From an uncultured Halieaceae bacterium (GTDB taxonomy: Bacteria > Pseudomonadota > Gammaproteobacteria > Pseudomonadales > Halieaceae), in NCBI GenBank assembly GCA_913056165.1, contig CAJXMD010000012.1, positions 1 through 44,668 on the forward strand: a stretch of DNA of 44,668 nt, written 5' to 3'. A program made the position numbers and the translations under genes. A model generated the notes under the pieces. That model made no database searches, was not told where the DNA came from, and saw only the letters and a program-made list of their open reading frames with translations. Below, piece by piece: positions 1 to 44,668 of the stretch (positions are counted from its first letter, which is position 1; each line of letters starts with the position of its first letter).

Positions 1-75
1 GTCGGTGTGAGAGGATTTGAACCTCCGACCCCTTCCTCCCGAAGGAAGTGCGCTACCAGGCTGCGCTACACACCG
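1..75 (-). tRNA. tRNA-Pro (anticodon CGG)
   Basis: On the minus strand the cloverleaf folds cleanly. The 7-bp acceptor stem pairs bases 69-75 with 3-9. The D-arm reads GCGCAGCCTGGTAGCGC. The anticodon stem CTTCC/GGAAG encloses loop TTCGGGA, giving anticodon CGG. The T-arm is GGAGG-TTCAAAT-CCTCT. It closely resembles E. coli proK tRNA. Position 2 is the discriminator base and position 1 would be the first C of CCA, so the 3' CCA end is cut by the window edge. Confidence 0.95.
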
Positions 76-126
76 AGATACCGAGAAATCTAGCAGGCAA
101 AAACGGGAAATACAATTTCCGGTGGT

Positions 127-360
127 TCAATACACCCCTGCCCATTGGGCAATGCCCTGGCTCAGAAGACTAAAGCCTGTGACGACTGCGATAAGAAGAA
201 AAATCAGAAACGCCGGACGGAAGGGTTTACGCTCCACTGCGTTCACGCCGCGCTGGAGAAATTCGTCTACCTTCGCTTGATCCGATTCAGATAGACGGGG
301 CTCCTCGGCCTCATCGGCAAAGGTAGAAAAACTAGCTGCGTCGCGAAGCTTGTCTGACAT
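127..360 (-). CDS. DUF3094 family small membrane protein
   Basis: This 77-residue protein has a charged N-terminal half containing the segment SESDQAKVDEFLQRGVNAVE, then RKPFRPAF and one hydrophobic segment (about residues 50-72) near the C-terminus. The 'D/Q-x-x-V-x-x-[FY]-L-x-x-G-V-N-x-V-E-R-K-P-F-R-P' signature is what I recall for DUF3094, a family of short proteins of unknown function in Gammaproteobacteria. It probably sits in the inner membrane with the N-terminus in the cytoplasm, by the positive-inside rule (K/R next to the segment). It is divergent from comF across a 114-base gap and lies next to tRNA-Pro. No function can be assigned. Confidence 0.8.
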   Translation of the reverse strand: MSDKLRDAASFSTFADEAEEPRLSESDQAKVDEFLQRGVNAVERKPFRPAFLIFLLIAVVTGFSLLSQGIAQWAGVY

Positions 361-474
361 GTCGGGAACGTCTCAACGTGGTGAGCGGCAAGGGTAACAA
401 AATTTCGGCACGCCTGAATTAACTCGATCATTTTTGTTGTCGAGAAGAGGCTTGCTTGACTACATAATAAATGA

Positions 475-1239
475 ATGTCGCCAATACGGCCGATCCCTGG
501 TTACTTAGTGGCGGGTGCAAAGCATCTACTGCAGGACTTCCTGCCGCCGTACTGTTTAGTCTGCAGGCAAAGGTGCACTCAGTTAACACCCCTGTGTGTC
601 CATTGTCTGGACAAGGTTGATCTGAATCTTTACCCCTGCCCGCGCTGTGCCCTACCCTCGGGAAAGATGAGGTCGGGCTGTAAGTGCGCTAGTCAACGGA
701 CTTTTCTCGATTCACTCTCGGTTCCCCTACTTTACACCGACGTTTTGCGGCAGCTCATCTATCAATGGAAGTTCCGCGGGCGAGTCGAACTGACCCAGAC
801 ACTGGTCAATCTGGCGTGCCAAGAAAAAACCCCAGCATCGATCGAAGGCAGGACTGGCCCTGTCGATCTGGTAGTGCCTGTCGGGATGCACTGGCGAGCG
901 CGTTTGAAACGGGGGTTTAACCAGAGCCATTTGCTGGCACTGGCGCTTTCCAGCACCCTCGCCTGCCCCACTAAGCCCCCGGTAAAAGCACTGTTGAAAG
1001 CGGCCAGCAGGTCAACGTCCCAGCACGCCCTGTCGCGAACAGACAGACTTGAGAATGCCCTACAGCAGTTTTCAGTAAAACAGAATTTGAAGAGTCACCG
1101 TATATTACTCGTCGATGATGTCATGACCACGGGTGCGACGATGGAGAATGCCGCGTGGGCATTGCGAGAGGCAGGCGCACGACGGGTCCATGGTTGGTGT
1201 CTTGCCCGGTCAATCGAACCCGGCGGGGCAGGCGTCTGA
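475..1239 (+). CDS. comF: ComF family amidophosphoribosyltransferase-like protein
   Basis: The 254-residue protein has an N-terminal zinc-finger-like region (Cys at about 27, 30, 34, 41, 44, 55, 58, 69 and 71), followed by a phosphoribosyltransferase-type domain. The PRPP-binding loop ILLVDDVMTTGAT lies at residues 210-222, and 'KRGFNQS' before it is also typical of ComF. ComF proteins are linked to DNA uptake and natural transformation (ComF/GntX family); E. coli GntX (YhgH) is a homolog. The window also encodes a type IV pilus assembly operon and PriA, so DNA uptake is plausible but not shown. The start is the ATG at 475, with an in-frame stop directly upstream and no clear Shine-Dalgarno site. 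Confidence 0.9.
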   Translation: MSPIRPIPGYLVAGAKHLLQDFLPPYCLVCRQRCTQLTPLCVHCLDKVDLNLYPCPRCALPSGKMRSGCKCASQRTFLDSLSVPLLYTDVLRQLIYQWKFRGRVELTQTLVNLACQEKTPASIEGRTGPVDLVVPVGMHWRARLKRGFNQSHLLALALSSTLACPTKPPVKALLKAASRSTSQHALSRTDRLENALQQFSVKQNLKSHRILLVDDVMTTGATMENAAWALREAGARRVHGWCLARSIEPGGAGV

Positions 1240-1272
1240 GGTATGCTATGGCTTTAAAGCGCTGGATCGATC

Positions 1273-2247
1273 ATGTCTCACCCCTACGATGCGTTGACGC
1301 CGGACTGCGTGATTGATTGCCTAGAGCAGGTGGGTCTTCGCTGTGACCTGCGTTTACTTGCCCTCAACAGCTACGAGAATAGGGTCTATCAGGTGGGGAT
1401 CGAGGACGGCACACCGGTCATCGCCAAGTTTTACAGGGCGGGGCGCTGGCAGGATGAGCAAATTCTAGAGGAGCATCAGTTCGCGCATGAACTCGTTGAT
1501 CATGACATCTCGGTCGTCGCACCGGAATTGATCAACGGAAAAACGCTGCATCACCACGCCGATCAGCGGTTTAGTGTGTTTAAACGCCGCGGCGGCTATC
1601 CCCCGGAACTAGACAACCTTGATCATCTCTATCGGCTCGGGCAAACCCTCGGGCGGATTCATCGCATTGGCGCTGTAAGCCCTTTCCAACACCGCGTGAG
1701 TCTGGATATTGATCGAATGGCGACTGAAAGTCGCCACTTCCTCGAGGTTAATGTCGTTCCAAACGAGCTACAAGCGGCCTATACATCAGTGGCTAATGAT
1801 TGTGAAGTAGCCGCACGTGAGCTGCTGGTGTCGATGAATCGAGCTGACTTTTTGCGTCTACACGGGGATTGCCATACGGGCAATATTCTTTGGCGAGACG
1901 ACACCCCTCACTTTGTCGACCTCGATGACTGCATCAATGGCCCTGCCATTCAGGATATCTGGATGTTCTTGAATGGGGAGACCCATCAACGGGAGCAGCA
2001 GCTGGGAGAGTTCGTCGCCGGCTACGAGGAGTTCCACGACTTTGACCCGCGGCAGCTACGCTGGGTTGAGGCTCTGCGCACCCTCAGGATTATGCATCAC
2101 GCCCACTGGCTCGCCCGACGCTGGGATGATCCCGCTTTCCCCAAGGGGTTCCCCTGGTTTGGACAGCCGCGCTTTTGGTCAGATCACATCCTTGAACTGC
2201 GTGAGCAACTTGCCGCCATGAACGAGCCAACTCTCAGGCTTCTTTAG
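1273..2247 (+). CDS. srkA: Stress response kinase SrkA (YihE/RdoA family)
   Basis: The 324-residue protein belongs to the aminoglycoside-phosphotransferase-like kinase fold. The N-terminal lobe contains ENRVYQVG and the likely ATP-binding lysine in IAKFYR (about K52). The catalytic loop is HGDCHTGN (about 197-204) and the Mg-binding motif is FVDLDDC (D216/D218). Length and motifs match E. coli SrkA (328 residues), a cytoplasmic Ser/Thr kinase that protects stressed cells from death. It starts 33 bases after comF on the same strand and may share its transcript. The Shine-Dalgarno site is weak. It ends convergently with the acyltransferase gene, with no clear intrinsic terminator in the 120-base gap. 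Confidence 0.92.
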   Translation: MSHPYDALTPDCVIDCLEQVGLRCDLRLLALNSYENRVYQVGIEDGTPVIAKFYRAGRWQDEQILEEHQFAHELVDHDISVVAPELINGKTLHHHADQRFSVFKRRGGYPPELDNLDHLYRLGQTLGRIHRIGAVSPFQHRVSLDIDRMATESRHFLEVNVVPNELQAAYTSVANDCEVAARELLVSMNRADFLRLHGDCHTGNILWRDDTPHFVDLDDCINGPAIQDIWMFLNGETHQREQQLGEFVAGYEEFHDFDPRQLRWVEALRTLRIMHHAHWLARRWDDPAFPKGFPWFGQPRFWSDHILELREQLAAMNEPTLRLL

Positions 2248-2369
2248 CCAGCAAATCTCAAGCAACCATTTTGCGATAGCGGCTAGAGACCTTCGGCTGG
2301 ATTGAGGACGTCACTGTATTTTCGGGTGGCCCGGCTCATCTCGTGGAGTGCACCAACCAAAAACCTTGT

Positions 2370-3095
2370 TTAATCGGCTCGCGATCGCGGATATAGAACG
2401 CTGAGCAACCAAGGCAGGAATTTATTATCCGCCAAGACCTCCCGATCGATCGCATCGTAAAACTGAGCCGCTCCAGCAGGATCGCTATAAAGATCCATGC
2501 GGGTACGAATCGGTTCGTCTGGATCCAGATGTTTCACAACCACTGCGGGATTGCCCGCTACAATCACATTGGCCGGCACGTCTCTTGTTACCACAGCCCC
2601 AGCACCCACAATGCTATTCTCACCGACCGTGACGCCCTTGAGGACTTTGGAACCGTCACCAAGCCACGCATTCCGCTCAATGGTGACCGGCTTTGGGTCG
2701 CTAGGACGATCCACACGATCGTAGGTGCCATGCCAGTCACAGTCTGTCACATAAGCACCGTTGGCCATCATCACAGCATCACCGATGCTTATATCGTCGC
2801 TGCAAACAATACGCACCCCCGGGCTCATCAAAACCCCATCGCCAATAGTGATGCTACCGTGATTGGGTTCACGGCCCCAGACGCCAATCTGGACTCGCTG
2901 TCCGGGTTCACCCACAGCGGTAAAAGAATGGCCAATACGAATATTGACCCCTGAGATATCGACAAACCACGGCTTCATGATATTGGCGTAGGGCCCAAGT
3001 TCAACGCACCGGGGCCGAAGAAAGTAATCGATGTAGGCATCTCGGCAACGCAGGTAGGCTTTTTTAACCCAATAAGGTCTAAGGTCGGTACGCAT
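2370..3095 (-). CDS. Hexapeptide-repeat O-acyltransferase (left-handed beta-helix)
   Basis: The 241-residue protein contains hexapeptide repeats in two blocks, roughly residues 48-112 and 137-185, typical of left-handed beta-helix acyltransferases such as the maltose/galactoside acetyltransferase and WbbJ groups. His122 in DCDWHGTYDR sits where the catalytic histidine of the galactoside acetyltransferase group lies. The 'GAGAVVTRDVP.NVIVAGNPA' ending is the usual acetyl-CoA-binding end of the helix, and an extra C-terminal stretch of about 50 residues follows. The acceptor is unknown; no glycan or lipopolysaccharide genes lie nearby. A GGAGAG site lies about 10 bases before the ATG. It is divergent from the TrmB-like gene. 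Confidence 0.85.
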   Translation of the reverse strand: MRTDLRPYWVKKAYLRCRDAYIDYFLRPRCVELGPYANIMKPWFVDISGVNIRIGHSFTAVGEPGQRVQIGVWGREPNHGSITIGDGVLMSPGVRIVCSDDISIGDAVMMANGAYVTDCDWHGTYDRVDRPSDPKPVTIERNAWLGDGSKVLKGVTVGENSIVGAGAVVTRDVPANVIVAGNPAVVVKHLDPDEPIRTRMDLYSDPAGAAQFYDAIDREVLADNKFLPWLLSVLYPRSRAD

Positions 3096-3200
3096 GATTA
3101 AAGCTGCTCTCCATCACCATCATGTACTTTGTGCAAACCGCTCATCGTTTCAAGCCGTTGGTCGCGGTATGATGACAAGGTGACTCCAGCGCCGCAAACC

Positions 3201-3839
3201 ATGATCAAACCCATCAGTAGTGATCAGAAAAGTGTGCATACGAAACTTCAGCAGGTCGTGGAGCGACACCTCCAGCGCCCTTGGCTGAAACCTGTTCCTT
3301 CGCATACAGCAGACGCCTTCGAAGAAGCGATTAGCTGGTGGCACCGGTGCAGCGACCGACCACTGATTATTGACTCCTTCTGCGGTACCGGCATGAGCAC
3401 CGCATTGTTGGCCCGACACAACCCCGACGCGTGTGTCATCGGGCTGGATAAATCCAGTCACAGATTGTCAAAGCACCAAGCAAAAGGCTCCAACTATCGC
3501 CTGGTCCGCGCCGAATGCGAAAGTTTTTGGCAGTGCCTGAACAACAACCACATCCCCATCATGCAACACTGGCTGCTGTACCCTAACCCGTGGCCAAAGG
3601 CAGGCCATTTGAAGCGACGAATCCATGGCCATCCGAGTTTCCCCCTCCTTAAGGCTCTCGGCGGTAAGCTTGAGTTACGCACAAACTGGCAAATTTATGC
3701 TGAGGAGTTTGCCCAGGCCTGCGGTCAACTCGGTATTAAAGGTTCGTCAGAAGCTTTCGTCCCTGACACTCCCATGACGCTTTTCGAAACTAAATATCTT
3801 GCTCTTGGGCAGGGGCTCTGGCGCTTCCGCAGTCACTAG
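3201..3839 (+). CDS. TrmB-like SAM-dependent methyltransferase (divergent paralog)
   Basis: The protein resembles the tRNA guanine-N7 methyltransferase TrmB: a SAM-binding loop (DSFCGTGMST, about 58-67), then WLLYPNPWPKAGHLKRR (about 124-140), LRTNW..YAEEF and a C-terminal 'T-x-F-E-x-K' element. It is 212 residues against about 239 for E. coli TrmB. The canonical catalytic 'PDPW' reads PNPW here, and the glycine-rich loop is not the usual 'E-I-G-F-G-x-G'. It may therefore be a paralog with another substrate, or inactive on G46. The start is uncertain: the ATG at 3201 gives the best N-terminus, while GTG at 3180 or TTG at 3129 would add 7 or 24 residues. Confidence 0.75.
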   Translation: MIKPISSDQKSVHTKLQQVVERHLQRPWLKPVPSHTADAFEEAISWWHRCSDRPLIIDSFCGTGMSTALLARHNPDACVIGLDKSSHRLSKHQAKGSNYRLVRAECESFWQCLNNNHIPIMQHWLLYPNPWPKAGHLKRRIHGHPSFPLLKALGGKLELRTNWQIYAEEFAQACGQLGIKGSSEAFVPDTPMTLFETKYLALGQGLWRFRSH

Positions 3840-3967
3840 GACTTCATGAAGTAACGGGCTCAGCTTAACCGCAGCTCAACATCGGCATGGTTAACAAGCC
3901 TAGAGTGTGAAGGCTGGCTGCGTTACCCTGTAGGTCGCAAACTTGGCGTTTTTCAGGGAGAGAAACG

Positions 3968-4792
3968 ATGAGCGCAACAAAACCCCTTGGGCTCGCCACC
4001 AATCAAGGTGGAGACCCCATTTGGGATCAAATACGTGAAGAAACCCGGCGAGCCGTTGGCAATGAGCCCATTCTTGCCAGCTTCATGCATGCCTCAATCC
4101 TGCATCACGAGGAACTAGAGTGTGCCCTGAGCTTTCATCTCGCCAACCAGCTCGATAGTCCGTCAGCGCCGGGGATGATGCTTCGGGAAATCATTCTCGC
4201 TGCCTTTACCAGCAGCGCGGAAATTCGCTGTGCAATACGGGATGATCTGCAAGCGGTACTCGACCGGGACTCTGCCTGCCAGGAATATCATCTGCCTTTT
4301 CTTTACTTCAAAGGGTTTCATGCACTTCAAACTTACCGAGCTGCCCACTGGCTGTGGCAGCAGGGGCGTCACTCTCTGGCGCTGTTTATGCAAAGTCGGA
4401 TGTCGCAAAAGTTCGGCGTCGACATACACCCTGCAGCGCGCTTTGGCCACGGCATCATGCTCGATCACGCGACCGGGCTTGTGGTGGGTGAAACAGCTGT
4501 GGTGGGCAATCAGGTGTCCATCCTGCAGTCGGTAACGCTTGGTGGAACAGGTAAGGAAGACGGGGATCGCCACCCTAAAATTGGTGATGGGGTACTTATT
4601 TCAGCGGGAGCTAAGATACTGGGCAATATTCGCGTCGGCGAAGGTGCAAAAATTGCAGCGGGATCGGTGGTGTTACATGATGTGCCAGAGCACACAACGG
4701 TAGCTGGCGTCCCTGCCAAGGTGGTTGGAAAACCGGATTCAGATAACCCGGCTTTGGATATGGATCACGCCATCCCTCAATCAGACTGGTGA
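3968..4792 (+). CDS. cysE: Serine O-acetyltransferase
   Basis: The enzyme transfers acetyl from acetyl-CoA to L-serine, the first step of cysteine synthesis, in the cytoplasm. The 274-residue length fits CysE (E. coli 273). An N-terminal helical SATase domain (about 18-120) is followed by hexapeptide repeats. Active-site residues are visible as [12 protein letters not shown] (D166/H167), and a second conserved His is at 202 in [14 protein letters not shown] lies 7 bases before the ATG. The protein ends in Trp (AIPQSDW) and not the C-terminal Ile that CysE usually inserts into CysK. The last 16 bases overlap the 3' end of convergent hemE. Confidence 0.96.
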
Positions 4793-5847
4793 TACTCTCC
4801 TGACATCGACGTTACCGCATCAACCATCGCTGATACGTGCTCCGGGTTCACGCCGGGGGTGATGCCGTGACCAAGATTAAACACGTGGCCCGAACCTGAC
4901 CCAAAACTTTCCAGAATAGTGGCTACCTCTTCCCGAATTCTCTCGGGGCTCGCAAACAGCATAGAGGGGTCCATATTGCCCTGCAGCGCCACCCGGCCAC
5001 CCACGCGGGCTCGGGCCTCACCAATATCGGTGGTCCAATCAAGCCCGACAGCATCCGCGCCACAGTCGGCGATCGCTTCAAGCCACTGGCCGCCGCCCTT
5101 GGTGAATACAATCACCGGAATCTTCCTGCCCTCAGCTTCTCGAGGAAGTTGCTCAATAATCCGGGTCATGTAGCGGAGGGAAAACTCGCGGTAAGCACTG
5201 TGGCTCAGTGCCCCCCCCCAAGTATCGAAAATCTGCAGCGCCTGAGCACCGCTTTCCACTTGCGCCGACAAGTACAGCGCGACGGCATCAGCAAGCTTTT
5301 CCAATAATTGGTGCATTAAGGCTGGCTCATTGAAAGCGAGGGCCTTGGTCTTGGCGAAATCCTTTGAAGAGCCGCCCTCAATCATGTAGGTGGCAAGCGT
5401 CCAGGGACTACCGGAGAAGCCAATCAGCGGCACGCTACCCTTCAGTTCCTGGCGAATCAACGCCACCGCGTCCATCACATAGCCCAGCTCGGTCACCGCG
5501 CTTTCAGGCACCAATGCCTCAATATCTGCCGCATTCTCAAGGGGCCTCTCGAAGCGCGGCCCCTCACCCTCGGAAAAATAAAGCCCCAACCCCATCGCAT
5601 CGGGAATCGTAAGAATATCGGAGAACAAAATAGCCGCGTCCATAGCGTAGCGGCGTAAGGGCTGCAAGGTCACCTCACAAGCCAGCTCAGGATTGGTGCA
5701 TAGCCCCATGAAACTGCCAGCCTCAGCTCGCGTCTCTCGATATTCCGGCAAATACCGACCCGCCTGTCGCATCATCCACAGGGGTGTGCGATCTACAGGT
5801 TCGCGCATTAATGCTCTTAGGAAACGGTCGTTTTTTAGAGTTGTCAT
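4777..5847 (-). CDS. hemE: Uroporphyrinogen decarboxylase
   Basis: HemE decarboxylates the four acetate side chains of uroporphyrinogen III to coproporphyrinogen III in heme synthesis. The 356-residue protein matches the family length and has the N-terminal signature [17 protein letters not shown], the [12 protein letters not shown] loop with the conserved Asp, and the C-terminal [15 protein letters not shown] signature. It starts 4 bases after the gltD stop, so it is probably co-transcribed with gltBD, as hemE sits next to gltD in Pseudomonas. Its 3' end overlaps convergent cysE by 16 bases, leaving no room for a terminator between them. Confidence 0.97.
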
Positions 5848-5851
5848 CGTT

Positions 5852-11768
<5,917 letters not shown>

Positions 11769-11792
11769 AGTCGCTCACACAGTAAACAAAGG

Positions 11793-11836
11793 CTTTTGCC
11801 AAGGGGGGTAGCCCCACCGGGGGGTCAAGACAAAAG
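11793..11836 (-). promoter_or_regulatory. Structured gltB leader with alternative GC hairpins
   Basis: In the minus-strand RNA, CUUUUGUC (11836-11829) can pair with GGCAAAAG (11800-11793) in an 8-bp outer stem with one G-U pair. Inside it, the run CCCC-GGU-GGGG-CUA-CCCC (about 11822-11805) lets the middle GGGG pair with either flanking CCCC, so two hairpins exclude each other. The predicted transcript start is next to the outer stem. A role in controlling gltB is inferred only from structure and position. Confidence 0.5.
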
Positions 11837-11843
11837 GCTGGCT

Positions 11844-11872
11844 ATTTTACACAGTGCGTGCAGCGGTAACAA
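11844..11872 (-). promoter_or_regulatory. Predicted sigma70 promoter for gltB-gltD-hemE
   Basis: On the minus strand, TTGTTA (11872-11867) and TAAAAT (11849-11844) are separated by exactly 17 bases, directly after the aroB stop codon. Transcription would start near 11837 and leave a leader of about 70 bases before the gltB ATG. Each hexamer matches the consensus at most positions. Confidence 0.6.
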
Positions 11873-11883
11873 TTGATTAAAAA

Positions 11884-12996
11884 TTAGCCAATTTTGACCA
11901 AACTTGTAAGAGCGTCGCCTATTTCATGGTGGCTAATATCATCAACAATGATGGCATCGCCTAGGCTCCCCAACAAAATGTAACGGATCTTGCCCTTTGC
12001 CACTTTCTTGTCCCCGGCCATAGCCGCCAGGAATGCGTCCGCATCCATATCCGGGGGTGGCGATACGGGCAAATTGAAGCGCTCAAGGAAGGTTGTTAGT
12101 CGGTCCAATACCTCGGGAAGAATGTAACCTCGATTTACACTAATCTTGGCTGCTATAACCATGCCACAGGCAACCGCCTCGCCATGCAACCACTCCCCAT
12201 AGCCCTGCACCTTCTCAATAGCATGACCAAAGGTGTGCCCAAAGTTCAGGTGCGCACGAACACCGGCTTCTCTCTCGTCTGCCGCGACTACGCGCGCTTT
12301 AATCGCACAGCTTCGCTTAATTGCTTCGGCCAAGACCAAGTCCCTTCTCGCCACGAGATCATCACTTACCGACGTCAGCCAATCAAAAAACCCAGCGTCA
12401 CAGATACAACCATATTTTATGATCTCAGCAATACCTGCCGCGTACTCGCGGGCGGGTAGGGTGCGCAACGTTTGCAAATCGATAAGCACCGCCAATGGTT
12501 GATGGAATGCCCCGATAAGATTTTTTCCTGCCGAGTGATTAACGCCGGTTTTTCCGCCAACAGAAGAATCCACCTGAGCCAGTAAGGTCGTCGGCAGTTG
12601 GATAAAATCGACTCCTCTTAAAAAGCAGGCAGCTGCGAAGCCAGTCAAATCCCCTACCACACCGCCGCCCAGTGCCAAAAACACGGTCCGACGCTCGTGT
12701 TTATCGGCCAAGGCCGCTGACAAAATTAGATCAATGCTTTCGAGATTTTTATGGACTTCACCGTCGGGCAACACCACTTGCGTGACCTGACGGGCCTCGC
12801 CGAGGGCACTGCAAATCTGCGCCGCATAAAGGGGCGAGATGGTGTCATTGCTCACCAGCACAACAGGCCTGTCGGTCAACAGCTCATCAAAAAGGCCGGC
12901 ATCTCGAAGCAGGTCCTGCCCTATGACGATGGGGTAGCTGCGGTCTGCTGACTCACTGGCTAACTCTACCTGTAGCGTGTGGGAAGTTGTGGGCAT
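11884..12996 (-). CDS. aroB: 3-Dehydroquinate synthase
   Basis: AroB cyclises DAHP to 3-dehydroquinate, the second shikimate-pathway step, using NAD+ and a divalent metal. The 370-residue protein has the NAD-binding GGGVVGDLTGFAA, the phosphate and substrate loop PTTLLAQVDSSVGGKTGVN, and the metal-binding HLNFGHTFGHAIE. It follows aroK by 66 bases, the usual aroK-aroB pair, here at the end of the pil operon. In E. coli and Pseudomonas a damX-like SPOR gene normally follows aroB; here gltB does, after 115 bases. Confidence 0.97.
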   Translation of the reverse strand: MPTTSHTLQVELASESADRSYPIVIGQDLLRDAGLFDELLTDRPVVLVSNDTISPLYAAQICSALGEARQVTQVVLPDGEVHKNLESIDLILSAALADKHERRTVFLALGGGVVGDLTGFAAACFLRGVDFIQLPTTLLAQVDSSVGGKTGVNHSAGKNLIGAFHQPLAVLIDLQTLRTLPAREYAAGIAEIIKYGCICDAGFFDWLTSVSDDLVARRDLVLAEAIKRSCAIKARVVAADEREAGVRAHLNFGHTFGHAIEKVQGYGEWLHGEAVACGMVIAAKISVNRGYILPEVLDRLTTFLERFNLPVSPPPDMDADAFLAAMAGDKKVAKGKIRYILLGSLGDAIIVDDISHHEIGDALTSLVKIG

Positions 12997-13062
12997 TGAG
13001 TTACGTCATATTTGTTTGGTTTCGGATTGCCAAAACAGCTTAAACCCCTTGGCTCACACTAG

Positions 13063-13602
13063 CTAGGCCGGCAGAGCTTCCATGATTTCTTGTGCCAGCT
13101 CACGCGCATTTCGTCCGGCGGTTGGCAACACAAGATCTGCTACTTCCAAGTAGAGAGGTTCGCGTGTCTTCATAAGCTCCGACAATACTTCCTGTCGGTT
13201 TTTGCCGGCCAACAGCGGCCGCTTTTCATCTTTTTTGGTGCGCCTTACCTGCTCCTTGACGGTGGCTTCCAGATAGACAACAAAGCCCGATGTTGCCATG
13301 AGCACGCGATTCGCTTCGGTGACGACCGCGCCCCCGCCTGTTGCGATCACCGCCGGAGCCTCCTCACAGAGAGACGACAGGATCCGGTGCTCGCGCTCGC
13401 GAAATCCTGACTCTCCCTCAATTTCAAAAATCCAGGGGATATCGGCGCCCGCACGGAGCTCTATCTCCCTGTCGCTATCATAGAATGACGCCGCGAGCTC
13501 ACCCGCCAGCGCTCGGCCCACTGTACTTTTACCCGCCCCCATGGGGCCCACCAAAAAAATCCGAGGTGCGGGGTTAACAACGTCAGTCAAAAAACGCCTC
13601 AT
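13063..13602 (-). CDS. aroK: Shikimate kinase
   Basis: AroK phosphorylates the 3-hydroxyl of shikimate with ATP. The 179-residue protein shows the Walker A loop GPMGAGKST (about 19-27), a substrate-binding DSDREIE, the R in FREREH, the glycine triplet ATGGGAVV and a lid with KRPLL. The proposed ATG overlaps the pilQ 3' end by 20 bases, which suggests translational coupling. A TTG four codons later, preceded by AGG, is an alternative start. The pilQ-aroK-aroB order is conserved from E. coli (hofQ-aroK-aroB) to Pseudomonas. Confidence 0.95.
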   Translation of the reverse strand: MRRFLTDVVNPAPRIFLVGPMGAGKSTVGRALAGELAASFYDSDREIELRAGADIPWIFEIEGESGFREREHRILSSLCEEAPAVIATGGGAVVTEANRVLMATSGFVVYLEATVKEQVRRTKKDEKRPLLAGKNRQEVLSELMKTREPLYLEVADLVLPTAGRNARELAQEIMEALPA

Positions 13603-15382
13603 AGAGGATGCGTGGAGTAATAAAAATGAGCGTCTCGTTCTTGCGTGATTTGTTCGCGGTACTTTTAAACAATGTGCCGAGATAGGGAATATCTCCCAGC
13701 AGAGGTACTTTTTGCACCTGGGTTATCTCTTCAGTCTTGAAAACACCACCGAGTACTACGGTCTCACCATCGCCCACCAGCACCTGCGTAGTGAGTTCAG
13801 TGGTATCAATGGTGGGGATCAATCCACCCGTACCACTGGGTACAAACTCGCCAACTGAATCTTGATTCACAACCAGATCCAAAAGAATACGATCGTCGGG
13901 TGTAATATTTGGTGTCACTTCCAATTTAAGCACGGCTTCTTTAAACGCAGTTGTAGTTGCACCGGATGCGGCGCCCTCCTGATACGGCACCTCAGTTCCA
14001 GACTTGATGGTCGCCTGTTGCTTGTCACCCGTGATAATTTTCGGCTGGCTGACTACCTCGCCCTGCCCAGAGGCCTCAAGCGCAGAGAGTTCCGCCATCA
14101 ACAACAGATCATCTGACGTGAAGCCAATCGCGAAGCCGCTAGTTGCATTGGTCAGGCCCAAATCAACCAGAGCTGCGCCAAGGCCTTGGCCAGGCTGCTT
14201 CTCACCACCCTGCGGACCGTCTTTCAAAGGATAAGCCAACGCCGGGGTTTGTCCAGCAATAATATTATTGCTGAGAGCCACCACCTGCTCGCGACTTCCC
14301 GATACAGATACGACATCACCGTCACCGGGTTTGATATATCCACCTCCCCATTCAATACCTAATTCCTGATCCAAGTTTGTTTGTGCAATGACGATCTGCG
14401 CTTCGATCATTACCTGACGAATAGGAACATCGACGCGATCAACAAGGTTTCTGATCTCTGCAAGCTTTGCCGCCGTGTCCGTGACGATAATCGAGTTCGT
14501 CCTTTCGTCGACCACCACCGAGCCACGTCCGGATATAAGAGACCCTCCCTCCTCCGAACCGGCCTTGAATAATTCAACGACTTCAGATGCCCGTGCATAG
14601 TGAATGCGTATAAAGTCTGTATTCAGAGGCGCAAGTTCCGCTAAATGCTTATTTAATGCGATTTGCTGGCGCTCGCGCTCAGCGATTTCTTGGGCTGGCG
14701 CAACCATTAACACGTTGCCTGTCTGTCGACTATCGAGCCCCTTAGCTTTCAGTATCAGGTCAAGAGCTTGGTCCCAGGGAACATTTTGCAAACGAAGGGT
14801 AATGCTGCCCGATACTGTGTCTGATGCAACCAGATTGAGCTCAAGGAAATCGGCGATCAGCTGCAGAACTGCTCGCACCTCAATGTTTTGGAAATTGAGT
14901 GAAATGCGATCACCTTCATAATTTAATTCATGGTAGCTCTCGTTTTTTTCACTGGCTGACAGCGGCCTTACAGTAAGGATGTACTCTTCGTCGGTTTGAT
15001 AAGCCAAATAGTCGTATGAACCATGGGTCGTTAGCTCCAGTTGCGCACCGACCTCGGTGGTGGTGACCTCGACGAAACTCACCGGGGTATCAAATTCGGT
15101 GACGTCAAAACGGCGCAGCAATGACTCGGGTACGCTGGCTGCGATGAACTCCAGATTGACTTGGCTTCCCTCAGAAAAAACGTTGACGTCCACCGAGGGG
15201 TGGCTCAGACCGAGAATCAAAAGACCCTCACCCGCCTCCGATCGACGAAACTGAAGGTCGGTGAGGCTGGCACCAGCCTCCTCAATCACTGGCTCCGCCA
15301 AACTAATTTGACCCACCCCCAGCGTGAATAGCGCAAGGAAAAGAGCACCGCCACGGTTTATTGCTTTTCGCCACATTTCCAT
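13583..15382 (-). CDS. pilQ: Type IV pilus outer-membrane secretin PilQ
   Basis: PilQ forms the outer-membrane pore through which the type IV pilus extends. From the ATG at 15382 the protein has 599 residues: a signal peptide (about 1-29, cut near SLAEP), one AMIN domain for peptidoglycan binding (about 35-130), a secretin N0/STN domain (about 165-230), an N1-type domain (about 260-330) and the secretin barrel domain ending in the 'VPLLGDIPYLGTLFK' and 'LIFITPRI' signatures. It is shorter than Pseudomonas PilQ, which has two AMIN domains. The start has GGGAG eight bases upstream. An ATG 60 bases earlier would overlap pilP and put 20 polar residues before the signal peptide. Confidence 0.96.
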   Translation of the reverse strand: MEMWRKAINRGGALFLALFTLGVGQISLAEPVIEEAGASLTDLQFRRSEAGEGLLILGLSHPSVDVNVFSEGSQVNLEFIAASVPESLLRRFDVTEFDTPVSFVEVTTTEVGAQLELTTHGSYDYLAYQTDEEYILTVRPLSASEKNESYHELNYEGDRISLNFQNIEVRAVLQLIADFLELNLVASDTVSGSITLRLQNVPWDQALDLILKAKGLDSRQTGNVLMVAPAQEIAERERQQIALNKHLAELAPLNTDFIRIHYARASEVVELFKAGSEEGGSLISGRGSVVVDERTNSIIVTDTAAKLAEIRNLVDRVDVPIRQVMIEAQIVIAQTNLDQELGIEWGGGYIKPGDGDVVSVSGSREQVVALSNNIIAGQTPALAYPLKDGPQGGEKQPGQGLGAALVDLGLTNATSGFAIGFTSDDLLLMAELSALEASGQGEVVSQPKIITGDKQQATIKSGTEVPYQEGAASGATTTAFKEAVLKLEVTPNITPDDRILLDLVVNQDSVGEFVPSGTGGLIPTIDTTELTTQVLVGDGETVVLGGVFKTEEITQVQKVPLLGDIPYLGTLFKSTANKSRKNETLIFITPRILYEAFFD

Positions 15383-15399
15383 TGCGAGGTCTCCCAGAC

Positions 15400-15939
15400 T
15401 TACGGTGACTCGAGTTTTAGCGTTTTCCGACGCTCTACCCATCCCTCAGCGGTACCATCAGGAACAATCTCTACCAAAGCGACATGGCTAATTTGCATAT
15501 CGGTGATTCTGCCGTGATTGCGTCCGAGAAAATTCCCGAGTTGGACGCAATGAATACCACCGTATGGATCCCGAATAAGTGAACAGGCACCGCTACTTCG
15601 CTCCAAGCGACCCACCATTTGCAAAGAGTCGAGGGTGAACTGCTCCAGAAATTCCCTCGGCCGACCCAGATCCGGCCTCGCTGCTGATCGAACGTTCAAG
15701 CGTGCCAACCGTCTCGCGTCGATAGGTCGGTCGAATGGACTTCGCATCGTCGTTGCCGCGTAAGCAAACGCTTCATAGGGCTTAAAAGTGGGAATTCGCT
15801 CGATGACCCCGCCGGGACGGGTGCGCTTATCGACCATAAAGGAATTCAGATCACGCATGTCATCTCCCGAGCAACCTAGCACAAGCAACGACATGATCAC
15901 GGGAAAGATCTGCACTGAGGGGTTGTTTTTACGAATCAT
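15400..15939 (-). CDS. pilP: Type IV pilus assembly lipoprotein PilP
   Basis: PilP is an inner-membrane lipoprotein that links the PilM/N/O alignment complex to the PilQ secretin. The 179-residue protein has a lipoprotein signal (IMSLLVLGC, lipobox LVLGC, Cys about residue 23), a low-complexity linker and a C-terminal beta domain that includes 'YGGIHCVQLGNFLGRNHGRI', the PilP signature region. It overlaps the pilO 3' end by 11 bases, and pilQ starts 17 bases downstream, as expected for the conserved pilMNOPQ operon. Confidence 0.95.
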   Translation of the reverse strand: MIRKNNPSVQIFPVIMSLLVLGCSGDDMRDLNSFMVDKRTRPGGVIERIPTFKPYEAFAYAATTMRSPFDRPIDARRLARLNVRSAARPDLGRPREFLEQFTLDSLQMVGRLERSSGACSLIRDPYGGIHCVQLGNFLGRNHGRITDMQISHVALVEIVPDGTAEGWVERRKTLKLESP

Positions 15940-16549
15940 CAGTACCTACCCGGTAGCGATAGGTCTTCGCAAGAATGTTCATCTCGAGCTGGTTGGTATG
16001 GGCAGTCAGCGCGGCGATATTAAAGTCATGCAAAGTCACGATTTGAGGTAATCCCGCGATACCAGAGATGAAAGCGCCCAAATCATGAAAGGAACCGACC
16101 GCGTTAATTTGAATAGGAAGTTCAACGTAAAACTCTTGAGGAAACTCATCGAGTAGATCGATCGTCTTTATGGCAAGACCAATGCGTGCTCCCTTGCTGG
16201 TTATGTACTCTAATAAGCTCGGTACTTCTGTCTTACTGGGGAGCTGACTCACTAGGGCGCCAAAGCTTTCTTCAATCTCCACCATCTGACGCTTGTAGGC
16301 TTCAAGGGTGCTGGCTTCCAACGCTTTTTGCTCGAAGTCACGGCGCAGGGTGATTTCCTCAGCGCGAATATTCTCAAGACGCAATTGAAGCGCTTCAATG
16401 TGCAGGTGATAGCCGGCAGCAATGTGCAATGCAAACAAGAGCACCCCGACAAAAAGCTTGATGATGAGTGGCCAGCTTCCCAAATTTTCAAAATTGAGGT
16501 CCGCGAGATCGAGCTCCTTCAGTGCTCGCAGGGTGTTCGCGAATGCCAC
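15929..16549 (-). CDS. pilO: Type IV pilus inner-membrane protein PilO
   Basis: PilO pairs with PilN in the periplasm to align the pilus machine. The 206-residue protein has a short cytoplasmic N-terminus, one membrane segment (about residues 25-47, WPLIIKLFVGVLLFALHIAA), a coiled coil (about 50-100, rich in E, L and R) and a ferredoxin-like C-terminal domain with the family motif 'IGLAIKTIDLLDE..QEFYVELPIQI'. It starts 2 bases after the pilN stop and overlaps pilP by 11 bases. Confidence 0.95.
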   Translation of the reverse strand: MAFANTLRALKELDLADLNFENLGSWPLIIKLFVGVLLFALHIAAGYHLHIEALQLRLENIRAEEITLRRDFEQKALEASTLEAYKRQMVEIEESFGALVSQLPSKTEVPSLLEYITSKGARIGLAIKTIDLLDEFPQEFYVELPIQINAVGSFHDLGAFISGIAGLPQIVTLHDFNIAALTAHTNQLEMNILAKTYRYRVGTDDS

Positions 16550-16551
16550 TG

Positions 16552-17109
16552 CTATAGCTCCTCTTCCTGAGTCGGCTCTTGGACATCCACCGTCAAATTA
16601 AAGATCATGGCGTGGACTCCATAATCGGGGGCAGTTTTTACAGCATCCAGGTTGGCCCCTTCTAACCAATCTGAGTCTTCCATTCGTCGCATGAGACTAG
16701 ACACCTGATTGTTAGATACGGCGACCCCTTCGATCGCAATTCTTCCGCCTGCCAACTTGAGGGATGTATAAAAAACACCCTCGGGCACGGTTCTTACTAA
16801 CTGATCTATGATGCGAACATTAACGGAGCGATCGCCCTGAAGCTCCTGAATTACACGTATGCGGTCCAGTAACTCAGTACGCTTTCGCCGGATATGCCTG
16901 ATTTCCGCCACCTTGGCATCCAACTCAAAAATGTTTTGCTGCAGATAACGGTTTCGACGATTTTGGTAGGCAATTTCCGAGTTGATCAACTGGTTTATCA
17001 GAATCAAAATCAGCCCTGCCAAAAGAGCAACCACTGACAGGGCCACTAGGAAGTCTCTCCTGCGCTGAATCCTGCGCTGTTCTCGCCACGGGAGTAAGTT
17101 GATTTGCAC
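16552..17109 (-). CDS. pilN: Type IV pilus inner-membrane protein PilN
   Basis: PilN joins cytoplasmic PilM to periplasmic PilO. The 185-residue protein begins with the conserved PilM-binding motif INLLPWREQRR (about residues 3-13), followed by a membrane segment (about 22-44), a coiled coil and a C-terminal periplasmic domain with 'VPEGVFYTSLKLAGGRIAIEG'. Only 2 bases separate it from both pilM and pilO. The INLLPWRE motif makes the assignment secure. Confidence 0.96.
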   Translation of the reverse strand: MQINLLPWREQRRIQRRRDFLVALSVVALLAGLILILINQLINSEIAYQNRRNRYLQQNIFELDAKVAEIRHIRRKRTELLDRIRVIQELQGDRSVNVRIIDQLVRTVPEGVFYTSLKLAGGRIAIEGVAVSNNQVSSLMRRMEDSDWLEGANLDAVKTAPDYGVHAMIFNLTVDVQEPTQEEEL

Positions 17110-17111
17110 TA

Positions 17112-18176
17112 TTAATCGAAGCTCCTTAGCGCTAGACCGATGGCGACCATCATGGCCGGAGCATCTGCATCAAGGGCAATCGAATTAACCGTTGTGGCTG
17201 TCGTCATTCCCGCTAGAGGATCGGCAACTATCACTTTCGTGTTCAAGCGCTTGCGAACAAAATCTTCCAGGCCCTCTATCGCTGCCACGCCACCGGCCAA
17301 GATCACTGAATCCACACCATTAAAGTCGCTGGAAGAGAAAAAAAACTGCAGTGAGCGGGCAACTTGTTGAGCAACTCCGTTAAGGAAAGGCCTTAAGACA
17401 TCAGATTCATAATCTTTGGACACGTCCCCCCTGCGCGCGGCGCGGCTGACTTCTGACAGGGACAGACCGTAGCGGCGCATAATTTCGTCTGTAAGTTGTT
17501 TGCCACCAAACAGCTGGTCACGAGTGTAGATAATGCGACCTTCCTGAAATACCGACAGCGTTGTGACTGTTGCGCCAATATCTGCAATTGCAACGATCAC
17601 GTCGCGCGAAATACCGTGATGAACTCGCATCAACTTGAAGACTCGTTCGAGCGCATAGCCCTCGACATCAACGATTTTCGGGGTGAGACCCGCAAGCTCA
17701 AGTGCTTTCACCTGAGCATCTACAGTTGCCCGGCGACAAGCCGCCACCAGAACATCGATTTGATGCGGGTTGTTGGCGGTTTCTCCCTGCACGTCAAAGT
17801 CGATAGCAACCTCGTCCAGTGGATAAGGGACATATTGATCCGCCTCAAGCGTCAGCTGAGTCTCCAGATCATCCTCTCCAAGGCCCGCAGGCATAGGCAC
17901 AGTCCTAGACATTACAGCGGAGCCAGGTACTGCGGTACAGGTCAACGTGGTCTTTGTTTTTGCCTGAGCGACAGCTAAGCGCAGTGCCGCAGCCACTTCC
18001 TCCACATTAGCGATGGTTTTCTCTACCACAGCTTCTTGTGGAAGAGCGACTGCAGCATATGCGTCAATGCGATAGTGTTCACCAGAGCGACTCAGCTCAA
18101 TCAGCTTTATCGTGGTGGAACTTATGTCGATACCAAGCACATGAGAGTGACTGCGCTTGCTGAGAAAACCTAACAC
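17112..18176 (-). CDS. pilM: Type IV pilus assembly ATPase-fold protein PilM
   Basis: PilM is an actin/FtsA-like cytoplasmic protein that binds the PilN N-terminus. The N-terminal phosphate loop region LGIDISSTTIKLIELS and the later 'IADIGATVTTLSVF' and 'VILAGGVAAIEGL' segments are typical of the fold. I chose GTG at 18176: AGAGG sits 6 bases upstream, the protein then begins LGFLSKR like known PilM proteins, and the length of 354 equals that of Pseudomonas PilM. The ATG at 18194, six codons earlier, has no good ribosome-binding site. It is the first gene of pilMNOPQ-aroK-aroB and is divergent from ponA over about 200 bases. Confidence 0.95.
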   Translation of the reverse strand: MLGFLSKRSHSHVLGIDISSTTIKLIELSRSGEHYRIDAYAAVALPQEAVVEKTIANVEEVAAALRLAVAQAKTKTTLTCTAVPGSAVMSRTVPMPAGLGEDDLETQLTLEADQYVPYPLDEVAIDFDVQGETANNPHQIDVLVAACRRATVDAQVKALELAGLTPKIVDVEGYALERVFKLMRVHHGISRDVIVAIADIGATVTTLSVFQEGRIIYTRDQLFGGKQLTDEIMRRYGLSLSEVSRAARRGDVSKDYESDVLRPFLNGVAQQVARSLQFFFSSSDFNGVDSVILAGGVAAIEGLEDFVRKRLNTKVIVADPLAGMTTATTVNSIALDADAPAMMVAIGLALRSFD

Positions 18177-18385
18177 GTGACGCCTCTGATCCATCCTAGG
18201 CTGTGATTTTTTATGGGCACTGCAATCCTTTGCATGAAGATGTTACCGCTGGCTCCGAACGTTAATAATTGACAAGATCAAGAAAAGGCCACTTTGACGC
18301 AGTATTTTCGGCCCGGTCCTGTCACAGTTAGCGCTTAGTTTTAACCTGAGGCCGATTTTCAGGCCAGTTTGGAGACTCAATTCAG

Positions 18386-20806
18386 GTGGGCTTTACCCGC
18401 AAATTAAGCGTTCTGATCATAATCGGTGCCTGCGGGATAGTCTGGGGGCTTGCAGGACTCTACCTGTTCTTAAGCCCCAGACTCCCGGAACCAGAGGCGT
18501 TACAGAATATAACCCTGCAAACGCCGATGCGGATTCAAAGCCGGGATGGCTTGCTGATTGCCCAGTTTGGTGAACAAAAGCGAAATCCCCTAGGCTTCTC
18601 ACAGATCCCCGTGGACTTTATGAACGCCTTACTGGCCGCAGAGGACGATGGCTTCTTCGACCACAGCGGAATCGAATTATTGAGCCTCGCGAGGGCTGTC
18701 TCCGAGCTTGTCATGACTGGCCGTAAAGGCAGTGGCGGGTCTACCCTGACTATGCAGGTAGCTCGCAATTACTTCCTGACCCTTGACCAAACGTTTTTGC
18801 GCAAATTCACGGAGATCCTGCTGGCCATCGAAATCGAGCGCGCGCTAAGCAAGGAGCAGATACTGGAGCTTTACGTAAACCGGGTCTTTCTCGGTCACCG
18901 AGCCTATGGCTTTGAGGCGGCAGCGCAAACCTACTACGGCAAGTCACTCTGGGAGCTGTCGCTGGCGCAGCAAGCCATGCTCGCTGGAATCCCAAAAGCG
19001 CCGTCGCGAAACAATCCCTTGAGCAACCCTGAAGCAGGGAAAATCAGGCGGGACTGGATATTGGGGCGCATGGCGTCATTGGGGATGATCGACGACGCTA
19101 CGCGGGACAAGGCCCGCAGTGAGGCGGTATCCGCGTCCTATTACGGGTTGCGCGTTCAGGTAGAGGCAGACTATGTCGCCGAAATGGTAAGACAGGATTT
19201 GGTGGAGCGCTACGGAAGTGGCGCCTACAGCGATGGCTACATCGTGACCACCACCGTCGAGAGTCGCATGCAAACAGCTGCCAGAGACGCCCTGCTGAGT
19301 GGGCTCATGACATATGACCAGCGGCACGGGTGGCGAGGCCCAGAGCGGCAGCTACCTCCCTTGGAAGACGAATCACAGAGCGATTTAAAACAGAAGTGGC
19401 GTGCAGCGCTGGCCGATATGCCTGTGATCGCGGACCTTCCGCCTGCCATTGTCATCGGTTTGGATGTCGAGGGGGCAACCCTGCTGACCAAGCAAGGTGA
19501 TATTGGTCGTCTGGACTGGCGCGGCGACCTCGCAAAGATCAGACGGTACAACACCGAAAACAGCACGCGATCCGCCGGGGCATCACCCAAAGATTTGCTG
19601 GATATCGGCGATCTCATTAGGGTGAGATGGGACAATAAAAGCCGCCAATGGCGTCTGGCGCAGGTCCCCCGGGCCCAAGCTGCTCTGGTCTCTCTTGACC
19701 CGACAGACGGTGCGATTCGATCGCTCGTTGGAGGTATGGGATTCGAACTCTCTAAATTCAATCGCGCGACACAGGCAAAACGCCAGCCCGGATCAAATTT
19801 CAAGGCCTTTCTCTATGCCGCGGCTGTCGAGCACGGCGTCACTCCTGCCACGCTGATCAATGATGCCCCCATCGTCCTGGATAACCTGAGCAATGATGAA
19901 ATTTGGCGACCCGAAAACGACAGTGGCCGATTCTACGGCCCAACCCGAGTTCGGGACGCGCTAACATTCTCTCGTAATCTGGTTTCTATCAGGGTATTGC
20001 AGCGGCTTGGTATTTCCCGGTTTATCGATTACGCAGAACAGCTTGGCTTTGATACCAGCAGCATGGCGCGAAACTTGACCTTGGCACTGGGTACCCATGC
20101 TTATACGCCCCTCGATATCGCAGCCGGCTACGCTATCGTCGCAAACGGCGGCTTCAGGGTATCTCCCTACCTCATTGAGCGTATAGAAAATACTGAGGGG
20201 GAAGTTCTCTATGAAGCAGATCCAGCCATTGCCTGCTCCGAATGTGAGAAGGAGCCAGTGACCACCGATTCCGAAGCGGTCAGAATGGAAGACATTCTGG
20301 AGAGTGCCGCCGATCAAGATAGAAATCTTGCCCCGCGGGTCATGGATGCGCGAGTCAGTTTTATCGTTTCTTCCATGTTGCAAGATGTTATTCAGCGAGG
20401 CACTGGAAGGCGGGCTAGAGTACTTGAGCGGGGAGATATCGCTGGCAAAACCGGAACCACCAACGGCCCTCGTGACGCTTGGTTTTCAGGATTCAATCCT
20501 GAGCTAGTAACAACCACCTGGGTCGGCTTTGACGACTACAGCCTGCTCGGGAGACGGGAGTTCGGCGGCACCGCTGCACTGCCCATCTGGATAGACTTCA
20601 TGCGTGAAGCACTTCCCGAGACAGAAACTCCGCTGTCCATGCCCGAGGGGATCGTTCGCCTGAGAATCGACAAGGAAACCGGGGAGCGAGTTCGAGGCAC
20701 TCCCGACGGCAGCATGCTCGAGTACTTCCTGGAGGAGTTCTTGCCGGCGCGCAAAGGAGATGATCGAGCTCCGCTCGACACGGACGACCTGAAAGGGCTC
20801 TTTTAG
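18386..20806 (+). CDS. mrcA: Penicillin-binding protein 1A (bifunctional transglycosylase/transpeptidase)
   Basis: PBP1A polymerises and cross-links peptidoglycan. The 806-residue protein has an N-terminal membrane anchor (about 8-30), a GT51 domain with catalytic EDDGFFDHSGIE (E86) and GSGGSTLTMQVARN, an inserted OB-like region, and a transpeptidase domain with active-site SNFK (S470/K473), SRN (529-531) and the KTGT box. The start is GTG, with GGAG 11 bases upstream. ponA divergent from pilM is the arrangement of Pseudomonas and E. coli (mrcA/hofM). It converges on the malic enzyme gene. Confidence 0.96.
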   Translation: MGFTRKLSVLIIIGACGIVWGLAGLYLFLSPRLPEPEALQNITLQTPMRIQSRDGLLIAQFGEQKRNPLGFSQIPVDFMNALLAAEDDGFFDHSGIELLSLARAVSELVMTGRKGSGGSTLTMQVARNYFLTLDQTFLRKFTEILLAIEIERALSKEQILELYVNRVFLGHRAYGFEAAAQTYYGKSLWELSLAQQAMLAGIPKAPSRNNPLSNPEAGKIRRDWILGRMASLGMIDDATRDKARSEAVSASYYGLRVQVEADYVAEMVRQDLVERYGSGAYSDGYIVTTTVESRMQTAARDALLSGLMTYDQRHGWRGPERQLPPLEDESQSDLKQKWRAALADMPVIADLPPAIVIGLDVEGATLLTKQGDIGRLDWRGDLAKIRRYNTENSTRSAGASPKDLLDIGDLIRVRWDNKSRQWRLAQVPRAQAALVSLDPTDGAIRSLVGGMGFELSKFNRATQAKRQPGSNFKAFLYAAAVEHGVTPATLINDAPIVLDNLSNDEIWRPENDSGRFYGPTRVRDALTFSRNLVSIRVLQRLGISRFIDYAEQLGFDTSSMARNLTLALGTHAYTPLDIAAGYAIVANGGFRVSPYLIERIENTEGEVLYEADPAIACSECEKEPVTTDSEAVRMEDILESAADQDRNLAPRVMDARVSFIVSSMLQDVIQRGTGRRARVLERGDIAGKTGTTNGPRDAWFSGFNPELVTTTWVGFDDYSLLGRREFGGTAALPIWIDFMREALPETETPLSMPEGIVRLRIDKETGERVRGTPDGSMLEYFLEEFLPARKGDDRAPLDTDDLKGLF

Positions 20807-20859
20807 ACCGTCAGTGCAGCAACCAGCGTCAGCGCAAAGTCTGGAAAAGGGCAGGGGGT

Positions 20860-20877
20860 AAAAACGCTGCGTCAGCG
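20860..20877 (-). terminator. Possible intrinsic terminator of the malic enzyme gene
   Basis: On the minus strand CGCTG-ACG-CAGCG is followed by TTTTT. The 5-bp stem includes the TGA stop codon of the malic enzyme gene. The stem is short, so this is a weak call. Confidence 0.45.
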
Positions 20878-22161
20878 CCAGTTCCGATCGGTGCCAAAAC
20901 CAACACCACCCCAAAGTTGCTCTTCGTAGTCTTCCTCCAAAACAGTCCTTGCAACACCAGAATCGACCGCCGCGCGCGCCACCGCCGGCGCAATCACTGG
21001 CATTAGCCTCGGATCCATCGGTTTCGGCAAAATGTAGTCCGGCCCATATTCGAGCTCCACTAGGCTGTAAGCATCGAGAACCGACTCGGGAACCGGCTCC
21101 CTCGCCAACTCCGCCAACGCCTTCACTGTCGCTATCTTCATAGCTTCGTTGATACAGGACGCCTGCACATCGAGTGCTCCGCGGAAAATAAAAGGAAACC
21201 CCAACACGTTGTTGACCTGATTGGGAAGGTCGGATCGGCCCGTTGCCATGACGATATCACTGCGAGTGGCAAACGCCAGTTCGCGCTTGATTTCTGGATT
21301 AGGGTTTGAGCAAGCGAAGATGATGGGATTAATCGCCATCGATTTCACCATATCGGGGGTGACAAGATCGGGTCCCGACAACCCGATGAACACATCGGCT
21401 CCAGCCATTGCTTCTTCAAGTGTTCGCTTGTCGGTATCAAGTGCGAACATCGCTTTCTGCTCACTCAAACCGCTGCGGCCCGCGTGAATCACGCCCTGAC
21501 GGTCAAGCATCATCAAGCGGCCGCGATCAGCACCCATCTCTACCAACAATTTCATACAGGCAACTGCGGCCGCACCCGCTCCAAGGCAGACAATACTAAT
21601 GTCGCCAATCTGCTTCCCCTGAACCTCGAGCGCGTTTACCAGGCCGGCTGCAGTAACAATCGCGGTGCCGTGCTGATCGTCATGAAAGATGGGGATATCA
21701 CATAGCTCCTGGAGCCTTCGCTCGATTTCAAAACATTCTGGAGCCTTGATGTCCTCGAGGTTGATGCCGCCGTAGGTACAGGAAATTGCGCGAACGGTGC
21801 TGATAAATTCCTCAACATCCTGTGTGTCAACCAACACATCGATAGCATTGATGTTGGCAAAACGCTTGAAAAGAAGGGCTTTACCTTCCATTACCGGCTT
21901 GCTGGCCAGGGCACCAAGATTGCCCAAGCCAAGCACTGCGCTACCGTTACTGATTACAGCAAGGCTATTACCCTTACCGGTATAGCGGTAAGCGAGCTGT
22001 GGTTCTTGCGCAATTAAGTTGCAGGGCTCGGCCACGCCGGGGGAGTAGGCCATCGCGAGATGCCGCATGGTATCCGCAGGCTTGGTCAGTTCAACACTGA
22101 TTTTTCCCGGTATTGGCAATGCGTGGTAGTCCAACGCATCCTTCGTAAACTGCTTGACCAT
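20872..22161 (-). CDS. Malic enzyme, short MaeB type without phosphotransacetylase domain
   Basis: This enzyme oxidatively decarboxylates malate to pyruvate with reduction of NAD(P)+. The 429-residue protein carries the malic enzyme N-terminal domain (AYSPGVAEPCNLI and GLGNLGALASKPVMEGKA) and the NAD-binding domain (HDDQHGTAIVTAAGL, then CLGAGAAAVACMKLLVEMGA). It lacks the C-terminal phosphotransacetylase domain that makes E. coli MaeB about 759 residues, and so matches the roughly 420-residue enzyme at this locus in Pseudomonas. Cofactor preference cannot be read from the sequence with confidence. Gene order ponA-malic enzyme-rpmE-priA is conserved. Confidence 0.92.
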   Translation of the reverse strand: MVKQFTKDALDYHALPIPGKISVELTKPADTMRHLAMAYSPGVAEPCNLIAQEPQLAYRYTGKGNSLAVISNGSAVLGLGNLGALASKPVMEGKALLFKRFANINAIDVLVDTQDVEEFISTVRAISCTYGGINLEDIKAPECFEIERRLQELCDIPIFHDDQHGTAIVTAAGLVNALEVQGKQIGDISIVCLGAGAAAVACMKLLVEMGADRGRLMMLDRQGVIHAGRSGLSEQKAMFALDTDKRTLEEAMAGADVFIGLSGPDLVTPDMVKSMAINPIIFACSNPNPEIKRELAFATRSDIVMATGRSDLPNQVNNVLGFPFIFRGALDVQASCINEAMKIATVKALAELAREPVPESVLDAYSLVELEYGPDYILPKPMDPRLMPVIAPAVARAAVDSGVARTVLEEDYEEQLWGGVGFGTDRNWR

Positions 22162-22198
22162 GGCTAATTGCCTTGTGTGTTTTCGTCTTTTTTACGAG

Positions 22199-22225
22199 TA
22201 AAAAAAACGCCGGCTTTGCCGGCGT
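22199..22225 (-). terminator. Intrinsic terminator of rpmE
   Basis: The minus strand reads ACGCCGGC-AAA-GCCGGCGT followed by a run of at least seven T, an 8-bp GC-rich hairpin and U-tract. It lies 19 bases downstream of the rpmE stop and upstream of the malic enzyme gene, so the two genes are separate transcription units. Confidence 0.92.
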
Positions 22226-22243
22226 CTTCGCGTGTTCTTGCCA

Positions 22244-22459
22244 CTACTTCTTCAGGCTTCGACCGGCGAAACGCTTATTGAAGCGATCCACTCGTCCACC
22301 AGTATCGACAATCTTCTGCTTCCCTGTAAAGAACGGATGACACTGGCTGCACACATCCAGTGAGATGTCCTCGCAGATTGTCGACCGGGTTTTGATTTCG
22401 TTGCCACAGCTGCATCGAGCCGTGATCACTTCATACTTGGGATGAATTTCAGCTTTCAT
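22244..22459 (-). CDS. rpmE: 50S ribosomal protein L31 (zinc-binding form)
   Basis: The 71-residue protein has the L31 opening [10 protein letters not shown]. It keeps all four zinc cysteines, CxC at 16/18 and CxxC at 37/40 ([15 protein letters not shown]), so it is the zinc-containing C+ form rather than the YkgM type induced by zinc starvation. GAGGAC precedes the ATG. It has its own promoter and a strong terminator, and is divergent from priA as in Pseudomonas. Confidence 0.98.
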
Positions 22460-22510
22460 GACCGTCCTCGTACTCCCCCAAGGAAAACTAGGGGCAAAAA
22501 AAGAGGGCGG

Positions 22511-22538
22511 AGAATACCAGAATGTCCTCTATTTTCAA
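22511..22538 (-). promoter_or_regulatory. Predicted sigma70 promoter of rpmE
   Basis: The minus strand carries TTGAAA (22538-22533), a 16-base spacer and TATTCT (22516-22511), with a TGG extended -10 directly before the hexamer. Transcription would start near 22503 and give a leader of about 45 bases. Confidence 0.7.
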
Positions 22539-22606
22539 GCATCACACGCCGAGATCCCCGAAAATTCGGCAACGGGCTACAATCAGCGTCACAAGAGGAT
22601 CAAGCG

Positions 22607-24853
22607 TTGCCCGAAAATCCAATAAACACGGACCCTCCCAGCGATCAGGGGGGCTCCGAAGACAGTCATAGCCTCGTTTTGCGATGCTCGGTGAATGCGC
22701 CAATGCGCCGATTGCTCGACTATTTACCGCCCAAAGGGGCCGAACTCCCTTTCTTTGTCGGCTGCAGAGTGCAGGTGCCGCTGGGAAATCGCCGGGTAGT
22801 CGCCGTAATTACTGCCATTATTCCGCGCTCGGAAAGCGACATCGAGCACCTGAAACACGCTGAGAACCTTTTGGATGCCTCACCGCTGATCAGCGATACC
22901 CAACTGGAGTTGCTCCGATGGACAGCCAATTACTATCAGCACCCTCCGGGGGAAGCAATGATATTGGGGCTGTCGCCGAGAGAGCGCCGGGGTGAGCCCC
23001 CGGCGTCCTTTGGCAAGCCAGGGCTCGCACTCAACCTCAGGGGCCTTGGGCTACCACCGGGCGCCCTAGATCGGGCACCCAAGCAAGCCGCTCTTCTTGC
23101 TCTCCTGCAAACTGCGCCGAGAAGCTACGAAGAACTCGAATCCTTGGGGATTTCGAGAGCGACAGCGCGCCAACTGCTAAACAAACATCTCGCGGAGAGA
23201 CAGGACATTGTTGCGGCCCCGAACTGGTCTGGCGGCGATGGTCTCGAACCCTCCACTGAGCAGGCCGAAGCACTCCAGGGAATCTGTGACAGCCTAGGCA
23301 GCTTTCACTGTCATGTTTTGGAAGGCATCACCGGGAGCGGTAAAACCGAGGTGTACTTGCAGGCCATTGCAAAAGCCATGGCAACGGGTAAGCAAGCGCT
23401 GGTGCTGCTACCTGAGATAGGCCTCACCCCGCAAATGCTCCAGCGATTTCAGACACGGTTTCAAGCCCCTATCGCCGTCCTGCATTCGGGCCTCAGTGAC
23501 GGTGAGCGGGACCGTCACTGGCACATGGCAAGATCGGGGCATGCTGCCATCGTTTTGGGAACTCGCTCCGCCGTCTTTGTACCGATGACTTCTGTGGGAC
23601 TCATCGTCATTGATGAGGAGCACGACGTCTCCTACAACCAACAAGATGGCCTGCGCTATTCCGCCAGAGATGTCGCCGTCAAGCGAGCGCAGCTCGCGCA
23701 ATGCCCCATCGTCTTGGGCTCGGCGACGCCGAGTCTGGAATCTGTCGCCAACTTCAGGTCTGGCCGCTATCGCTGGCATCCCCTAACAAGTCGTCCAGGC
23801 GCCGCCACTTCACCAAAGAAAATACTTATAGACATCCGAGGTCTGCAGCTCGATGCAGGGCTTTCGGAACAATTATTGTCCGCCATGTCAGCTACGCTGG
23901 ATCGTGGTGAGCAGGTGCTGCTATTTTTAAATCGACGAGGGTTTGCCCCCAGCTTGATATGCCAAACATGCGGCTGGGTATCGGGCTGTCACCATTGCGA
24001 TGCCCGTCTCACACTCCATCGATCTCCACCAAGGCTGTGCTGCCACCACTGCGGTGAGCAGCAGTCCCTCCCCCGCCAATGCCCGGAGTGTGGGGGTAAC
24101 AATCTCGCCGCCGCTGGTTTAGGTACCGAGCAAACAGAGCAAGCGCTCCAGCGACTCTTCTCTACAACGCCAATCCATCGAGTCGACAGCGACACCATGG
24201 GAGGGCGCTCGAGTATGCAAACACTGATTGAGCAGGTCGAAGACGCAGAACCCTGTATTTTGCTGGGCACCCAGCTGCTGACAAAGGGCCATCACTTTCC
24301 CCGGGTGACTTGTGTGGGTGTCATCGATGCGGACGCACAGCTTTTTAACCCCGATTTTCGCGGTGAGGAGCGGCTGGCACAGCTCCTAACTCAAGTTGGC
24401 GGTCGATCTGGGAGAGCCACCAGATCAGGCGAAGTCATCATCCAAACCCGGCATCCGGATCACCCCGTGGTCCGCGCCGTGCTCGAGTCTCCTTGGAGCG
24501 TCATTTGTGACCAACTGCTACAACAACGACAGTCTCAAGGTCTGCCGCCTTATGGCCATCTGGCTGTCATGCGTTGCGACAGTCGTTCAATCGATCAGGG
24601 GCTAGGCTTTCTTGAGGGTTGCCTTACAACTCTGGTCTCGGAACGGACATTTAATGGGATAAGATTTGTGGGCCCACTCCCCGCAGCCATGGCGCGTCGT
24701 GCAGGCCTCTATCGTTCACAACTGCTGCTGGCTGGGTCTAGCCGCCAAGAGCTACATCAAGCGGCGGCACAACTAGTTGCCTGTGCGACCAGTAAAAAAC
24801 AGCCTGCTGGTCTACGGTGGTTTATGGATATCGACCCCGCGGATACGGTGTGA
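22607..24853 (+). CDS. priA: Primosomal replication-restart helicase PriA
   Basis: PriA recognises stalled forks and reloads the replicative helicase. The protein has the N-terminal 3'-end-binding domain (LVLRCSVNAPMRRLLDYLPP onward), Walker A GITGSGKTE, the DEEH box (VIDEEHDVSYNQQ), an eight-cysteine zinc region (CQTCGW..CHHCDARL..CCHHCG..CPECG) and helicase motif 'GTQLLTKGHHFP'. The frame is open back to 22442, but that reads through the rpmE promoter and has no PriA similarity. TTG at 22607 has AGAGG eight bases upstream and gives 748 residues (E. coli 732), so it is preferred. It is divergent from rpmE. Confidence 0.95.
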   Translation: MPENPINTDPPSDQGGSEDSHSLVLRCSVNAPMRRLLDYLPPKGAELPFFVGCRVQVPLGNRRVVAVITAIIPRSESDIEHLKHAENLLDASPLISDTQLELLRWTANYYQHPPGEAMILGLSPRERRGEPPASFGKPGLALNLRGLGLPPGALDRAPKQAALLALLQTAPRSYEELESLGISRATARQLLNKHLAERQDIVAAPNWSGGDGLEPSTEQAEALQGICDSLGSFHCHVLEGITGSGKTEVYLQAIAKAMATGKQALVLLPEIGLTPQMLQRFQTRFQAPIAVLHSGLSDGERDRHWHMARSGHAAIVLGTRSAVFVPMTSVGLIVIDEEHDVSYNQQDGLRYSARDVAVKRAQLAQCPIVLGSATPSLESVANFRSGRYRWHPLTSRPGAATSPKKILIDIRGLQLDAGLSEQLLSAMSATLDRGEQVLLFLNRRGFAPSLICQTCGWVSGCHHCDARLTLHRSPPRLCCHHCGEQQSLPRQCPECGGNNLAAAGLGTEQTEQALQRLFSTTPIHRVDSDTMGGRSSMQTLIEQVEDAEPCILLGTQLLTKGHHFPRVTCVGVIDADAQLFNPDFRGEERLAQLLTQVGGRSGRATRSGEVIIQTRHPDHPVVRAVLESPWSVICDQLLQQRQSQGLPPYGHLAVMRCDSRSIDQGLGFLEGCLTTLVSERTFNGIRFVGPLPAAMARRAGLYRSQLLLAGSSRQELHQAAAQLVACATSKKQPAGLRWFMDIDPADTV

Positions 24854-24885
24854 CTTGTTGACCTGTCAAAACAGAGCGCCACAGT

Positions 24886-24913
24886 GGATAATTTGCGGAC
24901 GCCGCAATTATCC
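24886..24913 (+). promoter_or_regulatory. Long inverted repeat in the argS leader
   Basis: GGATAATTTGCGG, a 3-base loop and CCGCAATTATCC form a 12-bp hairpin with one bulged T, 33 bases before the argS ATG. A possible -10 hexamer (GATAAT) lies in its left arm. It could act as an operator, as part of an attenuator, or as the end of the priA transcript; which one cannot be told from sequence. Confidence 0.55.
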
Positions 24914-24914
24914 C

Positions 24915-24934
24915 AACGGTTATCACCGTTTTTT
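24915..24934 (+). terminator. Terminator-like hairpin just before argS
   Basis: AACGGT-TATC-ACCGTT is a perfect 6-bp stem with a 4-base loop, followed by TTTT, and it ends one base before the GGAGAGG ribosome-binding site of argS. It may end priA transcription or, with the preceding inverted repeat, attenuate argS. Confidence 0.55.
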
Positions 24935-24945
24935 GGAGAGGTACT

Positions 24946-26634
24946 ATGAAGGATGCGCTGACGTCTCTGTTGCAGCAAGCACTGCAGCAACTCGTCAACG
25001 AAGGCACTCTCAGCTCCATCGAGGGGATCAGCCCGCAGATTGATCACACTCGAGATCCAAGCCATGGCGACCTGGCAACTAACCTTGCTCTGGTTCTGGC
25101 GAAGGGTGCTGGGCTACCCCCTCGAGAGCTCGCAAGCAAGCTCGTTGCCGCGCTGCCCGACAACAACATGATCGCCAAGACCGATATTGCAGGTCCCGGC
25201 TTTATCAACTTCACCCTGTCCCAGGCCAGTCATACCGAAGTCATTGCCATGATCCTGGCTGCGGGGTCCGACTATGGTCGCGCCCCCGTCAAGACAGAAA
25301 ATAAAGTACAGGTGGAATTCGTCTCAGCCAACCCCACAGGCCCTCTACACGTTGGGCATGGGCGCGGCGCGGCGATCGGTGACTGCCTGTGCCGGTTGCT
25401 GACCGCAACTGGATGGGATGTGCACCGGGAGTTCTACTACAACGATGCAGGGCAGCAAATCACGAATCTGGCCCTGTCGGTTCAGGCCCGCGCAAAAGGC
25501 CTGTCACCCGAGAGTGAGAGCTGGCCTGAAGATGGCTATCAGGGGGATTACATTATCGATCTCGCAAAAGCCTTTGTCGCTGGAGACGCCGTATCAGCCG
25601 CAGACAGGGACATCACCGCGAGTGGTAATATTGAAAACCTAGATGACATCCGAGACTTCGCTGTAGCCTGGTTGCGTCGCGAGCAAGATGCTGATTTGCA
25701 GGCTTTCGGGGTCTCCTTCGACGAGTATTTCCTCGAGTCATCGCTCTATGCAAGTGGTGCGGTGGACACCACGGTCGAGCGCCTCGTCGAGGGCGGCCAC
25801 ACCTATGAGGATGGTGGTGCCCTCTGGCTCAAGAGCACAGAATTCGGTGACGACAAGGACCGTGTCATGCGGAAACGTGAGGGGGGTTACACTTATTTCG
25901 TGCCCGACGTAGCCTATCACCATGACAAATGGCAGCGTGGCTACCACCGGGTTATCAACGAGCAAGGAGCGGATCATCACAGCACGATCACCCGGGTGCG
26001 CGCCGGACTACAGGGGCTTGATGAAGGTATTCCAGAGGGTTGGCCCGAGTACGTACTGCATCAAATGGTAACGGTCATGCGCAACGGGGCTGAAGTTAAG
26101 CTATCAAAGCGGGCTGGTAGCTACGTGACGCTGAGGGACCTGATTGACTGGGTGGGTAGAGACGCTACTCGGTTCTTTCTGGCCGCCCGCGCCGCGACCT
26201 CCCAGTTAACCTTCGATATTGATCTAGCGCTGACCCAGTCAAACGAAAACCCGGTTTTTTATATTCAATATGCCCATGCCAGAGTGTGCAGCGTCAAAAA
26301 CAAGGCTCTCGAGATTGATCAGGCCTGGTCACCCCAGCGAGGACTGGCACACCTCGAAACGTTACAGGAGAGCGAAGAACTGGCACTCGCCCTCGCCCTG
26401 ACCAAGTATCCGGAGGTAGTCAAAGGGGCAGCGTCCCGGCTCGAGCCTCATGACATTGCCAATTACCTGCGGGATGTCGCTGCCCTGTTCCACAGTTTCT
26501 ACAACGCCCATAAAATGCTGGACGCTGAAAACCAGCCGCTATCCACCGCGCGACTTGCTCTCGCTGAAGCGACCCGAGTAGTCATCAGCAGCGGGCTGGA
26601 TTTGCTCGGTGTTTCAGCGCCAGAGAGCATGTAG
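24946..26634 (+). CDS. argS: Arginyl-tRNA synthetase
   Basis: ArgS charges tRNA-Arg. The 562-residue class I synthetase has the N-terminal Add-1 domain, a HIGH-type motif HVGH (135-138, in PTGPLHVGHGRG), the KMSK-like 'KLSKRAG' and a C-terminal helical anticodon-binding domain. GGAGAGG lies five bases before the ATG. It is followed after 2 bases by the SPOR-domain gene, as in Pseudomonas. Two hairpins precede it, and the second has a T-run. Confidence 0.97.
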   Translation: MKDALTSLLQQALQQLVNEGTLSSIEGISPQIDHTRDPSHGDLATNLALVLAKGAGLPPRELASKLVAALPDNNMIAKTDIAGPGFINFTLSQASHTEVIAMILAAGSDYGRAPVKTENKVQVEFVSANPTGPLHVGHGRGAAIGDCLCRLLTATGWDVHREFYYNDAGQQITNLALSVQARAKGLSPESESWPEDGYQGDYIIDLAKAFVAGDAVSAADRDITASGNIENLDDIRDFAVAWLRREQDADLQAFGVSFDEYFLESSLYASGAVDTTVERLVEGGHTYEDGGALWLKSTEFGDDKDRVMRKREGGYTYFVPDVAYHHDKWQRGYHRVINEQGADHHSTITRVRAGLQGLDEGIPEGWPEYVLHQMVTVMRNGAEVKLSKRAGSYVTLRDLIDWVGRDATRFFLAARAATSQLTFDIDLALTQSNENPVFYIQYAHARVCSVKNKALEIDQAWSPQRGLAHLETLQESEELALALALTKYPEVVKGAASRLEPHDIANYLRDVAALFHSFYNAHKMLDAENQPLSTARLALAEATRVVISSGLDLLGVSAPESM

Positions 26635-26636
26635 CC

Positions 26637-27227
26637 GTGGCAACTCAGCGCGCTCGACGCAAAACAACGCCACAAAAGGCAAAAAATCGCGGCGCCAATC
26701 CGCGCGCGAGCGGCACCGCGGGTGGGCCACCATCACTGAATCAGGATCACCTGAAAGGATTTGCCGTCGGCGCCATTGGCGGGCTGCTCATCGGCGTTGC
26801 CAGTATGGCCTGGCTGACGACCCAAGGCGAACCGCCCGCAGTCACTCTCTCGGATCCAGCGGCCACCACTGACGAGAGCTCGGGGCCAAAGCCCCAGTAC
26901 GACTTCTTCACTGTACTACCGAACCAGCATCTGGATTTGGCATCGGATGTTGAGCCTGCGGGGCTGTCGGAAAATGCCGCAGACGGAGACGTGTATCTAC
27001 TTCAAGCAGGTTCATTCCGGCTACAAAAAGATGCCGACCGTCGACGCGCAGAGCTTGCTTTGCTGGGCCTCACCGCCGCAATCGAGGAAACACGCGGTGA
27101 TAATGGCCTCTGGTTTCGTGTCTATGTCGGCCCCTTTGAGTCCCGGTCTGCCATGGCAAGGGCTCGATCGATTACCGCACAGCAATCAATCGACACTCTG
27201 CTCCTTAAGCGCCCCCGTAACCCTTGA
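26637..27227 (+). CDS. SPOR-domain membrane protein (FtsN-like)
   Basis: The 196-residue protein has a basic cytoplasmic N-terminus (about 1-38, rich in R and K), one membrane segment (about 40-60, FAVGAIGGLLIGVASMAWL), a periplasmic linker and a C-terminal SPOR domain (about 118-192: VYLLQAGSFRLQKDADRRRAEL and WFRVYVGPF). SPOR domains bind glycan strands stripped of stem peptides at division sites, so a role in septation is likely. FtsN itself often lies between argS/priA and hslV in gammaproteobacteria. GTG start two bases after the argS stop. It lacks obvious FtsN essential helices by eye, so the FtsN name is not assigned. Confidence 0.88.
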   Translation: MATQRARRKTTPQKAKNRGANPRASGTAGGPPSLNQDHLKGFAVGAIGGLLIGVASMAWLTTQGEPPAVTLSDPAATTDESSGPKPQYDFFTVLPNQHLDLASDVEPAGLSENAADGDVYLLQAGSFRLQKDADRRRAELALLGLTAAIEETRGDNGLWFRVYVGPFESRSAMARARSITAQQSIDTLLLKRPRNP

Positions 27228-27251
27228 GCATCTCAGGGAACCGGGATAACC

Positions 27252-27279
27252 CTTGAAATCTCGGTTACGCCCACCATAT
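27252..27279 (+). promoter_or_regulatory. Predicted heat-shock (sigma32) promoter of hslVU
   Basis: CTTGAAA (27252-27258), a 13-base spacer and CACCATAT (27272-27279) match the sigma32 consensus CTTGAAA-N(11-16)-CCCCATnT at 14 of 14 specified positions except one (A for C). Transcription would begin near 27286, 18 bases before the hslV ATG. Confidence 0.8.
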
Positions 27280-27303
27280 AAGACATTCAGTGAGGAGATC
27301 GCC

Positions 27304-27843
27304 ATGGAGCAGTTCCACGGGACGACGATTTTATCAATCCGCCGAGACGGGGTCGTTGCCATGGGAGGTGACGGCCAGGTATCGATGGGCAATACCGTGA
27401 TGAAGGGCAACGCCAGAAAGGTGAGGCGCCTCTACCGGGATCAGGTCTTGGCTGGATTTGCCGGGGGAACCGCCGATGCCTTTACCCTATTCGAGCTGTT
27501 TGAAGCCCAGCTCGAAAAAACCCAAGGACAGCTCACAAGAGCCGCTGTTGAACTTGCCAAGCTCTGGCGGTCCGAGCGATCTCTTCGTCGCCTGGAGGCA
27601 CTATTGGCGGTCGCAGATAACACCACCTCGCTAGTGATCACAGGAAACGGCGACGTAATCGAACCCGAAGATAATTTAATTGCCATCGGATCGGGAGGTC
27701 CTTTCGCCCAATCCGCGGCCAGAGCACTGCTAGACAACACGTCACTGTCTGCCGAAGACATTGTGCGCAAGGGGTTGAGCATCGCTGGCGATATCTGTGT
27801 TTATACGAATCACCACCACACCATAGAAACACTGGTCAAATAA
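27304..27843 (+). CDS. hslV: ATP-dependent protease peptidase subunit HslV
   Basis: HslV is the threonine peptidase of the HslUV (ClpYQ) complex. The ATG at 27304 gives 179 residues, with AGGAG six bases upstream. The N-terminus [11 protein letters not shown] implies removal of six residues to expose Thr7 as nucleophile. Family motifs [39 protein letters not shown] and '[14 protein letters not shown]' are present. The frame stays open back to 27253, but that would place translation inside the predicted promoter. The TAA stop shares its last base with the hslU ATG. Confidence 0.97.
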
Positions 27844-29153
27844 TGTCAAACATGACCCCCCGGGAAATCGTCCACGCGCTGGACCAGCATATTATTGGTC
27901 AGGCAGAGGCCAAACGTGCCGTTGCGATTGCTCTGCGTAATCGCTGGCGGCGACAGCAGCTGGACTCTGAACTACGCTCGGAGATAACTCCAAAAAATAT
28001 CTTGATGATCGGACCTACCGGCGTCGGCAAAACAGAAATTGCGCGGCGGCTCGCCAAACTCGCTCAGGCACCTTTTGTAAAGGTAGAGGCCACCAAGTTC
28101 ACTGAAGTGGGTTACGTGGGTAGAGATGTTGAATCAATGATCCGCGACTTGATAGAGACATCAATTACCCTGCATCGTGAAAACGCAATGGTAAAAGTAA
28201 AGGCCCGAGCTGAGGACCTTGCTGAAGAGCGCCTTCTCGATATCCTGCTACCACCAGGGAGGGATGACGCAAACACCAACACGCGGCAGGTGTTACGCAA
28301 AAAGTTACGGCAAGGCGAGCTCGACGATCGAGAAGTAGAAATTGAAGTCAGTAACGCTGGCGCCAAAGTCGACATTATGGCGCCGCCGGGCATGGAAGAA
28401 ATGACTCAGCAGCTACAAGGGCTTTTCTCCACGATGAATACGTCAGCCAAACCGAGAAAAATGTCGGTGAGCGACGCCCTTAAACAACTCGAAGAGGAGG
28501 AAGCCGCCAAACTCATCAATCAGGATGAGTTAAAAACTCAGGCGATTGAGTCCGCGGAGCAAAACGGGATCATCTTCATTGACGAAATAGACAAGGTGGC
28601 CAAGCGCGGAGAAACCGGTGGTACCGACGTATCCCGTGAGGGGGTCCAGCGGGACCTGCTTCCCCTTATCGAGGGATGCTCGGTATCAACTAAGCACGGT
28701 ACGATAAAAACCGACCATATACTGTTCATCGCATCCGGGGCTTTTCACTTGTCCAAACCCTCTGATTTGATACCGGAGCTTCAGGGGCGTCTCCCGATTC
28801 GGGTTGAATTGGACCCCCTGACACCGGAAGACTTTCGTCGCATCCTGACGGAACCCCGTGCGGCCCTTACCGGGCAATATCAGGCCCTGCTGGGAACCGA
28901 AGCACTGGCGTTAGAATTCACCGATGAGGGTATTTCGCGAATCGCCGAAATCGCCTGGCAAGTTAACGAGCAAGCCGAAAATATTGGCGCCCGCCGTCTT
29001 GCGACAGTGATGGAGCGGCTCCTTGAAGAAGTATCCTTTACCGCCGCAGATGCGGGACTCGCCGGACAGAACATTGTGATTGATCGCGAGTATGTCGATG
29101 ACCGGCTATCCGCTCTGGCTAAAGACGAGGATCTGTCACGCTTCATTCTTTGA
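27843..29153 (+). CDS. hslU: ATP-dependent protease ATPase subunit HslU
   Basis: HslU is the AAA+ unfoldase that feeds HslV. The 436-residue protein has Walker A GPTGVGKT (57-64), the pore-loop region [14 protein letters not shown], the inserted I domain (about 110-235), Walker B IIFIDEID, sensor-2 'GARRL' and the C-terminal tail EDLSRFIL, which docks into HslV and activates it. TAATG start/stop overlap with hslV indicates coupled translation. Confidence 0.98.
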
Positions 29154-29210
29154 GGCCTGCCGGGAAAAGCTGTCACCACCAAACCGTCGTCCAATCTGAA
29201 AAAATGGCTT

Positions 29211-29591
29211 ATGACTGAGATAGCCCACATTCACTATTCACGTTCACGCAGGGTGCTGGCACTGAAGTTCGTCGACGGCACCGAGGGTGAGTTGAGTGCA
29301 GAGCTGCTTCGTGTCTACTCCCCTTCAGCGGAAGTTCGAGGGCATGGACCCGGCCAGGAGGTGTTGCAAGTCGGCAAAAAAAACGTGGCCATAGTGGATA
29401 TCAGGCAGGCGGGTCACTATGCCGTGCAGCTTGTTTTTGACGACGGCCATGACAGTGGCATCTACACTTGGGATTACCTAAAAGATTTGCTTCATCATCG
29501 GGAAAGCCACTGGCAACGCTATTTGCAACAGCTTGCCGGCGCGGGTAAGTCTAGAGACCCGGACACTCAGGTATTACATTTTCAGCCCTGA
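29211..29591 (+). CDS. DUF971 family protein
   Basis: The 126-residue protein contains one DUF971 domain (about residues 5-100): 'HYSRSRRVLALKFVDG', 'LSAELLRVYSPSAEVRGHG', 'VAIVDIRQAGHYAVQLVFDDGHDSGIYTWDYL'. This domain also occurs at the N-terminus of gamma-butyrobetaine hydroxylase-type proteins and in Fe-S-related proteins. The stand-alone protein follows hslU in Pseudomonas as well. No enzyme domain is attached here and its function is not known. It begins 57 bases after hslU and may be part of the same heat-shock transcript. Confidence 0.88.
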   Translation: MTEIAHIHYSRSRRVLALKFVDGTEGELSAELLRVYSPSAEVRGHGPGQEVLQVGKKNVAIVDIRQAGHYAVQLVFDDGHDSGIYTWDYLKDLLHHRESHWQRYLQQLAGAGKSRDPDTQVLHFQP

Positions 29592-29614
29592 CACCCGCTT
29601 CGCGACCTACTCCA

Positions 29615-29646
29615 AGTGCCGCTATTTCTGAGTGCCGCTATGTCTG
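29615..29646 (+). repeat. Short tandem repeat before ubiE
   Basis: Two adjacent 16-base copies (AGTGCCGCTATTTCTG and AGTGCCGCTATGTCTG) differ at one base, and AGTC after them begins a third copy. It lies in the 116-base gap between the DUF971 gene and ubiE. Confidence 0.8.
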
Positions 29647-29707
29647 AGTCAACAACCCATCCTCACCTCGGTTACAATGCAGGGCTGCCATCAACACAGG
29701 CCTTACC

Positions 29708-30481
29708 ATGAGCGACAACCAGCAAGACGCCGTCGAGAACCCCGACACAACCCATTTTGGCTACCGGGAAGTTCCTCGAGCAGACAAAGAAAAATTAGTT
29801 CGCGGTGTCTTTGATTCCGTTGCCAGTCGATACGACTTGATGAACGATCTGATGTCGGCCGGCATCCATCGGCTATGGAAGCGCTTTACCCTCGAGTTAA
29901 GCGCGGTGCGAAGTGGGCAAACCGTGCTGGACATCGCAGGAGGAACGGGGGATCTGGCGGCAAAATTCTCTCGTCTCGTCGGTCCTAAGGGTCAGGTTAT
30001 TTTGGCTGACATTAACGACTCAATGCTTAAGGTTGGACGCGACCGGCTAATGGATAAAGGCGCTTCTGGCAACATTCAAACTGTTCAGTGCGATGCCCAA
30101 TCACTACCTTTCCCAGACAACAGCATTGACTGCATCACGATTGCTTTCGGCCTTCGAAATGTAACCGACAAAGACAAAGCGCTTCGCTCCATGGAGCGGA
30201 TTCTTAAGCCCGGTGGCCGCCTGCTCGTGCTTGAGTTTTCAAAGCCCACCAATGCCCTGCTTGAAAATGCCTATGACCTGTATTCATTCCGAATACTGCC
30301 GCTCATGGGCAAGCTGGTCGCCAACGACGAGGAGAGCTATCGCTACCTCGCCGAGTCAATCCGCAAGCATCCAGATCAGGAAACGCTGCTTGAAATGATG
30401 GAGGATGCTGGGTTCGTGAGTTGCGATTACCACAATATGACCGGGGGCATCGTCGCGGTTCACAAGGGCATCAAGGCGTAA
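29708..30481 (+). CDS. ubiE: Ubiquinone/menaquinone C-methyltransferase UbiE
   Basis: UbiE methylates the quinone ring carbon of 2-methoxy-6-polyprenyl-1,4-benzoquinol (and demethylmenaquinol where present) with SAM. The 257-residue protein has the family opening '[34 protein letters not shown]', the SAM loop [12 protein letters not shown], '[14 protein letters not shown]' and the C-terminal '[12 protein letters not shown]'. It starts a quinone set with ubiJ and ubiB, as in Pseudomonas and E. coli. Confidence 0.97.
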
Positions 30482-30483
30482 CC

Positions 30484-31128
30484 ATGTCCCGGGGTCACGA
30501 TCCGGCGGTGATCACCGCAGTGCTCGCTGCTGTGGAAACCACGATCAACAAAGGGCTATCGCTTGCCCCTGTCGCGAAGCGGGACCTGGGAGATCTTGCA
30601 GGTACCGTGATTGGTATCGAGTGTACGTCACCGGAAGTCGCCATCACTGCCATCGTCGAGCCCTCGGGACAGCTGCGCCTAAGCCACTACTCTGAGCGCA
30701 CGATGGACACCAAGGTGCGAGGCTCGCTGGAAGATTTCGTAGGGCTCGCGACCGCCGAAGATCCAGCGGCTGCACTCATAAACGGGGGGCTTGAGCTCGT
30801 AGGCAACACGGCGCCACTGATTGCAGTGCAGCAGATCATCACCACCATGGATCTTGATTGGGAGGCACCACTCGTCGATACCTTGGGGGATGTGGTGGGC
30901 CACCAAGTAGCGATTGTCCTCAGGGGGCTTTTTAGATGGGGCAAAGCTAGCGCAGAAAGCTTCAAACGACAGCTTTCTGAATTTATTCTTGAAGAGGGGC
31001 GACTGACGCCCCCTGCTGCAGAGCTCGACGACTTCTATGAGCAAATCGAGCAATTGGGATTGCGCGTAGATCGACTGCAAAGTCGAGTGCAGAAGCTTGC
31101 CAGACGTATTGGGGAGCAAAAGCCATGA
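30484..31128 (+). CDS. ubiJ: Ubiquinone biosynthesis accessory factor UbiJ
   Basis: UbiJ has a SCP2-type lipid-binding domain and helps hold the multi-enzyme ubiquinone complex on hydrophobic precursors. From the ATG at 30484 it has 214 residues: the SCP2-like region (about 10-110, 'AAVETTINKGLSLAPVAKRDLGDLAGTVIGIE' onward) and a C-terminal coiled-coil region (about 165-210, 'LDDFYEQIEQLGLRVDRLQSRV'). The frame is open 63 bases further into ubiE, but that stretch is not UbiJ-like. The stop overlaps the ubiB start as ATGA. Confidence 0.93.
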   Translation: MSRGHDPAVITAVLAAVETTINKGLSLAPVAKRDLGDLAGTVIGIECTSPEVAITAIVEPSGQLRLSHYSERTMDTKVRGSLEDFVGLATAEDPAAALINGGLELVGNTAPLIAVQQIITTMDLDWEAPLVDTLGDVVGHQVAIVLRGLFRWGKASAESFKRQLSEFILEEGRLTPPAAELDDFYEQIEQLGLRVDRLQSRVQKLARRIGEQKP

Positions 31129-32696
31129 TTCGGCGAGTCACCGCTGTTATTCGGACAGCGCGTCGATATAGGCTGGATCTTTTATTGCCCGAATCGAGGC
31201 GGGCTCCTTTAACCCGGCTGCTCGCCTTTGCCGGCCCACGAGCCACGGTGGCCTTGGACGTGCCCAGAGGGCAAAGACTTCGGGAGGCCCTCGAGTCTCT
31301 GGGCCCGGTGTTCATCAAGTTCGGGCAGCTACTGTCGACGCGACGGGATCTCCTCCCGGACGACATCGCCGACGAGCTGGCAAAGCTTCAGGATCAGGTT
31401 CCGGCCTTCCCCCCGGAAGCAGCCGTAGCCACCATAGAAACAGAACTTGGTAGCTCGGTCGACACCCTTTTTGCTTCCTTTGACAGCGCTCCTTTAGCCG
31501 CTGCCTCAGTGGCACAGGTCCACAGCGCATCACTTCACAGTGGGGAATCTGTTGTTGTAAAAATACTGCGCCCGGATATAGAAGCCGTCGTTCGGGAGGA
31601 TACAAAACTCATCAAATTCCTCGCCAAGTGGGTGGGAAGACTCTTCAGAGATGGCAAAAGACTGCGCCCTCAAGAGGTTGCAGCGGACTACGAACGGACC
31701 ATTTTGGGGGAGCTCGATCTAAGGCGAGAGGCTGCCAACGCCTCGCAGCTGCGTCGCAACTTCTACGGTAGCGAGCTGGTATATGTACCACAGGTTATCT
31801 GGTCGCATACCTCTCGCGAAGTAATGGTGAGCGAACGCATCCACGGCATACCGGTATCAGATATAGCCGCCTTGAATGAGCGTGGCGTCGATCTGAAACT
31901 GTTGGCGGAGCGCGGTGTTGAAACATTTTTTACACAGGTGTTCCGGGACAGTTTTTTTCACGCAGACATGCATCCTGGTAACATTTTTGTAGACGCTACC
32001 GATCCGAAGGATCCACGCTATATTGCTGTTGACTGCGCGATCGTTGGCCAGTTAGACGAGTCCGATCTTTACTACCTTGCTCGCAATTTACTCGCCATTT
32101 TTCAGCAGGATTACCGACTAGTGGCAAAGCTACACGTGGAGTGTGGTTGGGTGCCTGTAGACACCCCGATTGGGGAGTTCGAGACCGCCATGAGGACGCT
32201 TTGTGAGCCCATTTTCGAACGGCCCTTGTCGGAAATTTCCTTTGGTCACATGCTGGTATCCCTGTTCAGAACTGCCGGCAGTTTTAATATGGAAGTCCAA
32301 CCCCAGCTGGTGCTGCTGCAAAAAACCCTCCTGAACATAGAGGGATTGGGCAGGCAGCTCTATCCAACGCTTAATTTATGGGACACCGCAAAGCCCTTTC
32401 TGGAGCGCTGGCTGGCGGAGCGCTATTCGCCGCAAAACATCCTAAAAAAACTGCAGCGGGAGATGCCCTATTGGCTGGAGATGCTGCCAAAAATCCCAGA
32501 ATTACTGATCAAAACTCTCGAAAGAGAGCCCTTGCCCGAGCCTCCCCGCAGGGCTGGCAATACCGGGATTTTGATCGCGGCCGGTGCGGGCATTTGCGCT
32601 ATTCTGGTTGATCAGCTTGGCTTTCAAGCCGTATGGCCAACGCTCATTGGGGTAACCGTTCTCGCGGTGAGTGTCACCCTGAGTTTAACGCGCTAG
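31125..32696 (+). CDS. ubiB: Ubiquinone biosynthesis kinase-like ATPase UbiB
   Basis: UbiB is an atypical (ADCK/COQ8-type) protein-kinase-like ATPase required for ubiquinone synthesis. The 523-residue protein has the KxGQ motif in FIKFGQLLSTRRDLLP (about 65-80), 'AAASVAQVHSA' as the alanine-rich loop, the kinase-fold 'FHADMHPGNIF' and 'YIAVDCAIVGQL' (DCA in place of DFG), and two C-terminal membrane segments (about 478-520). It overlaps ubiJ by four bases (ATGA) and is followed by hisI after 12 bases. Confidence 0.97.
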   Translation: MIRRVTAVIRTARRYRLDLLLPESRRAPLTRLLAFAGPRATVALDVPRGQRLREALESLGPVFIKFGQLLSTRRDLLPDDIADELAKLQDQVPAFPPEAAVATIETELGSSVDTLFASFDSAPLAAASVAQVHSASLHSGESVVVKILRPDIEAVVREDTKLIKFLAKWVGRLFRDGKRLRPQEVAADYERTILGELDLRREAANASQLRRNFYGSELVYVPQVIWSHTSREVMVSERIHGIPVSDIAALNERGVDLKLLAERGVETFFTQVFRDSFFHADMHPGNIFVDATDPKDPRYIAVDCAIVGQLDESDLYYLARNLLAIFQQDYRLVAKLHVECGWVPVDTPIGEFETAMRTLCEPIFERPLSEISFGHMLVSLFRTAGSFNMEVQPQLVLLQKTLLNIEGLGRQLYPTLNLWDTAKPFLERWLAERYSPQNILKKLQREMPYWLEMLPKIPELLIKTLEREPLPEPPRRAGNTGILIAAGAGICAILVDQLGFQAVWPTLIGVTVLAVSVTLSLTR

Positions 32697-32708
32697 GTCT
32701 GGCATACT

Positions 32709-33089
32709 ATGTCGATGAGCTCAGACAGTAATATTGACGAATCCATGGATCCACACTGGAACAATGAGGGGTTACTGCCCGCTATCGCGCAGGATGCCAA
32801 CAGCGGCGAAGTGCTTATGCTTGCGTGGATGAACGCTGAGGCGCTGTCACTATCGCTAAAGGAGCGCAGAGCGGTTTACTGGTCTCGCTCTCGTGGAACC
32901 CTGTGGCGCAAGGGAGAGACCTCTGGCAGTGTTCAGGAACTCGTTGACATTCGCCTGGACTGCGACGGGGACACCCTGTTGCTCAAAGTAAATCAGAGAG
33001 GTTCGGGTGCCTGCCATACCGGCCGCCCCACCTGTTTTTTCTACGAACCCCTCGGGGACAGCTGGGTTCTGGAGCGTGAAAAAATATGA
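32709..33089 (+). CDS. hisI: Phosphoribosyl-AMP cyclohydrolase
   Basis: HisI opens the purine ring of phosphoribosyl-AMP, the third step of histidine synthesis. The 126-residue single-domain protein has 'LMLAWMNAEAL', 'AVYWSRSRGTLWRKGETSG', the metal-binding 'DIRLDCDGDTLLLKV' and 'GSGACHTGRPTCFF'. This is the stand-alone form, not the HisIE fusion of E. coli. Its stop overlaps the hisE start (ATGA). The ubiB-hisI-hisE-tatA order is as in Pseudomonas. An ATG two codons in (32715) is an alternative start. Confidence 0.96.
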   Translation: MSMSSDSNIDESMDPHWNNEGLLPAIAQDANSGEVLMLAWMNAEALSLSLKERRAVYWSRSRGTLWRKGETSGSVQELVDIRLDCDGDTLLLKVNQRGSGACHTGRPTCFFYEPLGDSWVLEREKI

Positions 33090-33421
33090 ATAATGTACTC
33101 GGCGCGTTGCAAGCAACCCTAGAGGAGCGCCGGGCAGCAGCGCCCGGAGACTCTTATGTGGCATCCCTGTACGCTGCCGGCCTAAACAAGATTTTGGAAA
33201 AAGTCGGCGAGGAAGCGACCGAAGTTGTCCTTGCGGCAAAGGACTTTGAGAATACCGATGCTAGCAGAAGCGCTCTGATAGCTGAGGTGGCTGACCTATG
33301 GTTTCACACCATGGTAATGCTCGCCCACCTGAATCTCAGTCAGGAAGAGGTGCTCGACGCTCTGGGCGCTCGCATGGGTACATCGGGTCTCACGGAAAAG
33401 CAATCGCGGTCAAAGGCATAG
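33086..33421 (+). CDS. hisE: Phosphoribosyl-ATP pyrophosphatase
   Basis: HisE removes pyrophosphate from phosphoribosyl-ATP, the second step of histidine synthesis. The 111-residue all-alpha protein carries '[28 protein letters not shown]' with the conserved E-x-x-E residues for magnesium, and '[21 protein letters not shown]'. It overlaps hisI by four bases. tatA starts 47 bases downstream, and a short hairpin in that gap (33424-33436) has no T-run. Confidence 0.96.
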
Positions 33422-33468
33422 TATCGCTGCCAGCGAAGCGACAAAAGAAACAACGAGAGAGGCATATT

Positions 33469-33675
33469 ATGGGTTTGGGTGGCATCAGTATCTGGCAACT
33501 CCTTATTATCCTGGCCATCGTGGTCATGCTATTTGGTACATCACGATTGAAAAATATAGGCAGTGATCTGGGCAGTGCGATTAAGGGATTCAAAAAAAGT
33601 ATCAAAGATACCGACAACGCAGATGAGGCTCCTCAGAAACGCGAAGCCGATGCGGATAACGATCTAACCAAATAA
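33469..33675 (+). CDS. tatA: Twin-arginine translocase subunit TatA
   Basis: TatA oligomers form the passage for folded Tat substrates. From the ATG at 33469 the protein has 68 residues: membrane segment [16 protein letters not shown] (about 9-24), the [23 protein letters not shown] hinge and amphipathic helix, and an acidic tail. GAGAGG precedes the start. An upstream in-frame extension of 57 codons covers the hisE end and has no TatA similarity. Confidence 0.96.
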
Positions 33676-33689
33676 GCGGCCAAGGCTTC

Positions 33690-34058
33690 GTGTTTGACAT
33701 TGGCTTCTTCGAGCTACTGCTCATCAGTGTAGTTGGCCTCCTTGTCTTCGGGCCGGAGCAGTTCCTTGATGCGGTGCGGGTAACCACGCGCTGGGTCAAG
33801 CGTATCAGACGAAGCTTCGATGAAGTCAGGACGGACATTCAGCGAGAGCTTCATAATGATGAGGTCATGCGAGAGCTAAAGGCCAGTGCCAATGATCTCG
33901 AAAAACAGGTCAAAGACCTCACTGCTCCGGTGAAAGAGCAAATACATCAGGTTGAAACAGCGGTCCAGTCCCAAACTTCGGAGGAAACCGCTGACCTCTT
34001 CAGTCAGCCAAGCACAGCTGGCGATGACCGCCACAAGGAAACCAAAAACCAGCCGTGA
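33690..34058 (+). CDS. tatB: Twin-arginine translocase subunit TatB
   Basis: TatB works with TatC as the signal-peptide receptor. The 122-residue protein starts at GTG with 'FDIGFFELLLISVVGLLVFGPEQFLDAVR', the TatB form of the membrane segment and hinge (GPEQ where GPE[KR]LP is common), followed by a long amphipathic/coiled helix (about 30-95) and a polar tail. The stop overlaps the GTG start of tatC (GTGA). AAGG precedes the start. Confidence 0.95.
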   Translation: MFDIGFFELLLISVVGLLVFGPEQFLDAVRVTTRWVKRIRRSFDEVRTDIQRELHNDEVMRELKASANDLEKQVKDLTAPVKEQIHQVETAVQSQTSEETADLFSQPSTAGDDRHKETKNQP

Positions 34059-34804
34059 CTGATGACCTGATAGAAGACACGCCCCAGCCGCTTATCAGTC
34101 ATCTTGCGGAATTACGTGACCGATTGCTTCGGGCAGTTCTGGCAGTACTGATTGCATTCATTGTCTTGTTTCCCTTCGCCAACGAAATATACGGGGTCGT
34201 ATCTCAACCCTTGAGAAATCTCTTGCCCGAGGGATCTAGTATGATCGCTACCGAAGTAGCGTCTCCGTTTTTGACTCCCTTCAAGCTAACGTTGGTCACC
34301 GCTATTTTTGTCGCTATACCCTATATTCTTTTTCAGATTTGGGCATTCGTGGCACCGGGGATGTACCGCAACGAAAAGAAGGTGGCCTTTCCACTACTTG
34401 CCTCCAGTGTGGCTCTGTTTTACGCCGGTGCCGCCTTCGCGTACTTCGTCGTATTCCCACTCATCTTTGCGTTTTTCACCAGCGTTGCGCCGACAGACGT
34501 AACGGTAATGACCGACATTAACCGCTATCTCGACTTCGTCCTGAAAATTTTCTTCGCATTCGGGGTCGCTTTCGAGATTCCAATAGCCGCCGTAATTCTG
34601 ATCTGGAGTGGCGTGACCACCGCCGAGTCGCTGGCAAAAAAACGGCCATGGATAATCGTTGGCTGCTTTATCGCTGGCATGCTTCTGACCCCTCCAGACG
34701 TGATTTCTCAATCCCTCCTCGCTATCCCGATGTGGCTTCTTTTTGAATTGGGGATTTTCTTCGGTAAGGGACTGGATAAGCGCCACTCTGAGGGTGATCG
34801 ATGA
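34055..34804 (+). CDS. tatC: Twin-arginine translocase subunit TatC
   Basis: TatC is the six-span core that recognises the twin-arginine signal. The 249-residue protein has the N-terminal 'PLISHLAELRDRLLRAV' signature, the periplasmic 'PFLTPFKLTLVTAIFVAIPYILFQIWAFVAPGMY' region with the conserved Phe-Glu-x contact area (FAFGVAFEIPIA), and six hydrophobic segments. The GTG start overlaps tatB by four bases and the TGA overlaps the ATG of a 19-codon ORF. Confidence 0.97.
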   Translation: MTDDLIEDTPQPLISHLAELRDRLLRAVLAVLIAFIVLFPFANEIYGVVSQPLRNLLPEGSSMIATEVASPFLTPFKLTLVTAIFVAIPYILFQIWAFVAPGMYRNEKKVAFPLLASSVALFYAGAAFAYFVVFPLIFAFFTSVAPTDVTVMTDINRYLDFVLKIFFAFGVAFEIPIAAVILIWSGVTTAESLAKKRPWIIVGCFIAGMLLTPPDVISQSLLAIPMWLLFELGIFFGKGLDKRHSEGDR

Positions 34805-34860
34805 AAGAGAAAATCAACATGGATCGCGGTGAGGCCTACCAGAAGCCGTCCGTTATATGA
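34801..34860 (+). CDS. 19-codon ORF bridging tatC and the ABC transporter
   Basis: The reading frame MKEKINMDRGEAYQKPSVI starts with an ATG that overlaps the tatC stop (ATGA, 34801-34804) and ends with a TGA that overlaps the transporter ATG (ATGA, 34857-34860). It fills the gap exactly. No Shine-Dalgarno site for the transporter is visible, so passing ribosomes could couple translation of the two genes. The peptide is unrecognised and it could be a chance frame or a non-functional link. Confidence 0.4.
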   Translation: MKEKINMDRGEAYQKPSVI

Positions 34861-36638
34861 GCTCTGAATCAGACCACGCTGCTACCGCGGCGCCCACAGC
34901 CCCCCATCGTCGTTACAAACCTCTCCGTCGACTCCTGGGTTTTCTTTGGCGACACAAACTTCGACTGGTGGCGGCAAGCGTCGCCCTTATCGCCACCGCA
35001 CTAATGCAGCTCTCGCTGGGCTACGGAGTGCAAGTATTGATTGACGATGGCTTCACCGGAGCCAATGACGAGGGCTTACGTAAGGCGATCAGGTTTATTT
35101 TTGCCGTTGGCGTGGGAATGGCGCTGGGCGCAATGATCCGCTTTTACCTAGTCAGCTGGCTTGGAGAGCGTGTCAGTGCCGATCTTAGAAGTGCGGTTTT
35201 TCACAATTTGGTCGCTCTTCAGCCCGAGTTCTTTGAGCGCAATCAGTCGGGAGAAATTATGTCGCGACTGACCACGGATACAACGCTGCTACAAACACTT
35301 ATCGGGTCGTCGGTAAGCCTAGCCGCGCGCAATACCCTGTCTCTGATTGGCGCTCTCATTATGATGATGATCACCAATTTAAAATTGAGTCTGATCATCA
35401 TGTTTGGCGTGCCGCTGACCCTGCTACCAATCCTGTTTTTCGGCAGGCGAGTCCGTGCACTGAGCAATCGCAGTCAGCAGTCTATCGCCGAGGTCGGCAG
35501 CCGGGCGGGTGAAATCTTGCAATCAATAAAAATCGTCCAGAGCTACAACCGACAAGTCATGGAACAGATCGCCTTTGACAAAGAGGTAGATGGCGCATTT
35601 TCGATTGCGAAGGCCCGTGTCAGGCAGCGCGCATTGCTAACCGGCTTTGCGATTTTGCTGTTAATGGGCGCAATGGTCGCCATGATTTGGAGCGGAGGCC
35701 AGGACGTCATCTCCGGGAAAATGTCAGGCGGAGAACTCGGCGCTTTTGTCTTTTATGCGGTCATGTTGGGCGCTGCATTCGCCACATTATCAGAAGTTTG
35801 GGGCGATCTTCAGCGTGCCGCTGGCGCTGCGGAACGTCTGGTTGAACTTCTCGAAGAGACCAGCGGCGTCCCCGACACAGGAACTCTGACACCGGGGAAG
35901 CAGCAGACCACCCATATCAGGACACTTGAGTTTTTCTATCCAAGCCGACCAAACACGCCAGCTCTGCGGGACTTAAACCTGACCATTGAACCCGGTGTCA
36001 CTTTGGCTCTCGTGGGACCATCGGGTGCGGGCAAGTCGACAATATTCGAACTCTTGCAGCGCTTCCACGATCCTCGGGACGGCGGGGTCTATTACGGCGA
36101 TACCAACATCCGCGACATGCCGCTGGCCGCCTGGCGCGAGAAGGCGGCGCTAGTGCCACAGAGTCCCGTTCTCTTCACCGGGAGCGTTCGCTACAACATC
36201 GCCTACGGCAAACCAGATGCGTCGATAGAAGAAATCAAAACTGCGGCAAAGATCGCCCACGCTCACGAATTTATTGACGCATTGCCCGAGGGCTACGAGA
36301 GCTCTCTTGGCGCTCAAGGCGTGCAACTCTCAGGTGGGCAGCGGCAACGGCTGGCCATTGCGCGCGCCGTATTGAAGGACCCTGAGATCCTCCTGCTTGA
36401 TGAGGCCACCAGCGCTCTGGATACCGAAAGCGAGTTTCATGTTCAACAAGCGTTGGCAGAGATCATGCGAGAGCGAACAACAATCATCATCGCTCATCGG
36501 CTTTCAACGGTTGTCAATGCAGATCAAATAGCAGTGGTGGATCAGGGCAGGGTGATTGCGGTTGGCACTCATAAAGAGCTGTTGGCGACCTGCGATCTAT
36601 ATGCTCGACTTGCGGCTCTACAGTTCGAAAACACTTAG
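34857..36638 (+). CDS. ABC exporter, fused membrane and ATPase domains (MsbA/ABCB type)
   Basis: The 593-residue half-transporter would act as a homodimer in the inner membrane. Residues about 30-330 are the six-span exporter domain, with hydrophobic stretches at about 37-58, 75-100, 155-200 and 265-310. The ATPase domain (about 350-590) has Walker A GPSGAGKST, Q-loop VPQSPVLF, signature LSGGQRQRLA, Walker B ILLLDEATSALD and H-loop IIIAHRLST. The arrangement resembles MsbA-like and other lipid or drug exporters; the substrate cannot be read. It is the last gene of the ubi-his-tat train. Confidence 0.88.
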   Translation: MSSESDHAATAAPTAPHRRYKPLRRLLGFLWRHKLRLVAASVALIATALMQLSLGYGVQVLIDDGFTGANDEGLRKAIRFIFAVGVGMALGAMIRFYLVSWLGERVSADLRSAVFHNLVALQPEFFERNQSGEIMSRLTTDTTLLQTLIGSSVSLAARNTLSLIGALIMMMITNLKLSLIIMFGVPLTLLPILFFGRRVRALSNRSQQSIAEVGSRAGEILQSIKIVQSYNRQVMEQIAFDKEVDGAFSIAKARVRQRALLTGFAILLLMGAMVAMIWSGGQDVISGKMSGGELGAFVFYAVMLGAAFATLSEVWGDLQRAAGAAERLVELLEETSGVPDTGTLTPGKQQTTHIRTLEFFYPSRPNTPALRDLNLTIEPGVTLALVGPSGAGKSTIFELLQRFHDPRDGGVYYGDTNIRDMPLAAWREKAALVPQSPVLFTGSVRYNIAYGKPDASIEEIKTAAKIAHAHEFIDALPEGYESSLGAQGVQLSGGQRQRLAIARAVLKDPEILLLDEATSALDTESEFHVQQALAEIMRERTTIIIAHRLSTVVNADQIAVVDQGRVIAVGTHKELLATCDLYARLAALQFENT

Positions 36639-36719
36639 GGTTCAAAGTTGGCTTTCTCCACTCAACTGGTCACGGGTTGCGAGTGTGGTTTACGAGTAAG
36701 GGCCACCCAAAAACGGGCA

Positions 36720-36744
36720 TAAAAAAAGCCCGCAAAGCGGGCTT
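36720..36744 (-). terminator. Intrinsic terminator of the pnt operon
   Basis: On the minus strand AAGCCCGC-TTT-GCGGGCTT is followed by a run of T (36727-36721). It lies 21 bases after the pntB stop. The same hairpin ends the plus-strand ABC transporter region with a poorer T-tract, so it may work in both directions. Confidence 0.9.
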
Positions 36745-36764
36745 CTTATACAATCTGATGCGTG

Positions 36765-38126
36765 TTAGCTACTAAGTTCGGTAACCAGTTTGCCAAGACT
36801 TTCTTTGGCGTCGCCAAATAGCATGCGGGTGTTTTCCTTATAGAACAGCGGGTTTTCAATACCCGCAAAGCCAGAGGCCATTGATCGCTTGAGCACAAAG
36901 ACTGTCCTTGCATCGGCAACATTGATTACCGGCATGCCATAAATGGGGGACGATTCGACCTCGCGGGCTGCCGGGTTCACCACGTCATTAGCGCCAATAA
37001 CAATCGCCACGTCCACGTTATCCATGCGCGGATTGATTTCGTCCATCTCCAGAAGCTGGTCATAGGGAACGTCGGCCTCTGCGAGCAAAACGTTCATGTG
37101 ACCAGGCATACGACCCGCTACCGGGTGAATGCCAAAGACCACCTCCGCACCATTGGCTTCCAGCAGATTTGAAAGCTCTTTCACTACATGCTGGGCCTGT
37201 GCGACGGCCATGCCGTAACCCGGGATAATCGCCACGCTACTGGCTGCTTCCAGAATGTAGTAGGCGTCTTCTGCATTGATGGGCTTGATCTCGCCTTCAA
37301 TTTCAGTGACCTCGTTGGAGACACTGGCGAAACCTGAGAACAACACGTTGGTCAAAGAGCGGTTCATTGCCTTACACATGATTTGGGTAAGAATGATGCC
37401 CGAGGCCCCCACCAGAGAGCCGGCCACGATCAGCACGTTGTTATCAATCGCAAAACCTGCCGCGCAGGCCGCGAGACCAGAATAAGAGTTCAGCAGAGAG
37501 ATAACCACTGGCATGTCTGCGCCGCCAATCGGGATGACAGCCATCACGCCAAACACCAGCGAAAGACCAATCACCATGTAGAGCCAGTTAGGGTTAGTCG
37601 GCTCCATGGTAAACATGACGGCGCCTGAGAAAATGCCGATGATGACCAAGGAGTTAACAATCTGCTGTCCGCGGAAGACGATTTGTCCACTACCCATGAT
37701 CTCACTGAGCTTGCCGTAAGCGATCAAAGAACCCGTCAGGGTAACTCCACCAATAAGGATGGATAAGACGATGGTTACGAGGGTAAAGGTCGCCGCGTCG
37801 GGGGTGAGTGCAGCCCAGCCAACCAACAGCGACGCCGAACCCCCAAGGCCATTAAACAGTGCGACCATCTCGGGCATCGAGGTCATCGCCACGGCTCTGG
37901 CAGCTACCGCGCCAACGAGACCGCCGGCGACCATGCCGCCAATAATCCAGGTGTAATCAACGATTCCCTGATCCATCAATGCAACGACAATAGCGACCAA
38001 CATACCCGCCGCGGAGACCATGTTGCCCCGGCGAGCAGTCGCCGGAGAGCCCAGCATTTTCAAGCCGAAAATAAATAAGCCGGAGGCAACGACGTAACCC
38101 AGACCTGTAATAACGCTTGTATCCAT
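36765..38126 (-). CDS. pntB: Proton-translocating NAD(P) transhydrogenase subunit beta
   Basis: PntB carries most of the membrane domain and the NADP(H)-binding domain of the transhydrogenase, which makes NADPH from NADH using the proton gradient. The 453-residue protein has about eight membrane segments, then 'IIPGYGMAVAQAQHVVKEL', 'FGIHPVAGRMPGHMNVLLAEA', 'INPRMDNVDVAIVIGANDVVNPAA' and 'VFVLKRSMASGFAGIENPLF', all NADP-domain signatures. It follows pntAb by 2 bases and is terminated by an intrinsic hairpin. Confidence 0.97.
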   Translation of the reverse strand: MDTSVITGLGYVVASGLFIFGLKMLGSPATARRGNMVSAAGMLVAIVVALMDQGIVDYTWIIGGMVAGGLVGAVAARAVAMTSMPEMVALFNGLGGSASLLVGWAALTPDAATFTLVTIVLSILIGGVTLTGSLIAYGKLSEIMGSGQIVFRGQQIVNSLVIIGIFSGAVMFTMEPTNPNWLYMVIGLSLVFGVMAVIPIGGADMPVVISLLNSYSGLAACAAGFAIDNNVLIVAGSLVGASGIILTQIMCKAMNRSLTNVLFSGFASVSNEVTEIEGEIKPINAEDAYYILEAASSVAIIPGYGMAVAQAQHVVKELSNLLEANGAEVVFGIHPVAGRMPGHMNVLLAEADVPYDQLLEMDEINPRMDNVDVAIVIGANDVVNPAAREVESSPIYGMPVINVADARTVFVLKRSMASGFAGIENPLFYKENTRMLFGDAKESLGKLVTELSS

Positions 38127-38128
38127 GA

Positions 38129-38413
38129 TTAGTCCTCCCGCTTTTTAAAGAAGCCGAGCATGCGATCGGTAACCAAGTACCCACCAATCACGTTGACCGT
38201 TGCAAGAGCAACAGCGCCCGCCCCCAGCCACTGGGCAAGATCACCCTGGCCATTGCCAGCGAGGGCCACGGCACCAACCACGGTAATCCCCGAGATCGCG
38301 TTAGCACCAGACATCAAGGGAGTATGGAGTGTCGCAGGGACTTTATTGATCAACTCAAAGCCGAGAAAAACCGACAACATGAGGATAAACAGGAGATATT
38401 CTGCACCATTCAT
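38129..38413 (-). CDS. pntAb: NAD(P) transhydrogenase subunit alpha 2 (membrane part)
   Basis: The 94-residue protein holds three or four membrane segments (about 5-22, 33-52, 58-80) and the TLHTPLMSGANAISGITVVGA motif of the alpha-subunit C-terminus. In E. coli this is fused to the soluble NAD domain; here alpha is split, as in Rhodospirillum and Pseudomonas-type operons. It lies between pntAa and pntB with 2-base gaps. Confidence 0.95.
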   Translation of the reverse strand: MNGAEYLLFILMLSVFLGFELINKVPATLHTPLMSGANAISGITVVGAVALAGNGQGDLAQWLGAGAVALATVNVIGGYLVTDRMLGFFKKRED

Positions 38414-38415
38414 AA

Positions 38416-39558
38416 TCAGCCGGCTCCTTCGATTATATTTTTGATAGTCGGGTGAACAACCGCGCCGCCATGAGTGATCACACAGCCCGGAAGAATGTCA
38501 TTCTCCATATCGAGGACAAACTGCTTGGCCTCGGTGTCCCAGGTGTCTTCGACGAGGTTAAACATATTGCTGGCGTACATCTGGGTGGCGTCTCGAGCAA
38601 CAAGGTTGGCCAGGCTGCCGGTACCGATGATCGTGACACCATTTACCTCAACGACTTCATTGGGCACTGAACCTTCCACGTTGCCACCAGTTTCCGCTGC
38701 CATATCGACGATGACCGAGCCCGGCGCCATGCCCTCAACCATATCCCGGGTCACCAGCAGAGGCGGCTTGCGACCAAATACCTGCGCAGTCGTGATTAAC
38801 ACATCGGACTCCGCAATCACTTCCTTCTGGGCCTGTCGCTGCATCTCCACCTGCTCAGGTGTTAACTCCTGCGCATAGCCATCCTTGGTTTGGCCGGTGT
38901 CACCGAGATCGATTTCCAAAAACTTGCCCCCCAGTGATTGCACCTGCTCAGCCACCACAGGGCGGGTATCAAAAGCTGTCACCCTTGCTCCCAGTCTCTT
39001 CGCCGTTGCAATGGCCTGAAGGCCCGCAACCCCAGCGCCAATGATGAAAACCTTCGCCGGCTTCAGTGTTCCTGCCGGTGTCATCATCATGGGAAAAATT
39101 CGTGGCAAGCGAGTTGCAGCGAGCATGACTGCAATGTAGCCCGCCAGATTCGCCTGAGAGCTCAACGCATCCATTTTTTGGGAACGAGTGGACCGGGGAA
39201 TCATCTCCATACTAATCGCGGTAATCTCCCGCGCCGCAAACTCACGGATCAGATCGTGCTCGTTGAAAGGATCCAGGTAGGAAACATGAATGCACCCGGG
39301 CTTGAGCTTGGCCACTTCATCCAGCTCAGGCTTTCGGAGCCTCAGGACCATGTCGCCGCTACCTAACAGGGCATCTCTGTCCGATTCAATAGTTGCGCCA
39401 ACCTCTCTGAACGCGTCGTCCGAGTGCCCGGCACCTTTTCCGGCACCGGACTCGATGGCAACGTCGGCGCCAAGCCGCACGAGCTTTTTGACTGTGTCAG
39501 GGGTGACGGACGCACGGTCTTCACCCGGGTGTGTCTCACGGGGTATCGCTAGTCGCAT
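38416..39558 (-). CDS. pntAa: NAD(P) transhydrogenase subunit alpha 1 (NAD-binding part)
   Basis: The 380-residue soluble subunit binds NAD(H). It resembles alanine dehydrogenase: N-terminal 'RLAIPRETHPGEDRASVTPDTVKKL', 'SRTRSQKMDALSSQANLAGYIAV' (printed as IPRSTRSQKMDALSSQAN in the protein), the Rossmann loop 'VFIIGAGVAGLQAIATAKRLGA' and 'GSVIVDMAAETGGNVE'. It is the first gene of pntAa-pntAb-pntB. chrR ends 115 bases upstream on the same strand, so read-through from the sigma-factor operon is possible. Confidence 0.97.
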   Translation of the reverse strand: MRLAIPRETHPGEDRASVTPDTVKKLVRLGADVAIESGAGKGAGHSDDAFREVGATIESDRDALLGSGDMVLRLRKPELDEVAKLKPGCIHVSYLDPFNEHDLIREFAAREITAISMEMIPRSTRSQKMDALSSQANLAGYIAVMLAATRLPRIFPMMMTPAGTLKPAKVFIIGAGVAGLQAIATAKRLGARVTAFDTRPVVAEQVQSLGGKFLEIDLGDTGQTKDGYAQELTPEQVEMQRQAQKEVIAESDVLITTAQVFGRKPPLLVTRDMVEGMAPGSVIVDMAAETGGNVEGSVPNEVVEVNGVTIIGTGSLANLVARDATQMYASNMFNLVEDTWDTEAKQFVLDMENDILPGCVITHGGAVVHPTIKNIIEGAG

Positions 39559-39624
39559 AGTGGTTTGGCCTGATATTAGTTGTGTTAGTAGAGACCCTTA
39601 CGTGCTGGCCGTGAACAAGACCCT

Positions 39625-39640
39625 ACGGGATGAATCCCGT
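39625..39640. repeat. Palindrome between chrR and pntAa
   Basis: ACGGGAT-GA-ATCCCGT has perfect 7-base arms. As RNA on either strand it forms a 6-bp stem with a 4-base loop but has no following T-run, so it is not a classical terminator. It lies about 67 bases upstream of the pntAa ATG and may be an operator or an RNA stabiliser. Confidence 0.5.
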
Positions 39641-39673
39641 CCAGCCTTGAGGCTATCCTTGCCAATACAGCTT

Positions 39674-40330
39674 TTAGCTGGCTCGAAGCTGCAAAAACGG
39701 ATTCAACCAGCGATAATTCCAACCAGTAAACCGTAGCGGAGCATCCAGCACCGCCAAACAAATACAATCCTCGCCGTCGAGGGCAACAGGCGCATGCTTC
39801 TCATCAGCAACCCGGTATATGAAATCACCCGCATGGTAATGGCCATTGCTGTCCGAGAAGCCTCCCTCGAGTACCAGTGTCATTTCGGTACCGGCATGTT
39901 GATGCTCAGGGATACGGCCGCCCGCCGCGATTCGATACAGTGCGAACTCGTAATCACTGTCGCCGGTAGATAAATAGCTGATGCTAAGACTCTTGGTGAT
40001 GCGCTTCCATACCAGCTGACTGAAGTCACCATTAATGATCCTGCGGAGAAGTGCGGGTAACTCAACTGCAGCTTTTGCCTGAGGGTGATGAAGAGGCTCA
40101 GGCTCATCTAGCCTACCAAGCACTGCGTCGAGGACCGCTTCCGAGACAGGCACAGGTTCCAACCGTTCCAGCATGACGCCGCCAATATTTTGCATTTGGT
40201 CGTACACGCGGCGGCATCGGTCGCAATAGTTGAGATGAGCGGAGATGCACGCTGCCTGTGCTACGGGGAGTGTCCCCGCCGCATACTCCATTAAAAAATC
40301 GTTACTTGGATGATGATTTGCCATAGCCAT
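39674..40330 (-). CDS. chrR: ChrR-type zinc anti-sigma factor
   Basis: ChrR holds its ECF sigma factor inactive until singlet oxygen or similar stress triggers its loss. The 218-residue protein has the N-terminal anti-sigma zinc site (H6/H7, H32, C36, C39 in HLNYCDRC) and a C-terminal cupin domain. The cupin keeps the ligands of Rhodobacter ChrR: H143-x-H145-x3-E149 and H179 (Rhodobacter H141, H143, E147, H177). Both zinc sites therefore look intact and the stress-sensing half should work. It follows the sigma gene on the same strand after 94 bases. Confidence 0.92.
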   Translation of the reverse strand: MAMANHHPSNDFLMEYAAGTLPVAQAACISAHLNYCDRCRRVYDQMQNIGGVMLERLEPVPVSEAVLDAVLGRLDEPEPLHHPQAKAAVELPALLRRIINGDFSQLVWKRITKSLSISYLSTGDSDYEFALYRIAAGGRIPEHQHAGTEMTLVLEGGFSDSNGHYHAGDFIYRVADEKHAPVALDGEDCICLAVLDAPLRFTGWNYRWLNPFLQLRAS

Positions 40331-40424
40331 AATGGTTTCTTTCTCTGTGCCGGCGATTTCCCCTGAATCCGCCGACAGCTTCTGTTACTGATGAACTCTC
40401 CTACGCGCCCTTCTTTTATTTGGT

Positions 40425-41045
40425 TTACTGCCGATCCATTTGTACCTGCAGTTTTTGTATCGCCAGTCGGACCCTGGACTTCACCGTACCCAAGGGCAGG
40501 TCAAGCTCAGCGGCCGCCTCGGAATGAGATTTCCCCTCCATATACACTTTTGCGAGGATTTGCGCCTGATCTGGGGGCAGCTGGCCCATCAAATCCCGGA
40601 CTCTGTCGGAGCCGCGCCGGTTATGGAGCACCGCAAAGGGTTCTTCCCCCTCGACCTCGATACTCAAATCCTCAGCGGCAAGCTGGGTATCAAATTTCTG
40701 AAGCCGCCTGAACATGTCGGTACGACAATTCCGCGCGATGGTGTAGATCCACGTACTGGCGGCGGCTTTCTCAGGATTGAAGCCGTCAGCCTTCTGCCAG
40801 ACCTTTAGCATGACCTCTTGGACCAGTTCATCGGCGTGACTGGCGGATAAGGAGGAGCCAGCTAGGGCAAACGCCTTGATAAGCGGTGCAAAATGACGAA
40901 AAAAGCGCGTAAAGGCTGCACGATCGTGACTTTTACCGATATGAACGAGACATTCGCTCCATTCATCGGTGCGTCGCCCAGTCGGTGCGGACCACCCGCT
41001 TGCGCGCTGAGCTCCGACCTCATTTTCGCCTTTCTCTTCTACCAT
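40425..41045 (-). CDS. ECF11-type RNA polymerase sigma factor (RpoE/ChrR pair)
   Basis: The protein (206 residues from ATG 41045; a TTG four codons earlier is possible) has region 2 (about 45-115: 'FFRHFAPLIKAFAL', 'DELVQEVMLKVWQKADGFNPEKAAASTWIYTIARNCRTDMFRR') and region 4 (about 150-200: 'LMGQLPPDQAQILAKVYMEGKSHSEAAAELDLPLGTVKSRVRLAIQKL'). Its partner, the downstream ChrR, places it in the ECF11 group best known from Rhodobacter sphaeroides RpoE, which runs the singlet-oxygen response. It is divergent from the amine oxidase-DUF1365-CFA operon, whose promoter matches the ECF11 motif. No matching motif was seen in front of the sigma gene itself. Confidence 0.92.
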   Translation of the reverse strand: MVEEKGENEVGAQRASGWSAPTGRRTDEWSECLVHIGKSHDRAAFTRFFRHFAPLIKAFALAGSSLSASHADELVQEVMLKVWQKADGFNPEKAAASTWIYTIARNCRTDMFRRLQKFDTQLAAEDLSIEVEGEEPFAVLHNRRGSDRVRDLMGQLPPDQAQILAKVYMEGKSHSEAAAELDLPLGTVKSRVRLAIQKLQVQMDRQ

Positions 41046-41143
41046 GGGGGGGTTCAAAGCTCAGTCAGGGCCTTCAGGATACACCGGCTGGCAATAATGC
41101 ACAAAAATGATTTTGCATGCTTCCATGCCACTGTGGGGGGCCA

Positions 41144-41169
41144 TGATCCGGCTCAAGGCAAGCAACGTA
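41144..41169 (+). promoter_or_regulatory. Predicted ECF11 (RpoE-ChrR) promoter
   Basis: TGATCC (41144-41149), a 16-base spacer and CGTA (41166-41169) match the -35 and -10 elements I recall for Rhodobacter-type RpoE promoters. It lies 44 bases before the GTG start of the FAD-protein gene, in the region divergent from the sigma-factor gene. Confidence 0.75.
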
Positions 41170-41212
41170 CTCTCGTTATCTAAACCACCCATCCCTTTCG
41201 AGGCACCCACGT

Positions 41213-42478
41213 GTGAAGGTAGCAATAATCGGGTCGGGCATCTCCGGGCTGGGCTGCGCCCATCGTCTGGTTGCCCAACGGCACGATGTTTTCGTCTTCG
41301 AAGCCGCCGATCGCATTGGCGGCCACACGGCTACTTATGACGTAAAACTTGGGACCCGTCGCTACGCAATCGACACTGGCTTCATTGTCTACAACGACCA
41401 TACCTATCCAAATTTCATTGAGCTGCTTGAAGACCTTGGCGTCGCCACCAAGAAGACTTCCATGGGATTTTCCGTTCGCGACGATGCCTCGGGATTGGAA
41501 TATGCGGGGAAAAATCTCAACACCCTCTTTGCCCAGCGCCGCAACCTGCTTTCCCCACGATTTCTCAACATGGTCCGGGAAATACTTCGCTTTAATCGCG
41601 AGTCAGTGGCGGATCTCGATGCCGGCAAACTTGATGGGGGTGAAACCCTGGGCAGCTACCTACGGCGCAATCGTTACAGCGAGACCTTCTGTCGCCATTA
41701 TCTGCTGGCAATGACCTCCGCTATCTGGTCGGCGGACTTCGCCGATGCGAGCGAATTTCCCGTGGAATTTTTTATTCGATTCTTCAGAAATCACGGTCTG
41801 TTACAGGTCAAGGACAGGCCACAGTGGCGAGTCATTGAAGGGGGCAGCCGAGAATACCTCCAGCCCCTGATTTTCGGCTTTGAAGATCGAATCTACACCG
41901 GCAGGGGCGTCAAATCAGTAGAGCGCCCCAACTCGGGTGGCGTCAATCTCCGCTTCACCGATGGTACTGCTGACCACTTTGACCAGGTTGTCATCGCTAC
42001 ACACTCCGATCAGGCACTGGCACTTTTATCAGATCCCAGCGCACAAGAAACCGAGATTCTGGGCGCCATACCATACAGAGATAATGACGTCGTCCTGCAT
42101 ACCGATGACCGGCTGCTACCACGTAACCGACAAACTTGGTCCAGCTGGAATTACCGTCTTCGGCCCGGTAACAACCGGGCGGTGGTGACCTACAACATGA
42201 ATATTCTGCAGGGTATCGAAGCGCCGGAAACCTTCTGCGTCACGCTAAACGATACCGAATCGATAAACCCCGCACGTATCCTGGGTCGATTCAATTATGC
42301 GCACCCCCAATTCACCGTTGCAGGAGTTCAGGCTCAATCCCGGTGGGGTGAGATCAACGGCGGCGGTTGCACCTGGTTCTGCGGCGCCTACTGGCACAAT
42401 GGCTTCCACGAGGATGGCTTGACCAGCGGACTGCGCGTAGCAGATGCATTATCCGCCACCAAGGCTGTGGCGGCCTGA
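41213..42478 (+). CDS. FAD-dependent amine-oxidase-like protein of the ECF11 cluster
   Basis: The 421-residue protein starts at GTG with the FAD-binding Rossmann loop VAIIGSGISGLGCAHRLVAQ and the 'DVFVFEAADRIGGHTATYDV' motif. The rest resembles the NAD(P)/FAD-binding 'amine oxidase' group found in rpoE-chrR clusters ('IDTGFIVYNDHTYPNFIELL', 'SAIWSADFADASEFPVEFF'). In Rhodobacter, proteins of this kind belong to the furan-fatty-acid pathway (Ufa proteins), but I cannot equate this one with a particular Ufa enzyme. GAGG lies 9 bases before the GTG. The stop is one base before the DUF1365 gene. Confidence 0.88.
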   Translation: MKVAIIGSGISGLGCAHRLVAQRHDVFVFEAADRIGGHTATYDVKLGTRRYAIDTGFIVYNDHTYPNFIELLEDLGVATKKTSMGFSVRDDASGLEYAGKNLNTLFAQRRNLLSPRFLNMVREILRFNRESVADLDAGKLDGGETLGSYLRRNRYSETFCRHYLLAMTSAIWSADFADASEFPVEFFIRFFRNHGLLQVKDRPQWRVIEGGSREYLQPLIFGFEDRIYTGRGVKSVERPNSGGVNLRFTDGTADHFDQVVIATHSDQALALLSDPSAQETEILGAIPYRDNDVVLHTDDRLLPRNRQTWSSWNYRLRPGNNRAVVTYNMNILQGIEAPETFCVTLNDTESINPARILGRFNYAHPQFTVAGVQAQSRWGEINGGGCTWFCGAYWHNGFHEDGLTSGLRVADALSATKAVAA

Positions 42479-42479
42479 G

Positions 42480-43229
42480 ATGACGCTGCCATCCCGGTTG
42501 TATCGAGGGACCTTGTGGCACTGCCGCCACAGCCCAAAGAAGCACGCGTTCCGGTATCGGGTTTTTATGCCCCTGGTGGATGTGAGTGAACTTCCTGAGC
42601 TCGTAGATGATGTTCCTCTCTGGTCGGCAAGACGATGGGCCTGTGCACGGTTTCTTCGCAAAGACTTTTTGGGTGACCCGGAGAAACCACTGCTTGATGA
42701 GGTTCGACAGCGGATCTACGAAGAAACGGGAGACACCCAGCGGGGCAAAGTGCTGTTACTGGCGAACTGGCGTTACTTTGGCGTGCAGTCGAATCCGATT
42801 GCCTGTTATTTTTGTTTTGACGAAAGCACCCAACGGCTGAGCCATGTAGTTGCGGAGGTAACCAATACTCCATGGGATGAGCGCCACAGCTACGTACTTC
42901 CCGTTACCGATTCCTCGGGCCGGCTAAACACCGAATTCTCAAAAGCGATGCACGTCTCGCCCTTCAACCCTATGGATATGACCTACCACTGGTCGAGCAC
43001 CGCACCCGCCGAGACACTGTCAATTAAGGTCAGCAACTATCAGGGCGACAAAAAGGTATTTGACGCAACTCTAACACTTGAGGCAGAGCCTTTTACACCG
43101 CGAAATCTGGTTCTCGCCATTCTGGGTGTACCCCTGATGACGGCCAAGGTTACCGCGGCGATTTATTGGGAGGCATTACGATTGTGGTTGAAGGGTATTC
43201 CGCTGTACCCTCATCCAAAGGGGGGGTGA
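42480..43229 (+). CDS. DUF1365 family protein
   Basis: From the ATG at 42480 the protein has 249 residues. It shows the DUF1365 features 'SRLYRGTLWHCRHSPKKHAFRYRVFMPLVDV', 'VLLLANWRYFGVQSNPIACYFCFD', 'EVTNTPWDERHSYVLP' and 'KAMHVSPFNPMDMTYHW'. The function is unknown, but the family nearly always lies beside an FAD amine-oxidase-like protein and a CFA-family methyltransferase, and in Rhodobacter is under RpoE-ChrR control. A longer frame from 42444 would overlap the FAD protein. cfa follows after 43 bases. No transmembrane segment is obvious. Confidence 0.9.
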   Translation: MTLPSRLYRGTLWHCRHSPKKHAFRYRVFMPLVDVSELPELVDDVPLWSARRWACARFLRKDFLGDPEKPLLDEVRQRIYEETGDTQRGKVLLLANWRYFGVQSNPIACYFCFDESTQRLSHVVAEVTNTPWDERHSYVLPVTDSSGRLNTEFSKAMHVSPFNPMDMTYHWSSTAPAETLSIKVSNYQGDKKVFDATLTLEAEPFTPRNLVLAILGVPLMTAKVTAAIYWEALRLWLKGIPLYPHPKGG

Positions 43230-43272
43230 TGCCGTAACCTCATAACGGCTAACTCGGTTCAGGTAGGTAACG

Positions 43273-44529
43273 ATGAACAATACCAGTGTTCGTGAGATCC
43301 CCCGGCTTCCTTTGTTCGGCAAGCTCACCCACCCCAACGTCGCCCGGGATCTGCTACTCAGGCTACTTCGCAATTTAAAAGTAGGAACCCTCACCATTCA
43401 TGATAATGGTGAGGCGATCAAGCTTGGACACGATACTGACCCAAGCGCACCCCACGCAGAAGTCACCGTACACAACTCCCGTCTTTATTGGCGAGTGCTT
43501 ACCGGTGGCACCATCGGCTCAGGAGAAGCCTACATCGACGGAGATTGGAGTAGTCGCAACTTAACTGAGGTGACGCGACTGTTTTGCGCCAACATGCCAA
43601 CCATGGAAGCAATGCGTGGCAAGCAAAACTGGCTGACCCGCAGCGCCCTCAAATTCGCCCATCTCGGCAACCGCAACACCCTGAGCGGATCAAAAAAGAA
43701 CATCTCCGCCCACTATGATCTAGGAAATGACTTTTTCGAGCTGTTCCTGGACCCAACGATGATGTACTCATCGGCAGTCTTTCCTGATGAGTCAGAGGAT
43801 CTCAACACAGCGGCAGTACACAAGCTGGACCTGATTTGCCAATCTCTGGAGCTCAAACCGGAAGATCATTTGATTGAAATCGGGACAGGCTGGGGCGGTA
43901 TGGCAATTCATGCGGCCGAGCATTACGGCTGCCAAGTAACAACCACCACCATATCCAGGGAGCAATACCAGCACACCTGTGACGAGGTAGCCCGCCGGGG
44001 ACTGTCTGATCGAATCGCCGTCCTGTGCGAGGATTACAGAAACCTCACCGGTAAATTTGACAAGCTTGTTTCAATAGAAATGATTGAGGCGGTGGGCCAT
44101 GAGTTTTATGAAAGTTACTTTAGTTGCGTCAGCAAGCTACTGAAGCCCACAGGTAAAGCTGTCATTCAAGCAATCACCATGACGGACCAACGTTATGAAC
44201 AGGCGCGCGACTCAGTAGACTTCATCAAGCGCTATATTTTTCCGGGAGGCTGCCTCCCCTCCCTTAATATTATTAGCGAAAACCTTGCCCGCCATACCGA
44301 CCTGCAGCTGAGCGACCTGCGGGATATCACATTGGACTACGCCAAGACCCTCGAAGCATGGCACCATAGGTTCCTGAACCAATTGGATCAGGTCAAGGAT
44401 ATGGGCTTCGACGATCGTTTTATCAGAATGTGGCGCTTCTACCTGAGCTACTGTGAAGGTGGATTCCGCGAGCGCATCATTGGTACCTTTCAAATTACAA
44501 TGACTAAGCCCGGCTACCGACCGGTCTAA
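43273..44529 (+). CDS. Cyclopropane-fatty-acid-synthase-family SAM methyltransferase
   Basis: The 418-residue protein has an N-terminal lipid-binding domain (about 1-115) and a SAM methyltransferase domain with 'HYDLGNDFFELFLDPTMMYSS', 'IEIGTGWGGMAIHAAEHYG', 'SIEMIEAVGHEFY' and 'DFIKRYIFPGGCLPS', so it belongs to the CFA synthase family acting on phospholipid unsaturated acyl chains. E272 and Y356 match E. coli E239 and Y317. S167 and Q299 lie where E. coli has Cys139 and His266. In Rhodobacter a CFA-like enzyme methylates unsaturated chains toward furan fatty acids, so that reaction, rather than cyclopropanation, must be considered. A shared transcript with the FAD protein and DUF1365 is likely. 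Confidence 0.88.
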   Translation: MNNTSVREIPRLPLFGKLTHPNVARDLLLRLLRNLKVGTLTIHDNGEAIKLGHDTDPSAPHAEVTVHNSRLYWRVLTGGTIGSGEAYIDGDWSSRNLTEVTRLFCANMPTMEAMRGKQNWLTRSALKFAHLGNRNTLSGSKKNISAHYDLGNDFFELFLDPTMMYSSAVFPDESEDLNTAAVHKLDLICQSLELKPEDHLIEIGTGWGGMAIHAAEHYGCQVTTTTISREQYQHTCDEVARRGLSDRIAVLCEDYRNLTGKFDKLVSIEMIEAVGHEFYESYFSCVSKLLKPTGKAVIQAITMTDQRYEQARDSVDFIKRYIFPGGCLPSLNIISENLARHTDLQLSDLRDITLDYAKTLEAWHHRFLNQLDQVKDMGFDDRFIRMWRFYLSYCEGGFRERIIGTFQITMTKPGYRPV

Positions 44530-44542
44530 CGCGGGCGTACAC

Positions 44543-44668
44543 ATGCTGCTTTCACTTGCACCCATCGTACTGTTGGTGGGGCTACTCTCTGCCGCAGTAC
44601 AACTGTTCGGTTCTGACGCTTCATACGGGCCGAACCAGATCGCCCTCGTCGTGGCCACCGCAGCAGCG
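44543..44668 (+). CDS. NhaC-type Na+/H+ antiporter, N-terminal part (cut by window end)
   Basis: Forty-two codons from ATG 44543 to the window end read as a hydrophobic segment (LLSLAPIVLLVGLLSAAV) followed by 'LFGSDASYGPNQIALVV', which closely matches the first helix and 'ddalsGPNQIALll' loop of NhaC antiporters. The start is 13 bases after the cfa stop. No clear ribosome-binding site is seen. Only the N-terminus is present, so the identity is moderate. Confidence 0.65.
   Translation, partial: MLLSLAPIVLLVGLLSAAVQLFGSDASYGPNQIALVVATAAA

Follow-up and report, generated by a model that had tools for sequence, protein, structure and literature searches.

The RpoE-ChrR system of Rhodobacter sphaeroides is associated with genes for furan fatty acid synthesis. 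Its ufaD and ufaO (RSP1091 and RSP1090) adjoin rpoE-chrR, an arrangement already described in this species and in other Rhodobacteraceae (PMC7074977, in excerpt), and its ufaM is RSP2144. Together ufaD, ufaO and ufaM form the published furan fatty acid set, and in R. sphaeroides the three are enough for furan fatty acid (PMC7380195, excerpts). Consecutive ufa genes have also been described in Halomonas, where UfaM of Halomonas sp. YLGW01 yielded a methylated intermediate when placed in E. coli (accessible part of PMC12089945). Among the Gammaproteobacteria, RpoE2-ChrR of Shewanella oneidensis (PMC4336711, in excerpt) and SigE-ChrR of Vibrio cholerae (PMC5241685) are pairs of the ECF11 type that use promoters of the kind found at the locus described here, and both have a cfa-annotated gene in their response.

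We analysed a stretch of 44,668 nucleotides (the window) from a genome of Luminiphilus, a genus of marine, aerobic anoxygenic phototrophs, in which a sigma factor and its anti-sigma factor face a set of lipid genes.

The sigma factor, ChrR and their host

An earlier note on this DNA had placed an ECF11 sigma factor and ChrR on the minus strand, divergent from genes for an FAD-protein, a DUF1365 protein and a CMAS protein, and this arrangement was borne out to the base (Table 1). Across 32 same-genus loci, the sigma gene and chrR both adjoin the operon in 27 and the sigma gene alone does so in 2; the remaining 3 show neither, their contigs stopping there.

Table 1. Coordinates of the features of the locus within the window.
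Feature	Position	Strand	Remarks
chrR	39674..40330	-	zinc anti-sigma factor; HHCC anti-sigma domain and cupin-like domain
ECF11-type sigma factor gene	40425..41045	-	open frame from TTG 41057; likely start ATG 41045
ECF11-type promoter TGATCC-N16-CGTA	41144..41169	+	faces ufaD; exact match
ufaD-like FAD-dependent fatty-acyl desaturase (predicted)	41213..42478	+	GTG start; Amino_oxidase and NAD_binding_8
ufaO-like DUF1365 protein (proposed fatty-acyl monooxygenase)	42480..43229	+	PF07103; open frame from 42444
ufaM-like SAM-dependent fatty-acyl methylase, CMAS family (predicted)	43273..44529	+	PF02353
NhaC-like Na+/H+ antiporter gene, first 42 codons	44543..44668	+	cut by contig end

The sigma factor matches Pfam Sigma70_r2 and r4_2, conservation in the alignment favours its ATG start over the TTG, and R. 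sphaeroides RpoE comes first among 16 solved relatives (2q1z_A, E = 2.4e-32; second-best 1.5e-13). ChrR passes TIGR02451 (177 bits; cut-off 124.5), and among solved structures it comes closest to the R. sphaeroides ChrR chains 2z2s_B and 2q1z_B. Its putative zinc ligands (H7/H32/C36/C39 and H143/H145/E149/H179) match all eight of those in R. sphaeroides (H6/H31/C35/C38 and H141/H143/E147/H177; PMC6852236, in excerpt), and both zinc sites are kept, as had been claimed.

Two reaction-centre genes of the Photo_RC family lie on contig C33 of the window's own genome (G000), and Photo_RC genes are present in 31 of 41 Luminiphilus genomes. The host thus has a ready source of singlet oxygen, which makes the light-stress reading stronger than the author of the earlier note knew; the photo-oxidative membrane-lipid response proposed there is well supported on grounds of homology. 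Very probably, in our view, the sigma factor and ChrR here make up an ECF11 switch that responds to singlet oxygen and acts locally on an operon for furan fatty acid synthesis (ufaD-ufaO-ufaM, to which nhaC probably belongs). This explanation joins the gene identities, conserved ligands, conserved promoter and reaction-centre genes found here to a signal, a loss of ChrR, enzyme steps and a lipid product carried over from R. sphaeroides and R. palustris. By analogy with these, singlet oxygen arising at the bacteriochlorophyll of the cell itself, or the products of its attack, would lead to loss of ChrR, and the freed sigma factor would direct transcription from 41144-41169. UfaM would methylate the vaccenoyl chains of phospholipids, UfaD would desaturate the methylated product and UfaO would close the furan ring, yielding oxidant-scavenging lipids.

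The pair might instead answer mainly to organic peroxide, metal, UV or nitrosative stress, with light acting indirectly. According to a review, ECF11 systems can be activated by organic hydroperoxides too, and Caulobacter responds to other inducers as well, though more slowly; in S. oneidensis, mutation of rpoE2 brings sensitivity to peroxide and paraquat (PMC4336711, in excerpt). We nevertheless regard this as unlikely, since the reaction-centre genes of the window's genome, and likewise an ECF11-type box upstream of ppsR in a sister clade (see below), tie the system to photosynthesis.

The lipid genes and a fourth operon member

Assigned through their families and the published gene set, the three divergent genes are the ufaD-ufaO-ufaM furan fatty acid set, which displaces the label of a CFA-family (cyclopropane) operon that they had been given. 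The order ufaD-ufaO-ufaM is conserved in relatives, where homologues of the FAD protein, the DUF1365 protein and the CMAS protein stand together. The DUF1365 protein scores 263 bits against PF07103 (cut-off 25), and an alignment of 46 sequences was made; its likelier start is the ATG at 42480, one base past the ufaD stop. A structure model of UfaO, which forms no part of the argument, is confident (mean pLDDT 91.4), and a search of the PDB with it gave no match at E <= 0.001.

The CMAS protein scores 290 bits against PF02353 (cut-off 27), a family match that would also suit an ordinary cyclopropane fatty acid synthase, in which case cyclopropane lipids would be under sigma control and the UfaD and UfaO homologues otherwise employed. 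Such genes are commonly annotated as cyclopropane synthase, for example RSP_2144 (PMC7074977, in excerpt) and VC1122 (PMC5241685), and Halomonas ufaM overexpressed in E. coli gave cyclic fatty acids besides a new methylated peak (accessible part of PMC12089945). We judge this alternative improbable: the protein falls below the NF008686 cyclopropane synthase equivalog cut-off (298.5 against 400 bits), the gene set is that of a proven furan pathway (PMC7380195 and PMC12089945, both in excerpt), and Gln299 of UfaM occupies the position of a His in E. coli Cfa. Glutamine was found at this position in 116 of 118 CMAS proteins encoded directly after UfaO (the other 2 were unaligned there) versus 0 of 4 CMAS proteins elsewhere in the loci, in a count that left out matches below 100 bits and in which a few genomes were counted twice.

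The three-gene operon described previously stands as regards its three members, but an NhaC-type antiporter gene is probably a fourth. Its frame starts 13 bases past the end of ufaM in the window, and the same antiporter N-terminus follows ufaM after 2-18 nt in all 31 readable same-genus loci; a relative (locus L037) passes both TIGR00931 NhaC (412 bits; cut-off 370) and PF03553. Because this reading frame is cut by the contig end, the apparent limit at three genes probably just reflects where the window ends.

Promoters and other candidate targets

The promoter proposed for the shared intergenic region is present exactly, with TGATCC at 41144-41149 and CGTA at 41166-41169, and is the single strict TGATCC-N16-CGTA in the 2.43 Mb genome. 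Two clades of Luminiphilus were compared, the window belonging to clade 1. Over the 21 clade-1 upstream regions that could be read, the window's among them, both boxes show 100% identity, against 57% for the spacer and 48% for the flanks, which argues that the site is more than chance. The rpoE2 promoter of S. oneidensis, for which a start has been mapped, has the same boxes at the same spacing (PMC4336711, in excerpt), and the form TGATC-N18-CGTAT is given for V. cholerae (PMC5241685). We infer that the sigma factor controls the operon and that the pair senses singlet oxygen. The contrary view, that the site is non-functional and the operon transcribed from a housekeeping promoter, deserves hardly any credence: the sister clade does without a site of this type, but the boxes are invariant beside a diverging spacer, and a sigma-70 consensus scan of 39500-44668 gave one site, inside ufaM (44057-44084), and none in the shared intergenic region. 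A PpsR/CrtJ TGT-N12-ACA operator was not found at the window's ufa promoter (best score -7.1, with 242 of 300 shuffles as good).

Allowing TGATCC-N15..17-CGTA gave four places in the window's genome, N16 occurring at 41144 only; by eye the other three had no convincing target, and a broad regulon drawn from the promoter pattern alone was rejected. In a strict genus-wide search, 30 of the sites listed were read as loci, several of which fall within long reading frames and were excluded as promoters. The operon indeed has no photolyase gene, as had been remarked, although the genome has three genes of the photolyase family at other places; no ECF11-type site was found at a photolyase gene in the four loci read (L106-L109).

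An autoregulatory promoter before the sigma gene is usual in the ECF11 core regulon without being defining. Facing the sigma gene, the best match in the window has 6 of 10 letters (7 in a reversed control), and no box was found in 21 clade-1 and 10 clade-2 regions (best 5-8 of 10 letters). Such a box is present in loci L225, L229 and L231 and, alone, in L228; Pseudohaliea and Haliea carry it, and all 31 Luminiphilus regions are without it. The circuit is therefore no plain copy of that of R. sphaeroides.

Control of the operon in the sister clade

Clade 2 keeps the operon, yet an operon-facing ECF11 box at ufaD was found in 0 of 10 regions, so that the operon does not strictly depend on sigma control. 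Between the sigma gene and ufaD, all 10 regions carry a PpsR/CrtJ-type operator of tandem-like form, with a full palindrome and a degenerate half-site 8 nt away in 9 and 7 nt away in 1; tandem PpsR sites of like spacing are described in Congregibacter litoralis (PMC2654016, in excerpt). Upstream of ppsR, a box of the ECF11 type stands in 10/10 clade-2 genomes versus 1/26 other genomes, and the non-coding parts of Luminiphilus photosynthesis clusters repeatedly contain TGT-N12-ACA palindromes. A clade-2 TTGACA box fits the right half of the second, degenerate PpsR site; its interpretation as a sigma-70 promoter was dropped, TATATT lying only ~10 nt away. A changed sigma specificity in clade 2 is unlikely, as regions 2 and 4 hardly differ and all 10 clade-2 loci read have TGATCC-N16-CGTA ahead of DUF3833.

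To judge from these sites, the lipid operon seems to have shifted from stress control to photosynthesis control in the sister clade. We lean slightly towards a complete hand-over, in which the sigma factor acts on ufa in clade 1, whereas in clade 2 PpsR acts on ufa and the sigma factor on ppsR, the lipids being anticipatory and shut-off of the photosystem the response to damage. If this is true, the clade-2 sigma factor would raise the repressor of photosynthesis genes, and lipid protection would be made along with the photosystem, ahead of damage.

Comparison with known systems

On these predictions, gammaproteobacterial phototrophs possess both a singlet-oxygen switch and a pathway to furan lipids, together with a natural source of the switch's signal. 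Comparison within the genus offers a direct test of stress regulon rewiring: protection would be reactive in clade 1, whereas clade 2 appears to couple it to PpsR and to set the sigma factor above this repressor of photosynthesis. Such an order is also a candidate means for singlet oxygen to turn off pigment synthesis in Luminiphilus.

The locus resembles that of R. sphaeroides in having homologues of the sigma factor and of ChrR, with the full set of eight zinc ligands, in ufaDO adjoining rpoE-chrR, in a TGATC-type promoter (the family consensus) and in its phototrophic host. S. oneidensis and V. cholerae are not known to be phototrophs. Unlike in R. sphaeroides, ufaM is joined to ufaDO in the window and followed by the antiporter gene in place of RSP1089-1087, and no sigma-facing box precedes the sigma gene. 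In S. oneidensis, again unlike the window, cfa lies within a long photolyase-containing operon and rpoE2-chrR is autoregulated (PMC4336711, in excerpt). Halomonas sp. YLGW01, also a gammaproteobacterium, has its three ufa genes in a row, as the window does (accessible part of PMC12089945); in a Billgrantia relative (L275), taken as a stand-in for Halomonas, UfaD, UfaO and UfaM are 57%, 48% and 45% identical to those of the window, and no sigma or chrR match lies within the fetched stretch. The PpsR/CrtJ regulon of C. litoralis uses TGT-N12-ACA palindromes, as do the Luminiphilus photosynthesis clusters and clade-2 ufa, and its sites are reported in photosynthesis genes only (both from excerpts of PMC2654016); the window's ufa operon differs from that regulon in lacking the operator. 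The system itself is known, and it is the wiring that differs.

Gene content of the locus

The five genes lie where the earlier note had placed them, the sigma factor and chrR on the minus strand and the FAD protein, DUF1365 protein and CMAS-family methylase on the plus strand (table). The closest solved relatives of the window ChrR are R. sphaeroides ChrR chains, and that of the sigma factor is R. sphaeroides RpoE, with the next one far behind. ChrR also retains intact zinc sites, as had been noted, with all eight ligands present when compared with the list in the accessible part of PMC6852236, a review that names the R. sphaeroides pair “ECF11”. The sigma gene and chrR are separated by 94 bases in the window and by about 150-240 in clade 2 (one of two groups of Luminiphilus loci, the other being clade 1, which includes the window); chrR might have its own promoter. 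Three frames resembling NAD(P) transhydrogenase subunits (by eye) lie 115 bases beyond chrR on the same strand.

Features of the window discussed in the text
Feature	Position	Strand	Remark
NAD(P) transhydrogenase subunit-like frames (three)	36765-39558	minus	by eye
chrR	39674-40330	minus	passes TIGR02451
Sigma gene-chrR gap	40331-40424
ECF sigma gene	40425-41057	minus	open frame; start conserved in relatives, ATG 41045
Sigma-side motif	41077-41084		GNATACAC on the plus strand
ECF11-type box (TGATCC-N16-CGTA)	41144-41169	plus	faces ufaD
FAD protein (ufaD-like)	41213-42478	plus
DUF1365 (ufaO-like)	from 42444	plus	open frame; likely start 42480
CMAS-family methylase (ufaM-like)	43273-44529	plus
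NhaC-like frame	44543-44668	plus	cut by contig end

The plus-strand genes match in make-up the RSP1091/RSP1090/RSP2144 set, in which, according to the available text of PMC7380195, UfaD (RSP1091, a desaturase), UfaO (RSP1090, the DUF1365 protein) and the UfaM methylase (RSP2144) suffice to make furan fatty acid from phospholipid vaccenate chains; we therefore read the operon as ufaD-ufaO-ufaM. The earlier description of a CFA-family operon holds in that a CMAS-family gene is present, but the methylase falls under the cyclopropane synthase cut-off (298.5 vs 400 bits). Its Gln299 aligns with a His of E. coli Cfa that we take to be part of the Cfa bicarbonate site. After matches below 100 bits were dropped, and with some genomes counted twice, the same Gln is found in 116/118 CMAS proteins directly behind UfaO (the other two are unaligned at that position), whereas His stands there in each of the four CMAS proteins that were scored elsewhere in the loci. 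The fold predicted for UfaO (residues encoded by 42480-43229) is strand-rich with C-terminal helices. Foldseek gave it weak leads at E 2e-3 to 1e-2, to nitrobindin and to a Ycf58/fatty-acid-binding-like protein; UfaO may bind heme or lipid. In one genome (G010; locus L074, 5042-5787) the DUF1365 gene appears in two pieces; the break may be genuine or may come from misassembly.

The three genes of the operon are placed as the earlier note had them, but a fourth, nhaC, probably follows. The contig stops 139 bases past ufaM, within a frame whose N-terminus recurs 2-18 nt past ufaM in 31/31 Luminiphilus loci with readable DNA (L036-L044, L046-L065, L068 and L074; L045, the other of the 32 fetched, ends inside ufaM), in both clades. 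The copy in L037 passes TIGR00931 (NhaC; 412 vs 370 bits) and PF03553. As this frame lies close behind ufaM across Luminiphilus, the operon there is probably ufaD-ufaO-ufaM-nhaC; in Pseudohaliea (L225) and Haliea (L229) no same-strand frame of at least 120 codons was found within 250 nt past ufaM.

The nearest named records to the window are from uncultured Luminiphilus, UfaO being 79% identical to that of locus L218. The window's genome (2.43 Mb, 86.7% complete) carries two adjacent Photo_RC genes on another contig, C33, read as pufL and pufM, and such genes occur in 31/41 sampled genomes of the genus. PpsR/CrtJ, the proposed photosynthesis-gene regulator in this group (PMC3666943 and PMC2654016, in the parts available), exceeds the cut-off in 36/41; the match in the incomplete window assembly is weak and under it. 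The operon had been said to lack a photolyase; three photolyase-family genes are present in this genome, outside the operon.

The promoter facing ufaD in clade 1

DUF1365 is present in 49/58 genomes, that of the window included. We fetched 40 loci: 32 from Luminiphilus (every matching genome, of 36 searched) and 8 of the 16 matching same-order genomes (21 searched). The operon is adjoined by both sigma gene and chrR in 27/32 Luminiphilus loci, by the sigma gene only in two, and by neither in three, at contig ends. Two loci (L043, L065) have no DNA upstream of ufaD; the other 30 and the window divide into clade 1 (n = 21, window included) and clade 2 (n = 10). A FastTree of UfaD and UfaM (43 rows; L043, L045 and L065 omitted for short proteins, L045 being assigned to clade 1 by similarity) groups clade 2 with support 1.0 and makes one half of clade 1 its sister, so “clade 1” is a grade.

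The TGATCC-N16-CGTA promoter that the earlier note saw facing the operon recurs in all 21 clade-1 upstream regions, with mean identity 1.00 in the boxes, 0.57 in the spacer and 0.48 in the flanks.

A candidate PpsR-type operator at ufa in clade 2

No ufaD-facing ECF11-type box was found in the ten clade-2 regions, where the best matches reach 5-7 of 10 letters, the same as controls; TGTATAT..ACA stands where clade 1 has its box. In non-coding stretches of the photosynthesis cluster, the PpsR operator palindrome TGT-N12-ACA occurs 18 times in four clade-2 genomes (eight other spacings 1-11 times, the maximum at N14) and 15 times in five other Luminiphilus genomes, C33 included (other spacings 0-4). 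A weight matrix built from these 33 sites, none from ufa, scores 14-22 on 30 of them and below 4 on three. Clade-2 ufa regions score 18.6-22.0 in 10/10, with 0/300 Markov shuffles as good for each region, and the window's ufa region scores -7.1. Across 310,629 positions of Luminiphilus ufa loci, scanned with the same training sites and a slightly different pseudocount, only the ten clade-2 ufa sites reach at least 17.5. Two clade-1 regions, L037 (11.9; 1/300 shuffles as good) and L041 (9.7; 0/300), may hold weak PpsR-type sites, such scores being rare among shuffles. A TTGACA half-site precedes the clade-2 palindrome by 8 nt in 9/10 regions and by 7 nt in 1/10; TTGACA-N7..8-TGTATAT occupies the ufa place in ten genomes, and two further matching genomes (G015, G019) have it elsewhere.

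ECF11-type boxes at other genes

We read DNA upstream of ppsR in 36 genomes, 35 of the 36 over the cut-off (G020, a fragment, was omitted) and one under it (G012). TGATC[CT]-N16-CGTA is present in 10/10 clade-2 genomes (9-10 of 10 letters; G019 assigned by similarity) and in 1/26 others, nine of which lie outside the tree; reversed controls never exceed 8 letters. The exception, G004, has unrelated flanks and thus adds support for the box, and G061 has an N15 version. Upstream of P. rubra ppsR no ECF11-type box was found (8 of 10 letters at best). Box identity in clade 2 is 0.97, with 0.85 in the spacer and 0.83 in the flanks; as the boxes are barely more conserved than their surroundings, the case is weaker than that for ufaD. 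The clade-2 ppsR box is immediately preceded, on its upstream side, by a palindrome of the PpsR type.

DUF3833 has a match in 34 genomes, and in the 30 loci that we read the strict box lies upstream of the gene in 10/10 from clade 2 and 6/20 others (L188-L197, L201, L210, L214-L217), which speaks for unchanged promoter recognition by the sigma factor of clade 2. A DUF3429-like frame (by eye) follows in 3/4 loci with frames listed (L193, L214, L217), and the DUF3833 lipoprotein gene and this frame likely form a second ECF11 operon in Luminiphilus; no DUF3833 match was found in the incomplete window genome. In three genomes (L084, L090, L094) the strict sequence also precedes, by about 150 nt, the gene for a Rieske Fe-S protein (ubiquinol-cytochrome c reductase); its spacers are partly conserved there, so it may reflect common ancestry and not function.

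The sigma-facing side

Boxes point both ways in Pseudohaliea rubra (L225), Haliea salexigens (L229) and UBA5044 (L231), and a strict box faces only the sigma gene in Haliea sp. Ww140 (L228). In the Luminiphilus regions read no sigma-facing box was found (0/21 clade 1, 0/10 clade 2; in L052, whose contig stops before the sigma gene, 230 bases upstream of ufaD were scanned), where best matches and reversed controls alike reach 5-8 of 10 letters. This form of sigma self-control therefore seems to have been lost in Luminiphilus. By eye, a motif that reads GNATACAC on the plus strand (GTGTATNC towards the sigma gene) recurs next to the sigma gene in most Luminiphilus regions, with GAATACAC at the equivalent place in clade 2 and a variant in L041; the promoter from which the sigma gene is now read may include it.

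Proposed circuits and known systems

We infer every regulatory step from DNA, in the window and clade 2 alike. In the window, ChrR would hold the sigma factor until singlet oxygen, for which bacteriochlorophyll is a plausible source, set it free to transcribe the ufa operon. In clade 2, the sigma factor would act on ppsR, and PpsR at ufa. PpsR usually represses, so the clade-2 operon would be made alongside the photosystem; activation by PpsR is possible.

Among the titles and abstract openings listed by full-text searches of open-access papers, none reports ECF11 control of ppsR or PpsR control of ufa genes, and neither link appears in the accessible portions of PMC3320616, PMC8307010, PMC10949492, PMC7074977, PMC3666943 and PMC2654016. 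In Dinoroseobacter shibae, RpoE controls the rerouting of porphyrin synthesis in light (PMC10949492, in excerpt), and singlet-oxygen stress was thought to repress pigment via TspO (PMC3666943, in excerpt). In Halomonas the three ufa genes also stand in a row, and UfaM from that organism yielded the methylated intermediate in E. coli (available text of PMC12089945). The clade-2 half-site and palindrome resemble the tandem sites of C. litoralis (PMC2654016, in the part available). The sigma and chrR genes of S. oneidensis overlap, unlike the gapped pair in the window and clade 2. The window promoter has the same boxes and N16 spacing as that of S. oneidensis rpoE2, TGATCC-N16-CGTATT, whose start is mapped (PMC4336711, in excerpt).
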